Part shown: piece after piece, positions 1-64,000 of the stretch
How the letters are laid out: each line of letters starts with the position of its first letter
How positions within the stretch are numbered: position 1 is the first letter of the stretch
Origin: Rhodobacterales bacterium
GTDB taxonomy: Bacteria > Pseudomonadota > Alphaproteobacteria > Rhodobacterales > Rhodobacteraceae
DNA length: 64,000 bases
Direction: 5' to 3'
NCBI GenBank assembly: GCA_025362795.1
Contig: JANYFE010000014.1
Coordinates: forward strand, 62,001 to 126,000
The notes under the pieces: model-generated
Seen by the model: the letters and a program-made list of their open reading frames with translations, nothing else
Told to the model about the DNA's origin: nothing
Databases searched by the model: none
Position numbers and translations under genes: made by a program

Positions 1-73
1 TGTCGGTTGCCACGATCGAATAATGCGGACGCTTTTTGGAACCGCCGCGTGCCAGACGAATTTTCATAGCCAT
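1..73 (-). CDS. rpsP: 30S ribosomal protein S16 (partial, N-terminus only)
   Basis: Only the first 24 codons lie in the window and the gene continues past the left edge. The translation begins [20 protein letters not shown], the conserved N-terminus of ribosomal protein S16, a small-subunit protein that binds 16S rRNA early in assembly. An in-frame ATG also lies 6 nt upstream (79..77). The start at 73 is preferred because it gives the usual family N-terminus and leaves an AGGAG about 9 nt upstream. It is the last gene visible in a minus-strand series running from ffh, an association common in alphaproteobacteria. Confidence 0.93.
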
Positions 74-92
74 TGTCATAGTCTCCTTGGGG

Positions 93-117
93 TAGGGTGC
101 GTGATCTCACGCACCTA
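93..117. repeat. GGTGCGTGA/TCACGCACC palindromic hairpin, copy 1
   Basis: A 9-bp inverted repeat (GGTGCGTGA at 96-104, TCACGCACC at 107-115) with a 2-nt centre lies between the chorismate mutase gene and the rpsP ribosome-binding site. The same core recurs at 14518-14535, and a related hairpin is at 42287-42312. It could act as a weak terminator, an mRNA-processing or stability element, or a dispersed palindromic repeat. Confidence 0.75.
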
Positions 118-121
118 TGGG

Positions 122-415
122 TTATTTCAGGAACTTCTCGTGATGCCTGATGACTTCGGAAATGATGAAGGTCAGGAATTTCTTGGCAAGCGACGGGTCA
201 AGATCGGCCTCCAGCGCCAGCTGCTCCAGCCGCGCCATCTGCTTGCTTTCGCGGTCAGGATCGGACGGCGGCAGGTCGTGTTCGGCCTTCAACCGCCCCA
301 CAGCCTGGGTGCGCTTGAACCGTTCGGCCAGCGTATAGACCAGGATCGCATCCAGCCGGTCGATGCTTTCGCGGTGTTCTTTCAACAGGGTGGCGGCGCG
401 GGCGCTATCACTCAT
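122..415 (-). CDS. Chorismate mutase (AroQ class)
   Basis: This 97-residue all-helical protein matches the monofunctional AroQ/type II chorismate mutases, which convert chorismate to prephenate for phenylalanine and tyrosine synthesis. Recognisable elements are the first helix with R-x-x-I-D-R-L-D (about residues 15-22), the segment Q-A-V-G-R-L-K-A carrying the active-site lysine, and a C-terminal helix rich in charged residues. The length (about 95) is normal for a free-standing domain. Its ATG overlaps the stop of the upstream GNAT gene by 4 nt (ATGA), so it is probably translationally coupled in the ffh-GNAT-rpsP series. Confidence 0.9.
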   Translation of the reverse strand: MSDSARAATLLKEHRESIDRLDAILVYTLAERFKRTQAVGRLKAEHDLPPSDPDRESKQMARLEQLALEADLDPSLAKKFLTFIISEVIRHHEKFLK

Positions 416-945
416 GGCATCTCCTCCAGCGTCGGGTGGCGGTAGACCAGACAGGCATCCTTGCCCGGCGGAAAGGCGGCGCAGGGGTCGTGGCGCGCGC
501 CCAGCCGTTCGGCCAGCCGGATCGAGCGGTAATTCGTCGGCGCGACATAGGACACTGCACTTGACCAGCCGAGGCGGGTCAGGGCGTCGGCACGGGCGGC
601 GATGGCGGCTTCAAAGGCGATGCCATGGCCCTCGCAGGCGTCGTCCCAGATCATCCAGCCGATCTCGGTCTCGGGCCAGTCGCCGGGATACCACGGCCCA
701 ACCATCGCCAAGGCCCGGTCCTCGCCCTTGGCGGTGACAACCCACATGCCAAAGCCGCGAATGGACCAATGCCCGGTCAGTTCGGCAAAGATACGCCAGG
801 CCCGGCCCAGATCCGATGGGCCACCAACGGTCCGCGACCGGTCCGACATAAAAAACCCGCGCGCGGCCTCCCAATCACCGGGAACCGGGGCACGCAGCCG
901 CAGCCGTTCGGTTTCGATGGCGATGAGGTTGGTCAGGACTGTCAT
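412..945 (-). CDS. GNAT family N-acetyltransferase (third of three)
   Basis: This 177-residue protein starts MTVLTNLIAIETERLRLRAP, the beta1 start typical of RimJ/RimL-like GNAT enzymes, which transfer an acetyl group from acetyl-CoA to an amine. The central A-M-V-G-P-W segment, the E-I-G-W-M-I strand and the G-x-A-F-E-A helix correspond to the GNAT core and the acetyl-CoA loop. The substrate cannot be inferred. The start at 945 is chosen over an upstream in-frame Met because it overlaps the preceding gene's stop by ATGA. It is paralogous to the two genes upstream, sharing the ETERLRL opening and the S-Y-V/I-x-x-x-N-x-x-S segment near the C-terminus. Confidence 0.88.
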   Translation of the reverse strand: MTVLTNLIAIETERLRLRAPVPGDWEAARGFFMSDRSRTVGGPSDLGRAWRIFAELTGHWSIRGFGMWVVTAKGEDRALAMVGPWYPGDWPETEIGWMIWDDACEGHGIAFEAAIAARADALTRLGWSSAVSYVAPTNYRSIRLAERLGARHDPCAAFPPGKDACLVYRHPTLEEMP

Positions 946-1457
946 GCCGCCCCCAGCGCCGCTTTGACATGGCGATAGACAAGGCACGGCATTCCGTCCG
1001 GCGTTGCCGCTGCGGCATCCAGCTTGCCGCCCAGCCGCTCTGCCAGCCGTCGCGACGCTGCGTTAGCCGGATCGATGTAGCTTACCAAAGACTCCAATCC
1101 GCGCGGCCCCAATGCCCAGTTCTGCATGGCCGATGCGGCCTCAAACGCGTAACCCCGGCCCTCATCGGCACTTTCGAACAAGAACCAGCCCAATTCAGGT
1201 TCCGGGAATTGCGGGCCGTGGCACACCGCAACCTGACCGATGGCCCGGTCCTCGACGGTAACAGCCAACCCGCCCAGATCCAGCAGCACCCATTGCGCCG
1301 TGTCATTGCAGAACCAGTCCCAGGCCGTGGCGGGACCATGCGGCCCGCCCATGTATTTGGCACGATCCGTCGCCAGAAACGCAGCGTAGACCGCGAAATC
1401 CGCCATGACAGGCGGCCGCAACACCAGCCGCGCCGTGGTCAGGACCGGCGCATTCAT
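942..1457 (-). CDS. GNAT family N-acetyltransferase (second of three)
   Basis: This 171-residue GNAT paralogue opens MNAPVLTTARLVLRPPVMAD, followed by a D-R-A-K-Y-M-G-G-P segment, an A-V-C-H-G-P strand and E-L-G-W-F-L-F-E. The Y-A-F-E-A-A helix and S-Y-I-D-P-A-N-A-A-S-R-R-L-A-E-R-L-G tail are the acetyl-CoA-binding part of the fold. The start at 1457 overlaps the stop of the previous gene by 4 nt, as does its own stop with the next start. The acceptor is unknown. Some GNATs near translation genes modify ribosomal or other proteins, but nothing in the sequence decides this. Confidence 0.88.
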   Translation of the reverse strand: MNAPVLTTARLVLRPPVMADFAVYAAFLATDRAKYMGGPHGPATAWDWFCNDTAQWVLLDLGGLAVTVEDRAIGQVAVCHGPQFPEPELGWFLFESADEGRGYAFEAASAMQNWALGPRGLESLVSYIDPANAASRRLAERLGGKLDAAAATPDGMPCLVYRHVKAALGAA

Positions 1458-1981
1458 GCCAGAACCCCCGGCACAGCATGGCGAAACACCCGCACTTCGG
1501 TGCCGCGCGGTGTGGTCCATGTGCCGTCCTGCACCGCGCCCAACCGCCGCGCCAGCGCCACCGACCGCTCATTGCCAAAGGCGATATAGCTGACCGCAGT
1601 GTGCCAGCCCAGCACACCGAACGCATAGGTCAAGGCCGCCCGCGCCGCCTCGAACGCGTAGCCCTTGCCCTCGTCCGCCGCGGGCCAGATGTGCCATTTG
1701 ATCTCGCGCTCTGCCTGCCCGTCGGGCCACCACGGGCCGCACAGGCCGACGACCCGGCCATCCGCCTTGGCTTCGCTGACAAAGGGCCCAAAGCCGCGCA
1801 GGGCGTGATGGCCGATCATCGCCGCAAAATTGCGCCATGCCTCATGCGGCATCCCCGCCCAACCCAGCGCCGCCGCGCGATCGGACCCGATAAAGGCCTG
1901 ATACGCCGGGATATGCCGCGCCGCCGGGGCGACAAGCCGCAACCGTTCGGTTTCGATCAAAGGCAGGCGGGCCAGTTGCAT
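1454..1981 (-). CDS. GNAT family N-acetyltransferase (first of three)
   Basis: This 175-residue GNAT enzyme starts MQLARLPLIETERLRLVAPA. It has the G-F-G-P-F-V-S-E and V-G-L-C-G-P-W-W-P strands, E-I-K-W-H-I-W, G-Y-A-F-E-A-A-R-A and a C-terminal S-Y-I-A-F-G-N-E-R-S-V-A-L-A-R-R-L-G. Its ATG overlaps the ffh stop in a TGATG arrangement. A GTG one codon earlier is possible but less likely. The three GNAT genes are clearly duplicates of one another yet have diverged strongly, which suggests different acceptors. Confidence 0.88.
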   Translation of the reverse strand: MQLARLPLIETERLRLVAPAARHIPAYQAFIGSDRAAALGWAGMPHEAWRNFAAMIGHHALRGFGPFVSEAKADGRVVGLCGPWWPDGQAEREIKWHIWPAADEGKGYAFEAARAALTYAFGVLGWHTAVSYIAFGNERSVALARRLGAVQDGTWTTPRGTEVRVFRHAVPGVLA

Positions 1982-3486
1982 CACTTCTTTTTCATCAACC
2001 CCGACAGCCCGCTGGGCAGACCCATCTTGCCCATCCCCGGAAAGCCGCCGCCCAGACCGCCCATACCCTGCTGCATCGCCTTTGATGCCGCTTCCAGTTG
2101 CGCGGGGTCCATGTTCTTCAGGTCGGGCATGCCGTCGCCGCCGCCTTTGCCCATCATCTGCTTGATGGCGTTCTTCATCATGCCACCCTTGCCCATCTTC
2201 TTCATCATCTCAGCCATCTGCTGATGCTGCTTCAACAGCTTGTTCAGTTCTGACACTTCCATCCCGGCGCCCTTGGCAATCCGCTTCTTGCGGCTGACCT
2301 GCAGCATGTCTGGGTTGGCGCGTTCACGCTTGGTCATCGACTGGATCAAGGCGATCTGCCGTTTCAGCATGCGGTCGTCAAACCCGGCCTTCTCTGCCGC
2401 CTTGGCCACGCCGCCCATACCGGGCAGCATCCCCATAATGCTTTGCATGCCGCCCATCTTGAGCATCTGTTCCAGCTGGCTGCGCAGGTCATTCATATTG
2501 AACAAACCCTTGCTGAACCGCCGCGCCATCCGCTCGGCCTGTTCCGCCTCGAACGTCTCGCGCGCCTTTTCAACCAGGGCGACGATATCGCCCATGCCCA
2601 GAATGCGGCCCGCGACACGCTCTGCCTCGAACGTCTCCAGCGCGTCCATCTTTTCGCCAAGACCGACAAAGCGGATCGGTTTGCCGGTGACGGCCCGCAT
2701 CGACAGCGCGGCACCACCGCGCCCGTCGCCATCCATCCTTGTCAGCACGACGCCGGTGATGCCAACCTTGCCGTCAAACTCGGCCGCGACATTGACTGCG
2801 TCCTGCCCGGTCAGGCCATCGACGACCAGCAACACTTCCCGCGGCTGCGCGATGTCCCGCACCGCCTGCACTTCGTCCATCAACACTTCGTCGATGTGCA
2901 ACCGACCAGCGGTATCCAGGAACAACACGTCATAGCCGCCCATCGCCGCCTGGGTCTTGGCGCGCTTGGCGATCTGAACGGCGGTTTCACCTTTGACGAT
3001 CGGCAAGCTGTCCACGCCGATCTGCCCGGCCAGAATCTGCAACTGTTCCATCGCCGCCGGACGGTTGGTGTCCAAGGACGCCAGCAGCACCCGTTTGCCG
3101 TTACGCTCCTTCAACCTCTTGGCCAGTTTGGCCGTGGTCGTGGTTTTGCCCGACCCCTGCAAACCGACCATCAGAATGGCCGAAGGCGGATTGTCGATCT
3201 TCAGGTCCTCGGGCGGCTCGTCGCCCGCCAGCACCCGCACCAGTTCGTCATGGACGATCTTGACGACCTGCTGCCCCGGCGTCACCGACTTGGTGACAGC
3301 CTGTCCGGTCGCCTTGGCCTTGACCGCCTTTACAAAATCCCGCGCCACCGCCAGCGAGACGTCCGCCTCCAAAAGCGCCGTCCGCACCTCGCGCAGTGCC
3401 GCGTCGACATCCGCTTCGGACAGGGCACCCTGCTTGGTCAAACGGTCGAACACGCCGCCCAGGCGATCGGAAAGGCTCTCGAACAT
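1981..3486 (-). CDS. ffh: Signal recognition particle protein Ffh (SRP54)
   Basis: This 501-residue GTPase of the signal recognition particle binds 4.5S RNA and delivers nascent membrane proteins to FtsY at the inner membrane. The order is an N domain (helices from MFESLSDRLGGVFDRL), a G domain with P-loop G-L-Q-G-S-G-K-T-T (about residues 109-117), D-T-A-G-R and T-R-M-D-G-D-x-R-G-G motifs, and a methionine-rich M domain from about residue 330 with many Met/Gly stretches. The C-terminal M-x-G-M-G-G-L-G-G-G-F-P-G-M tail is glycine-rich and ends in three lysines. A good AAGGAG precedes the ATG. The RNA partner gene (ffs) is not visible in this window. Confidence 0.98.
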   Translation of the reverse strand: MFESLSDRLGGVFDRLTKQGALSEADVDAALREVRTALLEADVSLAVARDFVKAVKAKATGQAVTKSVTPGQQVVKIVHDELVRVLAGDEPPEDLKIDNPPSAILMVGLQGSGKTTTTAKLAKRLKERNGKRVLLASLDTNRPAAMEQLQILAGQIGVDSLPIVKGETAVQIAKRAKTQAAMGGYDVLFLDTAGRLHIDEVLMDEVQAVRDIAQPREVLLVVDGLTGQDAVNVAAEFDGKVGITGVVLTRMDGDGRGGAALSMRAVTGKPIRFVGLGEKMDALETFEAERVAGRILGMGDIVALVEKARETFEAEQAERMARRFSKGLFNMNDLRSQLEQMLKMGGMQSIMGMLPGMGGVAKAAEKAGFDDRMLKRQIALIQSMTKRERANPDMLQVSRKKRIAKGAGMEVSELNKLLKQHQQMAEMMKKMGKGGMMKNAIKQMMGKGGGDGMPDLKNMDPAQLEAASKAMQQGMGGLGGGFPGMGKMGLPSGLSGLMKKK

Positions 3487-3503
3487 GGCTCACTCCTTGG
3501 TCA

Positions 3504-3533
3504 AAACCCCGATATGGGGCGCGGGCGGGGTTT
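3504..3533 (-). promoter_or_regulatory. GC-rich hairpin in the ffh 5' leader
   Basis: On the minus strand AAACCCCG (3533..3526) can pair with CGGGGTTT (3511..3504), an 8-bp stem ending just upstream of the AAGGAG that serves ffh. A hairpin this close to the ribosome-binding site could affect ffh translation or transcription. No known riboswitch consensus was recognised, so function is unproven. Confidence 0.35.
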
Positions 3534-3652
3534 CCCAAGCAAATCGGACCCAGGACCAATAGGGAACGGCACCTGTGGGCGCAACGCGCTGACAGGTGGC
3601 GATCCCGGCATAAGCCTTGGGACCGGAAGCATGCGGCTTCCGGGGAATTCAG

Positions 3653-3674
3653 GGGCGCGGATACGCCCGCGCCC
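3653..3674 (-). terminator. Possible terminator hairpin downstream of the DoxX-like gene
   Basis: GGGCGCG (3653-3659) pairs with CGCGCCC (3668-3674). A second hairpin, CCGGAAGC/GCTTCCGG, lies at 3623-3643. Both sit in the 240-nt gap after the DoxX-like stop, but neither has a T-run, so they may only be stabilising or weakly terminating structures. Confidence 0.35.
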
Positions 3675-3728
3675 AGACAGAGTCAAGTCCGGCGCGGCGC
3701 ACAGGCCAACTGCCGGACTGGTGCGGGA

Positions 3729-4088
3729 TCAGCGCCGCAACTGTGCGCGGTTCGTATACAGCATCAGCAGGGCCAGCACGCCCAGCAGTATGGCGCCGGC
3801 ACTGGTCGCCATCCCCAGGATGAACGCGTGGGCGATCAACGCCCCCACCGCCACACAGACCATCAGCGCCGCGGCATAAGCAGTATAGCCCGGCAGCCAG
3901 ATCAACACCGCTGCACCCACCTCGATGATCCCGGTGACATAGCGGAACCACTGCCCCACCCCGATCAACGCAAACTCGTCCACCAGCATCTGAACGCCAG
4001 CCAGCTTTGCCAGCCCCGCCGCCGCAAATGCCAGCGTCAGAAAAACCCTCACCGCCAACAGCACCCATTTCCGTGTCACATCATTCAT
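3729..4088 (-). CDS. DoxX-like family membrane protein
   Basis: This 119-residue protein has four predicted transmembrane helices and the DoxX-type first helix (R-V-F-L-T-L-A-F-A-A-A-G-L-A-K-L-A-G, about residues 14-31). Other membrane segments are around 45-65, 68-88 and 92-110. DoxX-like proteins are small inner-membrane proteins of mostly unknown biochemical role, some linked to thiol or oxidative stress. The start at 4088 (MNDVTRKW) is preferred over a Met 13 codons upstream because it leaves a hydrophilic tail followed directly by helix 1. It is transcribed divergently from the adjacent LysR regulator, which makes it that regulator's likely target. Confidence 0.8.
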   Translation of the reverse strand: MNDVTRKWVLLAVRVFLTLAFAAAGLAKLAGVQMLVDEFALIGVGQWFRYVTGIIEVGAAVLIWLPGYTAYAAALMVCVAVGALIAHAFILGMATSAGAILLGVLALLMLYTNRAQLRR

Positions 4089-4207
4089 TGCATTTCTCCA
4101 GCTGTCGCGGCCATTACGGCCCGACACGACGCAATCCCACTATGCCGCTTGCCGATCACCGCACAATGGGTCAAAATTAGCGGCTTAGTGTTCAGGAATG
4201 CACAACC

Positions 4208-5098
4208 ATGATCGTCGATACCTGGGATGAAATCCGCACGGCGTTTCAAGTCGCCCGGCTGGGCACCGTATCCGGCGCTGCCGAGGTTTTGGGGGTCCAC
4301 CATGCCACGGTGATCCGCCATATCGACGCTTTGGAAAAACGCCTCGGCACCCGGTTGTTTCAGCGCCACGCCCGCGGCTACACACCAACTGAGTCGGGCC
4401 GCGAATTGTTGAAGGTTGCGCAAACCACCGAAGAACAGTTCGGCCAGCTGATCAGCCGCATCAAGGGTCAGGGCGAAACCGTGACGGGTGAACTCGTCGT
4501 GACGTCCGTTACTGGCATTGCCCGCGTCCTGACGCCGGTGTTTGCCGCCTATCAGGACGCCTACCCTGGCGTGACGATCCGCTTTCTGTCCGACATGCGC
4601 CTGTTCCGGCTGGATTATGGCGAGGCGCATGTGGCGATCCGCGCCGGTGGCACGCCGCAGGAACCTGACAATGTAGTCCAGCCGCTGGTGCGGATGCAGA
4701 TGGGCCTGTATGCCTCGGCCCACTATATCCAGCGCCACGGCAGACCCGCCGGCCCCGCTGATTTTATCCGTCACCGCTTCATCGGCCCCGACACGTCAGA
4801 ACCCCGCGCCCCGTTTCACCGCTGGCTACGCGATCACGTCCCCGCCGAGGCTATCAAGTACCGGATGACAGAACAGGCCGCCAATGACGAGGCGATCCGC
4901 GTTGGCCTTGGCATCGGCTTCATGGACAGCCGCACGGCGCGCGAAGACGCCGCATTGGTCGAAATCATGCCCCCGATCCCTGAATGGGATTCGGCGCTGT
5001 GGATTGTCACCCATGTCGATCTGCACCGCACGCTCAAGGTGCAAAGCTTTCTGACCATCCTGAAACAACAGGCACAAGGCTGGTCCTGCACGGTGTAA
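4208..5098 (+). CDS. LysR-family transcriptional regulator
   Basis: This 296-residue protein has an N-terminal winged helix-turn-helix (about residues 5-62, with the A-R-L-G-T-V-S-G-A-A-E-V-L-G-V-H-H-A-T-V-I-R-H-I-D-A-L-E core) and a periplasmic-binding-protein-like effector domain from about residue 90. LysR proteins bind T-N11-A sites and usually control a divergent neighbour. Here a 119-bp gap separates the start from the divergent DoxX-like gene. The effector is not deducible. The HTH is somewhat atypical in using H-H-A-T-V-I-R-H rather than the commoner Q-P-A-V-S-R-Q. Confidence 0.93.
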   Translation: MIVDTWDEIRTAFQVARLGTVSGAAEVLGVHHATVIRHIDALEKRLGTRLFQRHARGYTPTESGRELLKVAQTTEEQFGQLISRIKGQGETVTGELVVTSVTGIARVLTPVFAAYQDAYPGVTIRFLSDMRLFRLDYGEAHVAIRAGGTPQEPDNVVQPLVRMQMGLYASAHYIQRHGRPAGPADFIRHRFIGPDTSEPRAPFHRWLRDHVPAEAIKYRMTEQAANDEAIRVGLGIGFMDSRTAREDAALVEIMPPIPEWDSALWIVTHVDLHRTLKVQSFLTILKQQAQGWSCTV

Positions 5099-5234
5099 GC
5101 GCACGGGTATGCGTTTTGCCCGGCTGCTGATTGCCTGTCGCGGCTTCATTGAACCGTCAGCATCCTGTCACCAGACTGTCTTGTCCCACTCCTACCCTGC
5201 GCTCTGCCGCGCGAACGCGGTCAGGAGCCTTCAC

Positions 5235-6701
5235 ATGCCATTCACCAAATCCTTGACGGGCGCTCTGCTCGTCTCTGCCGCCATCTTTTCGCAACCGGCC
5301 ACCGCAGACGGCGTCAAAGGTGCGATCAAACACGTTCTGCTGATCAGCGTTGACGGGCTGCACGACAGCGACCTGTCCGCCTTTGCCGCCGCCAATCCGG
5401 CCTCTGCGATGGCAACTCTGGCTGCGATGGGCGTGCATTACGACCACGCAACGTCCGCGATGCCGTCCGACAGTTTCCCCGGTCTCTTGGCCCTCGTGAC
5501 CGGCGGCAGCCCGAAATCGACCGGCGTTTATTATGACGACAGCTATGACCGCGCTTTGTCGGCCCCGGGGTCGGATTGCTCGGTCAAGGGCACCGAAATC
5601 GTCTATGACGAATCCATCGACATGGTGCCGGAACAGGTTGACGCCGGTGGCATCAACGCGGCGTTGCTGCCGCGCGATCCGGCCAACGGCTGCGCCCCGG
5701 TCTATCCGCACAGCTTTTTGCGGGTGAATACCGTGTTCGAGGTGATCAAGGCCGCTGGTCTGACCACCGCCTGGGCCGACAAGCATCCGGCCTATGATCT
5801 GGTCAATGGCCCGTCGGGCACAGGCGTGGACGATCTTTATACGCCGGAAATCAACGTCGGCAAAACCACCGACACCGTCGCCGCGACCGAGGCCTATGAC
5901 GACATCAAGGTCGCTGCCGTACTGAACCAGATCGGCGGCATGACCCATGACGGCAAACCCGGCGTCGTTCCTGCGATCTTTGGCATGAACTTTCAGGCGG
6001 TTTCGGTTGGTGAAAAGACCAAGGGCTATACCGACGCGATTGGCAGACCGTCGCCCGAACTGGCCGATGCGCTGAAACACACCGACGATTCCCTGGGCAA
6101 ATTTCTGACGGCGATCAAGGCGGCAGGCATCGAAAAGGAAACGCTGATCATCTTGTCTGCCAAGCACGGCCAATCGCCCATCGACCCCGCCCAGCACAAG
6201 ATCGTCGACAAAAAGGCCATCGGCGCCGTGCTGGACAGCGTAGCACCCGGCCTTGCGGCGCAGATCACCGCAGATGATGTGGTGCTGATCTGGCTGACCG
6301 ACCAAAGCAAGACCGCTGCCGCCATCGCCGCACTGGAGACGGCCAAAGCCGATCTCAGCATCGACAAGGTGATGGGCCCGACCGAGATCGGGCCGATGTA
6401 CGGCGATGCGATGCACGACAGCCGGGTGCCCGACCTGATCATCCTGCCGGTTAAAGGCGTGATCTACACCAAGCCCACCGCGACCAAAATCGCCGAACAT
6501 GGCGGCTTTACCGACGATGATACCCATGTTCCGGTGATCGTCGCCAACCCGACGCTTGTTCCTGCCACCGTCAGTGATGCCGTAGTAACAGCCAGCGTCG
6601 CGCCGACGATCCTTGCCGCTTTGGGCTTTGACCCCTCGGCGCTGCAAGCGGTCAAAGCCGAAGGCACGCCGGTTCTGCCCGGCTTGGGTCTGAGCCAGTA
6701 A
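5235..6701 (+). CDS. Exported alkaline phosphatase superfamily (phosphodiesterase-like) protein
   Basis: This 488-residue protein has a signal peptide (MPFTKSLTGALLVSAAIFSQ, cleaved near ATADG). The mature part begins with the metal-binding strand L-L-I-S-V-D-G-L-H. The M-P-S-D-S-F-P-G segment (about residues 75-82) is where type I phosphodiesterases and nucleotide pyrophosphatases place the Thr/Ser nucleophile, here Ser. A-K-H-G-Q-S-P-I-D and E-H-G-G-F-T-D-D-D-T-H-V-P supply later His/Asp metal ligands. It likely cleaves phosphate esters or phosphodiesters in the periplasm; the substrate is unknown. An AGGAG 7 nt upstream fixes the start. A strong hairpin follows the stop. Confidence 0.85.
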   Translation: MPFTKSLTGALLVSAAIFSQPATADGVKGAIKHVLLISVDGLHDSDLSAFAAANPASAMATLAAMGVHYDHATSAMPSDSFPGLLALVTGGSPKSTGVYYDDSYDRALSAPGSDCSVKGTEIVYDESIDMVPEQVDAGGINAALLPRDPANGCAPVYPHSFLRVNTVFEVIKAAGLTTAWADKHPAYDLVNGPSGTGVDDLYTPEINVGKTTDTVAATEAYDDIKVAAVLNQIGGMTHDGKPGVVPAIFGMNFQAVSVGEKTKGYTDAIGRPSPELADALKHTDDSLGKFLTAIKAAGIEKETLIILSAKHGQSPIDPAQHKIVDKKAIGAVLDSVAPGLAAQITADDVVLIWLTDQSKTAAAIAALETAKADLSIDKVMGPTEIGPMYGDAMHDSRVPDLIILPVKGVIYTKPTATKIAEHGGFTDDDTHVPVIVANPTLVPATVSDAVVTASVAPTILAALGFDPSALQAVKAEGTPVLPGLGLSQ

Positions 6702-6708
6702 GTCCTCA

Positions 6709-6747
6709 CCACGGGCTGCCGATCCCTTCGGCGGCCCGTGGATTTCT
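6709..6747 (+). terminator. Intrinsic terminator-like hairpin after the phosphatase gene
   Basis: CCACGGGCTGCCG (6709-6721) pairs with CGGCGGCCCGTGG (6729-6741) with one mismatch, giving a long GC-rich stem 8 nt after the stop codon, followed by ATTTCTG. Confidence 0.65.
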
Positions 6748-6828
6748 GTGGCAATTCTGCATCTAGTTTCTTTAAAACCGTTATACTTCAACAGTTTGAA
6801 CAAGCGTCCACATATGGACAACGCAAAC

Positions 6829-8067
6829 TCAGCGCAACCGGATCAGCACATCAAGACTTGGGAACCCATCCGCGACCAGCCCAACCGATCCCTGAAACCC
6901 TCGGATCGCCGCAATCGTCAGCGGCCCGATCCGGCCATCCGCCCCGCCGGCATCAAACCCCGCGGCCGTCAGCCGCGCCTGCAACTCCACCCGCTCATCA
7001 AAGGTCAGCGCCCGCAGGTCGCGCGGCCAACTGGCCTGAATTGCCGGTCCACCCATGATCCGGTCGCCCAGATGCCCCACCGCAATGACATAGGCATCGG
7101 CGGTATTGTAATGTTCCAGCACATGAAAGTTCGGGAATATCAGAAACGCCGCCCCCCGCGCCCCACCCGGCAGCAGAACTGACGCGGGGCCGCCCTCCGG
7201 CACTGCACCCACTGCGGCCTTCACCCCCAAAGCCGCCCATTCAGCGACCGACTTGTGCACAATCTCGCCCGCCAGCGCATAGTCGAACCCCGCAGGCAGC
7301 ACGACTTCGACCCCCCACGGCTGCCCGCGATGCCAGCCCCACCGCGCCAGAAACGCTGCCGTGGACGCCAGCGCATCGCCGGGATCATCGCCCCAGATAT
7401 CCCGCCGCCCGTCGCCATCGAAATCCACAGCGAGATCCAGAAAGCTAGACGGCATGAACTGGGTATGCCCCATCGCGCCTGCCCAAGACCCTTGCATCCG
7501 CGCCGGGGTCACATTGCCCGCCTGCAAGATGCGCAGGGCGGCAATCAACTGCCCTTCAAAGAACCCCGCCCGCCGGCTGGCATAGGCCAGCGTTGCCAGC
7601 GCCCCCACCGTGGAAATGTCGCCTCGCACTTGGCCATAGGCGCTTTCCAGCCCCCAGATCGCCACGACAACCTGCCGGTCCACACCATACCGCGCCTCGA
7701 TTTGTGTCAGCAGCGGCCCGAACTTCACCAGCGCCTTCTGCCCCGCCGCGATGCGGTCATCCGATACCGCTTTGTCCAGATAATCCCAGATCGTCTTGGT
7801 AAACTCGTTCTGATGAAGGTCACGGTCCAGGACCTGGGGCAGGAATGTGATGCCGGTCAGCGCATCATCCAAAGTCTGCGCCGAAATTCCGTCTGCCTGT
7901 GCCCGCAGCCGGAACCCGGCGACCCAGTCTTGCAATCCCGTCTGAGACGCGACCATCACATCCTCCCTCACCACCCCATGACGGGGAATTCGGGCGACCG
8001 GATCGGCACCTACGGGCTGCACCAGCGCCGCAACGATCATCACCCATCCTAACCGCCTGAACGTCAT
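6829..8067 (-). CDS. Lytic murein transglycosylase (MltB/SLT_2 type) with C-terminal peptidoglycan-binding domain
   Basis: This 412-residue exported enzyme cleaves the beta-1,4 bond between MurNAc and GlcNAc to form 1,6-anhydro ends during wall turnover. It has an N-terminal signal sequence (MTFRRLGWVMIVAALVQPVG). The MltB-type catalytic domain spans about residues 45-330 and has the catalytic Glu in A-I-W-G-L-E-S-A-Y-G (about residue 132). The segments Q-G-S-W-A-G-A-M-G-H-T-Q-F-M-P and D-F-D-G-D-G-R-R-D-I-W are family hallmarks. The last 60 residues form a PG_binding_1 repeat (L-Q-A-R-L ... G-R-I-G-P-L-T-I-A-A-I-R-G-F-Q). The start at 8067 is preferred since it gives the signal peptide and lies 11 nt after rnr. 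Confidence 0.92.
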   Translation of the reverse strand: MTFRRLGWVMIVAALVQPVGADPVARIPRHGVVREDVMVASQTGLQDWVAGFRLRAQADGISAQTLDDALTGITFLPQVLDRDLHQNEFTKTIWDYLDKAVSDDRIAAGQKALVKFGPLLTQIEARYGVDRQVVVAIWGLESAYGQVRGDISTVGALATLAYASRRAGFFEGQLIAALRILQAGNVTPARMQGSWAGAMGHTQFMPSSFLDLAVDFDGDGRRDIWGDDPGDALASTAAFLARWGWHRGQPWGVEVVLPAGFDYALAGEIVHKSVAEWAALGVKAAVGAVPEGGPASVLLPGGARGAAFLIFPNFHVLEHYNTADAYVIAVGHLGDRIMGGPAIQASWPRDLRALTFDERVELQARLTAAGFDAGGADGRIGPLTIAAIRGFQGSVGLVADGFPSLDVLIRLR

Positions 8068-8077
8068 GCCCACCCCG

Positions 8078-10324
8078 TCAGCGCCGCGTCCGCGTGACCT
8101 TGCGTTTGATGGCATCCGCCTTTGCCTTGCCCTGAGCCGGTTTGCGGGGCGCAAATTTCCCGCCGCGCGGCCGTCCGGTTTTCAGCGTCGCGCCCTCCAG
8201 TGACAACAGGTCCAGCATCAGCCCCCCCGTCACCGGAACCGCCTCGGCCAGCCGCACCAGCACCTTTTGTCCGATGCCAATGATCTGGCCGGTATCAGAG
8301 CCGGTCAGCGTCTGTGTGTCGGCGTCATAATGATAATATTCCCGCCCGACCGACCGGATCGGCACCAGCCCATCCGCCCCCGTCTCGTCCAGCTTCACAA
8401 ACAACCCGAACCTTTGCACGCCCGAGATGCGCCCGGTAAACTCTGCCCCGACCCGATCCGCCAGATAGGCCGCCAGATAGCGGTCCGACGTATCCCGCTC
8501 TGCCATCATCGAGCGCCGTTCGGTGTCGGAAATCAGCTTGGCAGTTTCATCCAGATTTTCCACATCCCTCACCGAAAGCCCGTCATCGCCCCAGCCATGC
8601 CCCGCGATCAGCCCGCGATGCACGATCAGGTCGGAGTAGCGGCGGATAGGCGAGGTGAAGTGGGCGTAGTTCTGCAAAGCCAGCCCGAAATGCCCGAAGT
8701 TCTTGGGCGAATAATACGCCTGCGTCATCGACCGCAGGGTGGATATGTTCAAAAGTTCGTCAAACTCCGACCCTTCCGCCTGCCCCAGCAACCGGTTCAG
8801 ATGTGCAGTGGTCAGCACCTGCCCCTTGGCCAGAACGAACCCCGACGCCTCTGCTACCTCCCTCAAACTGTTCAGTTTTTCGGGGCTTGGCTCCTCATGC
8901 ACCCGGAACAGCAGGGGCCGTTTCAGCCGCACCAGTTCCTCGGCAGCGGCGACGTTCGCCAGCACCATGAATTCTTCGATCAACTTGTGTGCCTCGAACC
9001 GTTCGGAAAACGCCACCGACACGACCTTGCCATCCTCTGACAGCACAATCTTCCGCTCTGGCAGGTCCAGATCCAGCGGCTGCCGTGCCGCCCGTGCCAG
9101 TTTCAGCGCCTCATAGGCCGCATACAGGGGCCGGATAACCCCGTCCATCAACGGCCCGGTCGCCGAATCCGGCTCGCCGTCCATGGCCGCCTGCACCTGC
9201 CCGTAGTTCAGCGAACCGCGCGACCGCATCAGCCCCCGCGCGAACCGGTGCGACAGCTTGCGACCCTGCGCGTCCAGCACCATCCGCACTGCCATGCAGG
9301 CGCGATCGACATGTTCGTGCAGCGAACACAGATCGCCCGACAAAACGTCTGGCAGCATCGGCACCACGCGGTCGGGGAAATAGCTGGAATTGCCGCGCTT
9401 GCGCGCCTCGCGGTCCAACTGCGAACCGGGCCGGACGTAATGCGCGACATCAGCAATCGCGACCCAAAGCACAAACCCGCCCGGATTGTGCGGATCATGG
9501 TCAGCCTCGGCAAAGATCGCGTCATCCCGATCCCGCGCATCCACCGGGTCGATGGTGATCAGCGGCACGTCGCGTAAATCCTCGCGCTGACCCAAAGGTG
9601 CCGCCAGGCACGCCTCTGCCTCGGCAATCACTGCATCAGGAAACTGGTCCGGGATACCGTGCTGGTGAATGGCAATCAGGCTGACGGCGCGCGCACCGGA
9701 CGGATCGCCCAGCCGCGCCGTGATCCGCGCCTGCGGCAGACCCATCTGGCGCTTGCCGACCAGTTCGCCCTCGACCAGTTCGCCCTCCTTGGCGCCCCCC
9801 GTAAAGTCGCGCGACACCCGCCATTCCTTGTCCGATCCCTTGTCGATCGGCAGTATCCGGCCGCCCTCTGCCGCAGCGCGGAATATTCCCAGAACCTTCA
9901 GCGGATTGGCCCCCAACGCCCGGATCAGCCGCGCCTCATACGCATGGTCCTGCCCGCCAACTTTGGTCAACCGCGCCAAGATCCGATCGCCCGCCCCCAA
10001 GGCCGGATCGCCCTTTTGCGGTAAAATCAGGATGCGGAAACTGTCGTCGACGCCGTCTTCCAAAGGCCGGGCAAACAGATCGCCACTGACATCCGGCGCC
10101 AGAACCTGCAACACCGCGACCGGTGGCAACGCTCCCGGCTCGCGATAGCGGCGTTCCTTCTTTTCAACGCCGCCCTCTGCCTCCAGCTCTCGCAGCAGGC
10201 GTTTCAGGTCAATCCGCGCATCCCCCTTGATCCCGAAGGCATGGGCAATGTCACGCTTGGCGGAAAGGCCGGGATTGTCGGTGATCCATTGGCGGATCTG
10301 CTCTTTGGTCGGGATATTGTTCAT
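8078..10324 (-). CDS. rnr: Ribonuclease R (RNB-family 3'-5' exoribonuclease)
   Basis: This 748-residue processive exoribonuclease degrades structured RNA, mRNA and defective rRNA, and takes part in tmRNA-linked decay. The order is an N-terminal winged helix (about 1-60), cold-shock-like domains (70-220), the RNB catalytic domain (about 240-570, with I-T-I-D-P-V-D-A-R-D-R-D-D-A-I carrying the metal-binding Asp residues), an S1 RNA-binding domain (about 620-700) and a lysine/arginine-rich tail ending K-R-K-V-T-R-T-R-R. The start at 10324 (MNNIPTKEQIRQWI) is chosen because upstream residues have no family similarity. The lytic transglycosylase gene follows after 10 nt. Confidence 0.97.
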   Translation of the reverse strand: MNNIPTKEQIRQWITDNPGLSAKRDIAHAFGIKGDARIDLKRLLRELEAEGGVEKKERRYREPGALPPVAVLQVLAPDVSGDLFARPLEDGVDDSFRILILPQKGDPALGAGDRILARLTKVGGQDHAYEARLIRALGANPLKVLGIFRAAAEGGRILPIDKGSDKEWRVSRDFTGGAKEGELVEGELVGKRQMGLPQARITARLGDPSGARAVSLIAIHQHGIPDQFPDAVIAEAEACLAAPLGQREDLRDVPLITIDPVDARDRDDAIFAEADHDPHNPGGFVLWVAIADVAHYVRPGSQLDREARKRGNSSYFPDRVVPMLPDVLSGDLCSLHEHVDRACMAVRMVLDAQGRKLSHRFARGLMRSRGSLNYGQVQAAMDGEPDSATGPLMDGVIRPLYAAYEALKLARAARQPLDLDLPERKIVLSEDGKVVSVAFSERFEAHKLIEEFMVLANVAAAEELVRLKRPLLFRVHEEPSPEKLNSLREVAEASGFVLAKGQVLTTAHLNRLLGQAEGSEFDELLNISTLRSMTQAYYSPKNFGHFGLALQNYAHFTSPIRRYSDLIVHRGLIAGHGWGDDGLSVRDVENLDETAKLISDTERRSMMAERDTSDRYLAAYLADRVGAEFTGRISGVQRFGLFVKLDETGADGLVPIRSVGREYYHYDADTQTLTGSDTGQIIGIGQKVLVRLAEAVPVTGGLMLDLLSLEGATLKTGRPRGGKFAPRKPAQGKAKADAIKRKVTRTRR

Positions 10325-10593
10325 GCCGTCCCCTAGCACGGCCCACCCCGCCCTGAAAGACCACTTGCCAGCCGCCCCGGTGATTCGCGCCCCGCGATCC
10401 GGTTTGCAGCTTGCAACGGCCCGGCAAAGCCCCGCTATCGCCTGTCCAGCAGAAAGCCGCCCAAACCCTCGGCTAAGCCCCTGATTTGCCCAATGACAAT
10501 CTCGTGAACAGTGCCGGTTCAGACCAAAGTCCGTATCCGCCGTTCGCAACCGCCCCCTATAGTCAGCGGGTCATTCCAGCAGGGAGCCCGGAA

Positions 10594-11031
10594 ATGAAAT
10601 TTGTCACCAAGACCCTTATCGCAGGCCTGATCATGGTCGGCGGCATCGCCTTTGCCGAATCCAAGGCAACAGACCCGGACGTGCATGCGCGGCAGAACCT
10701 GATGGATGCCAATGGTGGCGCTGCCGGGGTTCTGGGCGGCATGGCCAGCGGCAAGACCGCATTCGATGCGACGGCGGCGGCGGCGGCCAAGGCCGTGCTG
10801 ATCGCCAATGCGGCGGATGTCGAAGCCAAGTTCAAAACCAACGCCAGTGATCCGGAATCGCATGCCAAGCCGGAAATCTGGACCAGCTGGGATGATTTTC
10901 TGGTGAAAGCCGCCGATCTTGGCAAAGCCGCCACCGCATTGGACGCCACCACCCTCGAAGGCGTTCAGGCCGGCATGGGTGCCATTGGCGGCGCATGCAA
11001 GGCCTGCCACACCACTTACAAGGCGTCCTGA
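10594..11031 (+). CDS. Cytochrome c' (class II, high-spin periplasmic cytochrome)
   Basis: This 145-residue protein has a cleavable signal peptide (MKFVTKTLIAGLIMVGGIAF, cut after A-E region), a four-helix bundle body starting at D-P-D-V-H-A-R-Q-N-L-M, and a single haem-binding C-K-A-C-H close to the C-terminus (about residues 134-138). That order is diagnostic of cytochrome c' and related cytochromes c556, which bind NO or act in periplasmic electron transfer. An AGGGAGCCCGGAA ribosome-binding site precedes the ATG. It stands alone as a transcription unit and is followed by a 10-bp hairpin. Confidence 0.92.
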   Translation: MKFVTKTLIAGLIMVGGIAFAESKATDPDVHARQNLMDANGGAAGVLGGMASGKTAFDATAAAAAKAVLIANAADVEAKFKTNASDPESHAKPEIWTSWDDFLVKAADLGKAATALDATTLEGVQAGMGAIGGACKACHTTYKAS

Positions 11032-11048
11032 TCCCGGATTTCGGCACA

Positions 11049-11078
11049 ACGGCCCCGGCGCAATCCGGGGCCGTTGCC
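11049..11078 (+). terminator. GC-rich hairpin downstream of cytochrome c'
   Basis: ACGGCCCCGG (11049-11058) pairs perfectly with CCGGGGCCGT (11065-11074) around a 6-nt loop, 17 nt after the stop. The T-tract is poor (TGCC), so efficiency is uncertain. Confidence 0.55.
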
Positions 11079-11120
11079 ATGACTGCCCTGTCTGGCCAAG
11101 CGGCAGACTTCAGGCCTGCC

Positions 11121-11414
11121 TCAGCCGCAGAACATCGACTGAATGATGCCGTTTTCATCAACCCGCAGGTTCAGACGGGTTGCCGAAAAGTCCATCGTGA
11201 TGACCTGACCCGGATGAATCACCCGATACGACGCCCAAGAGCCGCTGTCGGGCAGCAACCTGACATCCTGACCGATCAAATTGCGCACCCCTTCGGCCCT
11301 GCAACTGGACAGATCCACGACGGGCGGGACGGGGACAGGGACGGGTTGCATCACGACCATGTCACAGGCTTGCAGCAGCATAGCGGCAGACAAAAACAGG
11401 TAAATCGAGCGCAT
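11121..11414 (-). CDS. I78-family peptidase inhibitor, lipoprotein form
   Basis: This 97-residue protein begins with a lipoprotein signal (MRSIYLFLSAAMLLQAC; lipobox L-L-Q-A-C) and continues with a Pro/Val spacer. It ends with an I78-type inhibitor core: a Cys near C-R-A-E-G, L-I-G-Q, R-V-I-H-P-G, T-R-L-N-L-R-V-D-E-N-G-I-I and the terminal C-G. Family I78 members are small inhibitors of serine proteases (elastase type). Two conserved cysteines could form a disulfide. The start at 11414 is chosen to give the lipobox. A paralogue lies immediately upstream at 11514-11795. Confidence 0.78.
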   Translation of the reverse strand: MRSIYLFLSAAMLLQACDMVVMQPVPVPVPPVVDLSSCRAEGVRNLIGQDVRLLPDSGSWASYRVIHPGQVITMDFSATRLNLRVDENGIIQSMFCG

Positions 11415-11513
11415 GGCGGTTCCTCCAGATGGGGCTAGCATGCCGCATCTTGCGCTTTTCCGCCGACCCCGACGCTCACAAGCATCAGCCTTGCGCAAGT
11501 TTATCTGAACCGC

Positions 11514-11795
11514 TCAACCACAGCTTAGCCGCAGGATCACCCCGCTTTCGTCGACCTCCGCATCCAGCCGGGTTTCGTTAAACTCCTCTGTCACAGCAAT
11601 ACCTGGCCAGATCACCCGCAGCGTGGTCCACGGGCTGGTTGCCGGAAGGTCCGCCACCGGTCGGCCGATCAAGGGGGTCAAAGCTGCGGCACCACAGGCA
11701 TCTTGATTGACAGGCGGCAGGGACACCGGCTGCGGCCCGACACACAAGCCATCATGGCCAAAGGGCAACAGCACTGCGGCAAGGGCCGGACGCAT
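11514..11795 (-). CDS. I78-family peptidase inhibitor (second copy)
   Basis: This 93-residue protein shares with its neighbour the spaced pattern Cys ... L-I-G-x-P-V ... L-R-V-I-W-P-G ... T-R-L-D-A-E-V-D-E-S-G-V-I and a terminal C-G. The N-terminus (MRPALAAVLLPFGHDGLC) is a weak signal sequence; a Cys at about 18 might serve as a lipobox but the preceding residues are not ideal. It lies divergent to frmA with a 174-bp gap. The pair looks like a local duplication that has diverged strongly. Confidence 0.7.
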   Translation of the reverse strand: MRPALAAVLLPFGHDGLCVGPQPVSLPPVNQDACGAAALTPLIGRPVADLPATSPWTTLRVIWPGIAVTEEFNETRLDAEVDESGVILRLSCG

Positions 11796-11969
11796 TTTGC
11801 AGGCCTTTCGTCGTCTGCGCCAGATTAGGCCACGCCGCGCAATCCCCGCAGACTGTCTGGCCCCGCTCCGATGCCAACCGGACAAAAAGCGCAGACTGGC
11901 CCCTGTCATGCGTTGCCTTTTGCCCGGCCATGTTCCAGCCTGCCCGCAATTATTCTGGGAGGAAATCTT

Positions 11970-13100
11970 ATGCGTACCCGCGCCGCCGTTGCAGTAGCCG
12001 CTGGCCAACCGTTGCAAATCATGGAGGTGAACCTCGCCGATCCCAAACACGGCGAAGTTCTGGTCGAGATCAAGGCCACCGGCATCTGCCATACCGACGA
12101 GTTCACCCTGTCCGGGGCCGACCCCGAAGGCTTGTTCCCCGCCATCTTGGGTCACGAAGGTGCCGGCGTCGTCATCGCCTGTGGGCCGGGCGTCACCACC
12201 TTGAAACCAGGCGATCACGTCATCCCGCTTTACACGCCCGAATGCCGCGAATGCCCGTCCTGCCTGTCGCGCAAGACCAACCTCTGCACCGCGATCCGCG
12301 CCACTCAGGGTCAGGGCGTGATGCCCGATGGCACCACGCGGTTTTCAATGTTGGATGGCACGCCGATCTTTCACTACATGGGCTGTTCAACATTCGCCAA
12401 TCACACGGTTGTTCCTGAAATCGCACTTGCGAAGGTCCGCGATGACGCGCCGTTCGACAAAATCTGCTATATCGGCTGCGGCGTCACCACCGGCGTCGGC
12501 GCAGTCCTGAACACCGCCAATGTCGAAACCGGGGCGAAAGCGGTGGTCTTTGGTTTGGGCGGCATCGGGTTGAACGTCATTCAGGGCCTGCGGCTGGCTG
12601 GGGCCGACATGATCATCGGCGTCGATCTGAATGACGCCAAAGAGGAGTGGGGCCGCCGCTTCGGCATGACCCACTTCATCAATCCCAAGAAAATCGAAGG
12701 CTCGGTTGTCCAGGCCATCGTTGACCTGACCAAGACGCCCTTCGACAAGATCGGCGGCGCGGACTATTCCTTTGACTGCACCGGCAACGTCAAGGTGATG
12801 CGTGATGCGCTTGAATGCACCCACCGCGGTTGGGGGCAGTCGATCATCATCGGTGTTGCCCCCGCCGGTGCCGTCATCGAAACCCGCCCGTTCCAGCTTG
12901 TCACAGGCCGCGTCTGGAAAGGCACGGCCTTCGGGGGCGCCCGTGGCCGCACCGATGTGCCCAAAATCGTCGACTGGTACATGGACGGCAAGATTCAGAT
13001 CGACCCGATGATTACCCATGTCCTGAAGCTGGAGGACATCAACAAGGGCTTCGATCTGATGCATTCGGGCGAAAGCATCCGGGCGGTGGTGGTCTATTAG
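11970..13100 (+). CDS. frmA: S-(hydroxymethyl)glutathione dehydrogenase (class III alcohol dehydrogenase)
   Basis: This 376-residue zinc, NAD-dependent enzyme oxidises S-hydroxymethylglutathione to S-formylglutathione in formaldehyde detoxification. Zinc ligands are visible in T-G-I-C-H-T-D, G-H-E-G-A-G and the structural four-Cys cluster E-C-R-E-C-P-S-C-L-S-R-K-T-N-L-C (about residues 96-111). The coenzyme fold has G-L-G-G-I-G-L-N-V-I-Q-G. Length is normal for the family. A GGGAGG ribosome-binding site precedes the ATG at 11970. A companion gfa gene lies about 14 kb away at 27078. No S-formylglutathione hydrolase is visible in the window. Confidence 0.97.
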   Translation: MRTRAAVAVAAGQPLQIMEVNLADPKHGEVLVEIKATGICHTDEFTLSGADPEGLFPAILGHEGAGVVIACGPGVTTLKPGDHVIPLYTPECRECPSCLSRKTNLCTAIRATQGQGVMPDGTTRFSMLDGTPIFHYMGCSTFANHTVVPEIALAKVRDDAPFDKICYIGCGVTTGVGAVLNTANVETGAKAVVFGLGGIGLNVIQGLRLAGADMIIGVDLNDAKEEWGRRFGMTHFINPKKIEGSVVQAIVDLTKTPFDKIGGADYSFDCTGNVKVMRDALECTHRGWGQSIIIGVAPAGAVIETRPFQLVTGRVWKGTAFGGARGRTDVPKIVDWYMDGKIQIDPMITHVLKLEDINKGFDLMHSGESIRAVVVY

Positions 13101-13105
13101 GACTT

Positions 13106-13136
13106 GGGCGCAGTCCGCGACCTGGTGACTGCGCCC
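13106..13136. terminator. Hairpin between convergent frmA and glycine-zipper gene
   Basis: GGGCGCAGTC (13106-13115) pairs perfectly with GACTGCGCCC (13127-13136), 5 nt after the frmA stop. It has no clear T-run. Its position between convergent genes would suit a two-way terminator. Confidence 0.5.
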
Positions 13137-13184
13137 GCCGCCCGATTGTCCGAATGAAAGGCCGCAGAACCGGCCCCCACCTGC

Positions 13185-13439
13185 TTAGGGGCAAGGTGCC
13201 TCGTATTGGCTGCCGTCGGGGCGCTGATAGGTGCAGTTGCCGGGGTTCGGCCCCATGGCCGTCGCCCCACCAAGCCCAAGCAGGCCGCCGATGATCGCGC
13301 CTTTCGCTTTGTCATTCGATCCTGAAACCGCCATCCCCAGCGCCGCACCACCGAGTGTACCGGTGATCTGCCTCTGTTCCATCGTGTCACAAGCCGAGAC
13401 AAGGCCCAATACGGGCAGAATCCATGCAAGTTTTTTCAT
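13185..13439 (-). CDS. Small glycine-zipper lipoprotein
   Basis: This 84-residue protein has a lipoprotein signal (MKKLAWILPVLGLVSAC, lipobox V-S-A-C). It is followed by a hydrophobic Gly-rich segment (G-T-L-G-G-A-A-L-G-M-A and G-A-I-I-G-G-L-L-G-L-G-G-A-T-A) typical of the glycine zipper 2TM fold found in outer-membrane lipoproteins such as SlyB/OsmB-like proteins. The C-terminal N-C-T-Y-Q-R-P-D-G-S-Q-Y-E-A-P-C-P tail has two cysteines. The role is probably envelope-structural, without a specific assignment. Confidence 0.75.
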   Translation of the reverse strand: MKKLAWILPVLGLVSACDTMEQRQITGTLGGAALGMAVSGSNDKAKGAIIGGLLGLGGATAMGPNPGNCTYQRPDGSQYEAPCP

Positions 13440-13739
13440 CAGTGACGCTCCTCGGTTTACGACTGGGCTCGGTTTAGCGTGGAAATCGGTTCAGGTGCGA
13501 TTAATTTCGCCATCGCGGATCACATCGGCCAATTGCGCCGAAACAGTCCTATCCGTCAACTCAGCGCCGCCGCAATGATCTGTCCCAAGGCCGCCTTCAG
13601 GCTGCCCGTCAAAGATGGCATCGAAGCCGACCAGATTGCGCGCCGACTGATGGCAAAGGGTCGCACCAGGCAGGACAGGGTTTTTCCACTACCCCCGGCC
13701 CGCCATATCAGGCATCAATGCCAAAACCCGGAGGCCCCC
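13440..13739. other. Intergenic region without a convincing gene
   Basis: This 300-nt gap lies between the divergent glycine-zipper and NYN genes. Open frames across it lack family similarity and a good ribosome-binding site. It presumably holds the two divergent promoters. No strong palindrome was seen. Confidence 0.6.
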
Positions 13740-14510
13740 ATGAGCGACCCCTTCCCTGTTGCCGGCCGCGCCCCGCGCCTCGCGGTTCTGATCGATGCCG
13801 ACAACGTTCCGGCCCGCAACGCTGCCGCGATCCTTGATGAAATCGCGGGCTTCGGGGAACCCTCGCTGCGCCGCGTCTATGGCGACTGGTCGTCACAGGC
13901 GCTTGGCCACTGGAAGGATCAGGCCCGCGATCTGGGCCTTGTCATGCACCAGCAGTCGGCCAACACCAAAGGCAAGAATGCCAGCGATATCGGCCTCGTG
14001 ATCGACGCGATGGATATTTTGCATGCCGGCAAGGTGGATGGCTTTGTGCTGGTGTCGTCCGACAGCGATTTCACCCGCCTCGCCTCCCGCATCCGCGAAG
14101 ACGGTTTGCAAGTCATCGGTATCGGCGAGTCCAAAACACCTGAAAGCCTGCGCAAGGTCTGCAACCGTTTTGTGCTGATCGAAAACATCGTCTCCGGCAC
14201 TGATCCCGCGCCGGATAAACCCGGCAAGATCGCCGACCCCGGCAAAGCCGAACCCGCACCAGCCGCCCTGCCCACCAAGGAAGCCCCGTCCAAGGCCATC
14301 CCGCTGATCCGCGACGCGATGAAAAAGATCGACCCCGATCAGGATGATTATTCGCTTGGCCAGCTTGGCCAGGTCATCACCCAGCTGCATCCCGACTTCG
14401 ACCCGCGCACTTATGGATCGGCCAAACTTTCCGACCTGCTGCGCAAAACCGGCCGGTTCGAGGTGTTTCAGGGCCTGAACAACGCGATGAAGGTCAGGGA
14501 CAAGGCATGA
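13740..14510 (+). CDS. NYN-domain (PIN-like) putative RNase with C-terminal LOTUS/OST-HTH domain
   Basis: This 256-residue protein has an N-terminal NYN/LabA-like PIN-fold nuclease domain (about residues 12-150). The acidic residues are in L-I-D-A-D-N-V-P, K-N-A-S-D-I-G-L-V-I-D-A-M-D and V-S-S-D-S-D-F-T, the places that coordinate metal in this family. A Pro/Ala/Lys-rich linker follows. The last 75 residues (A-I-P-L-I-R-D-A-M ... D-Y-S-L-G-Q-L-G-Q-V ... Y-G-S-A-K-L-S-D-L-L-R) match the OST-HTH/LOTUS RNA-binding winged helix. It is probably an RNA-processing or RNA-decay nuclease, with targets unknown. The start at 13740 is where family similarity begins. Confidence 0.87.
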   Translation: MSDPFPVAGRAPRLAVLIDADNVPARNAAAILDEIAGFGEPSLRRVYGDWSSQALGHWKDQARDLGLVMHQQSANTKGKNASDIGLVIDAMDILHAGKVDGFVLVSSDSDFTRLASRIREDGLQVIGIGESKTPESLRKVCNRFVLIENIVSGTDPAPDKPGKIADPGKAEPAPAALPTKEAPSKAIPLIRDAMKKIDPDQDDYSLGQLGQVITQLHPDFDPRTYGSAKLSDLLRKTGRFEVFQGLNNAMKVRDKA

Positions 14511-14517
14511 CAAGCAT

Positions 14518-14535
14518 TGCGTGATCTCACGCACC
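14518..14535. repeat. GTGCGTGA/TCACGCA palindromic hairpin, copy 2
   Basis: The TGCGTGATCTCACGCACC core is identical to the copy at 93-117, here 8 nt after the NYN-LOTUS stop and between convergent genes. It may help end transcription from either side. Confidence 0.7.
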
Positions 14536-14548
14536 ACATCGCAGCCCC

Positions 14549-14971
14549 CTAAACGATCTCGCTGAACCGCAGCACGTCGCCCGCGTTTCGTATGCTCCAG
14601 TCCGGGCCTTCCTCGAATTCCAGCACAATCTCGGATCCGCGGCCACCCAGGATATGACGCACCTTGACGACCCGGCGATAGCCGGCACGCACAACCGGCA
14701 TCGCCTGCGCGATGACTTTGCCGTAGCCTGCCATATCCTGATCCGCCCAATTGGTCGGCGACAGCACCAGGCCCCGGCCATCTGCCGCGCCGCGCACCTC
14801 CATCACCGTACCATCCGCTTCTTCCAGCACGATGGCCAGCACTTCGGCGTCATCCTCGCCGTCCGGCAACACCAGCCGCCGCACCCGGTAGCTGGCGGCA
14901 TTGCTGTTCAGCAACCGTTGAAAATCCGCCCCGGCATAAGACCGCTCGCCCCGCCCAACTGCATTACTCAT
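14549..14971 (-). CDS. Hypothetical protein of 140 residues
   Basis: I do not recognise this protein. It is soluble, with no signal peptide, and mostly beta-strand in pattern (V-R-R-L-V-L-P, V-L-A-I-V-L-E-E-A-D-G-T-V-M-E-V-R, R-R-V-V-K-V-R-H-I-L-G-G, S-E-I-V-L-E-F-E). The start at 14971 (MSNAVGRGERSYAGADFQ) overlaps the end of the RidA-family gene by 8 nt, so the two are probably co-transcribed and translationally coupled. Codon use matches the neighbours. Confidence 0.7.
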   Translation of the reverse strand: MSNAVGRGERSYAGADFQRLLNSNAASYRVRRLVLPDGEDDAEVLAIVLEEADGTVMEVRGAADGRGLVLSPTNWADQDMAGYGKVIAQAMPVVRAGYRRVVKVRHILGGRGSEIVLEFEEGPDWSIRNAGDVLRFSEIV

Positions 14972-15446
14972 CCAGTTCCACCGTGGCCCAGGTTTCAAAA
15001 CACACGCCGTTTGCCAATGCCATCACTCCAATCGTCGCCCGCCCACCCAAGCCGCGCTCGCGGCCAAATATTTCAACAAACAAATCCGACAGGCCGGACG
15101 AGACTTTGTGCACCTCTTCATATTCTGGCGTGCAGACGACGAAATTCAAGGTCCGCACGATGCTCTTGACCCGGTCAAGCGAGCCTACCGCCTGCTTGAT
15201 CCCGCCCAGCACATTCAACCCGGTCTGCCGGGCCGCGGCATAGCCCTGTTCGGTGGTCAGATCGCGGCCAAGCCGCCCCTTGTGGGTAATCTCGGCCCCA
15301 ATCTGGGCGACATGGCCCGACAGGAACAGCAACGACCCGATCCGGTGAAAGGGTTTCATCGTGCCATAATCGGCCCCGTAATAGCCCGTCACATCGAAAT
15401 CGGGGATATCAAGACCCATGTGCAACGCCAGCTTTTCCGGTGTCAT
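14964..15446 (-). CDS. RidA/YjgF/UK114-family protein
   Basis: This 160-residue protein is close in length and sequence to the larger RidA-like subfamily. It has G-S-L-L-F-L-S-G-H-V-A-Q-I-G, a Q-T-G-L-N-V-L-G-G-I-K-Q-A-V-G-S-L-D-R-V segment, T-L-N-F-V-V-C-T-P-E-Y and G-R-A-T-I-G-V-M-A-L-A-N-G-V. RidA proteins deaminate reactive enamine/imine intermediates. This subfamily often lacks the canonical catalytic Arg, and here the usual R-x-C-V-E position reads R-A-T-I-G, so activity is uncertain. The start at 15446 (MTPEKLAL) is chosen because the earlier Met adds only five residues. Confidence 0.82.
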   Translation of the reverse strand: MTPEKLALHMGLDIPDFDVTGYYGADYGTMKPFHRIGSLLFLSGHVAQIGAEITHKGRLGRDLTTEQGYAAARQTGLNVLGGIKQAVGSLDRVKSIVRTLNFVVCTPEYEEVHKVSSGLSDLFVEIFGRERGLGGRATIGVMALANGVCFETWATVELDE

Positions 15447-15485
15447 ACTGCCCCCAAACACGCTGCCTCACATCATCTTGCCGGC

Positions 15486-16190
15486 TCAAATCATCTTGAT
15501 GGTCTCTTTGCCCACCGCAAGCACATAGCCGCGCCGGGCGATTGTCTTGATCAACAACTCGCTGACCAATTGGTTCCCCAGCGTATCGCGCAAGCGCTTG
15601 ATCCGCGTCGCGCCAGCCGCCTCGTCGCAATCCGCTTCGTTGCGCCCGGAAATCACCGCTTCAATCTGCGCCCCGGTCAGAACCTCGTCATCCATCCGCG
15701 CCTCGGCCAGCACCGCCAGCGTTTCCAGCGCCGCTTCAGTCAGCGCGAATTCCAGATCGTTGATGTAGACCGCCCGCGCTTCGCGGCTGATCAGGATGGT
15801 GGACACCTGGATCCCCGACCGCTGGATGGCCGAAATCCGGCGGTTCAGGGCAATGATCGTCACCAGAAACACAAATGCCGCCAGCATCAGTGCCGTCGCA
15901 AACAGCAACAGCACAAAGATCACCGACCGATAGCTTTGCAGCACTTCGGCAAAACTGGTGCCCGACTGCGCCAGAATCTCCAGCAACTTGATCTCGCCGC
16001 CAGTGTTCAGATCGTTGTTGTCGATGAACAAGCGTTCGACCCGCGTGTTGAACGCATTGGCGTCGGGCAGGTTCAGAAACAGAAAAACCGCAGCCGCCAA
16101 CAGAACCAAGACAATGGCCGCGATGCCAAAGCCGACGACCCGGTTGCCAGCGCGCAGACTGTCAGTAGCGGAGGAAGTACTCTCCGGCAC
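15486..16190 (-). CDS. Membrane-anchored winged-helix (OmpR/PhoB C-terminal-like) protein
   Basis: This 234-residue protein has two transmembrane helices (about 19-39 and 89-115) separated by a short, probably periplasmic loop of about 50 residues. The cytoplasmic part contains F-A-L-T-E-A-A-L-E-T-L-A-V-L-A, D-D-E-V-L-T-G-A-Q-I-E-A-V-I-S-G, R-I-K-R-L-R-D-T-L-G and I-A-R-R-G-Y-V-L-A-V. This is the pattern of the Trans_reg_C DNA-binding winged helix, including the recognition-helix and wing signature. No receiver domain is present. By analogy with ToxR/CadC it may be a membrane-bound transcription factor, but with the order reversed (membrane part first, DNA-binding part last). It overlaps the small exported protein gene upstream by 29 nt. 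Confidence 0.72.
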   Translation of the reverse strand: MPESTSSATDSLRAGNRVVGFGIAAIVLVLLAAAVFLFLNLPDANAFNTRVERLFIDNNDLNTGGEIKLLEILAQSGTSFAEVLQSYRSVIFVLLLFATALMLAAFVFLVTIIALNRRISAIQRSGIQVSTILISREARAVYINDLEFALTEAALETLAVLAEARMDDEVLTGAQIEAVISGRNEADCDEAAGATRIKRLRDTLGNQLVSELLIKTIARRGYVLAVGKETIKMI

Positions 16191-16458
16191 TCGCTTTCCT
16201 TTCGTCCAGGCCTTCAGGCCCGAAGGTGGACACTATCTTCAGCAAAGTCCAGCCACCCGCCGCAAGCCGGGGCGCCAACTCTGCGTGAGCAGACTTGGGT
16301 TTGCCACACGCGCCGTCGCTGATCTGGCTGACGCCATAGGCCAGTTGCAATGGATTATCCTGCTTGGCCTTGTAATCGGCATAGCAGTCCGCCGATGCCG
16401 GCACCGCCAGCATCAGGGTCAACAGCGGGATCAGCAAAACCCGCAAGACAAAGCGCAT
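16162..16458 (-). CDS. Small exported protein of unknown function
   Basis: This 98-residue protein has a clear signal peptide (MRFVLRVLLIPLLTLMLAVP, cut near A-S-A-D). The mature part starts D-C-Y-A-D-Y-K-A-K-Q-D-N-P-L-Q-L-A-Y-G-V and has a second Cys in D-G-A-C-G, so a disulfide is likely. No family is recognised. Its 3' end overlaps the start of the membrane winged-helix gene by 29 nt, which implies co-expression and may mean a periplasmic partner or signal input for that regulator (inference). Confidence 0.75.
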   Translation of the reverse strand: MRFVLRVLLIPLLTLMLAVPASADCYADYKAKQDNPLQLAYGVSQISDGACGKPKSAHAELAPRLAAGGWTLLKIVSTFGPEGLDERKASAGEYFLRY

Positions 16459-16668
16459 CTGGGCAAGGCCCATTTGGGTACACTCCTATCGTGTCGCATT
16501 ACCTTGGGCAAACAGCGGCTGCTATTCAATATCCGACCGTCCGTTCTGCCGCCTTCCTGCCATGTTATCGCCTAACAGCCGCCCGATATTGCCTGTCTTC
16601 TGCTGACAAGGGCTGATGGGGGCATCACCTAGGGCGCAACATTCGCGCCGCAGCTGCAAGAGGTCACG

Positions 16669-16995
16669 ATGTCCCGCTCATCCCTGTTCAAAGACGCGCT
16701 CAGCGATCTTGGCGAAGATATTGCCTTCCATGCCGGCAACCTGCTGCATCGCGCCTTCGATGGTCTGTGCCTTCTGGCGCTGGGCCTGCTCATTTATGTC
16801 ACAGGCATCGATCCCGCCAATGCCGGGCTGCACAGCCGGCCGCTGTTTGGCGTGCAGGCCAGCATCGCAGGCTCGGTCGGCGTTGCGATCAATGCCAGCC
16901 ATGCGCCGTCGTCCTGCGGCCTGACCAACGACCTGTTGCCCTCGACCCACCGCAGTTGCACCCACGCCTTGATGCTGGACCCTGCCGAGATCTGA
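16669..16995 (+). CDS. Hypothetical small protein, possibly with one membrane segment
   Basis: This 108-residue ORF has an AAGAGG ribosome-binding site 5 nt upstream and one hydrophobic stretch (L-C-L-L-A-L-G-L-L-I-Y-V-T, about 33-45). No family was recognised. The last 35 residues look compositionally unlike a folded protein, so the reading frame could be real only in part or be spurious. It is the only plausible gene between 16459 and 17160. Confidence 0.35.
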   Translation: MSRSSLFKDALSDLGEDIAFHAGNLLHRAFDGLCLLALGLLIYVTGIDPANAGLHSRPLFGVQASIAGSVGVAINASHAPSSCGLTNDLLPSTHRSCTHALMLDPAEI

Positions 16996-17079
16996 CTTTG
17001 CAACAGTGCAATTCGAACCGCCGGGCGTAGCTATGCGCACAGCCCAGCCTGGGGGAGGAGGACGAGCAGCCTACTCCCC

Positions 17080-17130
17080 CTCCTTTCCGATTGGCCCTCC
17101 TTTCCGCTTGGCCCTACTTTCCGCTTGGCC
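17080..17130 (+). repeat. Three tandem 17-bp repeats in the rnhB leader
   Basis: The unit CTCCTTTCCGCTTGGCC occurs three times head to tail (17080-17096, 17097-17113, 17114-17130), with single-base changes (A for C in the first, A for C in the third). It ends 30 nt before the proposed rnhB start. Copy number could vary by slippage. Confidence 0.9.
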
Positions 17131-17159
17131 CGAACGCGCCGATGCGCTTTGCTGACCCG

Positions 17160-17784
17160 ATGGATATCCCCGACTACAGCTTTGAAATCGCCGCCCAAGC
17201 ACGCGGTCTGGTCCGAATCGCGGGCATTGACGAGGTTGGTCGTGGCCCCCTCGCCGGGCCGGTCACTGCCTGCGCCGTGATCCTTGACCCCGCGAACATT
17301 CCCCCCGGCCTGCGCGACAGCAAGCAACTCACTGCCGCCCGGCGCGAAATCCTCGCCGCCCAGATCATCGCCTGCGCCCTGGTGTCCATCGCGCATGCCA
17401 CGGTCGAGGAAATCGACCGTCTGAACATCCTGCAGGCCAGCCTTCTGGCAATGGAGCGCGCCGCTGAAGGCCTCGCTTCCGATCACCACCTGATTGACGG
17501 CAACCGGATTCCTGCCGGGTTACAGGGCCGCGCCACCTGCATCGTCAAAGGGGACGCCCGTTGCCTGTCGATCGCCGCCGCCTCGATCGTGGCAAAAGTG
17601 ACACGCGACCGGATCATGGTGGATTTGGCGCAACAGCATCCCGGTTACGGCTGGGAACGCAACGCCGGTTATCCCGCCCCGGCCCATCTTGCCGCCCTGC
17701 AAAAACTAGGTGTCACCCCTTGGCATAGGCGTTCGTTCCGGCCCGTCCACAACATCTTGTATCAAGATAAATCTCTAAGTGCTT

Positions 17785-17786
<2 letters not shown>
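17160..17786 (+). CDS. rnhB: Ribonuclease HII
   Basis: This 208-residue enzyme removes RNA from RNA-DNA hybrids and nicks at single ribonucleotides in DNA. The acidic active site is seen in [15 protein letters not shown] (Asp-Glu), D-S-K-Q-L and [31 protein letters not shown] and the W-H-R-R-S-F-x-P-V tail are also typical. The start at 17160 (MDIPDYSFE) gives the normal family length; 17142 is a possible alternative. Earlier codons run through the 17-bp tandem repeats and look non-coding. ccrM follows 87 nt after the stop. Confidence 0.95.
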
Positions 17787-18998
<1,212 letters not shown>

Positions 18999-19044
18999 AC
19001 CCGCCACACCAGACGCCTGCCTTGCGGTCCGCCTGCAAGGTCAC

Positions 19045-19081
19045 TGCCCCGCCATGCCCTGTGCTGGCGGGGCATTTTTTG
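19045..19081 (+). terminator. Strong intrinsic terminator after ccrM
   Basis: TGCCCCGCC (19045-19053) pairs perfectly with GGCGGGGCA (19066-19074), followed directly by six T residues (19075-19080). This is the clearest classical terminator on the plus strand in the window. Confidence 0.93.
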
Positions 19082-19145
19082 GCTTGACGCCTCGCACCGG
19101 GCCGCCGTGAATGTGGCAGACCCGCCCGACACCGGAGCCTGCGAT

Positions 19146-19619
19146 ATGCGCTATCCACTCGTTCTGCGCCTGATTCACTGGTTCACCGCGCTGATGTTCA
19201 TCCCGCAGCTGGCAGGCGGCTGGTTCTGGCTGCGCACCATGGCCAACACCGACCCGCTGAAACTGGACGCGCTGATGTATCACATGGCGGTCGGTGTCGG
19301 CCTTGTCGCGCTGACCTCCATTCGGCTGGTCCTGCGGCTGCGCTTGCACCGCCCCGAAACCAGCGGCCTTGCGCTGTGGGTCCACCGCGCGTTTTACGCC
19401 AGCATCTTCCTGATGCCGGTCTCGGGCTTTACGATGGTTTTCGCCGCCCGCCTCAACGACATCGTCTTTGCCCGCACCGGCGCTCCGCTGCCCGCCGACC
19501 TGTCCTCGATCCCCGGCCATTTCTGGCATGGGGCGACCGCCCTTGCCCTGACCGTGCTGATCGCCCTGCACATCGCTGGCGCCTTCAAGGACCGCCAGAC
19601 GATCAAGCGGATGATCTAG
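19146..19619 (+). CDS. Cytochrome b561 family membrane protein
   Basis: This 157-residue protein has four transmembrane helices and histidines at cytochrome b561 positions: R-L-I-H-W-F-T-A in helix 1, M-Y-H-M-A-V-G in helix 2, F-W-H-G-A-T-A-L-A in helix 3 and A-L-H-I-A-G-A in helix 4. Such proteins bind two b haems and pass electrons from quinol, in E. coli CybB to superoxide. The start at 19146 (MRYPLVLRLIHWF) is chosen since the upstream 13 codons are hydrophilic and unlike the family. Its stop codon overlaps the convergent alkB stop in a CTAG palindrome. Confidence 0.9.
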   Translation: MRYPLVLRLIHWFTALMFIPQLAGGWFWLRTMANTDPLKLDALMYHMAVGVGLVALTSIRLVLRLRLHRPETSGLALWVHRAFYASIFLMPVSGFTMVFAARLNDIVFARTGAPLPADLSSIPGHFWHGATALALTVLIALHIAGAFKDRQTIKRMI

Positions 19620-20764
19620 GGCGCCCCCTTCGGCCATGGGTTCTGCCCCTTGTTGTAGGGCAGCCAATCCGTCACCTCGGGGTAAAACTGCGCCCGCCAC
19701 GCCCTGACCCTCGGGTTCATCACCCGCCGCCACAGGTTTGGCATCAACGCCAGCGTCGTCATCACCGGATAGCCGTAAGGCAGCTGCGGCGCGTCCTCGG
19801 CGGCATAATTCTGCAACAAGGGATAGCGCCGGTCCGGTTTGTAGTGATGGTCGGAATGGCGCTGCAAATTGATCAGCAGCCAGTTTGACGCCTTGTGCGC
19901 CGCGTTCCACGAATGGCGCGGCAACACATGCTCGTACTTGCCTTCCCCCAGATAGCGCCGGGTCAGGCCGTAATGTTCGATATAGTTCACCAGTTCCAGT
20001 TGCCAGACCGCGACAAAGGCCTGGAACACGAACAAGACAAGCCCCTCGACCCCGCCCAGCCAGAATGCCAGCAGCAGAAAGCCTGCCTGCAAAAGGCAAT
20101 AGCGCAGGAATGGATTGTCCCGCGAAAATGGCCCTTTCCCTTTCCGCGCCAGCATCGCCGCCTCGGCGTTCCAGGCCGACACCGGACATTCCCGCAACAG
20201 CCGAAAAAAGAACCGGTGAAACCCCTCGCCATAGCGCGCCGTGACGGCGTCGCGCGGGGTGGCCACATACAGATGATGCACCCGCAAATGTTCGCTGCGG
20301 AAATGGCTGTACAGCACGCTCGCCAGCAACAAATCCGCCAGTCCGCGTTCCAACGGGTCTTTCTGATGCATCAACTCATGGGCATAGACGATGCCGATGG
20401 TGCCCGACATGATGCCCATGCCAAAGAACAGCACCACCTTTTCCAGCAGGTCCAGATTGCCCGCACGCGGTACATACCACAGCATCGCGACCAGAATGAC
20501 GAACTGCACCGGACCCCAGATCAGCGTGATCATCCGATACCAGAACAAATCCTCCTCCGGCGTCTCGGGGTCCGCGTCGTCGGCGTTCAACCCCAGCAGC
20601 GCATCCAGCAACGCATACAGGCCCCAAGTGTAAAGCGGCATCAGCAGCACGAACCAGCCACCCCAGGTCACCGCCAGCAGGGCCGCCGGCACCGTGCCAA
20701 GTGAAAGCCAGAACGGCAGGGCATTCTTCAGGCGGGCCAGTTCGTCGGATGCTATGACAGTCAT
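19616..20764 (-). CDS. alkB: Alkane 1-monooxygenase (AlkB family, membrane di-iron hydroxylase)
   Basis: This 382-residue integral membrane enzyme hydroxylates the terminal carbon of medium-chain alkanes using O2 and electrons from rubredoxin. The eight-histidine di-iron site is seen in A-H-E-L-M-H-Q-K, H-L-R-V-H-H-L-Y, N-Y-I-E-H-Y-G-L and L-Q-R-H-S-D-H-H-Y-K-P, the standard AlkB motifs. Several hydrophobic helices lie in residues 15-130 and 215-260. No rubredoxin or rubredoxin reductase gene is adjacent, so electrons must come from unlinked partners. Fatty acid desaturase-like alternatives are less likely because of the N-Y-I-E-H-Y-G-L motif. Confidence 0.93.
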   Translation of the reverse strand: MTVIASDELARLKNALPFWLSLGTVPAALLAVTWGGWFVLLMPLYTWGLYALLDALLGLNADDADPETPEEDLFWYRMITLIWGPVQFVILVAMLWYVPRAGNLDLLEKVVLFFGMGIMSGTIGIVYAHELMHQKDPLERGLADLLLASVLYSHFRSEHLRVHHLYVATPRDAVTARYGEGFHRFFFRLLRECPVSAWNAEAAMLARKGKGPFSRDNPFLRYCLLQAGFLLLAFWLGGVEGLVLFVFQAFVAVWQLELVNYIEHYGLTRRYLGEGKYEHVLPRHSWNAAHKASNWLLINLQRHSDHHYKPDRRYPLLQNYAAEDAPQLPYGYPVMTTLALMPNLWRRVMNPRVRAWRAQFYPEVTDWLPYNKGQNPWPKGAP

Positions 20765-20809
20765 AAAGTCCTCTACATACTCATCAGTCTAACGCAGAAC
20801 GATCCCCGC

Positions 20810-21853
20810 TCAACCCGCGCTGGCTGACGTCGCCAGATCATGCGCCTTTCGCATAAGCGTAGGCAAATCCTGCGGCGAAAATGCGTTGCTGCCAAGGAAT
20901 TCGCCGCGTGACGCAACGGTATTTCCCGCAACCCCCGCCACCATCACCGCCAGATCAAGGTGGAAATGCGTGAACGTATGCCGCACCACACCTGCCGCCC
21001 GCCACGCGGCCCGCACCGGCGCCTGCGCATCCGACCCGTCCCATCCGCTGCCCGGAAAACCCAGCGTGCCCCCCAGCAGCCCGCGCCCGGCGCGCCGCTC
21101 CAACAACACCGCACCATCGGTGCGCCAGACGACCCAGACCATGCCGCAGCGCAGCGGCTTGACCGGCTTGGCGACCTTGCGCGGCAAGTCACCCTGCACC
21201 CCCGCCGCCCGCGCCTGACAGCCCGCCAGCCACGGGCAAACCCCACAGGCGGGCGACCGGGGCGTGCAAATCGTCGCGCCCAGATCCATCACCGCCTGCG
21301 CATAATCCCCCGGTCTGTCGCGCGGCGTCAGATCTTGCGCCAAACGCGCCAGCTCCGGCTTGGCCATCGGCAAGGGAGTCTCGACCTTGAACACCCGCGC
21401 CATCACCCGCTCGACATTGCCATCGACCACCACCGCAGGCAGATCAAACGCAATCGCGGCCACCGCCCCCGCCGTATAAGGCCCGATCCCCGGCAACGCC
21501 CTCAGCACCGCCAGATCCGCCGGAAAAACCCCGCCGTGCCGCGCCACAACCACCCGCGCACAAGCGAGTAGATTGCGGGCGCGGGCGTAATAGCCAAGCC
21601 CCGCCCATTCCGCCATCACCGCCGAATCCTCGGCCGCCGCCAAGTCTGTGACCGTCGGCCACCGCGCCACGAACCGCTGATAATACGCCCTGACCGCCGC
21701 AACCGTGGTCTGCTGCAACATCACCTCCGACAGCCACACCCGGTACGGATCGGGCCGCCCGGTGGCCAAAGGCCCGATCCGCCACGGCATTTCCCGCGCA
21801 TGCCGGTCATACCAGTCCAGCAAAGCGGTCGCGGTCACGGCTGCGTCACGCAA
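20810..21853 (-). CDS. mutY: A/G-specific adenine glycosylase MutY
   Basis: This 347-residue base-excision enzyme removes adenine paired with 8-oxoguanine. The catalytic helix has E-V-M-L-Q-Q-T-T-V (Glu). The helix-hairpin-helix is L-P-G-I-G-P-Y-T-A-G-A, and the catalytic Asp is in V-V-D-G-N-V-E-R-V. The [4Fe-4S] cysteines are spaced C-x6-C-x2-C-x5-C (C-T-P-R-S-P-A-C-G-V-C-P-W-L-A-G-C). The C-terminal third is the NUDIX-like domain that reads the 8-oxoG strand. It is divergent from the DUF721-DsbA-like operon. Confidence 0.97.
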   Translation of the reverse strand: MRDAAVTATALLDWYDRHAREMPWRIGPLATGRPDPYRVWLSEVMLQQTTVAAVRAYYQRFVARWPTVTDLAAAEDSAVMAEWAGLGYYARARNLLACARVVVARHGGVFPADLAVLRALPGIGPYTAGAVAAIAFDLPAVVVDGNVERVMARVFKVETPLPMAKPELARLAQDLTPRDRPGDYAQAVMDLGATICTPRSPACGVCPWLAGCQARAAGVQGDLPRKVAKPVKPLRCGMVWVVWRTDGAVLLERRAGRGLLGGTLGFPGSGWDGSDAQAPVRAAWRAAGVVRHTFTHFHLDLAVMVAGVAGNTVASRGEFLGSNAFSPQDLPTLMRKAHDLATSASAG

Positions 21854-21936
21854 TCTTTATTCCCCTTGCCCCGTCAAACCTCTGGCAGCAGACCCGCGGC
21901 ACCGACTACATTAGCACCAGATCACAGCAGGACCAG

Positions 21937-22485
21937 ATGGCCCGAAGCCCGCAACAGCCGCCCCGCGACCCTGAACGCCGCCTGCGCGGCTTTGAAGCCG
22001 CGTCCGGCCTGTTGCAAACCCGCATCCGGGCGGCGGGCGAAAAGCGCGGCTTTGCCGCCACCCGCCTTCTGACTCAATGGGCCGAGATTGCCGGCGCGGC
22101 GACGGCCGCCGTCACCCGCCCCGTCAAGATCGGCTATGGCCGCGAAGGCATGGGCGCGACGCTTACCCTGCTTGTGGCCCCCGCCCATGCGCCCATGGTG
22201 CAAATGGACCTGCCCCGGCTCAAGGATCGGGTGAATGCCGTTTACGGCTATGCTGCCATCGCGCGCATTTCGCTGACCCAGACCGCCAGCACCGGCTTTG
22301 CCGAAGGTCAGGCCCAGTTCAGCCCCGCCACCGTGAAACCGGCAGCCCCGCCCGACCCCGCCATTCAGGCCACCGCCGCAGAAGTTGCCGCCCCGGTCCA
22401 CGACACCGACTTGCGCGCCGCCCTTGAAGCTTTGGGGCAAAACATCTTAACTCGCCGCAAGGCTACAGAAGGCAAACCAACATGA
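21937..22485 (+). CDS. DUF721 (DciA-like) domain protein
   Basis: This 182-residue protein has an N-terminal DUF721 domain (about residues 17-120: L-L-T-Q-W-A-E-I-A-G ... P-V-K-I ... L-T-L-L-V-A-P-A-H-A-P-M-V-Q-M ... V-N-A-V-Y-G-Y). The C-terminal part is a variable, Ala/Pro-rich region. DUF721 includes DciA, the ancestral loader or operator of the replicative helicase DnaB, so a link to replication is plausible but not proven for this protein. It overlaps the DsbA-like gene by ATGA and is divergent from mutY. Confidence 0.85.
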   Translation: MARSPQQPPRDPERRLRGFEAASGLLQTRIRAAGEKRGFAATRLLTQWAEIAGAATAAVTRPVKIGYGREGMGATLTLLVAPAHAPMVQMDLPRLKDRVNAVYGYAAIARISLTQTASTGFAEGQAQFSPATVKPAAPPDPAIQATAAEVAAPVHDTDLRAALEALGQNILTRRKATEGKPT

Positions 22486-23147
22486 CCCTGACCCGCCGCA
22501 GCTTGCTGCTGATCTCCGCCGCGTATGCCGCCTTGGCCGCAACCGGTGCCTGGGCCGACACCACCGCGCCGACAACCGCCGCCACAGCCGTCCCGCCGGT
22601 GATTGAAGACTTTGGCATCGGTGACAAGGCCGCCAAGATCGTGATCGACGAATACCTGTCCTTCACCTGCCCGCATTGCGAGCATTTCCACACCGAGATC
22701 TATCCCAAGCTCAAGGCCGATTACATCGACACCGGCAAGGTCCGGCTGGTCTATCACGAGGTGTATTTCGACCAGTATGGTCTTTTGGGGGCAATGGCCG
22801 CGCGCTGCGGGGGCGAACTGCGCTATATGGGCATTACCGACATGCTGTATGACAAACAGCGCGAATGGGCCGGCACCGATGACATCAGCGCGGTGGCCAC
22901 AGAGTTGAAAAAGTTCGGCCGCACTGCGGGCATGACCGATGATCAGGTCGATGTCTGCCTCAAGGATCAAACCGTGGCAGAAGCGCTGGTCAAGCATTAT
23001 CAGGACACGATCGCCGCCGACTTCCCCAATGACAGCTTTACCGGCACGCCGTCGTTCCGGGTCAATGGCATCGTCAACAAGGACATTTCCGCCAACATGG
23101 CCTATGCGGATCTGCAAAAGATCCTCGACGCCGAACTGGCCAGGTGA
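22482..23147 (+). CDS. DsbA-family thiol:disulfide oxidoreductase, exported
   Basis: This 221-residue protein has a Tat/Sec-like signal (M-T-L-T-R-R-S-L-L-L-I-S-A-A) and a thioredoxin fold with active-site C-P-H-C (F-T-C-P-H-C-E-H-F, about residues 63-66) and the cis-proline segment T-G-T-P-S-F. This places it with DsbA-type or DsbA/DsbG-like periplasmic oxidoreductases. The additional Cys residues in A-A-R-C and D-V-C-L suggest a second disulfide. It lies between a DUF721 gene and a CoA-transferase gene, overlapping each by 4 nt. Confidence 0.92.
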   Translation: MTLTRRSLLLISAAYAALAATGAWADTTAPTTAATAVPPVIEDFGIGDKAAKIVIDEYLSFTCPHCEHFHTEIYPKLKADYIDTGKVRLVYHEVYFDQYGLLGAMAARCGGELRYMGITDMLYDKQREWAGTDDISAVATELKKFGRTAGMTDDQVDVCLKDQTVAEALVKHYQDTIAADFPNDSFTGTPSFRVNGIVNKDISANMAYADLQKILDAELAR

Positions 23148-24253
23148 CACCGCTTGACGGCATAAAAGTCGTCGAACTGGCGCGGATTCTGGCCGGCCCC
23201 TGGGCTGGCCAGACCCTTGCTGACCTTGGCGCCGATGTGATCAAGGTCGAGGCACCCGAGGGTGATGATACCCGCCGCTGGGGTCCGCCGTTCATTGAAC
23301 GGGATGCCGACACCACCGCCGCCTATTTCTATGCCACCAACCGTGGCAAACGCTCTGTCACCTGCGATTTCCGCACGCCCGAGGGGCAGGCGCAGGTCCG
23401 CGCCCTGGTTGCGGATGCCGATGTGCTGATCGAGAATTTCAAGGTCGGCGGCCTTGCCAAATACGGCCTCGACTACGCTTCCTTGCGCGCCGTGAACCCA
23501 AAACTGATCTACTGTTCGATCACCGGCTTCGGCCAGACCGGCCCCTATGCCCACCGCGCCGGGTACGATTTCATCATTCAGGGCATGGCTGGCCTGATGT
23601 CTGTCACCGGCGAACCGGACGGGCAGCCGCAAAAGGTCGGCGTCGCCGTCACCGACATCTTTACCGGGGTTTACGCCGCCACCGCCATCCTCGCCGCCCT
23701 TGTGCTGCGCGGCCGCACCGGCGAAGGCCAACACATCGACATGGCCCTGATGGACGTGGCAACCAGCGTTATGGCCAATCAGGCGATGAACTACCTCGCT
23801 ACTGGCACTGCTCCGGGCAGAATGGGCAACGCCCACCCCAACCTCGCGCCTTATGCCGTATTCGACTGCGCCGATGGCTGGATCATCCTCGCCACCGGCA
23901 ATGACGCCCAATACCGCCGCCTGTGCACCGTGCTGAACTTGCCCGACATGGCCATTGACGCCGACTACGCCACCAACGCCACCCGCATCGCCCACCGCAC
24001 CGAAATGACCCGCCGCCTGACCGAGGCAACGCTGCGCTGGACCAAAACCGACCTTCTTGCTGCCTGCGAAGCCCAGGGTGTTCCGGCTGGCCCGATCAAC
24101 GACCTCGCCGAGGTCTTTGCCGACCCGCAGGTCATCGCCCGCCAGATGCAGATCGCCCCCGGTGGTGTGCCCGGCGTCCGCAGCCCGATGACGTTCTCTG
24201 GCGCAGAATTGTCATTGGACAGAACGGCCCCCAAACTCGGGCAGGACGATTGA
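23144..24253 (+). CDS. CaiB/BaiF-family (class III) CoA-transferase
   Basis: This 369-residue protein starts with GTG overlapping the previous stop (GTGA). It opens T-P-L-D-G-I-K-V-V-E-L-A-R-I-L-A-G-P-W-A-G-Q-T-L-A-D-L-G-A-D-V, the classic family N-terminus. It has the G-F-G-Q-T-G-P-Y-A segment and the catalytic Asp in I-D-M-A-L-M-D-V. Class III enzymes transfer CoA between carboxylic acids (formyl-, succinyl-, carnitine-type), and the substrate cannot be told from sequence. Its presence behind a DsbA-like gene is probably operon chance rather than a functional link. Confidence 0.92.
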   Translation: MTPLDGIKVVELARILAGPWAGQTLADLGADVIKVEAPEGDDTRRWGPPFIERDADTTAAYFYATNRGKRSVTCDFRTPEGQAQVRALVADADVLIENFKVGGLAKYGLDYASLRAVNPKLIYCSITGFGQTGPYAHRAGYDFIIQGMAGLMSVTGEPDGQPQKVGVAVTDIFTGVYAATAILAALVLRGRTGEGQHIDMALMDVATSVMANQAMNYLATGTAPGRMGNAHPNLAPYAVFDCADGWIILATGNDAQYRRLCTVLNLPDMAIDADYATNATRIAHRTEMTRRLTEATLRWTKTDLLAACEAQGVPAGPINDLAEVFADPQVIARQMQIAPGGVPGVRSPMTFSGAELSLDRTAPKLGQDD

Positions 24254-24339
24254 CTTTTGCTTGCCAATTGCAGCTTTAAAAATACTGCCGCCGAAGGCAA
24301 TGGATTCCACAAAAACCAGCCCCGCCAGAAAAACACCCA

Positions 24340-24381
24340 ATTTCCTTCGAAGGAAATCGCAAATCTTTTTGAAAAGATTTG
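24340..24381. repeat. Bipartite palindromic repeat, copy 1
   Basis: An 18-nt perfect palindrome (ATTTCCTTCGAAGGAAAT, 24340-24357) is followed by a 22-nt near-perfect palindrome (24360-24381, CAAATCTTTT...AAAAGATTTG). The same two-part design recurs at 46667-46710. It lies between the convergent CoA-transferase and AlkX-like genes. Confidence 0.88.
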
Positions 24382-24386
24382 GCTGC

Positions 24387-25598
24387 CTACCCCAAAGTCT
24401 CCCTTAACCACCCGCCCAGAAACTCCACCCGGTCGCACCCGGCAAACCGCGCCAGCCGTTCCAGTTCCGCCTCCAGCCGCTGCATCCGCCCGGCGCCCAG
24501 CCGCAGGCCAGCCTCCGGCCAGAACCCCTTGATCCGCAGCACCGACGCCTCCTTGAACGCCTTCACATCAATCCGACCGATCAATCGGTCGCCTTCCAGA
24601 ACTGGAAACACGTAATACCCGTATTTCCGCTTCGGCTCCGGCACGAACACCTCGATCCGGTAGTAAAATCCGAACAGAAACTCCGCCCGGTCACGGTCGC
24701 GCAGCGCCGGATCAAACGGCGACAAGATCCGCAGCCGACCCACCGCCTCTGGTGCCGTGTCCGCCGCCGCCAACACGTCAGGCCGCGCAAAGAACCGCTT
24801 CACGCCGCCCGCGGCCCCTTCAACCTCGACCTCGATCACCTCACCCCGCGCCAATGCCGCCTTGGCCCAGGCCTTCGCCTCCACCGGGGTCACCAGCGCC
24901 CAATAGGCCCTAAGCTCCGACGCATCGGCAAACCCCAACCGGTCCAGCGCCGCATTGCAGGCCCAGTCGATCACCTCTGCCGTATGCGGCACCCGTTCCC
25001 GGTGGACCTGCGGGATGACCCGTTCGGCAAGATCATAGACCTTTTGGAACCCGTCCCGCCGCGTCACTGCCAGCTTGCCGGTGTGCCACAGCCATTCCAG
25101 CGCCGTCTTGGATGGGTTCCAGTCCCACCAGCCGCCCGACCCCCGCGCCTCGCCCTCGCCCACATCCGAGGTCGTCACCGGCCCTTCCGCCGCAATCCGC
25201 GCCAGCAAGGTCTCGAACTGCGGCTCATAGCCACCGCGAAACCAGTTGCCCCAGTTCTTCCGCATCCGTTCTTCGCGGCGCGGAAAGTTGTGCTGCCAGT
25301 AGTGGTGCAGACGGATCGGCAGGATTGACGCATCATGCGTCCAATGCTCCCACACTGCCCGGTCCTTCTCGTGCAGCCGCTTCAGATCCTCGGGACGGTA
25401 ACTTTGCCTGCGGCTCCACAGGATCATGTGATGGGCCCGCTCCACCGTGTTGATGCTGTCCAGTTGCACAAACCCGATACGGTCGATCAGCGCGGCCAGA
25501 TCCTGCCCCCGGGCCGGACCGACCGGCGGCTCGGCCAAAGCATGGCGGTCGAGAAACAGACGGCGGGCGGCAGCGTTGCCAAGGCGAGGAATGCTCAT
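24387..25598 (-). CDS. AlkX/YcaQ-like winged-helix DNA glycosylase (HTH_42 family)
   Basis: This 403-residue protein belongs to the YcaQ family of HTH_42 proteins, in which E. coli YcaQ (AlkX) unhooks DNA interstrand crosslinks. The segment I-G-F-V-Q-L-D-S-I-N-T-V-E-R-A-H-H carries the Q-x-D catalytic pair of that group. The W-E-H-W-T-H-D-A-S-I-L-P region and the C-terminal R-I-L-S-P-F-D-P, G-Y-Y-V-F-P-V-L-E-G-D-R-L-I-G-R-I-D motifs are also family features. The activity is inferred from the family. It stands alone, convergent with the CoA-transferase gene across the palindromic repeat. Confidence 0.85.
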   Translation of the reverse strand: MSIPRLGNAAARRLFLDRHALAEPPVGPARGQDLAALIDRIGFVQLDSINTVERAHHMILWSRRQSYRPEDLKRLHEKDRAVWEHWTHDASILPIRLHHYWQHNFPRREERMRKNWGNWFRGGYEPQFETLLARIAAEGPVTTSDVGEGEARGSGGWWDWNPSKTALEWLWHTGKLAVTRRDGFQKVYDLAERVIPQVHRERVPHTAEVIDWACNAALDRLGFADASELRAYWALVTPVEAKAWAKAALARGEVIEVEVEGAAGGVKRFFARPDVLAAADTAPEAVGRLRILSPFDPALRDRDRAEFLFGFYYRIEVFVPEPKRKYGYYVFPVLEGDRLIGRIDVKAFKEASVLRIKGFWPEAGLRLGAGRMQRLEAELERLARFAGCDRVEFLGGWLRETLG

Positions 25599-25744
25599 GT
25601 GCCAGCGGTAGCAGGCCCAATCGGGCGGTCAACTGCCTATAGCGGCGGCATTGTGCAACATTTTGAAAGATAGCGACCAAAATCGTGACCGCCCACATTG
25701 CTTTCCCGGCTTGCACCACCGCGCTTCGCCCTTAGTTTGGACCC

Positions 25745-27025
25745 ATGACCCATGCCACGCCCCTCATCACCACCATCGTCGCCGGCCTGTGTCTGGCGTT
25801 TGCATTCGGCATGCTGGCCCACCGCCTGCGCCTGCCGCTGATTGCGGGCTATCTGATGGCCGGGGTGCTGATCAGCCCTTTCACCCCGGGCTATGACGCC
25901 GATCAGAACATGGCCTCGCAGTTGGGCGAGCTTGGCGTGATCCTGTTGATGTTCGGTGTCGGGCTGCACTTTTCCCTGCGTGACCTGATGGCGGTCAAGG
26001 GCATCGCCACAATGGGTGCCTTGGCGCAGATTGCCGTGGCCAGCCTTGCGGGCATGGGGCTGGGCTGGGTGATGGGCTGGGGCATCTGGGCCGGGCTTAT
26101 CTTTGGCCTGTCTCTGTCTGTTGCGTCCACCGTGGTGCTGCTGCGCGTGCTGAACGAACGCCATATCCTGAAAACCGACACCGGGCGCATCGCGGTTGGC
26201 TGGCTGGTGGTGCAAGACATGGTGATGGTAATCGTGCTGGTGCTGATCCCGCCCTTGGCGGGCCTGATGGGCGGCACAGCCGTGCCCGTCGAAGGCAGTG
26301 CCGCGACTGAGGCGGTGCGGCTTGGTCTCGCCCCGGTCTGGGCGATGCTCGCCACCACCGGCATCAAGATCACCGCGTTTGTCGCACTGATGCTGGTGGT
26401 CGGTTCCCGCGTCATCCCGTGGCTGCTGCATGTCGTCGCCCATACCGGCAACCGTGAACTTTTCCGCCTGTCGGTCCTCGCCATCGCCTTGGGTGTGGCT
26501 TACGGCTCTTCCTCGTTCTTTGGCGTGTCGTTTGCTTTGGGCGCGTTCTTTGCCGGCATGGTCATGGCAGGTTCCACCCTCGCCACCCAGGCGATGAAAG
26601 ACACCTTGCCGCTGCGCGACGCCTTTGCCGTGCTGTTCTTCGTGTCAGTCGGCATGCAGTTCAACCCGGCGGCTTTGTGGACCGAACCGCTCGCCCTGAT
26701 CGCCACCGCGCTGATCATCCTCGGCGTCAAGACCGCCGCCGCCTGGGCCGTGCTGCGCGCCTTTGGTCAGCCGCAAGGCACGGCGCGCGATATCGCCGCG
26801 ATGCTGGCCCAGATCGGCGAGTTTTCCTTCATCCTGATCGTGATGGGCACTGATCTGAACATCGTCCCCGCCGAAGCCCGCGATCTGGTGGTGGCGGGGG
26901 CGCTGCTGTCGATCCTGATCAACCCGCTGCTGCTGCATCTTGCTGCCCGCTTAACACCAGCCCCTGCACGTCCGGTGGTGGTGCCCCCCGCAAGTCCATT
27001 GTCCGAATCTGCGCCGCGGGTCTAG
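25745..27025 (+). CDS. CPA2-family cation:proton antiporter, without TrkA-N domain
   Basis: This 426-residue protein has about 12 transmembrane helices and the YbaL/KefB-like CPA2 core (A-H-R-L-R-L-P-L-I-A-G-Y-L-M-A-G-V-L-I-S-P-F, L-L-M-F-G-V-G-L-H-F-S-L, S-V-A-S-T-V-V-L-L-R-V-L). Such antiporters exchange K+ or Na+ for H+. YbaL-type proteins are usually about 550-560 residues with a C-terminal TrkA-N nucleotide-binding domain. This one stops after the membrane domain and a short Pro-rich tail, so gating by NAD(H) or glutathione would be absent or supplied elsewhere. Confidence 0.88.
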   Translation: MTHATPLITTIVAGLCLAFAFGMLAHRLRLPLIAGYLMAGVLISPFTPGYDADQNMASQLGELGVILLMFGVGLHFSLRDLMAVKGIATMGALAQIAVASLAGMGLGWVMGWGIWAGLIFGLSLSVASTVVLLRVLNERHILKTDTGRIAVGWLVVQDMVMVIVLVLIPPLAGLMGGTAVPVEGSAATEAVRLGLAPVWAMLATTGIKITAFVALMLVVGSRVIPWLLHVVAHTGNRELFRLSVLAIALGVAYGSSSFFGVSFALGAFFAGMVMAGSTLATQAMKDTLPLRDAFAVLFFVSVGMQFNPAALWTEPLALIATALIILGVKTAAAWAVLRAFGQPQGTARDIAAMLAQIGEFSFILIVMGTDLNIVPAEARDLVVAGALLSILINPLLLHLAARLTPAPARPVVVPPASPLSESAPRV

Positions 27026-27077
27026 TCTGCGACATTGGCCCGCGTAGAGGACCATTTTCATTTTGGGAGGAATTGAA

Positions 27078-27650
27078 TTGGCTGCTGTCTCCATCCATCC
27101 CGCCGTCGATGGCGGTGTCAAACCGGGCAAGGCCGGTTTTGCCGGTGCCACGCTGAAATGCCGTTGCAAGACCGACGCGGTCGAGGTCGAGATCGGCTCG
27201 GATTGCGTTCACAACCATGTCTGCGGTTGCACCAAATGTTGGAAACCCGCCGGGGCCACCTTCAGTCAGGTGGCGGTCGTGACCTCTGACAAGGTGAAAG
27301 TCACCAAAAACGGTGGCAAGTTGAAAGTCGTGAACCCCGACGCCCTGATCCAGCGCTATGCCTGCACCGGCTGCGGTGTTCACATGCATGGGCCGGTGGT
27401 CAAGCCCAACCACCCGTTCACCGGTCTGACCTTTATCCATACCGAACTGGGCGGCAACGGCTGGGCAGCCCCGACCTTCGCGGCGTTTGTATCCTCAGTC
27501 ATCGAAGGCGGCACCGATCCCAGCAAGATGGACGGCATCCGCGCCCGCCTAACCGAATTGCACCTGACGCCTTCGGATGCGCTTTCGACCGGGCTGATGG
27601 ACTTTATCGCTACCTTTACCGCCAAGGCGAGCGGGGTGCTCAAGGGCTGA
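27078..27650 (+). CDS. gfa: S-(hydroxymethyl)glutathione synthase (glutathione-dependent formaldehyde-activating enzyme)
   Basis: This 190-residue zinc protein speeds condensation of formaldehyde with glutathione, feeding FrmA. Zinc-binding cysteines are visible in [17 protein letters not shown] and [10 protein letters not shown]. The start is TTG at 27078: GGAGG (27066-27070) lies 7 nt upstream, and the encoded [10 protein letters not shown] matches the family N-terminus, whereas no ATG is suitably placed. Its stop region overlaps the convergent RHH gene by 11 nt. Confidence 0.93.
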
Positions 27651-28080
27651 TGTCCGCCTGAACCCGGCCACGCAACCATGTATGGGCATGGCCGGGAAAG
27701 GGTGCGTCAAACTTGCGCAGCAGCAGGGCGTAACCATAGCCCAGCTCCGATCCTTTGCAAATCCGCTCGCCGGTCGAATGGTCCAGCAAAATCAGCCCGC
27801 CACCGGATTCGGCGAGCCGAAAGCCCTTTGCCCGCAACCTGCCGAACAGGTCGTCCCAGTGCCGCGCATAGGCAAAGTCGTCCGCGAGAAGCGCCCGCAA
27901 GGGAGCGACGAGCCGCTCATCCGCACTGACAGGCGTCTTCGCTTTTTCGCGGCGCTGCAAGTCGCGGGCAATCGCGTCGCGAATGATCTGACCGACCGAC
28001 ACGTCGTCCCGGGCAGCCGCAATCTTCAATGCGCCGATCATGACGGCGGGCAAACGCAGGGTGACTTCGCTCTGTTCCAT
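27640..28080 (-). CDS. Ribbon-helix-helix (CopG-like) domain protein
   Basis: This 146-residue protein has an N-terminal ribbon-helix-helix pattern (E-V-T-L-R-L-P ... [10 protein letters not shown] ... [10 protein letters not shown], about residues 4-36). A C-terminal part of about 100 residues has no recognised family and contains [15 protein letters not shown] and [13 protein letters not shown]. It may be a small DNA-binding regulator; no toxin partner is adjacent, so it is not clearly a toxin-antitoxin gene. The start at 28080 ([10 protein letters not shown]) fits the domain. Confidence 0.7.
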
Positions 28081-28126
28081 CGTGCCAGCCTGCGGCAAGA
28101 CTGATAAACATGGGGTTAACGCCGGA

Positions 28127-29161
28127 TCACGCCACCCCGTACAGCCGCTTGGCATCCCGGAAGCTCATCAGTTTGCGGGTCTGTTCGTCCCACAAGTTCA
28201 GCTTCACACAGGCCAGACTTTGGCGGATCGTCAGCTTTTGCGCCTCTGCCAGCGCGCGGTGATCACGCAACACCTCGGTCAGGCGGTAAAACGGGATGCG
28301 GCTGTACAGGTGATGCACGTGATGCACGCCGATGTTGCCGGTCATCCATTGCAGCACGGCAGGCAGCTGGTAGTGCGAAGACCCTTCCAGCGCGGCATCA
28401 TGGATCTGCCAATCCTCGCCCTTTTCCCAATGGGTTTCTTCGAACTGATGCTGCACATAGAACAGCCAGACCCCGATCGTTGCCCCGATCACGCTGGTCG
28501 GCAGATAGATCAGCAGGATCGGCATAAGCCCGCCCAGCCAGATCATCAGCCCGACCAGAATCGCGATAAACGCGTTGGTTCCCATCGCAGATATCCAGTA
28601 CCACCACGACCGCATCAGCCCCAACGGCACCCGATTCTGCAAGATGAACAGATAACTCGGCCCCAGCACGAACAACACGACCGGATGCCGGTACAGCCGA
28701 TACCCCAACCGCCCCCAGAACCCGCGCGCCCGATATTCCGCCACGGTCAGCGTCAGAACGTCGCCAATCCCGCGCTGATCCAGATTGCCGTGATGCGAAT
28801 GGTGAACGGTGTGGGTTCGCTTCCACACATCATAAGGCGTCAGCGTCAAAACCCCCAGCGCCCGCCCCAGCCAGTCACCTGCGGTCCGGCTTTGGAAATA
28901 CGACGCATGGCCGCAATCGTGCTGGATGATGAATATCCGCACCAGAAAGCCGCCGTTCAGCACCGCGATCGCCAGGCTCAGCCAGGGGCTGACCTCCATC
29001 GCGGCCCAGGCCAGCACCCACAACAGCAGAAACGGCACGAGGGTGACAACCAGTTCAAACAGGCTGCGGCCCATCGAGGGTTCGCGGTATCGGGCCAGCT
29101 TAAGCACCCAGGCACGGGCGCTTTCCTGCCGCGTCATCGCGGCATCAGTTGGAATTGTCAT
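28127..29161 (-). CDS. Membrane fatty acid desaturase
   Basis: This 344-residue integral membrane di-iron enzyme has the three histidine boxes H-D-C-G-H (about 82-86), H-T-V-H-H-S-H-H (about 118-125) and H-H-V-H-H (about 283-287), typical of acyl-lipid/delta-12-like desaturases (FA_desaturase family). Four to six transmembrane helices lie around the boxes. It introduces a double bond into an acyl chain (or, in related hydroxylases and ketolases, modifies a lipid); regiospecificity cannot be inferred. It is a single gene convergent to none, with 135 nt to rlmN downstream on the same strand. Confidence 0.9.
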   Translation of the reverse strand: MTIPTDAAMTRQESARAWVLKLARYREPSMGRSLFELVVTLVPFLLLWVLAWAAMEVSPWLSLAIAVLNGGFLVRIFIIQHDCGHASYFQSRTAGDWLGRALGVLTLTPYDVWKRTHTVHHSHHGNLDQRGIGDVLTLTVAEYRARGFWGRLGYRLYRHPVVLFVLGPSYLFILQNRVPLGLMRSWWYWISAMGTNAFIAILVGLMIWLGGLMPILLIYLPTSVIGATIGVWLFYVQHQFEETHWEKGEDWQIHDAALEGSSHYQLPAVLQWMTGNIGVHHVHHLYSRIPFYRLTEVLRDHRALAEAQKLTIRQSLACVKLNLWDEQTRKLMSFRDAKRLYGVA

Positions 29162-29296
29162 GAGACTGCCTTTGCGGCGAAAGAGGGTCAGAGGAACACG
29201 CTGGACGCAAGGTTCGGCTTTCGCTCTGATGTGCCAGGACCATGAGGGTCTAGCATGCCAAGAGACAATGAACGGTTAACGCCATCAGGCAAAGAA

Positions 29297-30469
29297 CTAT
29301 TCTGCCGCGCTAGCCTTTTGCGCCGACCTGCGCTGTTTTTGACTCTCGGATTTCAGCTGCCCGCAGGCCGCCATGATATCCTCGCCGCGCGGCGTGCGGA
29401 TCGGGCTGGCATAGCCCGCGTTGTGAATGATGTCGGCAAAGGCATGGATGCGGTTGCCGCTGGATCGCTTGTAAGGCGCCCCCGGCCATTCGTTGAACGG
29501 GATCAGATTGACCTTGGCCGGAATGCCGCGCAACAGGTCCACCAGCCGGTGCGCGTCGTCCTTGCTGTCATTTACCCCGTCCAGCATTACATATTCAAAG
29601 GTGATCCGCTCGCTGTTCGACAGGCCCGGATAGGCGCGCAGCGCGTCCAGCAGGGTCGCAATGTTCCATTTCTTGTTGATCGGCACCAACTGATCGCGCA
29701 CCTCATCCGTGGTGGCGTGGAAACTGACGGCCAGCAGACAGCCTATCTCCAACGCCGTCCGGGCAATTTCCGGCACCACGCCGCTGGTTGACAGAGTGAT
29801 CCGCCGCCGCCCCAGGGCGATCCCCTCGTCGTCCATCACGACTTTCATCGCATCGCGGACATTGTCGAAATTGTACAAAGGCTCGCCCATGCCCATCAGC
29901 ACGACGTTGGAAATCAGCCGCCCGTCGGGCTTGGGCTGCCCCTTGACGGGCCACTCACCCAGATCGCCCCGCGCCAGCATGACCTGCCCGACAATCTCCC
30001 CGGCGGTCAGGTTGCGCACCAGCTTTTGCGTGCCGGTGTGGCAAAAACTACAGGTCAGCGTGCAACCGACCTGAGACGAGATGCACAGCGTTCCCCGGTC
30101 GGTCTCGGGGATATAAACCACCTCAACCTCATGCCCGCCGGCAATCCGCACCAGATACTTGCGGGTGCCATCGGCCGAGACCTGCCGCGTCACCACCTCT
30201 GGCAACTCAACGACAAAATGCTCAGCCAGCAAAGCCCGATAATCCTTGGCGAGATTGGTCATCTGAGCAAAGTCGCGGATGCCCCAGTAATAGACCCACT
30301 GCCAGACCTGCCTGACCCGCATTTTCGCCTGACCCGCAGGCGTCCCGGCCGCCAACAGCGCGGCCAACACCTGATCCCGCGTCAACCCGATCAGGTTGAT
30401 CAGCCCGCCCTCCGGCAGCTTGCGCGGCAGGGTCAGCACATCTTGGGTGATCGGGGCGGTGGCGGTCAT
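29297..30469 (-). CDS. rlmN: 23S rRNA (adenine2503-C2)/tRNA methyltransferase RlmN
   Basis: This 390-residue radical-SAM enzyme methylates C2 of A2503 in 23S rRNA and A37 in some tRNAs. The radical-SAM cluster is C-T-L-T-C-S-F-C (C-x3-C-x2-C, about residues 123-130). The second catalytic cysteine is in D-I-M-A-A-C-G-Q near the C-terminus, and M-G-M-G-E-P-L-Y-N is the SAM-binding motif. The N-terminal helix-hairpin region ([13 protein letters not shown]) is also typical. The start at 30469 is chosen because it has a GGAGACGCC ribosome-binding site and matches family length. Confidence 0.97.
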
Positions 30470-30785
30470 GGGCGTCTCCTGAAGCGGTGGATATAATCGC
30501 GCAGGGGCCAAAAGGAAACGGGGGACAACGTCCTTTATATCTGTGCGCCGCGCCGGCGCAAGGTGACGGTCGCTACCCGCGGCCCAGCGGGGCTATGGTC
30601 GCCAACACCACCTTGAATCAAAGTATCGGCGATCCTCTGCCTGCGTCTTGAATTGCCATGCTGTCGCAAAGCATGAATTCAGGGATTGCGCGGGTCCATA
30701 TTCCCCGTGAACCGGCAGGAAAAATTAGACTTTACATCTTTGGTTGTGGCCATACTACTGGGCCAAAGGGCTAGAGGAAGCTCAA
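30470..30785. other. Intergenic region between rlmN and the RTX gene
   Basis: This 316-nt divergent gap holds no convincing gene. It contains a long inverted repeat at 30650-30680 (listed separately) and a short GGAC/GTCC repeat near 30534, so it likely carries promoters and an operator. Confidence 0.6.
30650..30680. promoter_or_regulatory. Inverted repeat upstream of the RTX gene
   Basis: GAATT(GC)CATGCT at 30650-30662 mirrors AGCATGAATTC at 30670-30680 with a 7-nt centre and a 2-nt bulge in the left arm. It lies about 105 nt before the RTX start. It could be an operator for a dimeric regulator or a hairpin in the leader. Confidence 0.45.
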
Positions 30786-32606
30786 TTGGCAACGTTCACA
30801 TTTCTGACCGGCGACGCGTGGAACAGCTATTCCGACCTTGCGGGCGGCACGATTGTTAGGCACACTCCTACGCTTTTCAGCTATCGGTCCGCGACTGGAT
30901 ACGTGGTGACGCTGCATGGGACCAGTTTTGAATACGACAGGCAGGGCCTGCCGATCGATGACTTGTCCGTCGGCATGTTCAACAACCTGGACGTCTGGCT
31001 GGGCAACGTACACCTGGCCCATTTTGGCGACCTTGTCCATGATCTGAGCTATTTCGTGTCGCAGGTACTGGGCAGGACATCGGGAGTGGCCGGGACAACG
31101 ACGCCGGACATGACCGCCGCCTACCAATTCCTGCGCGGCGACTATGACACCATTACCCTGTCGGCCTTTGGCCGCAATGTCGATGGCTTCGATGGCAACG
31201 ACACCTTCAACGGCGGTGCGGGGGACGACTGGTTCTACGGCGGGCGCGGGGCCGACGAATACCATGGCGGCGGGGGGCAAAACGGGGTGTCGTTTTTGGT
31301 CGACGGCACCACGTCCGGCGTGATCATTGGCAATAACGTATTCGGCGTGCTTGACGTGTCGAATGACGGCTTTGGCAATGCCGAGCACAAGATTGAAGGC
31401 ATCCGCCTGCTGGAAACGTCCAGCCTGAATGATATTGTCAACCTCGGGTACATGGACAGCGACGGCTATACGATATGGCTGGCGGACGGGGACGATTACG
31501 CGACCTCCTACTACGGTGATGCGACGTTTTATGGCGGTGCCGGCAACGACCTGATCTATGCAAACGGCGTTGCCGACGGCGGGGCCGGGCAAGACAGTCT
31601 GGGTGGCAGTGCGCACATCGCCTTTTGGTCAACTGATGATGGGGGCCATGGCGCGGTGGTGAACCTGTCGCTTGGCGTCGGCCAGATTGTCGATGACGGG
31701 CTTGGCAATACTGAAGATGCGGGCACCACGCTGTCGTTCTATGGCACGCGATTCGGCGACACGTTCACGGCGGGTGCTATTGGGTCCGATTTTTCCGGCA
31801 ATGACGGGCGCGACCGTCTTGTTGGCGGGGCCGGTACGGACTACCTTTTTGGCGGTGATGGCAACGATACGATCCAGAGTGGGTCCGGCGATGACGAGGT
31901 CGAAGGCGGCAGCGGTCATGACCTGATGTATGGCGGCCTTGGCCACGACCATCTGGGATTTTGGAGCGTGGATGCCGCGGGCCATGGCGTGACGGTCAAC
32001 CTGGGCCTGGCCAGCGGTCAGGTGGTCGACGATGGCTATGGCAACGCCGAGACCGCGGGCAGCTTTGAGACCCTGTCGGGCAGCCAATTCGGCGATCTCT
32101 TGACCGGCAGCGGCGGTGACAATCTACTGTGGGGCAACGACGGCAACGACACCCTGAACGGCGGTGGCGGCAACGACACGTTGAAGGACGGTATCGGTAA
32201 TGACCTGTTGAACGGTGGCGCAGGCGACGATTTCCTGTGGTCATACGAGGGCACCGACACCCTGGTCGGTGGACTTGGTCACGACAGCTTTGACTTTGCA
32301 GCGGGCGCTCCGGCCCAAGGCCGCGTCGACACAATCACCGACTATGTCCACTTGACCGACACGATAGGCATTGCGCAATGGTGGTCGGTCAAACTGACTG
32401 GCACTGCCCTGACCTCGGCCCAATTCATTTCGGGCGCAGGGCGCACCACTGCTGCGACGACAGCGCAGCTTGTGATCTATGACACCACGACGGGGCGACT
32501 TTATTTCGACGCCGATGGCAGTGGCGCGGCGTCAAGCGCCGTCTGGGTGGCGACGCTGACCAACCACGCCGCCCTGACCTTTCAGGATTTCACGGTCTTC
32601 TCCTGA
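30786..32606 (+). CDS. RTX-type (hemolysin-like calcium-binding repeat) secreted protein
   Basis: This 606-residue acidic, Gly/Asp-rich protein has no Sec signal, as expected for type I secretion. RTX nonapeptides (G-G-x-G-x-D-x-L/I) occur around G-N-D-T-F-N-G-G-A-G-D-D-W, G-G-D-G-N-D-T-I-Q, G-N-D-G-N-D-T-L-N-G-G-G-G-N-D-T-L and G-G-A-G-D-D-F-L; they bind Ca2+ outside the cell. Three related blocks with V-N-L-x-x-G-x-V-V-D-D-G-x-G-N-x-E lie between them. The N-terminal 120 residues have no recognised enzymatic domain. The start is TTG at 30786, 5 nt after GAGGAAG; a TTG at 30744 is an alternative. No type I transporter gene lies nearby. Confidence 0.85.
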   Translation: MATFTFLTGDAWNSYSDLAGGTIVRHTPTLFSYRSATGYVVTLHGTSFEYDRQGLPIDDLSVGMFNNLDVWLGNVHLAHFGDLVHDLSYFVSQVLGRTSGVAGTTTPDMTAAYQFLRGDYDTITLSAFGRNVDGFDGNDTFNGGAGDDWFYGGRGADEYHGGGGQNGVSFLVDGTTSGVIIGNNVFGVLDVSNDGFGNAEHKIEGIRLLETSSLNDIVNLGYMDSDGYTIWLADGDDYATSYYGDATFYGGAGNDLIYANGVADGGAGQDSLGGSAHIAFWSTDDGGHGAVVNLSLGVGQIVDDGLGNTEDAGTTLSFYGTRFGDTFTAGAIGSDFSGNDGRDRLVGGAGTDYLFGGDGNDTIQSGSGDDEVEGGSGHDLMYGGLGHDHLGFWSVDAAGHGVTVNLGLASGQVVDDGYGNAETAGSFETLSGSQFGDLLTGSGGDNLLWGNDGNDTLNGGGGNDTLKDGIGNDLLNGGAGDDFLWSYEGTDTLVGGLGHDSFDFAAGAPAQGRVDTITDYVHLTDTIGIAQWWSVKLTGTALTSAQFISGAGRTTAATTAQLVIYDTTTGRLYFDADGSGAASSAVWVATLTNHAALTFQDFTVFS

Positions 32607-32614
32607 CCGCCCGT

Positions 32615-33148
32615 TTACTTACACCGGCTCGCCGCCTCGGTCATCGCCGCCGTAAACCCGCGCAGGCTGAAGGTGTCCTTGGTCTGCGTTCCCTTGGCCG
32701 AATGGGCGCTCAGCACCGCATCGGTGCCTTTTTGCAGCGCCGCCAGGATCTTGGCGTCGTCATCGACGCTCGCCGCCCAGGCCCATTCGCCATCCACCGT
32801 CATCTCGAACTTGGTGCCGCCGACATCCACCGTCACCGTCGATCCCGGCGCAAACGGATAGCCGCCGGTGAACGAGGTTTCGCCTACGGCCTGCCCGGGC
32901 CGGAACGTCACGAACAGCAGAATGTCGCTGCGCTTGACCGAAACCGGCTTGCCGTCACGGCTGTTCACGGTTTCCTTCGGGCTGGATACGCCCCAGCATT
33001 CCTTGGGCTTGTCCTCGGCAAAAACGCTCCAGTCGGTTTTCACCGCCACCTGATTGGTCGATTCCTGGGCAAACCCGGTGCCACCGGCCGCCATCAGCCC
33101 CGCAGCGGAAATCCCACCCGTCAGGGCACGTGTCATCCAGCTTGTCAT
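32615..33148 (-). CDS. Invasion-associated locus B (IalB) family exported protein
   Basis: This 177-residue protein has a signal sequence (MTSWMTRALTGGISAAGLMA, cut near F-A-Q). The mature domain has W-S-V-F-A-E-D-K-P-K-E-C-W-G-V-S-S-P-K-E-T, R-S-D-I-L-L-F-V-T-F-R-P-G and G-Y-P-F-A-P-G-S, and closes F-S-L-R-G-F-T-A-A-M-T-E-A-A-S-R-C, the characteristic IalB ending. Cys residues in E-C-W and S-R-C likely form the conserved disulfide. IalB proteins are small periplasmic or envelope proteins of unknown mechanism, common in alphaproteobacteria. Convergent with the RTX gene. Confidence 0.88.
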   Translation of the reverse strand: MTSWMTRALTGGISAAGLMAAGGTGFAQESTNQVAVKTDWSVFAEDKPKECWGVSSPKETVNSRDGKPVSVKRSDILLFVTFRPGQAVGETSFTGGYPFAPGSTVTVDVGGTKFEMTVDGEWAWAASVDDDAKILAALQKGTDAVLSAHSAKGTQTKDTFSLRGFTAAMTEAASRCK

Positions 33149-33322
33149 GTTCCTACAGCCTCCAAGCTGCCTAGCCTCTGCCCGCCCTCACACCGCTTCA
33201 CGCGCGGGTTTTTCCTGTAGCGCGGGCTGTTCCTACTCGATATTCCATGCATAACCGATAATGACCATTTTGCGAAAGCCCTATGGGCGTAAAATCGCTG
33301 AAACTTGACTTCAAAGGGCGGA

Positions 33323-34327
33323 ATGATGACCAGCAGACAGGCAGAAGCGATGGTGGAGCTGTGGCGCGGCGGCTTGCTGGAAAGCGCCCATCGCGGCCAT
33401 GCGGTGATCTGCGACGATCATGGCGACATAGTCGAAAGCTGGGGCAACCCGGCCGAGGTGATCTTTCCCCGGTCCTCCGCCAAGATGATCCAGGCCCTGC
33501 CGCTGATTGAAAGTGGCGCCGCCGATGCCGCGCACCTGACCGAGGCGCATGTCGCCTTCGCCTGCGCCAGCCATTGCGGATCGGCCCTGCACACCACCCT
33601 CGCCCGGACCTGGCTGGAAAGTCTCGGCCTGTCCGAATCCGATCTGCGCTGCGGATCGCATGAACCCAGCGACCGGATCGAACGTCATCGCCTGATCCGC
33701 GCAGATGAAAAACCTTGCCAGCTGCACAACAACTGTTCCGGCAAACACTCTGGTTTTCTGACGATGAACCAGTTCCTAAAGGGCGATGCCGAATATATCG
33801 AACTTGACCACCCGCTGCAGGTCCGGATCAAACAGACGTTCGAAGAAGTGACCGGCGAACCCTCACCCGGCTGGGGCATCGACGGCTGTTCGGCCCCCAA
33901 TTTCGCCACCACAGTCCACGGCCTTGCCCGCGCGATGGGCCGCTTTGCCGGCGCAACCGGCACTGGCGACACGCGCGACCGCGCCATGCACCGCCTGACC
34001 CGCGCCATGGCCACCTACCCGGAACTGATCGCCGGCGATACCACCTGCGATACCGAACTGATGCGCGCAATGGACGGCCGGGTGGCGACCAAGGGCGGCG
34101 CCGAAGGCGTTTTCGTGGCGATCCTGCCCGACTTGAAACGCGGTGTCGCGCTCAAGATGGCCGATGGCAGTGAACGCGGCAAAGAGGCCGCCATCGCTGC
34201 GCTGCTGGTCCATCTGGGGGTGCTGGGCGCCGACCATCCCTATACGCGCAGACGGGTGAATGTCGTTCAAAAGAACGCCAGCGGCAAGGAAACCGGCATG
34301 CTGCAACTGGCCCCCGGGTTTCTCTGA
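33323..34327 (+). CDS. L-asparaginase of the Rhizobium etli ReAV type (COG4448)
   Basis: This 334-residue enzyme hydrolyses asparagine to aspartate and ammonia. It matches the structurally unusual zinc-containing class rather than E. coli type I/II. The catalytic Ser-x-x-Lys is in P-R-S-S-A-K-M-I-Q-A-L (about residues 46-56). The zinc ligands are in N-N-C-S-G-K-H-S-G (Cys and Lys) and D-G-C-S-A-P-N-F (Cys). The start is ATG at 33323 or 33326; both follow the AAAGGGCGG, and the encoded M-T-S-R-Q-A-E-A-M-V-E-L-W-R-G-G fits the family. A strong hairpin follows the stop. Confidence 0.9.
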   Translation: MMTSRQAEAMVELWRGGLLESAHRGHAVICDDHGDIVESWGNPAEVIFPRSSAKMIQALPLIESGAADAAHLTEAHVAFACASHCGSALHTTLARTWLESLGLSESDLRCGSHEPSDRIERHRLIRADEKPCQLHNNCSGKHSGFLTMNQFLKGDAEYIELDHPLQVRIKQTFEEVTGEPSPGWGIDGCSAPNFATTVHGLARAMGRFAGATGTGDTRDRAMHRLTRAMATYPELIAGDTTCDTELMRAMDGRVATKGGAEGVFVAILPDLKRGVALKMADGSERGKEAAIAALLVHLGVLGADHPYTRRRVNVVQKNASGKETGMLQLAPGFL

Positions 34328-34373
34328 TCGCGCCGGGCCGTCCTGGCCATATTCTCCGACCGGCAAAAGCAAA

Positions 34374-34398
34374 GGCCCCCATCGTTCTGATGGGGGCC
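34374..34398. terminator. Intrinsic terminator after the asparaginase gene
   Basis: GGCCCCCATC (34374-34383) pairs perfectly with GATGGGGGCC (34389-34398) around a GTTCT loop. The plus side continues CTCTCT. The minus side has TTTGCTTTTG, so it may work in both directions. Confidence 0.75.
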
Positions 34399-34610
34399 CT
34401 CTCTACAGCAGTCGCCGGCAAGGCAGGCTGGGTGGGGGCTATGGCCCGCCTCGCCGGTTCCTGCATTCAGTCCCTCTTTGTCGGCTTCAGGTGTGGCGGG
34501 CAAACGGCGTTTCCGGGGCGGGTCCGGGGTGCTTTGATGTCGAATAAGCGGCACGCACATTCCGCAACCTGTCCTCTTGATTTGCCACCCAAGCGGCGTA
34601 GACTTTCCCC

Positions 34611-34958
34611 ATGACGGTTCAGACCCCGACCCCTTTCCCGATAGCCGACCGCCTGTCGGAACAGGTGTGTTTTGACCGTCACGAACTGGGCAAAATCCTT
34701 GCGGTTTATGGCCGTATGGTCGCCTTGGGCGAATGGCGCGATTACGGTCTCTCGACTCTGCGCGACCTCGCGGTGTTCTCGATCTTCCGCCGCACCGCCG
34801 AATTTCCGCTGTACCGCGTCGAAAAACGCCCCAAGCTCCGCGCCAGACAGGGCATGTATTCCGTCGTTGCGATGGACGGCCATATCCTGCGCCGTGGCTC
34901 CGATCTGACCCAGGTTCTCCGCGTGCTGGAGGTCAAGTCGATCCGACAGGTTGATTAG
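34611..34958 (+). CDS. DUF2794 domain protein
   Basis: This 115-residue protein is a member of the alphaproteobacterial DUF2794 family. It contains V-C-F-D-R-H-E-L-G-K-I-L-A-V-Y-G-R-M-V-A-x-G-E-W-R-D-Y, A-V-F-S-I-F-R-R-T-A-E-x-P-L-Y-R-V-E-K-R-P-K-L and V-A-M-D-G-H-I-L-R-R-G-S-D-L-x-Q-V-L-R-V-L. It is soluble and nearly full-length domain. No biochemical function is known for the family. It stands alone, followed by the NlpC/P60 gene on the other strand after 45 nt. Confidence 0.9.
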   Translation: MTVQTPTPFPIADRLSEQVCFDRHELGKILAVYGRMVALGEWRDYGLSTLRDLAVFSIFRRTAEFPLYRVEKRPKLRARQGMYSVVAMDGHILRRGSDLTQVLRVLEVKSIRQVD

Positions 34959-35003
34959 AGCCCTGCCCCTGACACCCCCGGCGGCAAAGTCGGGATAAGG
35001 GGG

Positions 35004-35816
35004 CTAAACCAACCGCCGTCTGCTGCGCACCGGCAACCCCTCCGCCGCCAGCACCCGCGCGATACAGGCCTCGATGCCCTCATACGCCACCGACATCGTA
35101 TGCCCGTTGGCATGGATCAACCGCGCCGCATCGACCACCAGGGCCACGTGCCCCTTCCAGAACAGCAGATCGCCGCGCCGTAAGTCGCCCTCAACCTCGA
35201 CTCCCACGCTTTCCTGCAAATCCGCATCCCCCGCGAAGGGAATTCCACAGGCCAGATGCGCCCCCTGCACCAGCCCCGAACAATCCAGCCCCGCCCGCGA
35301 ATTGCCGCCCCAAAGATAGGGCGTGCCCAGAAACCCCTCCGCCACCGCCACCGGGTCGACAAGCCAGTCGCCCAACGCCCGCAGATGCGACGCCGGCACG
35401 AACCCCTGCGCGGTTTCGGCATATTTCCCTGACTGCCCCACCACGCACAATTGTGCGCCCATCGGCACAGCCGCCAGGGCCGCCTGTACTCTGGGTTCCC
35501 GGTACAGATGCGTCCCGACACTGGCGACCCAATGCGTCGGCGGCGCCCCCTCGGCCAGATCCGCTTCCGGCAACCAGCCGCAATAGCCATCCCGCGCCGC
35601 AAAGCCGAAGGCGTGGCCCCGGTCGCGGTCCACCACGGTAAAGCCCTCGCCCAGCCACAACTGCCGCACCCGCGCCCCGCCGGGGTGGCGCAACAAATCA
35701 GCCAAAGGCACCGCAATCCGCAGCGCCTCGCCCTCGGTGAACGCCACGCCCTCCACTTGCCCGCGCATCGACACATGCGCCACCCGCGAGGTCGCCGGGG
35801 TCAACCGCCAGTCCAT
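35004..35816 (-). CDS. NlpC/P60 (C40) peptidase with SH3-like N-terminal region
   Basis: This 270-residue protein has an SH3b-like N-terminal half (about 25-135) and a C-terminal NlpC/P60 domain (about 150-265). The latter has the catalytic Cys in S-R-A-G-L-D-C-S-G-L-V-Q, the His in W-K-G-H-V-A-L-V-V-D and a later H-A-N-G-H. Such enzymes cut peptide stems of peptidoglycan or related gamma-D-glutamyl bonds. No signal peptide is evident, so it may act in the cytoplasm on recycled muropeptides. Its ATG overlaps the aminopeptidase stop (TGATG), which suggests coupled function in peptide recycling. Confidence 0.9.
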   Translation of the reverse strand: MDWRLTPATSRVAHVSMRGQVEGVAFTEGEALRIAVPLADLLRHPGGARVRQLWLGEGFTVVDRDRGHAFGFAARDGYCGWLPEADLAEGAPPTHWVASVGTHLYREPRVQAALAAVPMGAQLCVVGQSGKYAETAQGFVPASHLRALGDWLVDPVAVAEGFLGTPYLWGGNSRAGLDCSGLVQGAHLACGIPFAGDADLQESVGVEVEGDLRRGDLLFWKGHVALVVDAARLIHANGHTMSVAYEGIEACIARVLAAEGLPVRSRRRLV

Positions 35817-37198
35817 CACAGCCCCAGCATCGCAGGCAACCCGCCCAGCACCGCCCGCGCCCCCTGCCCGACACCGCCCTTGGGCCGCGCAGGCTGATCC
35901 GCCGGGCTGTGGCCATAGATGTCGAAATGCAGATAGCGCCCCGTGACAAACCGCCGCAGAAACAACGCCGCCGTCACCGATCCGGCAAACCCAAATCCCG
36001 GCGCGTTGTCCAGATCGGCAATCCCCGGCTCGATCACGCTCTCATAAGCATCATGGAACGGCAGACGCCACACCGGGTCGAACCCCGCCACCGCCCCGGC
36101 CTCCAGGGCTGCGACGACGCCCGCGTCATCACAGTAATACGGCGCCAGATCCGGCCCCACCGCCACCCGTGCCGCCCCGGTCAATGTCGCCATCGACAGA
36201 ATCAGATCGGGGCTTTCCTCCGCCGCCAGCGCCAGCGCGTCGCCCAGCACCAACCGCCCCTCGGCATCGGTGTCATTGACCTCCACCGTCAGCCCCTTGC
36301 GCGACGTCAGGATATCCTTCGGCCGCATCGCATTGCCGGAAATCGAGTTTTCCACCGCAGGCACCAGCACCCGCAACCGCAGCTTCAGCCCCAGCGCCAT
36401 GATCATATGCGCCAGCCCCAGCACCGTCGCCGCCCCGCCCATATCCTTTTTCATCAACTGCATGCCCGCCGCAGGCTTGATATCCAGCCCGCCAGTGTCA
36501 AAGCAGACGCCCTTGCCCACCAGCGTCAACTTTGGCCCCGTCTGACCCCAGCGCATGTCCAGCAGACGCGGCTCCCGCGCCGAGGCCCGCCCCACGGCAT
36601 GGATCATCGGAAAATTCTGCGCCAGCAGATCATCCCCCCGCACCACCGTAGCCACCGCGCCAAATCGCGCCGCCAGCGCCAGAAACGCGTCCTCCAGCTC
36701 TGCCGGTCCCATGTCCGACGCCGGCGTATTGATCAGATCGCGGGTCAGAAATTCGCCCTCCGCCATCGCCAGCAACCGCGCCGCGTCGACGCCCTCGGCC
36801 ACCAGCCGCGCAGGTTCCGCGGCCTTGCCCGCGCGGTAGCGGTCAAACCGGTACAGCGCCAGCAACCACCCCAGCGCCGCCTCGTCCCGCTGGCTTTGCG
36901 TCAAGTCTCCGACCAGACGCCACGCCCCGCCCGGCAACCCGCTCACCGCCTTCGCCAGCCCGAACCGCAATCGCCCCCGCGCCTTGGCCGTGCCCAGACC
37001 CGCCACCGCGGCCGCGACACCCTCCGGCCCCGGCAACAGCCGCATCTCGCCCAGCCCCGCCTCAAACCCGCTGCCCACCAGCCAGTCGCGCACCGTTGCC
37101 GGCTGCGCGGCCAACCAGCCCGCCAACCCCTCCGCGCTCACGACAGTCAAGACACGGGCAGGCACGGCAGCCTCAGCAAAGCGCGGAACATCCGACAT
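35816..37198 (-). CDS. M17 family leucyl aminopeptidase
   Basis: This 460-residue cytoplasmic metalloenzyme of family M17 removes N-terminal residues from peptides. The di-metal site is in V-G-K-G-V-C-F-D-T-G-G-L-D-I-K-P-A-A-G-M (about 200-220) and the signature N-D-T-D-A-E-G-R-L (about 284-292). The start at 37198 (MSDVPRFAEAAVPAR) is preferred because of the family length. It overlaps the NlpC/P60 gene and may digest muropeptide-derived peptides. Confidence 0.93.
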   Translation of the reverse strand: MSDVPRFAEAAVPARVLTVVSAEGLAGWLAAQPATVRDWLVGSGFEAGLGEMRLLPGPEGVAAAVAGLGTAKARGRLRFGLAKAVSGLPGGAWRLVGDLTQSQRDEAALGWLLALYRFDRYRAGKAAEPARLVAEGVDAARLLAMAEGEFLTRDLINTPASDMGPAELEDAFLALAARFGAVATVVRGDDLLAQNFPMIHAVGRASAREPRLLDMRWGQTGPKLTLVGKGVCFDTGGLDIKPAAGMQLMKKDMGGAATVLGLAHMIMALGLKLRLRVLVPAVENSISGNAMRPKDILTSRKGLTVEVNDTDAEGRLVLGDALALAAEESPDLILSMATLTGAARVAVGPDLAPYYCDDAGVVAALEAGAVAGFDPVWRLPFHDAYESVIEPGIADLDNAPGFGFAGSVTAALFLRRFVTGRYLHFDIYGHSPADQPARPKGGVGQGARAVLGGLPAMLGL

Positions 37199-37308
37199 CA
37201 GGTATCCTTTCGGTTCACCCAAAGCCTAACCATGATGCAGCGCATTGAAAACCTCGCCCGGCCCAACTCCCGCCAATTTGCCTAAAATTTCGCCCCTGCC
37301 CTTACCTT

Positions 37309-37351
37309 TTCAAAAATACTCCACAGGGGTGCGGGGGTGTGAAACCCCCGC
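37309..37351. repeat. AAATA-CTCC ... GGGGGTGTGAAACCCCC dispersed repeat, copy 1
   Basis: TTCAAAAATACTCCACAGGG leads into the hairpin GCGGGGGT-GTGAA-ACCCCCGC (37331-37351). The same arrangement, an AAATAT(CCC) box, GGGG(T) and a GGGGGTGTGAAACCCCC stem, recurs at 56671-56713 and with a weaker stem at 45302-45322. Confidence 0.8.
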
Positions 37352-37398
37352 TAACCTTGATGCCGCACGCCAGCGGTGCCAGCCGACGACCGCCGCGG

Positions 37399-37800
37399 CT
37401 ACCTGGTCTGCCCCAGCAAATCCCGGTCGCTGGCCAAAGACCGCTCCGCCACCCGCAGCAACCTGGCCCAGACCGCGGCAAAGGCCGTCACATCGCTGCG
37501 GTCCAGACAGACCCGCACGTCATCGGCAATCAGACCCAGCGACACCATCCCCAAATTCTCGCTCATCCGTTGCAACCGGCGCAACTGCCGCGCCATATCG
37601 CCCAGATCATGCGCCCGAACCCGGCTGGCCAGCCCCGCCATCGTGATCGCCAATTCGGTCAGCGCCCGCGTCACCACCTGCTCGGCCGAGGCGGTGCCCA
37701 AAGTGCGATACATCGTCGCAATCGGCTCCGCATCCTGTCGCACACGGTCGTTCGGACACAGGGCCACCACCACGGCGCCCCCTTCAATTCCTGCCAGCAT
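37399..37800 (-). CDS. Hypothetical helical protein
   Basis: This 133-residue protein is not recognised. After a short beta-like start (L-A-G-I-E-G-G-A-V-V-V-A-L-C-P), the rest is predicted helical, with amphipathic repeats such as E-Q-V-V-T-R-A-L-T-E-L-A-I-T-M-A-G-L and L-R-R-L-Q-R-M-S-E-N-L-G-M-V-S-L. The four-helix pattern is reminiscent of a histidine-phosphotransfer or similar bundle, but no catalytic His motif was found. The start at 37800 is chosen because AAGGAG lies 8 nt upstream. Confidence 0.65.
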   Translation of the reverse strand: MLAGIEGGAVVVALCPNDRVRQDAEPIATMYRTLGTASAEQVVTRALTELAITMAGLASRVRAHDLGDMARQLRRLQRMSENLGMVSLGLIADDVRVCLDRSDVTAFAAVWARLLRVAERSLASDRDLLGQTR

Positions 37801-37937
37801 CACCCTTACTCCTTGCACACCCAAGGCCAGTCTGCCGCGCCATGCTGAAGATTTCGTTGCCCGCGCTGCAAGAAACCTCTCGAATTTGCCGCGATTGCAG
37901 CATAGTCAAAACAGGACTGACCGAAGGAGCTGCCCAG

Positions 37938-38585
37938 ATGGACAATGTCCGCCCACTGCCCACCTACCTTGTGCAGCGCTTTCACGGCTGGCGCGCCACC
38001 ACCTATCAGGACAACAAGGCCTGGTATCGCCGTCTGGCTGAACTGGGCCAGCATCCCCGCGCCATGGTGATTTCCTGCTGTGACAGCCGGGTCCATGTCA
38101 CCTCGATCTTCGGTGCCGACGAGGGCGAGTTCTTCATTCACCGCAACATCGCGGGTCTGGTGCCGCCCTATAACCCCGACGGCGAACGCCACGGCACCTC
38201 TGCCACGGTCGAATATGCGGTCAACGCGCTGGGCGTCGCCCATATTATCGTGTTGGGCCATTCCAATTGCGGCGGCGTCAAGGGCTGCCACGACATGTGT
38301 TCCGGCATTGCCCCAGAGCTCGAGGAAAAGACCAGCTTTGTGGGCCGCTGGATGGACATCCTGCGCCCCGGCTATGACCGCGTCGCCTTGTTGCCGCCCG
38401 ATCAGATCCTGACCGCGCTGGAAAAGCAGGCGGTGATGGTCAGTCTGGAAAACCTGATGACCTTCCCCTTCGTCCGCGACGCGGTGGCGGCAGACCGCCT
38501 GACGCTGCATGGGCTGTGGAACAACAGCGGCGAAGGTGCGCTGGAAAACTACGACGCCGCCAAAGACGCCTTCGTACCGGTCTGA
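37938..38585 (+). CDS. Beta-class carbonic anhydrase
   Basis: This 215-residue zinc enzyme interconverts CO2 and bicarbonate. Zinc ligands are in S-C-C-D-S-R-V (Cys) and G-H-S-N-C-G-G (His, Cys), with the Asp-Arg pair of the D-S-R motif. The start at 37938 (MDNVRPLPTYLV) has GAAGGAG upstream. The protein is close in length to typical beta-CAs. It is a single gene, convergent with the broken MuiA-family gene. Confidence 0.95.
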   Translation: MDNVRPLPTYLVQRFHGWRATTYQDNKAWYRRLAELGQHPRAMVISCCDSRVHVTSIFGADEGEFFIHRNIAGLVPPYNPDGERHGTSATVEYAVNALGVAHIIVLGHSNCGGVKGCHDMCSGIAPELEEKTSFVGRWMDILRPGYDRVALLPPDQILTALEKQAVMVSLENLMTFPFVRDAVAADRLTLHGLWNNSGEGALENYDAAKDAFVPV

Positions 38586-38636
38586 CAGCCGCGTGCCCTG
38601 CGAAATCTGCGCCCGTTGACGCACCCGACCTGACGG

Positions 38637-40248
38637 CTACTGCAGCACCTTGCCCTCCGGCCAGCGCATCACGCTGTCCAACGTCACCGCTTTTTTCTCC
38701 CCCGGCGCCAGATCGAAATCCCAGGCCAGAACCCCGCGCTGGCCTTCGACATTTTCCTCCGTCGCGGCCGGTTCGGCGGTATAGCTGATCTGCAAATCCT
38801 CCTGCTCAGAGTATGGCACCAGGTCCATCAGCCGCACCGGCCAGGTCTCGCCGGTCCGGTTCTCTATCTCCAGCACCGCCTTCTCCTCGATCTGGGTGGA
38901 ACTGGTGAACACCCCGCGATCGCCCGCCGCCCGCTCTGGCATGTCGCGCTTCAACTGCAACCCGTCTATCGCGCCAAACCCCAGATCGACCTTGCCCCCC
39001 GCCGACAGAATCGCCAGGTCCGCTGACCCGACCAACGCCCCGTCACGGTGAAGATAGGCCGTCCCCGGCAGCAAAATCTCCGCGCTGTCATTGGTCAGCT
39101 TCGCCACCAGAAACACCGTCGCATCATAGCGCGGCACCGCCCGCGCCTCGACCTTGACCGTAAACTCCAGCTTGTCCAGAGCCAGCCGCAAATTCTCCAC
39201 CCCCGACGCCACGTCCACGACCAACGGATAGTGATAGACCACCGTGTCGCCCTGATAGGCCAACGTTGCGGTCGCGGCCTTCCCTGCAGCGAACGGTGCT
39301 GGCTCCATCACCGGTTCCATCATCCCGCCCTCCGTCATCGTATCCATTTGCACCGGTGGCGCGGGATCACCAATCACCCGCAACTCCGGCCACAGCGCAG
39401 ACGGTGCCGACTGATCCGAAGGCCGCGCGGTGGACAGCGTCAGGTCCACCCCCACCCAATCCTCGCCACTCGCCTGACTGACCAGAACCCCCCGGTCCAC
39501 CGCCAGCTTCCCCGCCTTGCGGTCCAGATCCATGTCGTAAACCGGTGCCCAAGTGGCATTCTCGACAAAGCTGGTCAGCACCAGATGGCCACCTGCCCCG
39601 GCGCTTGTCACCGCAACCGCCAGCGCCGCATACTCCGCATCGCTCCGGTCCAGCGCCGCCAGCGCTTCCTGCGCCGCCGCCAGCCCATCCGTCGCATCGC
39701 TCACGCCCTGCGCCTGCCGCTGGCAAACCGCCCTGCGCCGCCAACGCCGCCGTCCGCGCCGCCAGAACCTGCGTCCCGATCATCGCGGCAACCCCCGACA
39801 AGCCCACGGCCGTCGCCCCCGCACCCTCCAGCCTGATCCCGGTCAGAAAGCCGATCTGCGCCTGCTGCGCCTCGACCTCGGCACCAATCGCATCCACCGC
39901 CGCCTGTGCCAGCCGCAGCTTTTCCGTCGCCACCTCGACCTGACCCTTCGCCGCCTCAATCGCGGGCGAGGTCGGCTCCGCTCGGGGTGGCAACCGGTCG
40001 GTGCGCAGCGCGAACGCCCCCAACTGCGCATCTTGCGACGCCAGCCGGATCAGACTTGCATCGGTGTCCGCCGGCAAATCGGTGATCAGCACCTCATGCG
40101 CCCCCGCAGCTGCGTCAAACGCCACCTCCCGCACCACCTGCGCCCCCTGCGGATAAATCGTCACCGCCGTGATATGGCTCGTTGCCAGAACCGTATCCGC
40201 CAAAGCAGGAACCGGGACCAATAAAGCCAAAACAACCAAAACGCGCAT
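38637..40248 (-). pseudogene. MuiA-family (DUF4140-DUF4139) protein, frameshifted
   Basis: Two reading frames together encode one exported protein. The 5' part (40248 down to about 39732) has a signal peptide (MRVLVVLALLVPVPALAD) and a DUF4140 domain (I-T-A-V-T-I-Y-P-Q-G-A-Q-V-V-R-E-V), then a coiled-coil helix. The 3' part (about 39730 to 38637) continues the helix and the DUF4139 domain with A-T-W-A-P-V-Y-D-M-D-L and ends W-P-E-G-K-V. Joining them needs removal of one G in the run read at 39731-39733, which restores a continuous A-A-Q-A-V-C-Q-R-Q-A-Q-G-V-S helix. This may be a true pseudogene, a sequencing error in a homopolymer, or less likely programmed frameshifting. Downstream domain sequence looks undecayed. 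Confidence 0.85.
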
Positions 40249-40405
40249 TGAATACCTCCGTGAATGTGTTTTGAGCCTAGCGCACCCCGCCCCGATCACA
40301 AAGGCCTTCCCCGCATTTACCCTTTGCCAAATACTCCCGCCGGAGGCTCTGCCCTTGCCCCCCAAACCGCACCCTGCCAATCTCCCGCCAAAACCCGGAG
40401 CAGCC

Positions 40406-41740
40406 ATGTCCACCGCACAAAACCTCAAATCCACCACCGGCCTGCCCCGCGTCACCCATGCCAAGGGCAGCTACCTGTGGGATGCGGCGGGCAAGCAATA
40501 CATCGACGGCTCCGGTGGCCCCGCCGTCTATTGCCTTGGCCATGCGCATGAAGAGGTCAACGCCGCCGTTGCCGACCAGATGGCGCAGATCGCCCATGCC
40601 TACCGCTACAACTTCACCACCACCGCACTGGAAGATCTCACCGCCATCATCCGGCAGAACTGCGGCGGCAGCCTCACCGAAATGGTGTTCTGCACCAGCG
40701 GGTCAGAGGCCGTCGAAGGCTGCCTGAAAATCGCCCTGCAATACCAGACCGCCATCGGCCAGAAATCCCGCCGCCGCTTCATCTCGCGCCAGCGGTCATG
40801 GCACGGCAACACTTTGGGCGCATTGGGTCTGTCCGGTTTCTCCGAACGCACCACGGCCTACGAAGGCGCGTTCATCCCCTCCATCAAACTCTCCCCCGCC
40901 AACGCCTACCGCCCCATTCCCGGGGCCACGGCGGAAACCGCTGGCGAAGCCTGCGCACAGGAACTCGAACACGCCATCCTGCAAAATGGCGCTGAGTCCA
41001 TCGCCGCCTTCATCTTCGAACCTGTCGTGGGTGCCGCAGGTGGCTGCGTCCCCGCCCCCGATGGCTATGCCAGACGCATCCGCGACATCTGCACCAAGTA
41101 TGGCGTGCTGATGATCGCAGACGAAGTGATGTGCGGCGCGGGCCGCACCGGCCCCTGGCGTGCGCTGGACCGTGACGGCGTCCAGCCCGACCTGATGTCG
41201 GTCGCCAAGGGCCTCGCCGCGGGCTACCTGCCGCTTGGCGCGTCGATCTGCACCACCGAGATCTGGCAGGCGATCCGGGCGCATGACGGCGCGTTTGGCA
41301 CCGGCCACACCTTCACCGGCCACACCGCAGCCTGCGCCGCCGCCGTCGCGGTCCAGACCATCATCCGGCGCGATGGCCTCCTGGCGCACGTCACCGCCAA
41401 CGAGTCGCAGTTGAAATCCGGTCTGGCCGATGCTCTTCATGGCGTCGAAGCCATCGGCGACATTCGCGGGCGCGGCCATTTCATCTGCGTCGAACTGGTC
41501 GCCAACCGCACCACCAGACAGCCCTTCGACCCCGGCCTGAAACTGTTCCTGAACATCCGCGAACAGGCGATGCAGAACGGCCTGATCTGCTATCCGGTCG
41601 GCGGCAATGTCGATGGCATGCGGGGCGACATCGTCATCCTCGCGCCGCCCTACAACGCGACAGGTGCCGAACTGGACGAAATCATCGACAAAACCGCCCG
41701 CTCGATCCGTCAGGTGCTGGCTGCGCAGGGTTTGGCCTAG
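40406..41740 (+). CDS. Class III (omega) PLP-dependent aminotransferase
   Basis: This 444-residue enzyme has the class III fold. It shows a G-S-E-A-V-E phosphate-binding motif, I-A-D-E-V-M-C-G-A-G-R-T-G for the PLP-ring Asp, and the catalytic Lys in S-V-A-K-G-L-A-A-G-Y-L-P-L-G-A. Substrates could be beta-alanine, diamines or other omega-amines, which sequence alone does not settle. The ATG at 40406 follows C-C-G-G-A-G-C-A-G-C. It is divergent from the MuiA-family pseudogene. Confidence 0.9.
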   Translation: MSTAQNLKSTTGLPRVTHAKGSYLWDAAGKQYIDGSGGPAVYCLGHAHEEVNAAVADQMAQIAHAYRYNFTTTALEDLTAIIRQNCGGSLTEMVFCTSGSEAVEGCLKIALQYQTAIGQKSRRRFISRQRSWHGNTLGALGLSGFSERTTAYEGAFIPSIKLSPANAYRPIPGATAETAGEACAQELEHAILQNGAESIAAFIFEPVVGAAGGCVPAPDGYARRIRDICTKYGVLMIADEVMCGAGRTGPWRALDRDGVQPDLMSVAKGLAAGYLPLGASICTTEIWQAIRAHDGAFGTGHTFTGHTAACAAAVAVQTIIRRDGLLAHVTANESQLKSGLADALHGVEAIGDIRGRGHFICVELVANRTTRQPFDPGLKLFLNIREQAMQNGLICYPVGGNVDGMRGDIVILAPPYNATGAELDEIIDKTARSIRQVLAAQGLA

Positions 41741-41809
41741 TCACCAAAGGTTGAACCCGATCTTGCGTCAACCCGGCGTAAGCTGACGCTGCCTTACAGG
41801 AGCCACGCC

Positions 41810-42271
41810 ATGCAACACGCCCTGATATCCCTTGCCATCGCCGTCCTCAGCTGCTTTTCCATCGTCGCTGCCCCGGCCTTTGCCGCGGGCACCAGTGACG
41901 GAACCACCGCCGCCGCCAGCGAGGCCAGCTATACCGAAGCCAAGGCCACGGTGGATGCCGGCAATTACGCCGCCGCGCTGCCCATGCTGGTGATGCTGAC
42001 CAAGGATGCCCCGCAAGACGCCAATGCGTGGAACCTGCTCGGCTTCACCCACCGCAAACTGGGCGACATGAACGAGGCCGCCAAGGCCTATGCCGTCGCG
42101 CTGAAAATCAACCCCGACCATCTGGGCACGCTGGAATATCAGGGCGAGATGTATATCCAGACCGGCAAGCTGGATATGGCCAAGGCCAACCTGGCCAAGC
42201 TGAAATCCATCTGCGGCAATTGCGAAGAATACGGCGATCTGGAAAAAGCCCTGACCGCCGCCGGAGCCTGA
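41810..42271 (+). CDS. Exported tetratricopeptide-repeat protein
   Basis: This 153-residue protein has a signal peptide (MQHALISLAIAVLSCFSIVA, cut near A-F-A-A-G) and about three TPR units. These are Y-T-E-A-K-A-T-V-D-A-G-N-Y-A-A-A-L-P, N-A-W-N-L-L-G-F-T-H-R-K-L-G-D-M-N-E-A-A-K and L-G-T-L-E-Y-Q-G-E-M-Y-I-Q-T-G-K-L-D-M-A. The last segment has C-G-N-C, possibly a metal site or disulfide. It is probably a periplasmic adaptor. No partner gene is evident. Confidence 0.88.
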   Translation: MQHALISLAIAVLSCFSIVAAPAFAAGTSDGTTAAASEASYTEAKATVDAGNYAAALPMLVMLTKDAPQDANAWNLLGFTHRKLGDMNEAAKAYAVALKINPDHLGTLEYQGEMYIQTGKLDMAKANLAKLKSICGNCEEYGDLEKALTAAGA

Positions 42272-42286
42272 TGGCGCAACGCCGTC

Positions 42287-42312
42287 CAGGGTGCGTCCTG
42301 CGACGCACCCTG
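42287..42312 (+). terminator. GGGTGCGTC/GACGCACCC hairpin downstream of the TPR gene
   Basis: CAGGGTGCGTC (42287-42297) pairs perfectly with GACGCACCCTG (42302-42312) around a CTGC tetraloop, 15 nt after the stop. It belongs to the same GGTGCGT...ACGCACC family as 93-117 and 14518-14535. It is followed by CAAAACCC, not a T-run, on the plus strand. Confidence 0.7.
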
Positions 42313-42319
42313 CAAAACC

Positions 42320-42570
42320 CTATCCGGCCACTTCCACGGTTTCCCGGCCGTTCTGCGTCGCGGTCATATCGGCCTCGATCCCCACGATCATGCCCAGAAA
42401 CAGCGCCGGGGTGATCCCGGTCCCCAACCCATCCCGCCATATTCATCAGGCTGGCTCAGAAAATCAACAAACGACGTGGCCAGCGGCCGGGTAAAGATAT
42501 AAGCCAGCCCGTGTTCAAAGCCCGCGCACACTTCAACGCGCCAGCGATCAACGCTCACAAAATTCGTCTC
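42320..42570 (-). pseudogene. Remnant of a COG4705-type membrane protein
   Basis: The minus strand encodes a C-terminal fragment resembling the COG4705 uncharacterised membrane-anchored protein family: A-Y-I-F-T-R-P-L-A-T-S-F-V-D-F-L-S-Q-P then E-Y-G-G-M-G-W-G. A frame change near 42425-42435 is then needed to continue G-T-G-I-T-P-A-L-F-L-G-M-I-V-G-I to a TAG at 42320-42322. Intact members have about 250 residues and eight helices, so most of the gene is missing here. There is no recognisable N-terminal part upstream. Confidence 0.65.
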
Positions 42571-42934
42571 AAGTGTCCGGTGTCCTTGATGGGAAGTGCT
42601 GGCCAGACCCAGCACCCATGCGCCGCAATCCGCCATAAAGCCCGGGTTATGGATCGCCCCTTTTGCGCCAAATACCGGTTGCCCCGCCCGGTTCGGCCCA
42701 AGCGGCAGCGCCGCCAGTCCGGATGACCGCCGCGCCAGCGCCCGGTGACTGGCCCACCTCTCGCGCGCAATCCCATCACACTGAAACCCGGGTCATCCCT
42801 AATAATTGTCTAAAATTTCGCATTTTCCGTCCCTGAATATCCCACTGCTTTGCGGGCGAGTGAGCCCCCCGCCGATTCCAGCCAAAAAACACCCTGCCCC
42901 GCAGACTGCCCCCGGAACCGGACGACGCAAAGCC
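42571..42934. other. Region without a convincing gene
   Basis: About 365 nt between the COG4705 remnant and the asd terminator. A minus-strand frame stays open for part of it but matches nothing I recognise and has no ribosome-binding site. An AATATCCCAC box followed by GC-rich sequence at 42836-42880 resembles the first half of the dispersed repeats at 37309 and 56671. This may be decayed sequence of the lost gene. Confidence 0.55.
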
Positions 42935-42961
42935 AAAAGGCCCCGCCTTGCGGCAGGGCCT
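42935..42961 (-). terminator. Intrinsic terminator of asd
   Basis: On the minus strand AGGCCCTGCC pairs with GGCGGGGCCT (one mismatch) around GCAA, followed by TTTT. It lies about 20 nt after the asd stop. Confidence 0.88.
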
Positions 42962-42982
42962 CTCATATCCTCGCAAAACCCG

Positions 42983-44005
42983 TCAGCCCTTTTTCAGCAC
43001 CCGGTTGCCCAGCACTTCCGCAATCTGCACCGCATTCAGTGCAGCACCCTTGCGCAGATTGTCGCTGACCACCCAGATCGTCAGACCGTTGTCCACAGTG
43101 CTGTCCTGCCGGATCCGGCTGACATAGGTGGCATAGTCGCCGACACATTCGATCGGCGTGATATACCCACCCGGTTCCCGCTTATCGACCACCAGAACAC
43201 CCGGCGCCTCGCGCAGAATGTCGGTCGCTTCCTGCCAGTCGATCGGGTCCTCAAACTCGATGTTGATCGCTTCGGAATGGCCGACAAACACCGGCACCCG
43301 CACGCAGGTCGCCACGACCTTGATCTTGGGATCCAGGATCTTCTTGGTCTCGGCCACCATCTTCCATTCTTCCTTGGTCGAGCCATCGTCCAGGAAAACG
43401 TCGATATGCGGGATCACGTTGAACGCGATCTGCTTGGGGAACTTCTTCGGCGCGACCTCCTGGCCGACCACAAAGATGCCCTTGGTCTGGTCCCACAACT
43501 CGTCAATACCCTCTTTGCCAGCGCCCGACACCGACTGATAGGTCGATACCACCACCCGCTTGATCCGGGCGCGGTCATGCAACGGCTTCAGCGCGACAAC
43601 CATCTGCGCTGTGGAGCAATTCGGGTTGGCGATGATGTTCTTGTTCTTGTAGCCCATGATCGCATCGGCATTCACCTCCGGCACGATCAGCGGCACTTGC
43701 GGGTCATAGCGATACAGGCTGGAGTTATCGATCACGATACACCCGGCCCCCGCCGCCCGCGGCGCATACAGCTTGGTCGCCTCCGACCCCACCGCGAACA
43801 GCGCAATGTCCCAGCCCTTGAAATCAAAGGTGTCCAGATCCTTGGTTTTCAAAGTCTTGTCGCCAAAGCTGATTTCAGTGCCAAGCGAGTTGCGCGACGC
43901 CAGCGCCACGATCTCGTCGACAGGAAACTCGCGCTCGGCGAGGATGTTCAGCATTTCGCGGCCCACGTTGCCCGTGGCACCCGCGACGACGACCCTATAG
44001 CCCAT
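42983..44005 (-). CDS. asd: Aspartate-semialdehyde dehydrogenase
   Basis: This 340-residue NADPH-dependent enzyme converts aspartyl phosphate to aspartate semialdehyde for lysine (diaminopimelate), threonine and methionine synthesis. It opens M-G-Y-R-V-V-V-A-G-A-T-G-N-V-G-R-E-M (dinucleotide fold). It has the catalytic Cys in I-A-N-P-N-C-S-T-A-Q-M, and R-V-P-V-F-V-G-H-S-E-A with the substrate-binding residues. The start at 44005 is chosen since AGGAG (44012 region) lies 8 nt upstream. A palindrome lies just beyond it at 44026-44042. Confidence 0.97.
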   Translation of the reverse strand: MGYRVVVAGATGNVGREMLNILAEREFPVDEIVALASRNSLGTEISFGDKTLKTKDLDTFDFKGWDIALFAVGSEATKLYAPRAAGAGCIVIDNSSLYRYDPQVPLIVPEVNADAIMGYKNKNIIANPNCSTAQMVVALKPLHDRARIKRVVVSTYQSVSGAGKEGIDELWDQTKGIFVVGQEVAPKKFPKQIAFNVIPHIDVFLDDGSTKEEWKMVAETKKILDPKIKVVATCVRVPVFVGHSEAINIEFEDPIDWQEATDILREAPGVLVVDKREPGGYITPIECVGDYATYVSRIRQDSTVDNGLTIWVVSDNLRKGAALNAVQIAEVLGNRVLKKG

Positions 44006-44025
44006 CGGGGTTCTCCTAAACTTCA

Positions 44026-44042
44026 TCCCTGACCGTCAGGGA
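44026..44042. promoter_or_regulatory. 17-nt palindrome in the asd leader
   Basis: TCCCTGAC-C-GTCAGGGA is a perfect inverted repeat with a 1-nt centre, lying 20 nt upstream of the asd start codon. It may be an operator. No known regulator is suggested by the sequence. Confidence 0.35.
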
Positions 44043-44066
44043 CGCTGGCTGTTAGCGCATAGGGGG

Positions 44067-45185
44067 CTACAGTGAAAGGCCTTCTGCCGCTTTTCCTGCC
44101 TGTTCCCGCGCTTGCCGCATCTTTTCCACCATGGCGGACACGTCCGGCCCCTCCGGCCCGTCAAAGCGCGGATAATAGACCTCGTCCAGCCAGTTCATGA
44201 AACGGGCGCGGGCCAACGGGTCGAACGTCAGGCGATCCGCCGCCGCAAAGGCCGCGTTCAGCCCGGCCTGATCCGCCACCGCCACCACCAGCCCCGCCTG
44301 CTTGAAGAATGCCTCGCCCAGCACCACCACCGGCTTGTCGTGGAAAAACGCCTGCAATCCCATCGACGAATTCAGCGACACAACCCCCCGGCTTGCGACC
44401 ACCTGCGCAAAGCTGTCGCTGGCATTGTCCACCACCACCCGCCCGGTCGCCACCAGCGGCCCCAGCAACCCGGTCAGGGACTGCCGCGCCGAGGGATGCT
44501 CTTTCACCCGCAAATGCCAGCCCTCCGGCAGATGCACCACCGCCTGACCCAGTGCCGCCAGAAACCCCGCCATCCCGCCGGTCCAACCGGCAAACAGCGT
44601 CACCTGACTGTCGCTTGGCACCTGCAACGGGCAGAACAGAAACGGCGCGTCCGGCAAAACCGCATCCGCCTGCCCGACATCACTGCGCCGTGACACCCGC
44701 GCCACCAGCCCCGCCCCCATCCGCCGCCACCCGTCGCCGGCATCCCGCCCGGCATAAAACCCGGGCTCGCGCGGCACCGCGCTTTCGGCATTCACCCCAA
44801 CCGGATCCAGCGTGATCCGCCCCGCAACCGGCGCCAGTTCAACAGACAACGTCCCGCAGCCGGCATCCCGCGCCGCCAGCAAAAACGCCAGCCGCGACCC
44901 GCCCAGCCCGTTCCACGCCACCGCCACCGCGCCCGGTTGCCGCCCAAACAGCCGCCGCGTCCCGTTATACTGCAGCCGGATCAGTTGCGCCTTGAACCAT
45001 CGCCCCACGCCTTGCGGTTGCCGCTTGGCCCGCGCCAGACACAGCGCCACCCGCGCCTCGGTCTCGGCAAAGCCGCGCCACGACCACGGCACCACTCGCA
45101 ACCGCCGCCCGCCGCCATCCGCGCGGGCAAGCGCCGCGAACACGGCCTCCTTGCGGTCATTCCATTCGGCGGGATAAATGATCAT
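44067..45185 (-). CDS. Capsular polysaccharide biosynthesis/export protein (KpsS/KpsC-like)
   Basis: This 372-residue protein matches the Capsule_synth family, which includes KpsS and KpsC, the Kdo transferases that build the lipid-linked Kdo primer of group 2 capsules. Visible signatures are L-R-V-K-E-H-P-S-A-R, the S-L-N-S-S-M-G-L-Q-A-F-F-H-D-K-P-V-V-V-L-G-E-A-F-F segment and an R-F-M-N-W-L-D-E-V-Y-Y-P-R-F tail. No other capsule genes are adjacent, so it may act alone on a surface glycolipid. The assignment to a precise sugar transfer is tentative. Confidence 0.78.
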   Translation of the reverse strand: MIIYPAEWNDRKEAVFAALARADGGGRRLRVVPWSWRGFAETEARVALCLARAKRQPQGVGRWFKAQLIRLQYNGTRRLFGRQPGAVAVAWNGLGGSRLAFLLAARDAGCGTLSVELAPVAGRITLDPVGVNAESAVPREPGFYAGRDAGDGWRRMGAGLVARVSRRSDVGQADAVLPDAPFLFCPLQVPSDSQVTLFAGWTGGMAGFLAALGQAVVHLPEGWHLRVKEHPSARQSLTGLLGPLVATGRVVVDNASDSFAQVVASRGVVSLNSSMGLQAFFHDKPVVVLGEAFFKQAGLVVAVADQAGLNAAFAAADRLTFDPLARARFMNWLDEVYYPRFDGPEGPDVSAMVEKMRQAREQAGKAAEGLSL

Positions 45186-45214
45186 CGCTCACCCTACGCC
45201 AAATTCATCTGTTC

Positions 45215-45322
45215 ATAAATATCCCTCAAGGGCGATGAGCGCCCGGAAAATCTTCCAGTGGAAGATTTTCAGCGAAGAGCGCCGCGCACGCTTGCGCGGC
45301 TGGGGGGAGTGTGAAACTCCCC
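45215..45322. repeat. Composite palindromic element (three hairpins)
   Basis: An ATAAATATCCC box (from 45213) is followed by a perfect repeat GAAAATCTTCC-AGT-GGAAGATTTTC (45246-45270). GCCGCGC...GCGCGGC follows (45281-45299), then GGGGAGT-GTGAA-ACTCCCC (45303-45321). Parts resemble the repeats at 37309, 56671 and, for the AAATCTT arm, 24340 and 46667. It lies between the capsule gene and the MFS gene. Confidence 0.75.
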
Positions 45323-45330
45323 GAGCGCGC

Positions 45331-46566
45331 TCAGGCAGGCTGTGCCACCAGAACCTTTTCCCGGATCGGCAAATGGATCAGCGCCGAAAACGCCCCGACC
45401 CCCACGCCAATCCACCAGACCGTGGTGTAATCCCCGGTCAGGTCATACATCTTGCCGCCCAGCCAGACCCCCAGAAACGACCCGATCTGATGGCTCAGGA
45501 ACACAAAGCCATACAGCGTCCCCATATACCTCAACCCATAGATATGCGCGACCAACCCGCTGGTCAAAGGCACCGTCGCCAGCCACATCGACCCCATCGC
45601 CGCCGAAAACAGCAGCACCGTCAGCGGCGTCATCGGCGTCATGATGAACGCGGCCGACACCAGCGTCCGGCCCACATAAATCCCCGCCAGCAGATATTTC
45701 TTGGAATACCGCTTGCCCAGATACCCCGCCGTGATCGACCCTGCAATGTTGAACAGCCCGATCACCGAAATCGCCACCGCCCCCAGGATCGAGGTCGAGG
45801 TAATCCCGATTCCCGCCAGCAGGCCCGACGGGTCAATCGCGCCGCACTTCTGGGCAACAAAGGCCGGGAAATGCGCGGTGATGAACGCCAGTTGATAGCC
45901 GCAAGAGAAAAAGCCCATGAAGATCATGGAATAGCTTGGGTCTTTGAACGCCCGGATCAAAACGGTGCCCAGCGACTCTTCCAGTTCCGCCCGCGTCGCC
46001 ACGGTAGGAGAGCGCAGGAAAGGCAGCGCGAACAACGCGCACAGGATCACCGCCGCGAATATCACGAACACGGTCTGCCACGGATAATATTGCAGCAAAA
46101 TCTCTGCCGTCGGCGCACCGATCACCTGCCCCGCCGACCCCGCCGCCGTCGCAATGCCCAGCGCCAGGCTGCGGTTCTCAGGCTTGGCCGCACGGCCCAC
46201 AATCGCCAAAATCACGCCAAACCCGGTCCCGGCAATGCCGAAGCCCACCAGAATTTCCAAAAGCTGATGCTGCCCCGGCGTCACCGCAAAACTCGACAGG
46301 ATCAACCCTGCCGCATACAGCAGCGCCCCGGCAATGATCGCCCGCCGGTCGCCAAACCGCTCTGCCAGTGCGCCAAAGATCGGCTGCCCAATCCCCCAGG
46401 CCAGGTTCTGTATCGCAATCGCCAGCGAGAAATCCGCCCGCGCCCAATTGAACTCCGCTGCAATCGGAATCTGGAACACGCCAAAACTTGCCCTGATGGC
46501 AAAATTCAACAACAGGATCACGCAACCCGCAATCAGAACTGGCGTGAAGATCGAGGATTTGGTCAT
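45331..46566 (-). CDS. Major facilitator superfamily transporter
   Basis: This 411-residue protein has 12 predicted transmembrane helices. The MFS loop motif between helices 2 and 3 is F-G-A-L-A-E-R-F-G-D-R-R. The sequence A-I-Q-N-L-A-W-G-I-G-Q-P-I-F-G and the helix 11 region (M-G-T-L-Y-G-F-V-F-L-S-H-Q-I-G-S-F-L-G-V-W-L-G-G) are typical of the oxalate/formate- and monocarboxylate-like MFS subgroup. The substrate is unknown. The start at 46566 (MTKSSIFTPVLIAG) is chosen because the upstream 15 residues are hydrophilic and unlike the family. Confidence 0.88.
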   Translation of the reverse strand: MTKSSIFTPVLIAGCVILLLNFAIRASFGVFQIPIAAEFNWARADFSLAIAIQNLAWGIGQPIFGALAERFGDRRAIIAGALLYAAGLILSSFAVTPGQHQLLEILVGFGIAGTGFGVILAIVGRAAKPENRSLALGIATAAGSAGQVIGAPTAEILLQYYPWQTVFVIFAAVILCALFALPFLRSPTVATRAELEESLGTVLIRAFKDPSYSMIFMGFFSCGYQLAFITAHFPAFVAQKCGAIDPSGLLAGIGITSTSILGAVAISVIGLFNIAGSITAGYLGKRYSKKYLLAGIYVGRTLVSAAFIMTPMTPLTVLLFSAAMGSMWLATVPLTSGLVAHIYGLRYMGTLYGFVFLSHQIGSFLGVWLGGKMYDLTGDYTTVWWIGVGVGAFSALIHLPIREKVLVAQPA

Positions 46567-46666
46567 GGCGGCGCTCCTGTCCGGGCGCAAAGGTTGAACC
46601 CGGCGCGCCAAAGTTTCAAACGGAGATTTGTGATGGTCACAAGTTGGCCGGTCGATGGGTCATCGC

Positions 46667-46710
46667 CAAATTCGTTCGAACGAATTTGCAAATCTTTTCG
46701 AAAAGATTTG
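46667..46710. repeat. Bipartite palindromic repeat, copy 2
   Basis: Two consecutive 22-nt perfect palindromes abut: CAAATTCGTTC/GAACGAATTTG (46667-46688) and CAAATCTTTTC/GAAAAGATTTG (46689-46710). Copy 1 at 24340-24381 has the same second arm and a shorter first one. The element lies between trhO and the MFS gene. Confidence 0.92.
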
Positions 46711-46714
46711 GCCT

Positions 46715-47617
46715 TCACCCCCCCAAATGCCGCTCCCCTCGCGCATTGGCCAGGCCAATCTGTTTTTGCCGCTCGCGAAACCGCGCCCGGTCCGCCGCGG
46801 CATGTTCCGCCACACACTGCGGGCAGCAGACCCCGTCCTCAAACACCGGGTCCGCCCGATCTGCCGCAGTCAGCGGTCGCCGGCATGCCCGGCAGGCGGT
46901 CAACCCGCCCGGCACCAGCCCATGCCCCACCGACACCCGTTCATCAAAGACAAAGCATTCGCCCTGCCACAGACTGGCACCCTGCGGCACCTCTTCCAGA
47001 TATTTCAGAATACCGCCCTGCAAATGAAAGACGTCGCTCACGCCCTGCCCCAGCAGATAATTCGTCGACTTTTCGCACCTGATGCCGCCCGTGCAGAACA
47101 TCGCAATCCGTTTGCCGGCAAACTTGCCCCGGTTCTCTTGCCACCACGCCGGAAACTCGCCAAACGCCCGCGTCCCGGGATCAACCGCGCCTGCAAACGT
47201 CCCGATCGCCACTTCATAATCATTCCGCGTGTCGATCACCGCCACATCGGGCGCAGAGATCAGCGCATTCCAGTCCGCCGCCGCCACATAATGCCCGACC
47301 CCCGCCAGCGGGTCGACATCCGGCTGGCCCATCGTGACGATCTCGCGCTTGACCCGCAGCTTCATCCGGCCAAACGGCATCACCTCGGCAAAACTCTGCT
47401 TCCAGACCAGCCCCGCACAGCCTGGCAGACCCCGGATATGCGCCAGCACGACCTCAATCGCGGCCCGCTCTCCTGCAATCGTCCCGTTGATCCCCTCCCG
47501 CGCCACCAACAGCGACCCTTTGACGCCCTGCGACCGGCATACCGCCACCAGCCCATCGCGCACTGCGACAGGGTCGGGAAATCGGGTAAACTGGTACAGC
47601 GCCGCAATGGTCAGCAT
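46715..47617 (-). CDS. trhO: tRNA uridine(34) hydroxylase TrhO (rhodanese-like, YceA family)
   Basis: This 300-residue protein of the UPF0176/TrhO family uses prephenate-dependent or oxygen-dependent chemistry to make 5-hydroxyuridine at position 34 of certain tRNAs. The N-terminal acylphosphatase-like domain carries A-R-E-G-I-N-G-T. The central rhodanese domain has D-T-R-N-D-Y-E and the catalytic Cys in F-C-T-G-G-I-R-C-E-K-S. The tail has a zinc-like C-x2-C ... C-C-x2-C (C-R-A-C-R-R ... C-C-P-Q-C). The start at 47617 (MLTIAALYQFTRF) matches the family. Confidence 0.93.
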   Translation of the reverse strand: MLTIAALYQFTRFPDPVAVRDGLVAVCRSQGVKGSLLVAREGINGTIAGERAAIEVVLAHIRGLPGCAGLVWKQSFAEVMPFGRMKLRVKREIVTMGQPDVDPLAGVGHYVAAADWNALISAPDVAVIDTRNDYEVAIGTFAGAVDPGTRAFGEFPAWWQENRGKFAGKRIAMFCTGGIRCEKSTNYLLGQGVSDVFHLQGGILKYLEEVPQGASLWQGECFVFDERVSVGHGLVPGGLTACRACRRPLTAADRADPVFEDGVCCPQCVAEHAAADRARFRERQKQIGLANARGERHLGG

Positions 47618-47715
47618 CCGCGCGGAATACCCGCTGCGCCGCGGGCAGACAAGTCCGCTTGACCCCAATCCGCCTCCCCCCTACCCATAGGCTGACCTCT
47701 TGAAAGCAAACCGCG

Positions 47716-48324
47716 ATGCGCCCCGCCACCGAAGCCCTCATCGTGATCGACGTCCAGAATGACTTCTGCCCGGGCGGTGCCTTGGCCGTAGCCGAGGGCG
47801 ACCAGATCCTTCCCCGCATCAACGCCCTGATGGCCGAATTTCCCACCGTCGTCCTGACCCAAGACTGGCATCCGCACGACCATTCTTCCTTTGCCGAAAT
47901 GCACCCCGGTGCCGCCCCTTTCAGCCAGATCGAGATGCCCTATGGCAAACAAACCCTGTGGCCCCGCCACTGCGTGCAAGGCTCCCCCGGTGCGAAATTT
48001 CACCCCGGCCTGCACACCAACCCGGCGCAGATGATCCTCCGCAAAGGCTTCCGCACCGCCATCGACAGCTATTCCGCGCTGTTTGAAAACGACCACAAAA
48101 CCCCCACCGGCCTTGCGGGTTATCTGCAGACCCGGGACATCACCCACCTGACCCTTGTGGGCCTCGCCACCGATTTCTGCGTCGCCTTTTCCGCCCTCGA
48201 CGCTGCCAAATCCGGTTTTGACGTGACCGTACTGCAAGGCGCCTGCCGCGCGATTGACCTTGCCGGCTCGCTTGCCGCGCAACAGGCCGCGATGACAGCG
48301 GCGGGTGTCCATCTGCAACCCTGA
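47716..48324 (+). CDS. pncA: Nicotinamidase/pyrazinamidase
   Basis: This 202-residue enzyme converts nicotinamide to nicotinate in NAD salvage. The catalytic triad is visible as Asp in I-V-I-D-V-Q-N-D-F, Lys in L-R-K-G-F and Cys in T-D-F-C-V. The metal ligands are in Q-D-W-H-P-H-D-H. Its product feeds the NAPRTase encoded directly downstream (61 nt gap), so the two act in series. Confidence 0.95.
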   Translation: MRPATEALIVIDVQNDFCPGGALAVAEGDQILPRINALMAEFPTVVLTQDWHPHDHSSFAEMHPGAAPFSQIEMPYGKQTLWPRHCVQGSPGAKFHPGLHTNPAQMILRKGFRTAIDSYSALFENDHKTPTGLAGYLQTRDITHLTLVGLATDFCVAFSALDAAKSGFDVTVLQGACRAIDLAGSLAAQQAAMTAAGVHLQP

Positions 48325-48385
48325 CGTTTTGCGGTTGCACGTGCGCATTTCCCGGCGATAGTTGAACCCCAACGGGGAGAGTTTC

Positions 48386-49678
48386 ATGGTCGATATCGCA
48401 ACACGGGTCTGGAACCACAAATGGAAGATCGACCCGATCGTGCGGTCCCTGATCGACACCGATTTCTACAAGCTGCTGATGTGCCAGTCGATTTTCCGCA
48501 ACAAGCCCGACACCAATGTCACCTTCAGCCTGATCAACCGCACCAAATCCATCCGCTTGGCCGAGTTGATCGACGAAGGCGAGTTGCGCGAACAGCTGGA
48601 CCATGTCCGGTCACTTTCCCTCACGAGGGGCGAAAGCACCTGGCTGCGCGGGAACACGTTTTACGGCAAGCGCCAGATGTTCCGGTCCGATTTCATGGAG
48701 TGGTTCGAAAAACTCCGCCTGCCCGCCTATCATCTGGAAAAGCGCGACGGCCAGTTTGAACTGACCTTCGAAGGCAAATGGCCCGAAGTCATGCTGTGGG
48801 AAATCCCCGCCCTGTCGATCCTGATGGAACTGCGCAGCAGGCGGGTTCTGGAACGTCTGGGCCGGTTCGAAATCGAAGTCCTGTATGCCCGCGCCATGAC
48901 CAAACTGTGGGAGAAACTGACCCGTCTCCGCTCCATCGACGGCTTGCGCATCGCCGATTTCGGCACCCGCCGCCGCCATTCTTTCCTGTGGCAGGACTGG
49001 GCCGTGCAGGCGATGATCGAAGGGCTGGAAGGCAAATTTACCGGTACTTCCAATTGCTTGATCGCGATGCGCCGCGAGGTCGAGGCAATCGGCACCAACG
49101 CCCACGAACTGCCGATGGTCTATGCCGCCCTCGCCCGCAATGACAGCGAACTCGCCCGCGCGCCCTATCAGGTGCTGGCCGACTGGCAGGAAGAACACGA
49201 CGGCAATCTTCGCATCATCCTGCCCGATACATTCGGCACCGAAGGCTTCCTGAAACACGCGCCGCACTGGCTGGCATCCTGGACCGGCATCCGCATCGAC
49301 AGCGGCGACCCCGCCAGCGGGGCCGAAATCGCGATCCGCTGGTGGAAAGAACGCGGCGAAGACCCGACGCAAAAGCTGGTGATCTTTTCCGACGGTCTGG
49401 ATGTCGACAAGATCGAGGAATTGCACCGCCAATTCCTTGGCCGGGTCAAAGTGTCGTTCGGCTGGGGCACCATGTTCACCAATGATTTCCGGGGTCTGGT
49501 GCCGGGCGACGAGCTTGCGCCATTCTCGCTGGTCTGCAAGGCCGTTGCCGCCAATGGCCTGCCCACCGTCAAACTGTCCGACAATCCCAACAAGGCGATG
49601 GGGCCGAAAGCCGAGATTGCGCGCTATAAACGGGTGTTCGACGTTGGTGCACAGCAGCCGCAAGAGGTCGTGGTCTAG
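48386..49678 (+). CDS. pncB: Nicotinate phosphoribosyltransferase
   Basis: This 430-residue enzyme couples nicotinate and PRPP to nicotinate mononucleotide with ATP hydrolysis (Preiss-Handler pathway). The N-terminal [11 protein letters not shown], the phosphorylated-His region F-G-T-R-R-R-H-S-F, and S-G-D-P-A-S-G and [10 protein letters not shown] are family features. The start at 48386 follows GGGGAGAG. Together with pncA it rebuilds NAD from nicotinamide. Its stop is 3 nt from the convergent arfB stop. Confidence 0.95.
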
Positions 49679-49681
49679 CAG

Positions 49682-50104
49682 TCATTCCTCGCCCTCGGGC
49701 ACTTGTCGCCCTTCTTTCACCGCCGCCCGTACTTTCTTGCCGACCAGCCGCCGCTGCACCGACCCATAGGTCGGCTTGGTCGCAATCCGCCGTTTCGGCA
49801 CCACCAGTGCCGCCGCAATCAATTCCACCAACCGTTCGCGCGCCAGTTCGCGGTTCCGCGCTTGGCTGCGGGTTTCATCGGCCTGAATGACGATCGCCCC
49901 CTCATTGGTCCACCGCCGCCCCGCCAGCCGTTTCAGCCGCGCCTTGACCTGCGGCGTCAGATGCGGCGAGCGTTCCGCCTCGAACCGCAATTCCACCGCC
50001 GTCGACACCTTGTTGACGTTCTGCCCGCCCGGCCCGGTCGAACGGACAAACGCTTCCGACAGTTCCCAGTCAGCAATGGCAAGGGTTGGGGTGACGTGCA
50101 GCAT
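49682..50104 (-). CDS. arfB: Alternative ribosome-rescue factor ArfB (peptidyl-tRNA hydrolase, GGQ type)
   Basis: This 140-residue protein releases peptides from ribosomes stalled at the end of a non-stop mRNA. It has the class-1 release-factor-like catalytic loop S-T-G-P-G-G-Q-N-V-N-K-V (about residues 22-33). A basic C-terminal tail (R-R-L-V-G-K-K-V-R-A-A-V-K-E-G-R) enters the empty mRNA channel. The start at 50104 (MLHVTPTLAI) is chosen from family length. It has only a weak ribosome-binding site. The upstream 200 nt contain a leader ORF and an intrinsic terminator, described separately. Confidence 0.93.
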   Translation of the reverse strand: MLHVTPTLAIADWELSEAFVRSTGPGGQNVNKVSTAVELRFEAERSPHLTPQVKARLKRLAGRRWTNEGAIVIQADETRSQARNRELARERLVELIAAALVVPKRRIATKPTYGSVQRRLVGKKVRAAVKEGRQVPEGEE

Positions 50105-50124
50105 ATCCGTCTCGAATTGATGTT

Positions 50125-50163
50125 CCAAAAGAGAAAGGGTCGCCGGAGTGCGGCGACCCTTTC
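50125..50163 (-). terminator. Strong intrinsic terminator upstream of arfB
   Basis: On the minus strand GAAAGGGTCGCCG (50163..50151) pairs perfectly with CGGCGACCCTTTC (50145..50133) around a 5-nt loop, followed by TCTTTTGG. It ends the leader RNA about 20-30 nt before the arfB start, so any transcription from the leader must pass it to reach arfB. Confidence 0.93.
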
Positions 50164-50171
50164 CGAGTTCC

Positions 50172-50180
50172 AAGGAGATG
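50172..50180 (-). promoter_or_regulatory. Segment able to pair with the leader Shine-Dalgarno
   Basis: On the minus strand CAUCUCCUU (50180..50172) is complementary, with one G-U pair, to AAGGAGGUG (50303..50295) of the leader ribosome-binding site, giving nine consecutive pairs. Pairing would sequester the Shine-Dalgarno. This is seen from sequence only; folding was not computed. Confidence 0.5.
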
Positions 50181-50232
50181 GGGCTAGTTAGGCGTCCATC
50201 CAATCGGTGGTCTGTTCCCCAGGGGTCTGCCC

Positions 50233-50289
50233 CTATGAAACACTCCTTCCAACTGTCCCAACACCACTCTCCAATATCACTCTAGACAC
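50233..50289 (-). CDS. Putative 18-residue leader peptide upstream of arfB
   Basis: A GTG-started ORF encodes MSRVILESGVGTVGRSVS and ends in TAG. It has an exceptionally strong ribosome-binding site: AAAGGAGGTGATCC (50304..50291) precedes the GTG with the GGAGG 7 nt away. The coding region is followed by a small GGGG-CAGA-CCCC hairpin, the anti-Shine-Dalgarno segment and then a terminator. It could be a true small protein or only a translated leader. No family was recognised. Confidence 0.5.
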   Translation of the reverse strand: MSRVILESGVGTVGRSVS

Positions 50290-50290
50290 T

Positions 50291-50304
50291 GGATCACCTC
50301 CTTT
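50291..50304 (-). promoter_or_regulatory. Extended Shine-Dalgarno complementary to the full 16S rRNA tail
   Basis: AAAGGAGGTGATCC on the minus strand is complementary to all 14 nt of the conserved 16S tail GGATCACCTCCTTT. The plus strand from 50289 to 50305 (CTGGATCACCTCCTTTC) repeats that rRNA end. No other gene in this window has such an extended site. It would recruit 30S subunits very efficiently. Confidence 0.85.
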
Positions 50305-50348
50305 CAAAATGGTTGCCGATAGGGGGAGCGTGACACAGATTTTGTGTT

Positions 50349-50354
50349 TGTCAA
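50349..50354 (-). promoter_or_regulatory. Possible -35 element for the arfB leader
   Basis: TTGACA is present on the minus strand at 50354..50349, just after the transporter stop codon. A matching -10 hexamer at 16-18 nt spacing is not obvious (ACGCTC/CGCTCC), so promoter activity is uncertain. Confidence 0.35.
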
Positions 50355-50360
50355 AAGGTT

Positions 50361-50981
50361 TTACGCAACCCGTGCTGGCCTTTTGGCGACAAACAGGCGG
50401 AATGGCAAAAGTCCAAAGACAGCTATTGCGAATTTGACACACCAGTCCGCCACGGCCAGCGATACCCAGAACGGCACGGCCCATCCGATGCCCAAAAGTG
50501 CGCCGGGGTCTGCCGCCCAGGACACATCATTGCCCGGTTCCAGAAAGCTCAGCGACGCGGCAAAGGCGATGGTGAAAAAGATCACACTGTCCACCGTGGA
50601 CCCCAGCAGCGTCGAGATCAGCGGCGCCCGCCACCATGCGGCGCGGCGCAGCCGGTCAAAGATCGTCACGTCCAGCATCTGCCCCACCAGAAACGCCGCG
50701 CCCGACCCCAGCGCGACCCGCAATGTGACCAGCGGCCCGAACTCGGTCTGGATCTGGGCACCGATCACCGAACAGACCAGCCCCACCCCAAAGCCCGCCA
50801 GCACCACCTTGCGCGCCGCACTGGCACCTTGCAGCCGGTTGGTGATGTCGTTGACCAGAAACGACAACGGGTAGGTCAGCGCGCCATAGGTCAGGTACGC
50901 CCCCATCGGGTGCTGCACCAGAATGTTGGACGCCACAACGATGACCGCCATGGCCAGGATGCCTGGGACTAGATTTCTCAT
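50361..50981 (-). CDS. VUT-family (YhhQ-like) queuosine precursor transporter
   Basis: This 206-residue inner-membrane protein has about six transmembrane helices and belongs to the VUT/YhhQ family, whose E. coli member imports queuosine precursors (preQ0/preQ1). Features seen are T-Y-P-L-S-F-L-V-N-D-I-T-N-R, the S-G-A-A-F-L-V-G-Q-M-L-D-V-T-I-F-D-R-L and S-T-L-L-G-S-T-V-D-S-V-I-F-F-T-I-A-F segments. The start at 50981 is preferred over TTG at 51002; neither has a strong ribosome-binding site. The 58-nt gap upstream could fold into a long stem. Confidence 0.87.
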   Translation of the reverse strand: MRNLVPGILAMAVIVVASNILVQHPMGAYLTYGALTYPLSFLVNDITNRLQGASAARKVVLAGFGVGLVCSVIGAQIQTEFGPLVTLRVALGSGAAFLVGQMLDVTIFDRLRRAAWWRAPLISTLLGSTVDSVIFFTIAFAASLSFLEPGNDVSWAADPGALLGIGWAVPFWVSLAVADWCVKFAIAVFGLLPFRLFVAKRPARVA

Positions 50982-51005
50982 ATGGTTTTCCGTTTTTGAC
51001 AAGGT

Positions 51006-51060
51006 TGCGGAGACTTGGCCCCGAAGGGACAGGCGCGTTTAGCCCCGCCTCCCCAACCTG
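51006..51060 (-). other. Structured intergenic element before the VUT transporter
   Basis: The minus strand reads GGTTGGGGAG ... CTCCGCAACC at its ends, giving a 9-bp closing stem with one mismatch, and contains an inner CCCTTCGGG tetraloop-type hairpin. It might be a terminator of the esterase-like gene, a structured leader of the transporter, or chance in GC-rich DNA. No known preQ1 riboswitch consensus was recognised. Confidence 0.4.
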
Positions 51061-51957
51061 TCAATCCGGCAGCGCGAACTCCACCAACTCGGTGCGCAGC
51101 AGGAACAGATAGTTGTTGTCCGACACCATCGTTGCGCGCAAATGCCCCGCCGCGTCGCGCCAGACCGAAAGCCCCTCCAGATTGTCAAAGGTGCCGGGCT
51201 GGGTCTGCAACACCACCGTCTCATCCGTCAGCGCATCCCCCGCCCAAGTGAACCGCCGCAGCCTTGTGGCAAACCCGCCCAGTCCCAGAAACGTCCGTTC
51301 CAGCACATAAAACCGCCCCTCCGGCCCGACAGCCGCGTCCGACACCAGAAATGGCCCGCGGCGCGGAATGGTCGCGGGCTTGTCCCAGACCCCACCGCGA
51401 AACCGGTAAACCTGAAAGGGCCGGTCCGCCTCACCCGAATCCTCGGGCAGCGTGTACAGCGTGCCATCCGGCCCAATCGCCAGCGCCTCCAGCGCGGCGT
51501 TGTGCGGCATCAATTCAAAGTCGGGTTCCTCGGGCAGATTGACCGCCCTTCCCGCCAGATGGTCATAGCGCCTCACCCGCGCGTTGCCTTCGAACGACAC
51601 GAACACCGTGCCATCCGCAGCCACCGCCAGCCCTTCGCTATCGGTGCGCATCGTGGGCAAATGCCGGCCGGTGGTGCCCAGCAACAGCGTCACCGGCCCG
51701 GTCGCAACCCCGGTGATCCGCCCCGCCGCGTCGCGCTGCACCTGCCCCTCGACCCAGGCCCCGTGATCCGACAGCGCCACGAACCGCGCCCCATCCGCCA
51801 TCACATGAATCGCTGAAAACCCGCCGAACAGCCCACCCCGGCCATGCCAGTTGAAATCCCCGATCAGCCCGGCAGGCGGCATCGGACCGGCGCTGCCTTC
51901 CATCCCAAGGACGGACAGCAGCCCGATCGTCAATCCGAGGACAGTACGCTTGCGCAT
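51061..51957 (-). CDS. Exported phytase-like esterase domain protein (beta-propeller)
   Basis: This 298-residue protein has a signal peptide (MRKRTVLGLTIGLLSVLGME). A beta-propeller of the Phytase-like (PF13449 type) esterase family follows: G-G-F-S-A-I-H, D-S-E-G-L-A-V-A-A-D-G-T-V-F-V-S-F-E, A-L-A-I-G-P-D-G-T-L-Y-T-L-P-E and F-D-N-L-E-G-L-S-V-W-R-D. These proteins are periplasmic and of uncertain substrate, possibly phosphoesters. The start at 51957 overlaps mepA by 28 nt, implying co-expression. Confidence 0.82.
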   Translation of the reverse strand: MRKRTVLGLTIGLLSVLGMEGSAGPMPPAGLIGDFNWHGRGGLFGGFSAIHVMADGARFVALSDHGAWVEGQVQRDAAGRITGVATGPVTLLLGTTGRHLPTMRTDSEGLAVAADGTVFVSFEGNARVRRYDHLAGRAVNLPEEPDFELMPHNAALEALAIGPDGTLYTLPEDSGEADRPFQVYRFRGGVWDKPATIPRRGPFLVSDAAVGPEGRFYVLERTFLGLGGFATRLRRFTWAGDALTDETVVLQTQPGTFDNLEGLSVWRDAAGHLRATMVSDNNYLFLLRTELVEFALPD

Positions 51958-52820
51958 TGGGCGGGCAGATCGGTCATCGTGAATTCGCGCGGCCCTTTCT
52001 TGTGCGGTTTGGGTGGCTGCGGCGTCGTGGGCTTTGCCGCGGGCTTGGGGTGCAGATAGGCGTCCGACACCCAATAGGCCAGCGTCTCGTCACACCCGCT
52101 GCCACCTTTCGACAGGTCCGAAACCGTCGGTGTCTGGGTCTGGCACAGGCTGGCCCCCGCCGGACATTTCAGCCGCACATGCATATGGTCCTGATGACCC
52201 GCCTCGGGCCGGATATGCTGCAACCACTTGGCATCGGCCCGGGTCGCGGTCTTGCACATCTCGATCTTGATTGCCGCCGCCACAAAGATCCGGTCCACTC
52301 GCGGGTCCGACGCCGCCGCCTTCAACACCGCGCGGTAACTGTCATTATAGCTGGAATTGACCGAAAGCTGGTCATCGCTGCGGATCGAGATCGAACTGAT
52401 CTTCTCGCGCTGTGCCGGGGTCAGGTCCAACCGGCTGGGCGGCAGAAACCAGATATCCGCATCCAGCCCGATCTGATGGCTGGCATGGCCGGAATTCATC
52501 GGCCCGCCGCGCGGATTGCCCATGTCACCGATATAAAGTCCGCGCCAACCGAACCGCGTCACGGCGGCGCTCAAATCCTCCAGATAGCTGACCAGCACCG
52601 GGTTGCCCCAGTTGCGATCCCGCGCCAGCCGCATCGCCTGCCAGGTCGGCCCGGTTTCCGGCAGTTCCACGTTCCCCGCCGCACAGCCCCGCGCATAGGT
52701 GCCAATCGGCATGGATTGCTGATTGGAGGGCGTGCGCTGCGCCGCGAACAGCGTGGCCGCCAGCGTTTCCGCGCCGGCAGGTGCCGCCCATATCAACAGC
52801 AAAACCAGCAGATGTTTCAT
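51930..52820 (-). CDS. mepA: Penicillin-insensitive murein endopeptidase MepA
   Basis: This 296-residue zinc metallopeptidase (LAS/M74) cleaves D-alanyl-meso-diaminopimelate crosslinks in peptidoglycan. It has a signal peptide (MKHLLVLLLIWAAPAGA). Zinc and catalytic residues are in S-G-H-A-S-H-Q-I-G-L-D-A-D (H ... D) and P-E-A-G-H-Q-D-H-M-H-V-R (H-x-H). Several cysteines are likely in disulfides. Its ATG overlaps the stop of the MFS gene upstream by 4 nt. Confidence 0.93.
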   Translation of the reverse strand: MKHLLVLLLIWAAPAGAETLAATLFAAQRTPSNQQSMPIGTYARGCAAGNVELPETGPTWQAMRLARDRNWGNPVLVSYLEDLSAAVTRFGWRGLYIGDMGNPRGGPMNSGHASHQIGLDADIWFLPPSRLDLTPAQREKISSISIRSDDQLSVNSSYNDSYRAVLKAAASDPRVDRIFVAAAIKIEMCKTATRADAKWLQHIRPEAGHQDHMHVRLKCPAGASLCQTQTPTVSDLSKGGSGCDETLAYWVSDAYLHPKPAAKPTTPQPPKPHKKGPREFTMTDLPAQCASVLSSD

Positions 52821-54184
52821 AACGACCGCTCACCCATCGGCTTAACCCAGCGCAGAAACACCATCCCCAGCACGAACAGCACAATCAACGGCACCGCAAT
52901 GCCAATGCGCGACGACCCGCTCAGCGCACTCACGATGGTAACACCCAGTGTCCCCAGAAAGGTCGTGGCTTTGCCCGACAGCGCATACAGACCGAACGCC
53001 TCGGTCGCGCGGTCCGGTTTGGTGTGAAACACCATCATCGTCCGGCTCGCCGCCTGCAACGTGCCACCCGCCGCGCCAATCGCACAGCCGCACAGGTAAA
53101 AGATGATATCCGGCGCAGTGCTGTCAGGGGCCAGCGCCAGCCCGAAGAACGTCTGCCGCGACATGCCCGCCACGATCAGACAGACCACGATCAACACCCA
53201 GACCGACACCGTGATCACCGGCTTCGGCCCCCGCGCCGAATCCATCCGACCGCCCGCCCAGGTAAACAAAGCCGCCGAAATCGCCGCGATGATCCCGAAA
53301 ATCCCCAATTGCGTGATGGTCCAGCCCAGCACATTGCCCGCATAAATCCCGCCCATCGCATACAGCGCATTCAGCGCATCCCGGTACAGCATGGAACTCA
53401 GCAAATGCGCCCCCAGGCTTTGCCGCTTGCGCAAGGACAGGATCAACCGCCACAAGTCGCGCAACGACTGACCCAACCGTATGCCGGTGCCGCCGCCGCG
53501 CTTTTCGCGCACCCACATGAAAAACGGCACCATGAACACCGCGTACCAGATCGCGGTGAACGGCCCGACCGCCCGCGTCCCCTCCCGCGCTGCCGCATCC
53601 AGCCCCAGTACCGGCGAAATCCCGATCAGCGTTTTGCCGGTCTCGCCATTCTCGTTGAACAACAGCAGCATCAAAATCAGCGCGATGATCCCGCCCAGAT
53701 AGCCAAACGCCGAGCCCGATCCGCTGATTTTGCCCATATCCGCATCACCCGTCAGGTCCGGCATCAAGGAATTGGTGAAAATCGTCGCAAACTCCATGCC
53801 GATCAGCCCGACGCCAAACCAGACCACGCCCATGAACAGATCGGGCTGCATCGGGGTCAGCTGCCACAGCATCCACGACCCCAGCACATACAGCGCCGAA
53901 AACCCCCAGATCCACGGCATCCGGCGCCCCGACCCATCGGCCACCGCGCCCAGAATCGGTGCCAGAACCGCGATGATCAGCCCAAAGATCGTCTGCCCGC
54001 CCGCCCAATAGGCCGTCGCGGCCGCATCCGCCGCATCCTTGGCCATGCCCTGCGCCATGTAACTCTGCGCCGCGACCCCAGCGAAATACGGGCTGAACAC
54101 AAAGGTCAAAAGCAGGGTGCTGTAAGGCTGGCTGGCCCAGTCAAAGAAATACCAGCCCCAGATGCGCTGCCGCTGCGTCGCCAT
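52817..54184 (-). CDS. UMF1-type MFS transporter (Atg22-like)
   Basis: This 455-residue protein has 12 transmembrane helices and begins with the UMF1 signature W-G-W-Y-F-F-D-W-A-S-Q-P-Y-S-T-L-L-L-T-F-V-F-S-P-Y-F. The loop P-I-L-G-A-V-A-D-G-S-G-R-R is the MFS motif, and a glycine-rich segment (G-S-G-S-A-F-G-Y-L-G-G) is also typical. Homologues export amino acids or peptides (yeast Atg22), but the bacterial substrate is not known. It overlaps mepA. Together they might link wall turnover and export of wall-derived peptides (inference). Confidence 0.87.
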   Translation of the reverse strand: MATQRQRIWGWYFFDWASQPYSTLLLTFVFSPYFAGVAAQSYMAQGMAKDAADAAATAYWAGGQTIFGLIIAVLAPILGAVADGSGRRMPWIWGFSALYVLGSWMLWQLTPMQPDLFMGVVWFGVGLIGMEFATIFTNSLMPDLTGDADMGKISGSGSAFGYLGGIIALILMLLLFNENGETGKTLIGISPVLGLDAAAREGTRAVGPFTAIWYAVFMVPFFMWVREKRGGGTGIRLGQSLRDLWRLILSLRKRQSLGAHLLSSMLYRDALNALYAMGGIYAGNVLGWTITQLGIFGIIAAISAALFTWAGGRMDSARGPKPVITVSVWVLIVVCLIVAGMSRQTFFGLALAPDSTAPDIIFYLCGCAIGAAGGTLQAASRTMMVFHTKPDRATEAFGLYALSGKATTFLGTLGVTIVSALSGSSRIGIAVPLIVLFVLGMVFLRWVKPMGERSL

Positions 54185-54320
54185 ACCCGCCCCCATCTGC
54201 TTTGCTCGAACAACGCGCGTTTTGCCCGATCAAGCCTGAACCGCCCGAATTAAGCAAGCACCCGTCCTTGCCCTTTTGCCGCGCCCGGATTACCTGTGCC
54301 AAGCCTTTCGGAGACGCCCC

Positions 54321-54602
54321 ATGACATCCCTGCTGCAAATCCTGCTTCTGGCCATCGACATCGCCCGCTGGATCGTTCTGGCCCATGTGATCATGAGCTG
54401 GCTGATCAATTTTCAGGTGCTGAACCTGCGGCAATCGCTGGTCGCGCAAATCTGGGATGCGCTGCAACGCACGCTGAACCCGATTTATTCCCGCGTCCGC
54501 CGCTTCATTCCCATCACTGGCGGCATCGACTTTGCGCCTCTGGTGGTGCTGTTCGCGCTCATCGCGTTGAAAATCGTCATCATCAACAACTTCGTCTACT
54601 GA
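54321..54602 (+). CDS. YggT-family membrane protein
   Basis: This 93-residue protein has two transmembrane helices and the YggT motifs (A-H-V-I-M-S-W-L-I-N-F ... T-L-N-P-I-Y-S-R-V-R-R-F-I-P ... D-F-A-P-L-V-V-L-F-A-L-I). YggT family members occur in osmotic and cell-division contexts; function is unknown here. The start at 54321 is chosen over 54276 since it matches the family length. recQ follows 6 nt after the stop, so both are probably in one operon. Confidence 0.92.
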   Translation: MTSLLQILLLAIDIARWIVLAHVIMSWLINFQVLNLRQSLVAQIWDALQRTLNPIYSRVRRFIPITGGIDFAPLVVLFALIALKIVIINNFVY

Positions 54603-54608
54603 CCCCAG

Positions 54609-56654
54609 GTGGCCGACCCGCGCGACCTTTTGCACTCGGTTTTCGGGTTCCCCGACTACCGCCCGGGACAAGAGGAAATCGTTGACGCGGTCATGGCAGG
54701 CCGCAACACGCTTGCCATCATGCCCACCGGCGGCGGCAAATCCTTGTGTTTCCAACTCCCCGCGCTCTGCCGCGACGGCGTCACGGTCGTCATCTCGCCG
54801 CTGATCGCCCTGATGCGCGATCAGGTCCGCGCGCTGAAAGCCGTAGGTGTCGAATCCGGTGCCCTGACCTCTGCCAACACCGACGAAGAAACCGAAGACG
54901 TCTTTCAGGCGCTGGACGACAACCGCCTGAAACTTCTCTACATCGCCCCCGAACGCCTTGCCGCCGCCGCCACCCTGCCGATGCTGCGCCGCATCAACGT
55001 GACGATGATCGCGGTGGACGAGGCGCATTGCGTCAGCCAGTGGGGCCACGATTTTCGCCCGGATTATCTGCGGATTGGCGCGTTAAGACAAACCCTGAAC
55101 GTCCCCCTCGCCGCCTTCACCGCGACGGCGGATGAGGAAACCCGCGCCGAAATCGTCACCCGGCTGTTTAACGGCGAGGCTCCGGCCACCTTCCTGCGCG
55201 GCTTTGACCGTCCCAATATCCACCTCGCCTTCGCCGTCAAGGATGGCCCGCGCGAACAAATCCTGCGCTTCGCCGCCGCGCGCCGGGGTCAGTCCGGCAT
55301 CGTCTATTGCGGCACCCGCGCCAAGACCGAAGTCCTCGCCCAGGCCTTGCGCGAGGCCAGACACTCCGCCGCCTTCTACCACGCCGGGATGGAGCCTGAT
55401 GAACGCCGCCGGGTCGAGATGCGCTTTCAACAGGAAGACGGGTTGATCGTCGTCGCCACCATCGCCTTTGGCATGGGGATCGACAAACCTGATATCCGCT
55501 GGGTCGCCCATGCCGACCTGCCCAAATCCATCGAATCCTACTACCAGGAAATCGGCCGCTCCGGCCGCGACGGCCTGCCCGCCGAAACCCTGACGCTGTA
55601 TGGCCCCGACGACATCCGCCTGCGCCGGTCCCAAATCGACGAAGGCGCCGCCCCGCCCGACCGCAAACAGGCCGACCACGCCCGCCTCAACGCCCTTTTG
55701 GGTCTGGCCGAGGCGATGCGCTGCCGCCGTCAGGTTCTGCTCGGCTATTTTGGCGAAACCACCGCCCCCTGTGGCCATTGCGACCTCTGCGCCCGCCCCG
55801 CCCTGACCTTCGACGCCACCGACGCCGTCCGCAAAGCCCTGTCCGCCATCCTGCGCACGGGTGAATATTTCGGCGCAGGCCATCTGATCGACATTCTGAC
55901 CGGCACTGCCACCGCCAAAGTCATGGAAAAGGGTCACAACTCCCTGCCCACCTTTGCCGTCGGAAAAGACCTGTCCAAACCCGCCTGGGGCGCGGTGTTC
56001 CGCCAGATGATGGGCCGCGATCTGGTCCGCCCCGACCCCGACCGCTTTGGTGCCCTGCGGATGACCGACGCCGCCCGCCCGATCCTGCGCGGCGAGGAAC
56101 AGATCACGCTGCGCCGCGATACCGTCGACAATGCGCGCGCCGACGCCCCGATCCGCGCCCAGGTGTCCGACGAAAACGCCGATCTGCTGGCCGCGCTCAA
56201 AGCCAAACGCCGCATTCTGGCAGAGGCGCAAAAGGTGCCGTCCTATGTCGTGTTCCCCGACAAGACCCTGATCGAGCTTGCCGAACGCCGCCCGACCACG
56301 CTGGATCAGATGATGGGCATCTCCGGCATCGGCGCGAAAAAGCTGGAAAGCTACGGTGCCGCCTTCCTGTCCGTCATCACCGGCGCCGCCCCCGACCCCC
56401 AGCACCCCGCCCGGCGCAAACTGGCAGGCCGCGACGCGGCGCAAATCTTTGACCGTCTGGCAGAGGTGCAACTGACCCTCACCCGCGGCGCGGATGGCAT
56501 CGGCAAACCGCTGTCCTGTGCGCAATCCACCCTGCGCCAGATCGCCGAAAGCCGCCCCTCGACCCTGTCCGACCTTGACCAGATCAGCGGCATGGGCCCC
56601 GCCAAAACCGAACGCTTCGGCGTGGCCTTCCTGGGCGTTCTGCGCGGCGATTGA
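54609..56654 (+). CDS. recQ: ATP-dependent DNA helicase RecQ with two HRDC domains
   Basis: This 681-residue 3'-5' helicase starts with GTG at 54609. It contains M-P-T-G-G-G-K-S (Walker A, about 38-45) and V-D-E-A-H-C (Walker B/DEAH, about 137-142). The helicase core is followed by the RQC region with zinc-type cysteines (C-G-H-C-D-L-C). The C-terminal 150 residues contain two HRDC domains: V-P-S-Y-V-V-F-P-D-K-T-L ... G-I-S-G-I-G-A-K-K-L-E-S-Y-G, and R-Q-I-A-E-S-R-P-S-T-L ... I-S-G-M-G-P-A-K-T-E-R-F-G. RecQ acts in recombination repair and fork restart. E. coli RecQ has only one HRDC. Confidence 0.95.
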   Translation: MADPRDLLHSVFGFPDYRPGQEEIVDAVMAGRNTLAIMPTGGGKSLCFQLPALCRDGVTVVISPLIALMRDQVRALKAVGVESGALTSANTDEETEDVFQALDDNRLKLLYIAPERLAAAATLPMLRRINVTMIAVDEAHCVSQWGHDFRPDYLRIGALRQTLNVPLAAFTATADEETRAEIVTRLFNGEAPATFLRGFDRPNIHLAFAVKDGPREQILRFAAARRGQSGIVYCGTRAKTEVLAQALREARHSAAFYHAGMEPDERRRVEMRFQQEDGLIVVATIAFGMGIDKPDIRWVAHADLPKSIESYYQEIGRSGRDGLPAETLTLYGPDDIRLRRSQIDEGAAPPDRKQADHARLNALLGLAEAMRCRRQVLLGYFGETTAPCGHCDLCARPALTFDATDAVRKALSAILRTGEYFGAGHLIDILTGTATAKVMEKGHNSLPTFAVGKDLSKPAWGAVFRQMMGRDLVRPDPDRFGALRMTDAARPILRGEEQITLRRDTVDNARADAPIRAQVSDENADLLAALKAKRRILAEAQKVPSYVVFPDKTLIELAERRPTTLDQMMGISGIGAKKLESYGAAFLSVITGAAPDPQHPARRKLAGRDAAQIFDRLAEVQLTLTRGADGIGKPLSCAQSTLRQIAESRPSTLSDLDQISGMGPAKTERFGVAFLGVLRGD

Positions 56655-56670
56655 TCCCCCATCAACTGTC

Positions 56671-56713
56671 GATAAATATCCCACGGGGGTCCGGGGGTGT
56701 GAAACCCCCGGCC
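56671..56713. repeat. AAATATCCC ... GGGGGTGTGAAACCCCC dispersed repeat, copy 2
   Basis: GATAAATATCCCACGGGGGT leads to the hairpin CCGGGGGT-GTGAA-ACCCCCGG (56691-56711), 17 nt after the recQ stop. It matches copy 1 at 37309-37351 in order and in the GTGAA loop. It lies between convergent recQ and the hybrid kinase gene. Confidence 0.85.
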
Positions 56714-56727
56714 TTTGTCACAAAACC

Positions 56728-59277
56728 TCAGGTCCCGGTCATCTGCTCCGGCTCACCCTCCAAAGGGCGCGCGTGTGGCGGGCAGAACTCTGCCAGAACC
56801 GCCGAAATCGCCGCCTTGCGCAAAGGTTTGGTCATATACCGGTCGATCCCCGCCGCCAGAATGCCTTCTTCGTCGCCATCCATCGCATGCGCGGTCAGCG
56901 CCACGATCGGCAGATGGCTGCGCCCCGCTTCCAATGCCCGAATGGCCCGCGCCGCCTCGCGCCCGTCCATTTCCGGCATCGAGATGTCCATGAAAATCAG
57001 GTCGGGCCGAAAGCTTTGGAACAATTCCACCGCCTCGCGGCCGTTGCCGGCAAAGACCAGTTCCATATCCATGTCTTTGACCATCTTCTGGAACACCAGC
57101 TGATTGGTCCGGTTGTCCTCCGCCGTCAGCACCCGCATCTGGCGGGTTGCAGTAACAACAACCGCCGGCGTCACCACCTCTGGCATCACGCCGCTCAACT
57201 CTTTCAGGCGCCGGTACAGGTCAGACCGCAGGATCGGCTTCTGGATGATCGCCGCCAGCTCCTCTGACCCTGCCGCGTCGCGCGCCTGCGTCGGGTTCGA
57301 ACTCAGCAGCACGATCGGCATCGTCAGCCCCAGCGCCCGGATGTGCAGCGCCAGCGCCGGGCCGTCCATGTCCGGCATCGAATGGTCGGTCAACACGGCA
57401 TCAAACGCCCGGTCCCGCGCCAGAACCTCCAGCGCTTCGGCCCCCGACCGGCACAATGTCACCGCGATGCCGCAAGGTTCCAGCTGGCGTTCCAGGATGG
57501 TGCGGTTGATGAACTGGTCATCGACCACCAAAGCCCGGCGCAGGTCAATCGGCAGGTGCGGCGCCACCGCGTCCTCTGCGACCGGCAGTGTCACCCTAAA
57601 TCCGAAACACGACCCCTTGCCGATTTCACTGTCGACCCAGACCGCGCCATCCATCTTTTCGATCAGCCGCTGGGTGATCGCCAGCCCCAGCCCAGTGCCT
57701 TCGAACTTGCGGTTCGACTGGCTTTCGACCTGATTGAACTCGCCAAAGATGTGGTCCAGATGTTCGGCCGCAATGCCGATCCCGGTATCTTCCACCGTCA
57801 CATGCAGCTGTTCGCGGCCCTCCTCCGCCTCCAGCCCGACCACGCGGATCAGGACATGGCCCGCCTCGGTGAACTTCACCGCATTGCCGACCAGATTGGT
57901 CAGAACCTGCCGCAGCCGCCCCGGGTCGCCGACAAAGCGGGTCGGCAGGAACATGTCGAAATCGATCATCAGATCAATGCCCCGACTGCGTGCCTTGGGC
58001 TGCAACAGCATGGCAACCTCGTGGATGATCCGTTCCAGATCAAAGGGTTCGGGGTACAGCGTCAGCCGTTCCGCCTCGATCTTGGAATAGTCCAGAATGT
58101 CGTTGATGATGACCAGCAGCGCCTCGCCGGACGAACGGATGGTTTCCGCGAACAGCCGCTGTTCCGCGGTCAGCGCCGAATCGCACAAGAGTTCCGCCAT
58201 GCCGACGACCCCATTCATCGGCGTGCGGATCTCGTGGCTCATATTGGCAAGGAAGGCCGACTTTGCCCGGTTGGCCGCCTCTGCCGCCTCGCGCGCCGTC
58301 AACAGGGCCGCCTGTTGCGCCTTGGTTTCGGTAACATCCATCCGCAGCCCGACCCGCCCGCCATCCGGCGTCGGCAGATCCTGCGACCGGATCCAGCGGC
58401 CATCCGCCAGCCGCTGTTCTTGCAGACCAACCGGGTTGCGGTGCTGGTCCAGCCGGTGCGCCAGCCAGTCTTCCTCGCGGCCCACGGCATCGGGGTGCTG
58501 GCCTCGCGCCATGCCATAGCGCAGAATATCCTCGAACCGCGCCCCCGGCACCATCGCGGGGGCAGATTCGGAATAGATGTCGCGGTATCGTTGATTGCAG
58601 GTCAAAAGCCGATCCTCCCTGTCGAAAAGCACGAAACCATCCGGGATCGCCTCAACCGCGGCCCAGATGCGCATCTGTTCGGTGATATCCAGCGCCAGCG
58701 TGACCATGTCGCCGTCCCGGGCGCGGCGGTTGACCAGCCGGATCCAGTTGCCGCTGCTCAACGGCACCGTCACCGGCTCGATCGGGTCGGTGTCCAGACG
58801 CGCGACCATATCCGCTACAAAGTCATCGACCGACACGCTGCCCAGCTCGACCCGGCCCGAAGCCGCGACCAGCCGCACCATGTCGGCATAGCTAATGCCG
58901 GGTGCTATGCCCAGCCCGTCCATCACGGCCATGAAGGCGCTGTTGGCAGTGACCAGCCGCAGATCGGCATCATAGACCGCAAAACCGTCGTTGATCGTGT
59001 TGATCGAATCCCACAGCCGCCGCTCTGCCATCACGGCGCTGGTATGGGCCCGGTCCAGATCCTCGACAAAGCGCGAATTCTGACCCTTCAGACTGGCCGC
59101 CTCGCTCAGGGCGCTGCGGGTCACTTCGCGCTGCACCACGATCTGGTCCGACAGCGACCGCGCGTGCAACCCCAGCTTTTCATTCGCCGCAAACAACTCC
59201 CGGCTTTTCTGCTCCAGCAGCCGTTCCGCCGCCAGCCTAGCGCGCCGTTCCTTGGCCAGCTGATCCGCAATGTCCAT
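56728..59277 (-). CDS. Soluble hybrid histidine kinase with PAS domains and two receiver domains
   Basis: This 849-residue protein has an N-terminal coiled coil (about 1-90) and two PAS-like regions (about 90-210 and 215-310). A HisKA domain with M-S-H-E-I-R-T-P-M-N-G-V-V-G-M (His around 347), then HATPase_c (N-L-V-G-N-A-V-K-F-T, D-T-G-I-G-I, G-T-G-L-G-L-A-I), and two receiver domains follow. The phospho-acceptor Asp residues are in L-T-D-H-S-M-P-D-M-D-G (around 630) and M-D-I-S-M-P-E-M-D-G (around 761). There is no transmembrane helix, so it senses a cytoplasmic cue. The second receiver ends with a K-P-L-R-K-A. No dedicated regulator is adjacent, so an unlinked phosphotransfer protein is presumably needed. 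Confidence 0.95.
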   Translation of the reverse strand: MDIADQLAKERRARLAAERLLEQKSRELFAANEKLGLHARSLSDQIVVQREVTRSALSEAASLKGQNSRFVEDLDRAHTSAVMAERRLWDSINTINDGFAVYDADLRLVTANSAFMAVMDGLGIAPGISYADMVRLVAASGRVELGSVSVDDFVADMVARLDTDPIEPVTVPLSSGNWIRLVNRRARDGDMVTLALDITEQMRIWAAVEAIPDGFVLFDREDRLLTCNQRYRDIYSESAPAMVPGARFEDILRYGMARGQHPDAVGREEDWLAHRLDQHRNPVGLQEQRLADGRWIRSQDLPTPDGGRVGLRMDVTETKAQQAALLTAREAAEAANRAKSAFLANMSHEIRTPMNGVVGMAELLCDSALTAEQRLFAETIRSSGEALLVIINDILDYSKIEAERLTLYPEPFDLERIIHEVAMLLQPKARSRGIDLMIDFDMFLPTRFVGDPGRLRQVLTNLVGNAVKFTEAGHVLIRVVGLEAEEGREQLHVTVEDTGIGIAAEHLDHIFGEFNQVESQSNRKFEGTGLGLAITQRLIEKMDGAVWVDSEIGKGSCFGFRVTLPVAEDAVAPHLPIDLRRALVVDDQFINRTILERQLEPCGIAVTLCRSGAEALEVLARDRAFDAVLTDHSMPDMDGPALALHIRALGLTMPIVLLSSNPTQARDAAGSEELAAIIQKPILRSDLYRRLKELSGVMPEVVTPAVVVTATRQMRVLTAEDNRTNQLVFQKMVKDMDMELVFAGNGREAVELFQSFRPDLIFMDISMPEMDGREAARAIRALEAGRSHLPIVALTAHAMDGDEEGILAAGIDRYMTKPLRKAAISAVLAEFCPPHARPLEGEPEQMTGT

Positions 59278-59474
59278 GCCGTCTTGCACCACAACTTGCC
59301 CAAGGCACCGCTTCTGGGCACCCTCCGTTCCCGGCACTGTGTCGCACTTAGGTGAACGGCACCTTAACGCTTGCCGCTTTCGTCATCGGCACCTGCGGCC
59401 GCGGTATCAGAATCCTTGCGCCGCGCGGCACCGCCATGCGATGTTCCGCGCAGGGTTTTCCGAAGGGATTTTCG

Positions 59475-62400
59475 ATGCGTGGTTTTGCGGTGCGGGCCTT
59501 GGCCATTCTGTCTTTCGGGGTGCTGCTGACCGGCACAGGAATGGCCCTTGCCGATGATCTGATTCCGGCCAAGCGCCTCGCGCTCAGTGAAAATACCGAC
59601 ATGCCGGGCGGCGATCTGGCTTCGATCTTCGACACCACGCTCGAGGCGTGCGAAATCGCCACCCTGACCAACAAACAGGCCCGGGCGTTCACCTTTAACA
59701 CCAAGAACGGCTCGTGTTTTCCCAAGGGTGCCGTGGGCACCACCGCGCAGTTTGACGGGGCCTATTCCGGCGTCGTGATTGCCGCCGACAAGGGGGCAGA
59801 GGCGCTGGCCCAGACCCGCCGCCCCGAACTGGCCTTCCTGCCCGGCTACGACATCTCGCCCGCCACCGATCTGGCCAAGAACATGGCCAACCTGCATGTC
59901 ACCGATGGCTATACCGCAGCGGACCATCTGGCCTCGGCCAAGGATGCCGAATCCAACGGCGATCTGGACGGCGCCTACCGGTTCGTCGGGGCCGCGCTGA
60001 ACGTGCAGGATTCCGCCGCCAACTGGCTGGAATACGCCCGCCTGCTGCTCGCCGCCGCCGAGACGAACACCAACGAGGCGGGCAACATGCGCGACGCCGC
60101 CTTCCGCGCCACGATCAACGCCTATCTGCGCGCCGATGGCAAACCCTTGCAGCATTCGATCCTGGTGATGATGGGTCAGGCGCTGGAAAAGATGGAACGC
60201 GGCCGTGACACCGTGCAGGCGCTGCGTCTGGCCCAACAGCTGCAACCGCGCGACGACACCGCCAAGGCGCTGGATGACGCGATCGGCAAATACGGCTTCC
60301 GCGTCGTCGACAACGAAGTGCAGACCGACACCGACCGCCCGCGCATCTGCGTCAACTTTTCCGAAGACCTCGTGAAATCCGGGGTGGATTATGCCACCTT
60401 CGTGCAGCTGCCGGATGCCGGCATGTCGGTGTCGTCCGACGGCTACCGCCAGCTGTGTGTCGAGGGCATTCAGCCCGGCGGCCGCTATACCGTGACGTTC
60501 CGCGAGGGGCTACCTGCCGCCGATGGCCAGTCGCTGGCCAAATCCGTCCCGATCACCGCCTTTATCAAGGACCGCTCGCCCGGCGTCCGCTTCACCGGCC
60601 GGGGTTATGTCCTGCCGCGCACCGGCGATGCGTCGATCCCGGTCGTCACTGTCAACACCACCAAATTGGATCTGGAAGTCTACCGTGTCACCGACCGCAA
60701 CCTGTTGCGCATCATGCAGAACGGCTATTTCGACACGCCGATGTATGACTATCAGGAACAGGATTTCGAAGGCCAGATGGGCACCAAAATCTGGAACGGC
60801 AGCGCGGTCGTCGGCCAGGACGTGAACAAGGATGTCACCACCCGCCTGCCGCTGAACGATGCGATCAAGGGCCAGCCCGCAGGCATCTATGCCCTGCGCG
60901 CCATCGTCCCCGGCGTTGACCCCTATACCATCCCGCCATCGTGGCAGTGGTTTGTCGTGTCCGACCTCGGCCTGACCACACTCAGCGGCGTAGACGGCCT
61001 GCATGTTGTCGTCCGGTCGCTTGGCACCGCTGGCCCGAAACCCGGCGTCACGCTGGAACTGCTGTCGCAGGCCAATGAAATCCTCGGCACCACCACCACG
61101 GACGCTGATGGCTTTGCCACCTTTGATGTCGGCCTGCAACGCGGCACCGGGTCCGCCGCACCCGCGCTGGTCGTCGCCCGCGACGGCAAGGACACCACCG
61201 CCGATCTGGCCTTCCTGTCGCTGACCGACCCCGAGTTTGACCTGTCCGACCGCGGGGTCGAGGGGCAAGAGGCGGCCCCCCCCGTCGATGTGTTCCTGAC
61301 CACCGACCGCGGCGCTTACCGCGCTGGCGAAACCGTCCACGCCACCGCCCTGGCGCGCGATTCCGAATCGCAGGCGTTGGATGGATTGCCGCTGACCGGC
61401 ATCCTGTCGCGGCCCGATGGCGTCGAATATGTCCGCGCACTGGCCAATGATGCGGGCGCGGGCGGCCATGTCTACGACTTCCCCATCGCCGGCAATGCGC
61501 CGCGCGGCACTTGGCGGCTGGACGTCTACGGCGATCTTGACGCCGCCGCCCTGACCTCGAAAACCTTTCTGGTCGAAGATTTCCTGCCCGAACGCATCGA
61601 CTTCAAACTCGCGCTGTCCGACGACCCGATCCGCCTTGGCGACGTGCCGCCGCTCAGTGTCGATGCCCGATACCTGTTTGGTGCGCCGGGTGCTGACCTT
61701 GCCATTGAAGGCGAGGTGCTGATCCGCGCCGCCCAAAGCCTCGACAGCTGGCCCGGCTATACGTTCGGCAAGTATGACGACGCCTTTAGTGCGCAGGTCG
61801 CCTCGTTCAGCGACATTCGCACCGATGAAAAAGGGCAGGCCACCATCGACGCCGCCCTGCCCGAAGTCGAAGATCCCAAACGCCCGCTGGAAGGCCTGTT
61901 CGTGGTCCGTGTCGCCGAAGGCTCCGGCCGACCGGTGGAACGCCGCATCACCCGCCTGTTGACCCCGTCCGCCCCGATGATCGGCGTCAAGCCGCTGTTC
62001 GACGAGGTCGTTCCCGAAGGCAAAGACGCCAGCTTCAACCTGATCGGCATCGATCCGGACACCAAAGCCACCGCGATGACGGTGCATTGGGACATGACGC
62101 GCATCGAAACCCATTACCAATGGTATCAGACCAATGGGTCGTGGAACTGGGAGGCTGTGACCGTCCGCAACAAGGTGGCGTCCGGTGACAGTGCGCTTGG
62201 CGACCAGCCCACCGTCATTTCCGCCCCGGTGCAGTGGGGCGAATACGAACTGAACGTCGCCCGCAATGATGGCGAAGTGGCCGTGACCTCGACCACCTTC
62301 TACGCCGGCTGGTATGCGCCCGCCGATGTGTCATCGACGCCCGACACGCTGCAACTGTCTCTGGACAAACCGCAATACAAGGCGGGGGATACCGCCATGC

Positions 62401-64000
62401 TGCGCATCGTCCCCCGCGCCGCAGGTACGGCACTGGTGTCCGTCCTGTCCAACCGCCTGATCACCATGAAGGCGGTCGAGGTGACAGAGGGCGAAAACCT
62501 GATTCCGCTGCAAGTCACCGACGACTGGGGCACCGGCGTCTATGTCACGGCCTCAGTGTTGCGTCCGATGGATGTGGCCGCAGGCCGCAACCCCGCCCGC
62601 GCCCTCGGCCTCGCCTTCGCCAAGATCGACCCCGGCAGCCGTGCCCTGCAAGCCACGATTGAAACCGCCCCCGAAGCCGCGCCGCGCGGCCCCTTGGATG
62701 TGGCCGTCAAAGTCGCAGGGCTGGAACCCGGCGACACCGCCTATGCCACCATCGCCGCCGTTGACGTCGGCATCCTGAACCTCACCGGCTTCGCCCCGCC
62801 CGATCCGCAGGACCACTACTTCGGCCAGCGCAAACTTGGTCTGGGCATCCGTGACATCTACGGTCGCCTGCTCGATGGCCTCACCGGCGCACAGGGCGAG
62901 GTCAAATCCGGCGGTGACGCGGGCGCACAGGCCCGCCTGCAAGCCCCACCCCCGACTGAGGAACTGGTGTCCTATTTCACCGGCCCGGTCACGGTCGGCG
63001 CAGACGGTTACGCCCGTGCCAGCTTTGATCTGCCGTCGTTCAACGGCACCGTCAAGATCATGGCCGTGGTCTGGTCCAAACGCGGCGTCGGCCAGGCTTC
63101 TGCCGACGTTCTGGTCCGCGACCCGGTTGTCGTCACCGCCAGCCTGCCGCGCTTCATGCAACCCGGCGACCAAAGCCGCCTGCTTCTGGAAATCGTCCAC
63201 GCCAGCGGACCTGCCGGCACGATGCAACTCGCCGTCACCTCCAGCGGCCTGACGCTGGGCAAGGTGCCGACTGAATTCACCCTGGGCGACCTGCAAAAGA
63301 CCAGCTTTGAAATCCCGGTCACCGCTGCCGCGATCGGCCTGCAAACCATCGAAGTCACCCTGACCACGCCGGATGGCAAAGTCCTGACCAAAGACCTGAA
63401 ACTCCCGGTGCAGGCCAACGACCCCGTCACCGCCCACACCAGCCGCCTCGACCTCGCCAATGGCAAAAGCTTTACCTTTGACGAAAACGTCTTTGCCGGT
63501 CTGATGCCCGGCACCGGTCGCGCGACGATGGCGATTGGTCCCCTGGCCCGCCTGAACGCCCCCGGCGTTCTGGCGGCGCTCGATGCCTATCCCTATGGCT
63601 GCACCGAACAGATCACCTCCAAAGCCCTGCCGCTCCTGTATTTCGATCAGGTGGCGCAAGCGATGGACCTGCCCGGCGCGAACGACATCAAGGGCCGCGT
63701 GCAACAGGCCATTGAAGCCGTCCTGACCAACCAAAGCTCGTCCGGCAGCTATGGCCTGTGGGGCCCCGGCGAAGGCGACATGTGGCTTGACGCCTATGTC
63801 ACCGATTTCCTGTCGCGCGCCAAAGCCCAGGGCTTTGCCGTCCCCGACAAAGCCTTCCGCCAGTCGCTCGACAACCTGCGCAATCAGGTCAATTACTACT
63901 CCGACTTCGACAAGGGCGGCGAACCGCTCGCCTATGCCCTGATGGTCCTCGCTCGTGAAGGCGCCGCTGCTGTCGGCGATCTGCGCTATTATTCCGACGT
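59475..64000 (+). CDS. Alpha-2-macroglobulin family protein with PAN domain (partial, runs off the window)
   Basis: The frame from ATG at 59475 stays open to the window end, over 1500 residues. It has a signal peptide (M-R-G-F-A-V-R-A-L-A-I-L-S-F-G-V-L), a PAN/Apple-like domain (about residues 30-95), and a helical TPR-like region (130-275). MG-type beta domains follow, then the alpha-2-macroglobulin core around 1150-1240. The thioester motif G-C-T-E-Q has Cys at residue 1376 (codon 63600-63602). Such bacterial proteins trap attacking proteases covalently in the periplasm and are usually paired with a PBP1C-type gene downstream, which lies beyond this window if present. Confidence 0.93.
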   Translation, partial: MRGFAVRALAILSFGVLLTGTGMALADDLIPAKRLALSENTDMPGGDLASIFDTTLEACEIATLTNKQARAFTFNTKNGSCFPKGAVGTTAQFDGAYSGVVIAADKGAEALAQTRRPELAFLPGYDISPATDLAKNMANLHVTDGYTAADHLASAKDAESNGDLDGAYRFVGAALNVQDSAANWLEYARLLLAAAETNTNEAGNMRDAAFRATINAYLRADGKPLQHSILVMMGQALEKMERGRDTVQALRLAQQLQPRDDTAKALDDAIGKYGFRVVDNEVQTDTDRPRICVNFSEDLVKSGVDYATFVQLPDAGMSVSSDGYRQLCVEGIQPGGRYTVTFREGLPAADGQSLAKSVPITAFIKDRSPGVRFTGRGYVLPRTGDASIPVVTVNTTKLDLEVYRVTDRNLLRIMQNGYFDTPMYDYQEQDFEGQMGTKIWNGSAVVGQDVNKDVTTRLPLNDAIKGQPAGIYALRAIVPGVDPYTIPPSWQWFVVSDLGLTTLSGVDGLHVVVRSLGTAGPKPGVTLELLSQANEILGTTTTDADGFATFDVGLQRGTGSAAPALVVARDGKDTTADLAFLSLTDPEFDLSDRGVEGQEAAPPVDVFLTTDRGAYRAGETVHATALARDSESQALDGLPLTGILSRPDGVEYVRALANDAGAGGHVYDFPIAGNAPRGTWRLDVYGDLDAAALTSKTFLVEDFLPERIDFKLALSDDPIRLGDVPPLSVDARYLFGAPGADLAIEGEVLIRAAQSLDSWPGYTFGKYDDAFSAQVASFSDIRTDEKGQATIDAALPEVEDPKRPLEGLFVVRVAEGSGRPVERRITRLLTPSAPMIGVKPLFDEVVPEGKDASFNLIGIDPDTKATAMTVHWDMTRIETHYQWYQTNGSWNWEAVTVRNKVASGDSALGDQPTVISAPVQWGEYELNVARNDGEVAVTSTTFYAGWYAPADVSSTPDTLQLSLDKPQYKAGDTAMLRIVPRAAGTALVSVLSNRLITMKAVEVTEGENLIPLQVTDDWGTGVYVTASVLRPMDVAAGRNPARALGLAFAKIDPGSRALQATIETAPEAAPRGPLDVAVKVAGLEPGDTAYATIAAVDVGILNLTGFAPPDPQDHYFGQRKLGLGIRDIYGRLLDGLTGAQGEVKSGGDAGAQARLQAPPPTEELVSYFTGPVTVGADGYARASFDLPSFNGTVKIMAVVWSKRGVGQASADVLVRDPVVVTASLPRFMQPGDQSRLLLEIVHASGPAGTMQLAVTSSGLTLGKVPTEFTLGDLQKTSFEIPVTAAAIGLQTIEVTLTTPDGKVLTKDLKLPVQANDPVTAHTSRLDLANGKSFTFDENVFAGLMPGTGRATMAIGPLARLNAPGVLAALDAYPYGCTEQITSKALPLLYFDQVAQAMDLPGANDIKGRVQQAIEAVLTNQSSSGSYGLWGPGEGDMWLDAYVTDFLSRAKAQGFAVPDKAFRQSLDNLRNQVNYYSDFDKGGEPLAYALMVLAREGAAAVGDLRYYSD

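Follow-up and report, generated by a model that had tools for sequence, protein, structure and literature searches.

A probable small mRNA-like gene with an extended Shine-Dalgarno sequence and its own anti-Shine-Dalgarno segment in Rhodobacteraceae, divergently related to CC2171

The ribosome-rescue gene arfA of E. coli carries a terminator. The control of this gene by trans-translation (PMC8012679) resembles the locus described here in that a transcript end lies near a rescue gene; however, the arfA mRNA is truncated within the coding region, whereas here the terminator precedes the rescue gene arfB, and arfB is often absent. In trp-type attenuators, including rnTrpL/peTrpL of Sinorhizobium (PMC10117765), a short ORF is likewise followed by a terminator, and a small RNA encodes a leader peptide, but the element reported here has no supported antiterminator, no run of a single regulatory amino acid and no fixed downstream gene. 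The extended Shine-Dalgarno (SD) sites of Staphylococcus aureus (PMC13009471) likewise pair with the anti-SD over an unusual length close to the start codon, although they belong to a different phylum and the RNA of the window additionally has an anti-SD segment of its own.

Rfam holds a further RNA, CC2171 (RF01867), which is a Caulobacter sRNA with a gathering cut-off of 75 bits. CC2171 reportedly originates from tiling-array work in Caulobacter. It appears as the predicted sRNA MH_s33 in Mesorhizobium huakuii (PMC5596092) and is tabulated among improved Rfam structures (PMC11701678), and neither paper, in its accessible part, gives a function for it. In the open-licence literature, supplements excluded, no description was found of the coding content of CC2171 or of the arrangement reported below. 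The sequence-only reading of this DNA had stated that no description was known; this is to be qualified by the relation of the RNA to CC2171. For the R. sphaeroides sRNAs RSs0827 (StsR) and RSs0019, nothing was found in the accessible texts that ties them to this locus.

The window is the whole stretch of DNA that was analysed, with a length of 64,000 nucleotides. In all counts, the family is Rhodobacteraceae, as the named records show, and the class is Alphaproteobacteria, and loci carry numbers of the form L034. The element and its neighbours are arranged in the window as follows, from the upstream to the downstream gene.

50361..51002, minus strand: queuosine precursor transporter (QPTR), the upstream neighbour (TIGR00697, 95.3 bits against a cut-off of 50.95; PF02592)
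50349..50354, minus strand: −35-like hexamer TTGACA, read from the sequence
50332..50327, minus strand: weak −10 candidate CACGCT, with a 16-nt spacer from TTGACA
50291..50304, minus strand: SD AAAGGAGGTGATCC, 14 nt, read from the sequence
50233..50289, minus strand: ORF of 18 codons with GTG start and TAG stop, peptide VSRVILESGVGTVGRSVS by translation
50270..50293, minus strand: hairpin 1, UCCAGUGUC / GAUAUUGGA, which pairs the start codon region (predicted fold and alignment)
50220..50235, minus strand: stop-codon hairpin UAGGGG CAGA CCCCUG (predicted fold and alignment)
50172..50180, minus strand: internal anti-SD CATCTCCTT, which can pair with the SD (predicted fold and conservation)
50127..50163, minus strand: intrinsic terminator with a 13-bp stem at 50163..50133 and an interrupted U tract (sequence and fold)
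49682..50104, minus strand: arfB, ribosome-rescue peptidyl-tRNA hydrolase, the downstream neighbour (NF006718, 180 bits against a cut-off of 100)

The TTGACA hexamer, the SD, the 18-codon ORF, the anti-SD segment and the terminator, all five of which had been named in the sequence-only reading, were confirmed base by base at their positions. The ATG of arfB (50104..50102) lies 28 nt 3′ of the terminator stem, which gains a 14th pair, G-U, in the predicted fold. The hairpin at 50163-50133 was not listed by a simple terminator scanner of the window, probably because the U tract is interrupted. The SD AAAGGAGGTGATCC is presumably complementary to the 16S 3′ tail; a 16S copy was sought in the assembly, and none was found. 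The exact 14-mer occurs as a single copy in the whole assembly, and the predicted fold of the RNA spanning 50322 to 50130 has an energy of −88.3 kcal/mol (z = −5.43), a value that none of 200 shuffles reached. These two values, together with the conservation of the ORF length, the stop codon and the anti-SD segment given below, place the element beyond chance.

Near-matches to AGGAGGTGATC with at most two mismatches number 39 over positions 1-64000 of the window against 13.25 expected, and none of 100 shuffles had as many; codon usage is a likely cause of this excess. At 47716-49678 on the plus strand, a nicotinamidase-like ORF (named by look) lies directly 5′ of nicotinate phosphoribosyltransferase, and the two are likely to be an NAD salvage pair.

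The distribution of the element was determined using the SD-start pattern GAAAGGAGGTGRTCCRRTGTC with at most two mismatches, and the reversed pattern was used as a control. The pattern was found in 159 of 198 family genomes, with the reversed control in 1, and in 96 of 385 genomes drawn across the class, with the reversed control in 2; the matches are nearly always single per genome. In a DNA search with the element, 49 of 61 genomes matched at E ≤ 1, among them all 15 others of the window's genus; many of the weaker matches are the SD block alone or chance. Among the 39 family genomes with no match to the pattern, 28 have arfB. The element was found in 23 of these 28 arfB loci, mostly with a variant SD-to-start spacing or altered letters near the start (judged partly by eye), and in three of the 23 (L211, L221 and L225) it lies several hundred nucleotides from arfB. 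The other five loci (L204, L212, L218, L219 and L229) gave no element on a search of the whole locus.

The 203 fetched loci yielded 185 distinct elements, after L001-L003 were excluded by hand, L026 and L076 gave no hit and 13 duplicates were set aside. They form a family set of 90, consisting of 83 with QPTR directly upstream and 7 more, and a non-family set of 95, some members of which (L068, L071, L077, L079, L125, L126, L165 and L166) are probably unrelated genes with strong SDs. In addition, a named set was formed from 120 named records listed as matches to a stricter pattern, of which more may exist; among these listed matches, 7 of 119 elements are identical to a family-set element. All counts are non-independent because of the kinship of the loci. 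One record titled Exiguobacterium profundum (CP059262.1, a MAG; L305) holds a Rhodobacteraceae element, and its title is probably wrong. The distribution over these genome sequences indicates that the element is deeply conserved and that relatives occur widely in Alphaproteobacteria.

The relation to CC2171 was evaluated by comparison with the Rfam model. The window element scores 29.2 bits (E 0.0017), which is below the 75-bit cut-off, and the match runs end to end (model 1-159), including the 5′ block and the terminator; the inner helix of CC2171 is unmatched in this alignment. Over 289 class genomes, the CC2171 model gave 69 at E ≤ 0.01 and 9 above the cut-off. When 18 loci were scanned against all of Rfam at E ≤ 0.1, CC2171 was the only match, over the whole model (1-159). 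It was found in 7 of the 9 family loci scanned (29.2-45.7 bits), where both misses have a variant SD-start spacing, in 5 of 5 non-family loci, and in 0 of 4 arfB loci taken as element-free controls, one of which, L221, in fact has a variant element.

The block CAACxAU..GAAAGGAGGUGAUCCAGUGUCU and a GC-rich terminator are common to both RNAs, and the nine CC2171 relatives above the cut-off (L034-L042) have an ORF of 22-26 codons from the same GTG/ATG. However, the window element has a different ORF sequence and lacks the CAUUGUC/GACAAUG pairing seen in the folds of L037, L040 and L042. Moreover, the anti-SD mimic of the window lies in the 3′ UTR, whereas the best SD pairing of most non-family elements lies inside the ORF (67 of 94). 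The window copy is not filed as a CC2171 member, because it falls below the cut-off and lacks the inner helix, and it is called a divergent relative.

Within the CC2171 relatives themselves, CAUUGUC stands in the first codons (Ser-His-Cys-His) of L034, L037, L040 and L042 and is complementary to GACAAUG just 5′ of the terminator; L036 has CAUUGCC with GGCAAUG, which is a matching change. The ORF of L034, and less exactly that of L037, has a 16S-tail-like stretch able to pair with the SD.

In the predicted fold of the window RNA, the SD is paired to CAUCUCCUU with the terminator formed simultaneously. The anti-SD motif C[AG][CT]CTCC lies downstream in 184 of 200 distinct family elements, and a control motif of equal composition, C[CT][AG]CTCC, in 15 of them. 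At the anchored anti-SD site, the SD-pairing bases are kept in 176 of 182, and all four pairing combinations are seen. RNAalifold, applied unguided to 78 sequences, returned the SD:anti-SD helix, the start-codon hairpin, the stop-codon hairpin and the terminator. The alignment (78 of 90) and the swap test (73 of 90) took loci having the anti-SD motif, which favours that helix, and the unselected test is the count of 184 of 200; L100 was excluded from the alignment by hand, leaving 78 rows of 79 with the motif.

Both-side changes in the alignment amount to 74 cells compared with 21.1 in shuffles, and 97.3% of the cells are paired compared with 49-53% in slid controls. The terminator has 98.9% of its cells paired, with both-side changes at 6 of 8 pairs, and the stop-codon hairpin has 90.1% paired, with both-side changes at 3 of 3 consensus pairs. 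In hairpin 1, 96.5% of the cells are paired, and both-side changes occur at 1 of 7 pairs, in 2 sequences. The SD helix shows one-sided changes only and zero compensatory ones, because the SD hardly varies. Matched SD:anti-SD pairs beat swapped pairs, with none of 2000 permutations as good, where the difference is only 0.14 kcal/mol. The SD:anti-SD energy is unusual (<5%) relative to shuffled downstream sequence in 33% of 90 family elements and 14% of 94 non-family elements. Since the pairing energy rarely stands out, the case for the internal anti-SD rests on the conservation and place of the segment, and outside the family, as judged from these sequences, this case is weak. The sequence-only reading had proposed an alignment across Rhodobacteraceae; in it, the ORF length, the stop codon and the anti-SD segment are conserved, and the terminator and the stop-codon hairpin covary.

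Among the 83 elements with QPTR directly upstream, arfB is in the locus in 71, at a distance within 600 nt in 69 and about 1.7 kb off in 2. Eleven of the 82 judgeable loci are without arfB although at least 1.5 kb follows, and the contig of the 83rd ends too early. Among the named matches listed, QPTR lies upstream in 113 of 120 and arfB directly downstream in 67 of 120, and 43 of 120 loci extend more than 900 nt beyond the SD with no adjacent arfB; in 5 of those 43, arfB lies 1.1-1.8 kb further downstream. Paracoccus versutus, Rhodobacter viridis and Defluviimonas denitrificans are among the named species with no adjacent arfB. The gap from the terminator to arfB has a median of 36.5 nt and is at most 40 nt in 35 of 66 loci. 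In L211, L221 and L225, QPTR and the element stand together in the locus with arfB several hundred nucleotides beyond, and because of this distance the link between QPTR and the element looks tighter than that between the element and arfB. In the sequences surveyed, the family gene usually follows QPTR and often precedes arfB.

Outside the family, 94 of 95 elements have no arfB in the locus. The only one beside arfB is L131, from another family, in which arfB is on the opposite strand and starts 84 nt upstream of the SD, and the contig ends soon after the element begins. The next downstream ORF of the 95 non-family elements is on the same strand in 41 and on the opposite strand in 46, and none was found in 8. 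A recurring neighbour was sought with Pfam in 68 of 87 downstream and 68 of 91 upstream ORFs, and no Pfam family occurred in more than 3 of 68; these neighbour ORFs were chosen mechanically, and some short, truncated, near-duplicate or doubtful ORFs were excluded by hand.

Among the 90 family loci, 59 have TTGAC starting 47-49 nt upstream of the SD block; in the named set it lies within −54..−40 in 103 of 116 loci among the matches listed, and only 19 of 95 non-family elements have it upstream. The sigma-70 scores are barely above those of shuffles (7.86 vs 7.44 and 7.65 vs 7.13). The family element is taken as a putative gene of its own because the promoter-like TTGAC stands at a fixed distance and the element has its own terminator.

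The ORF has exactly 18 codons in 84 of 90 family loci and in 112 of 116 named loci among the matches listed. The stop codons of the 84 family ORFs are TGA in 34, TAG in 28 and TAA in 22, and TGG is observed in none, where 11.3 would be expected if the two variable bases were independent; the named set, among the matches listed, has TGG in 0 of 116 compared with 9.8 expected. The start codons of the 95 non-family elements are ATG in 53, GTG in 37 and TTG in 5, where the search itself demanded TG. The conservation of the start and stop codons is an indirect hint that the mini-ORF may be translated.

From the sequence comparisons, we consider the element, with a probability of about 0.72, to be an autonomous, self-sequestering small mRNA-like gene of about 190 nt that is divergently related to CC2171 of Alphaproteobacteria. 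In the sequence-only reading, an RNA of this length standing on its own had been only the alternative; as a small RNA or small mRNA it is now the better supported choice, on account of the promoter-like hexamer at a fixed place in the family, the terminator and the relatives with no recurring neighbour. Among the points that count against this interpretation, the gap between the terminator and arfB is short and offers no evident place for a promoter of arfB itself, and Caulobacter ncRNA regions are described as not translated (PMC4117421, in whose accessible part no statement specific to CC2171 was found).

One alternative is a ribosome-tail sink or trans-acting sRNA that works with no translation, by binding 30S tails or by binding of its CCUCC to the SDs of other mRNAs. 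Few parts of the element are as conserved as the SD block and the CCUCC/CUCC segment, and Rfam classes CC2171 as an sRNA, as this alternative would have it. However, the stop codon is kept at a fixed distance, which is needless for an untranslated RNA, and the SD and CCUCC are predicted to be hidden in each other, and we regard the alternative as unlikely.

An arfB leader or attenuator, where the behaviour of the ribosome on the mini-ORF sets the read-through of the terminator and arfB answers to translation status, was the first choice of the sequence-only reading. The conserved order of QPTR, element and arfB (71 of 83 with arfB; 67 of 120 directly downstream among the named matches listed) is consistent with it, as are the 35 of 66 loci with arfB at most 40 nt past the terminator. 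The element is also usual at arfB loci, even among the genomes that fail the strict pattern (23 of 28). Nevertheless, the intact SD and ORF are kept in the 43 of 120 named loci, among the matches listed, with no adjacent arfB; 11 of the 82 judgeable loci of the first set and 94 of the 95 non-family elements are without arfB; and 5 of 28 arfB loci are without the element.

As for an antiterminator, a candidate is the stop-codon hairpin, whose 3′ strand is similar to the 3′ arm of the terminator and could pair with the terminator's 5′ arm, and a first look was suggestive, with the 5′ arm paired upstream at a mean probability whose median over 77 loci was 0.61. However, this model was rejected: swapped pairs were as good as matched pairs in 605 of 2000 cases, pairing of the 5′ arm with the natural upstream sequence did not exceed that with a shuffled one (0.54 vs 0.56 in 25 loci, observed higher in 12), and the ribosome position, modelled by masks in 10 loci, had no effect. 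Where both strands are nearly invariant, the swap test can discriminate little, and hairpin 1 failed it too (512 of 2000). A mutually exclusive antiterminator and terminator were sought and found unsupported, and the SD:anti-SD pairing and the terminator coexist in the predicted fold. Control of arfB is thus unsupported as a general role, because the element is kept with no adjacent arfB and the antiterminator tests are negative, and we consider the leader quite improbable, while read-through into arfB is possible.

The entropy across the three codon positions is flat (0.83, 0.86 and 0.88 bits for codons 2-18 of the family set), and codons 13-18 are freely variable in this set, which indicates that the peptide sequence is little constrained; codon periodicity was rejected as a proof of the peptide, because it is flat. 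The near-absence of synonymous change at AGA of codon 3 and at TTG GAG of codons 6-7 points to RNA pairing. A microprotein gene, for which the 18-residue peptide would be the product and the RNA features would merely serve its expression, accords with the conserved start, stop and consensus VSRxxLERGVGT and with the synonymous variation at codons 2 (TCT/TCG/TCA) and 11 (GGG/GGA), but is very doubtful given this flat entropy, the free and the frozen codons just described and the dissimilarity of the window peptide to that of most non-family relatives.

Many of the non-family ORFs have EQPS/EQPL, EQPP or GQPP close to the end. In L054, L058, L133 and L155, that motif is coded by GRGCARCCTYC, which resembles the family GGCAGCCC hairpin 3′ of the stop codon; perhaps a single RNA motif is translated in one group and lies outside the ORF in the other. 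In L068, L071, L125, L126, L165 and L166, a similar long SD precedes a small ORF of 54-58 codons whose beginning is hydrophobic and resembles a signal peptide; these may be unrelated genes, or the SD block may have been re-used.

For the preferred reading, an autonomous and self-sequestering small mRNA-like gene, a mechanism can be proposed from the following features. The element is bounded by a promoter-like hexamer and a terminator, and a very long SD precedes the fixed 18-codon ORF. This SD has a possible partner in a conserved 3′ segment that mimics the 16S tail, and the start codon can be paired in a hairpin. We infer that 30S subunits would bind the RNA during its synthesis, as long as the SD is accessible, and that the RNA would fold shut once the anti-SD mimic has been transcribed. 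Translation of the mini-ORF would then depend on the ribosome arriving first, that is, on ribosome availability and on the speed of RNA polymerase. The closed or the ribosome-bound form might act on other mRNAs through a free CCUCC, as a 30S sink or through the peptide, and arfB, where it lies downstream, may receive some read-through.

A more far-reaching and speculative proposal, which we hold to be improbable as a whole, is that the element is a class-wide RNA gauge of free ribosomes, where the 16S tail and its internal mimic would compete for one SD and so report 30S availability. The RNA would be either ribosome-bound, with the mimic exposed and acting on other SDs or on arfB read-through, or closed, and the timing of the reset would fall to the mini-ORF with its fixed stop. 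In Caulobacter, of the same class, 75.4% of the genes are without an SD according to the accessible part of PMC4117421. The sequence comparison offers testable statements: the mini-ORF is conserved and has the single 14-nt SD of the assembly, the RNA has an anti-SD built in, and the fixed stop codon lies within a hairpin. Should the state of this RNA be set by ribosome availability, the element would serve as a simple natural sensor for free 30S subunits.
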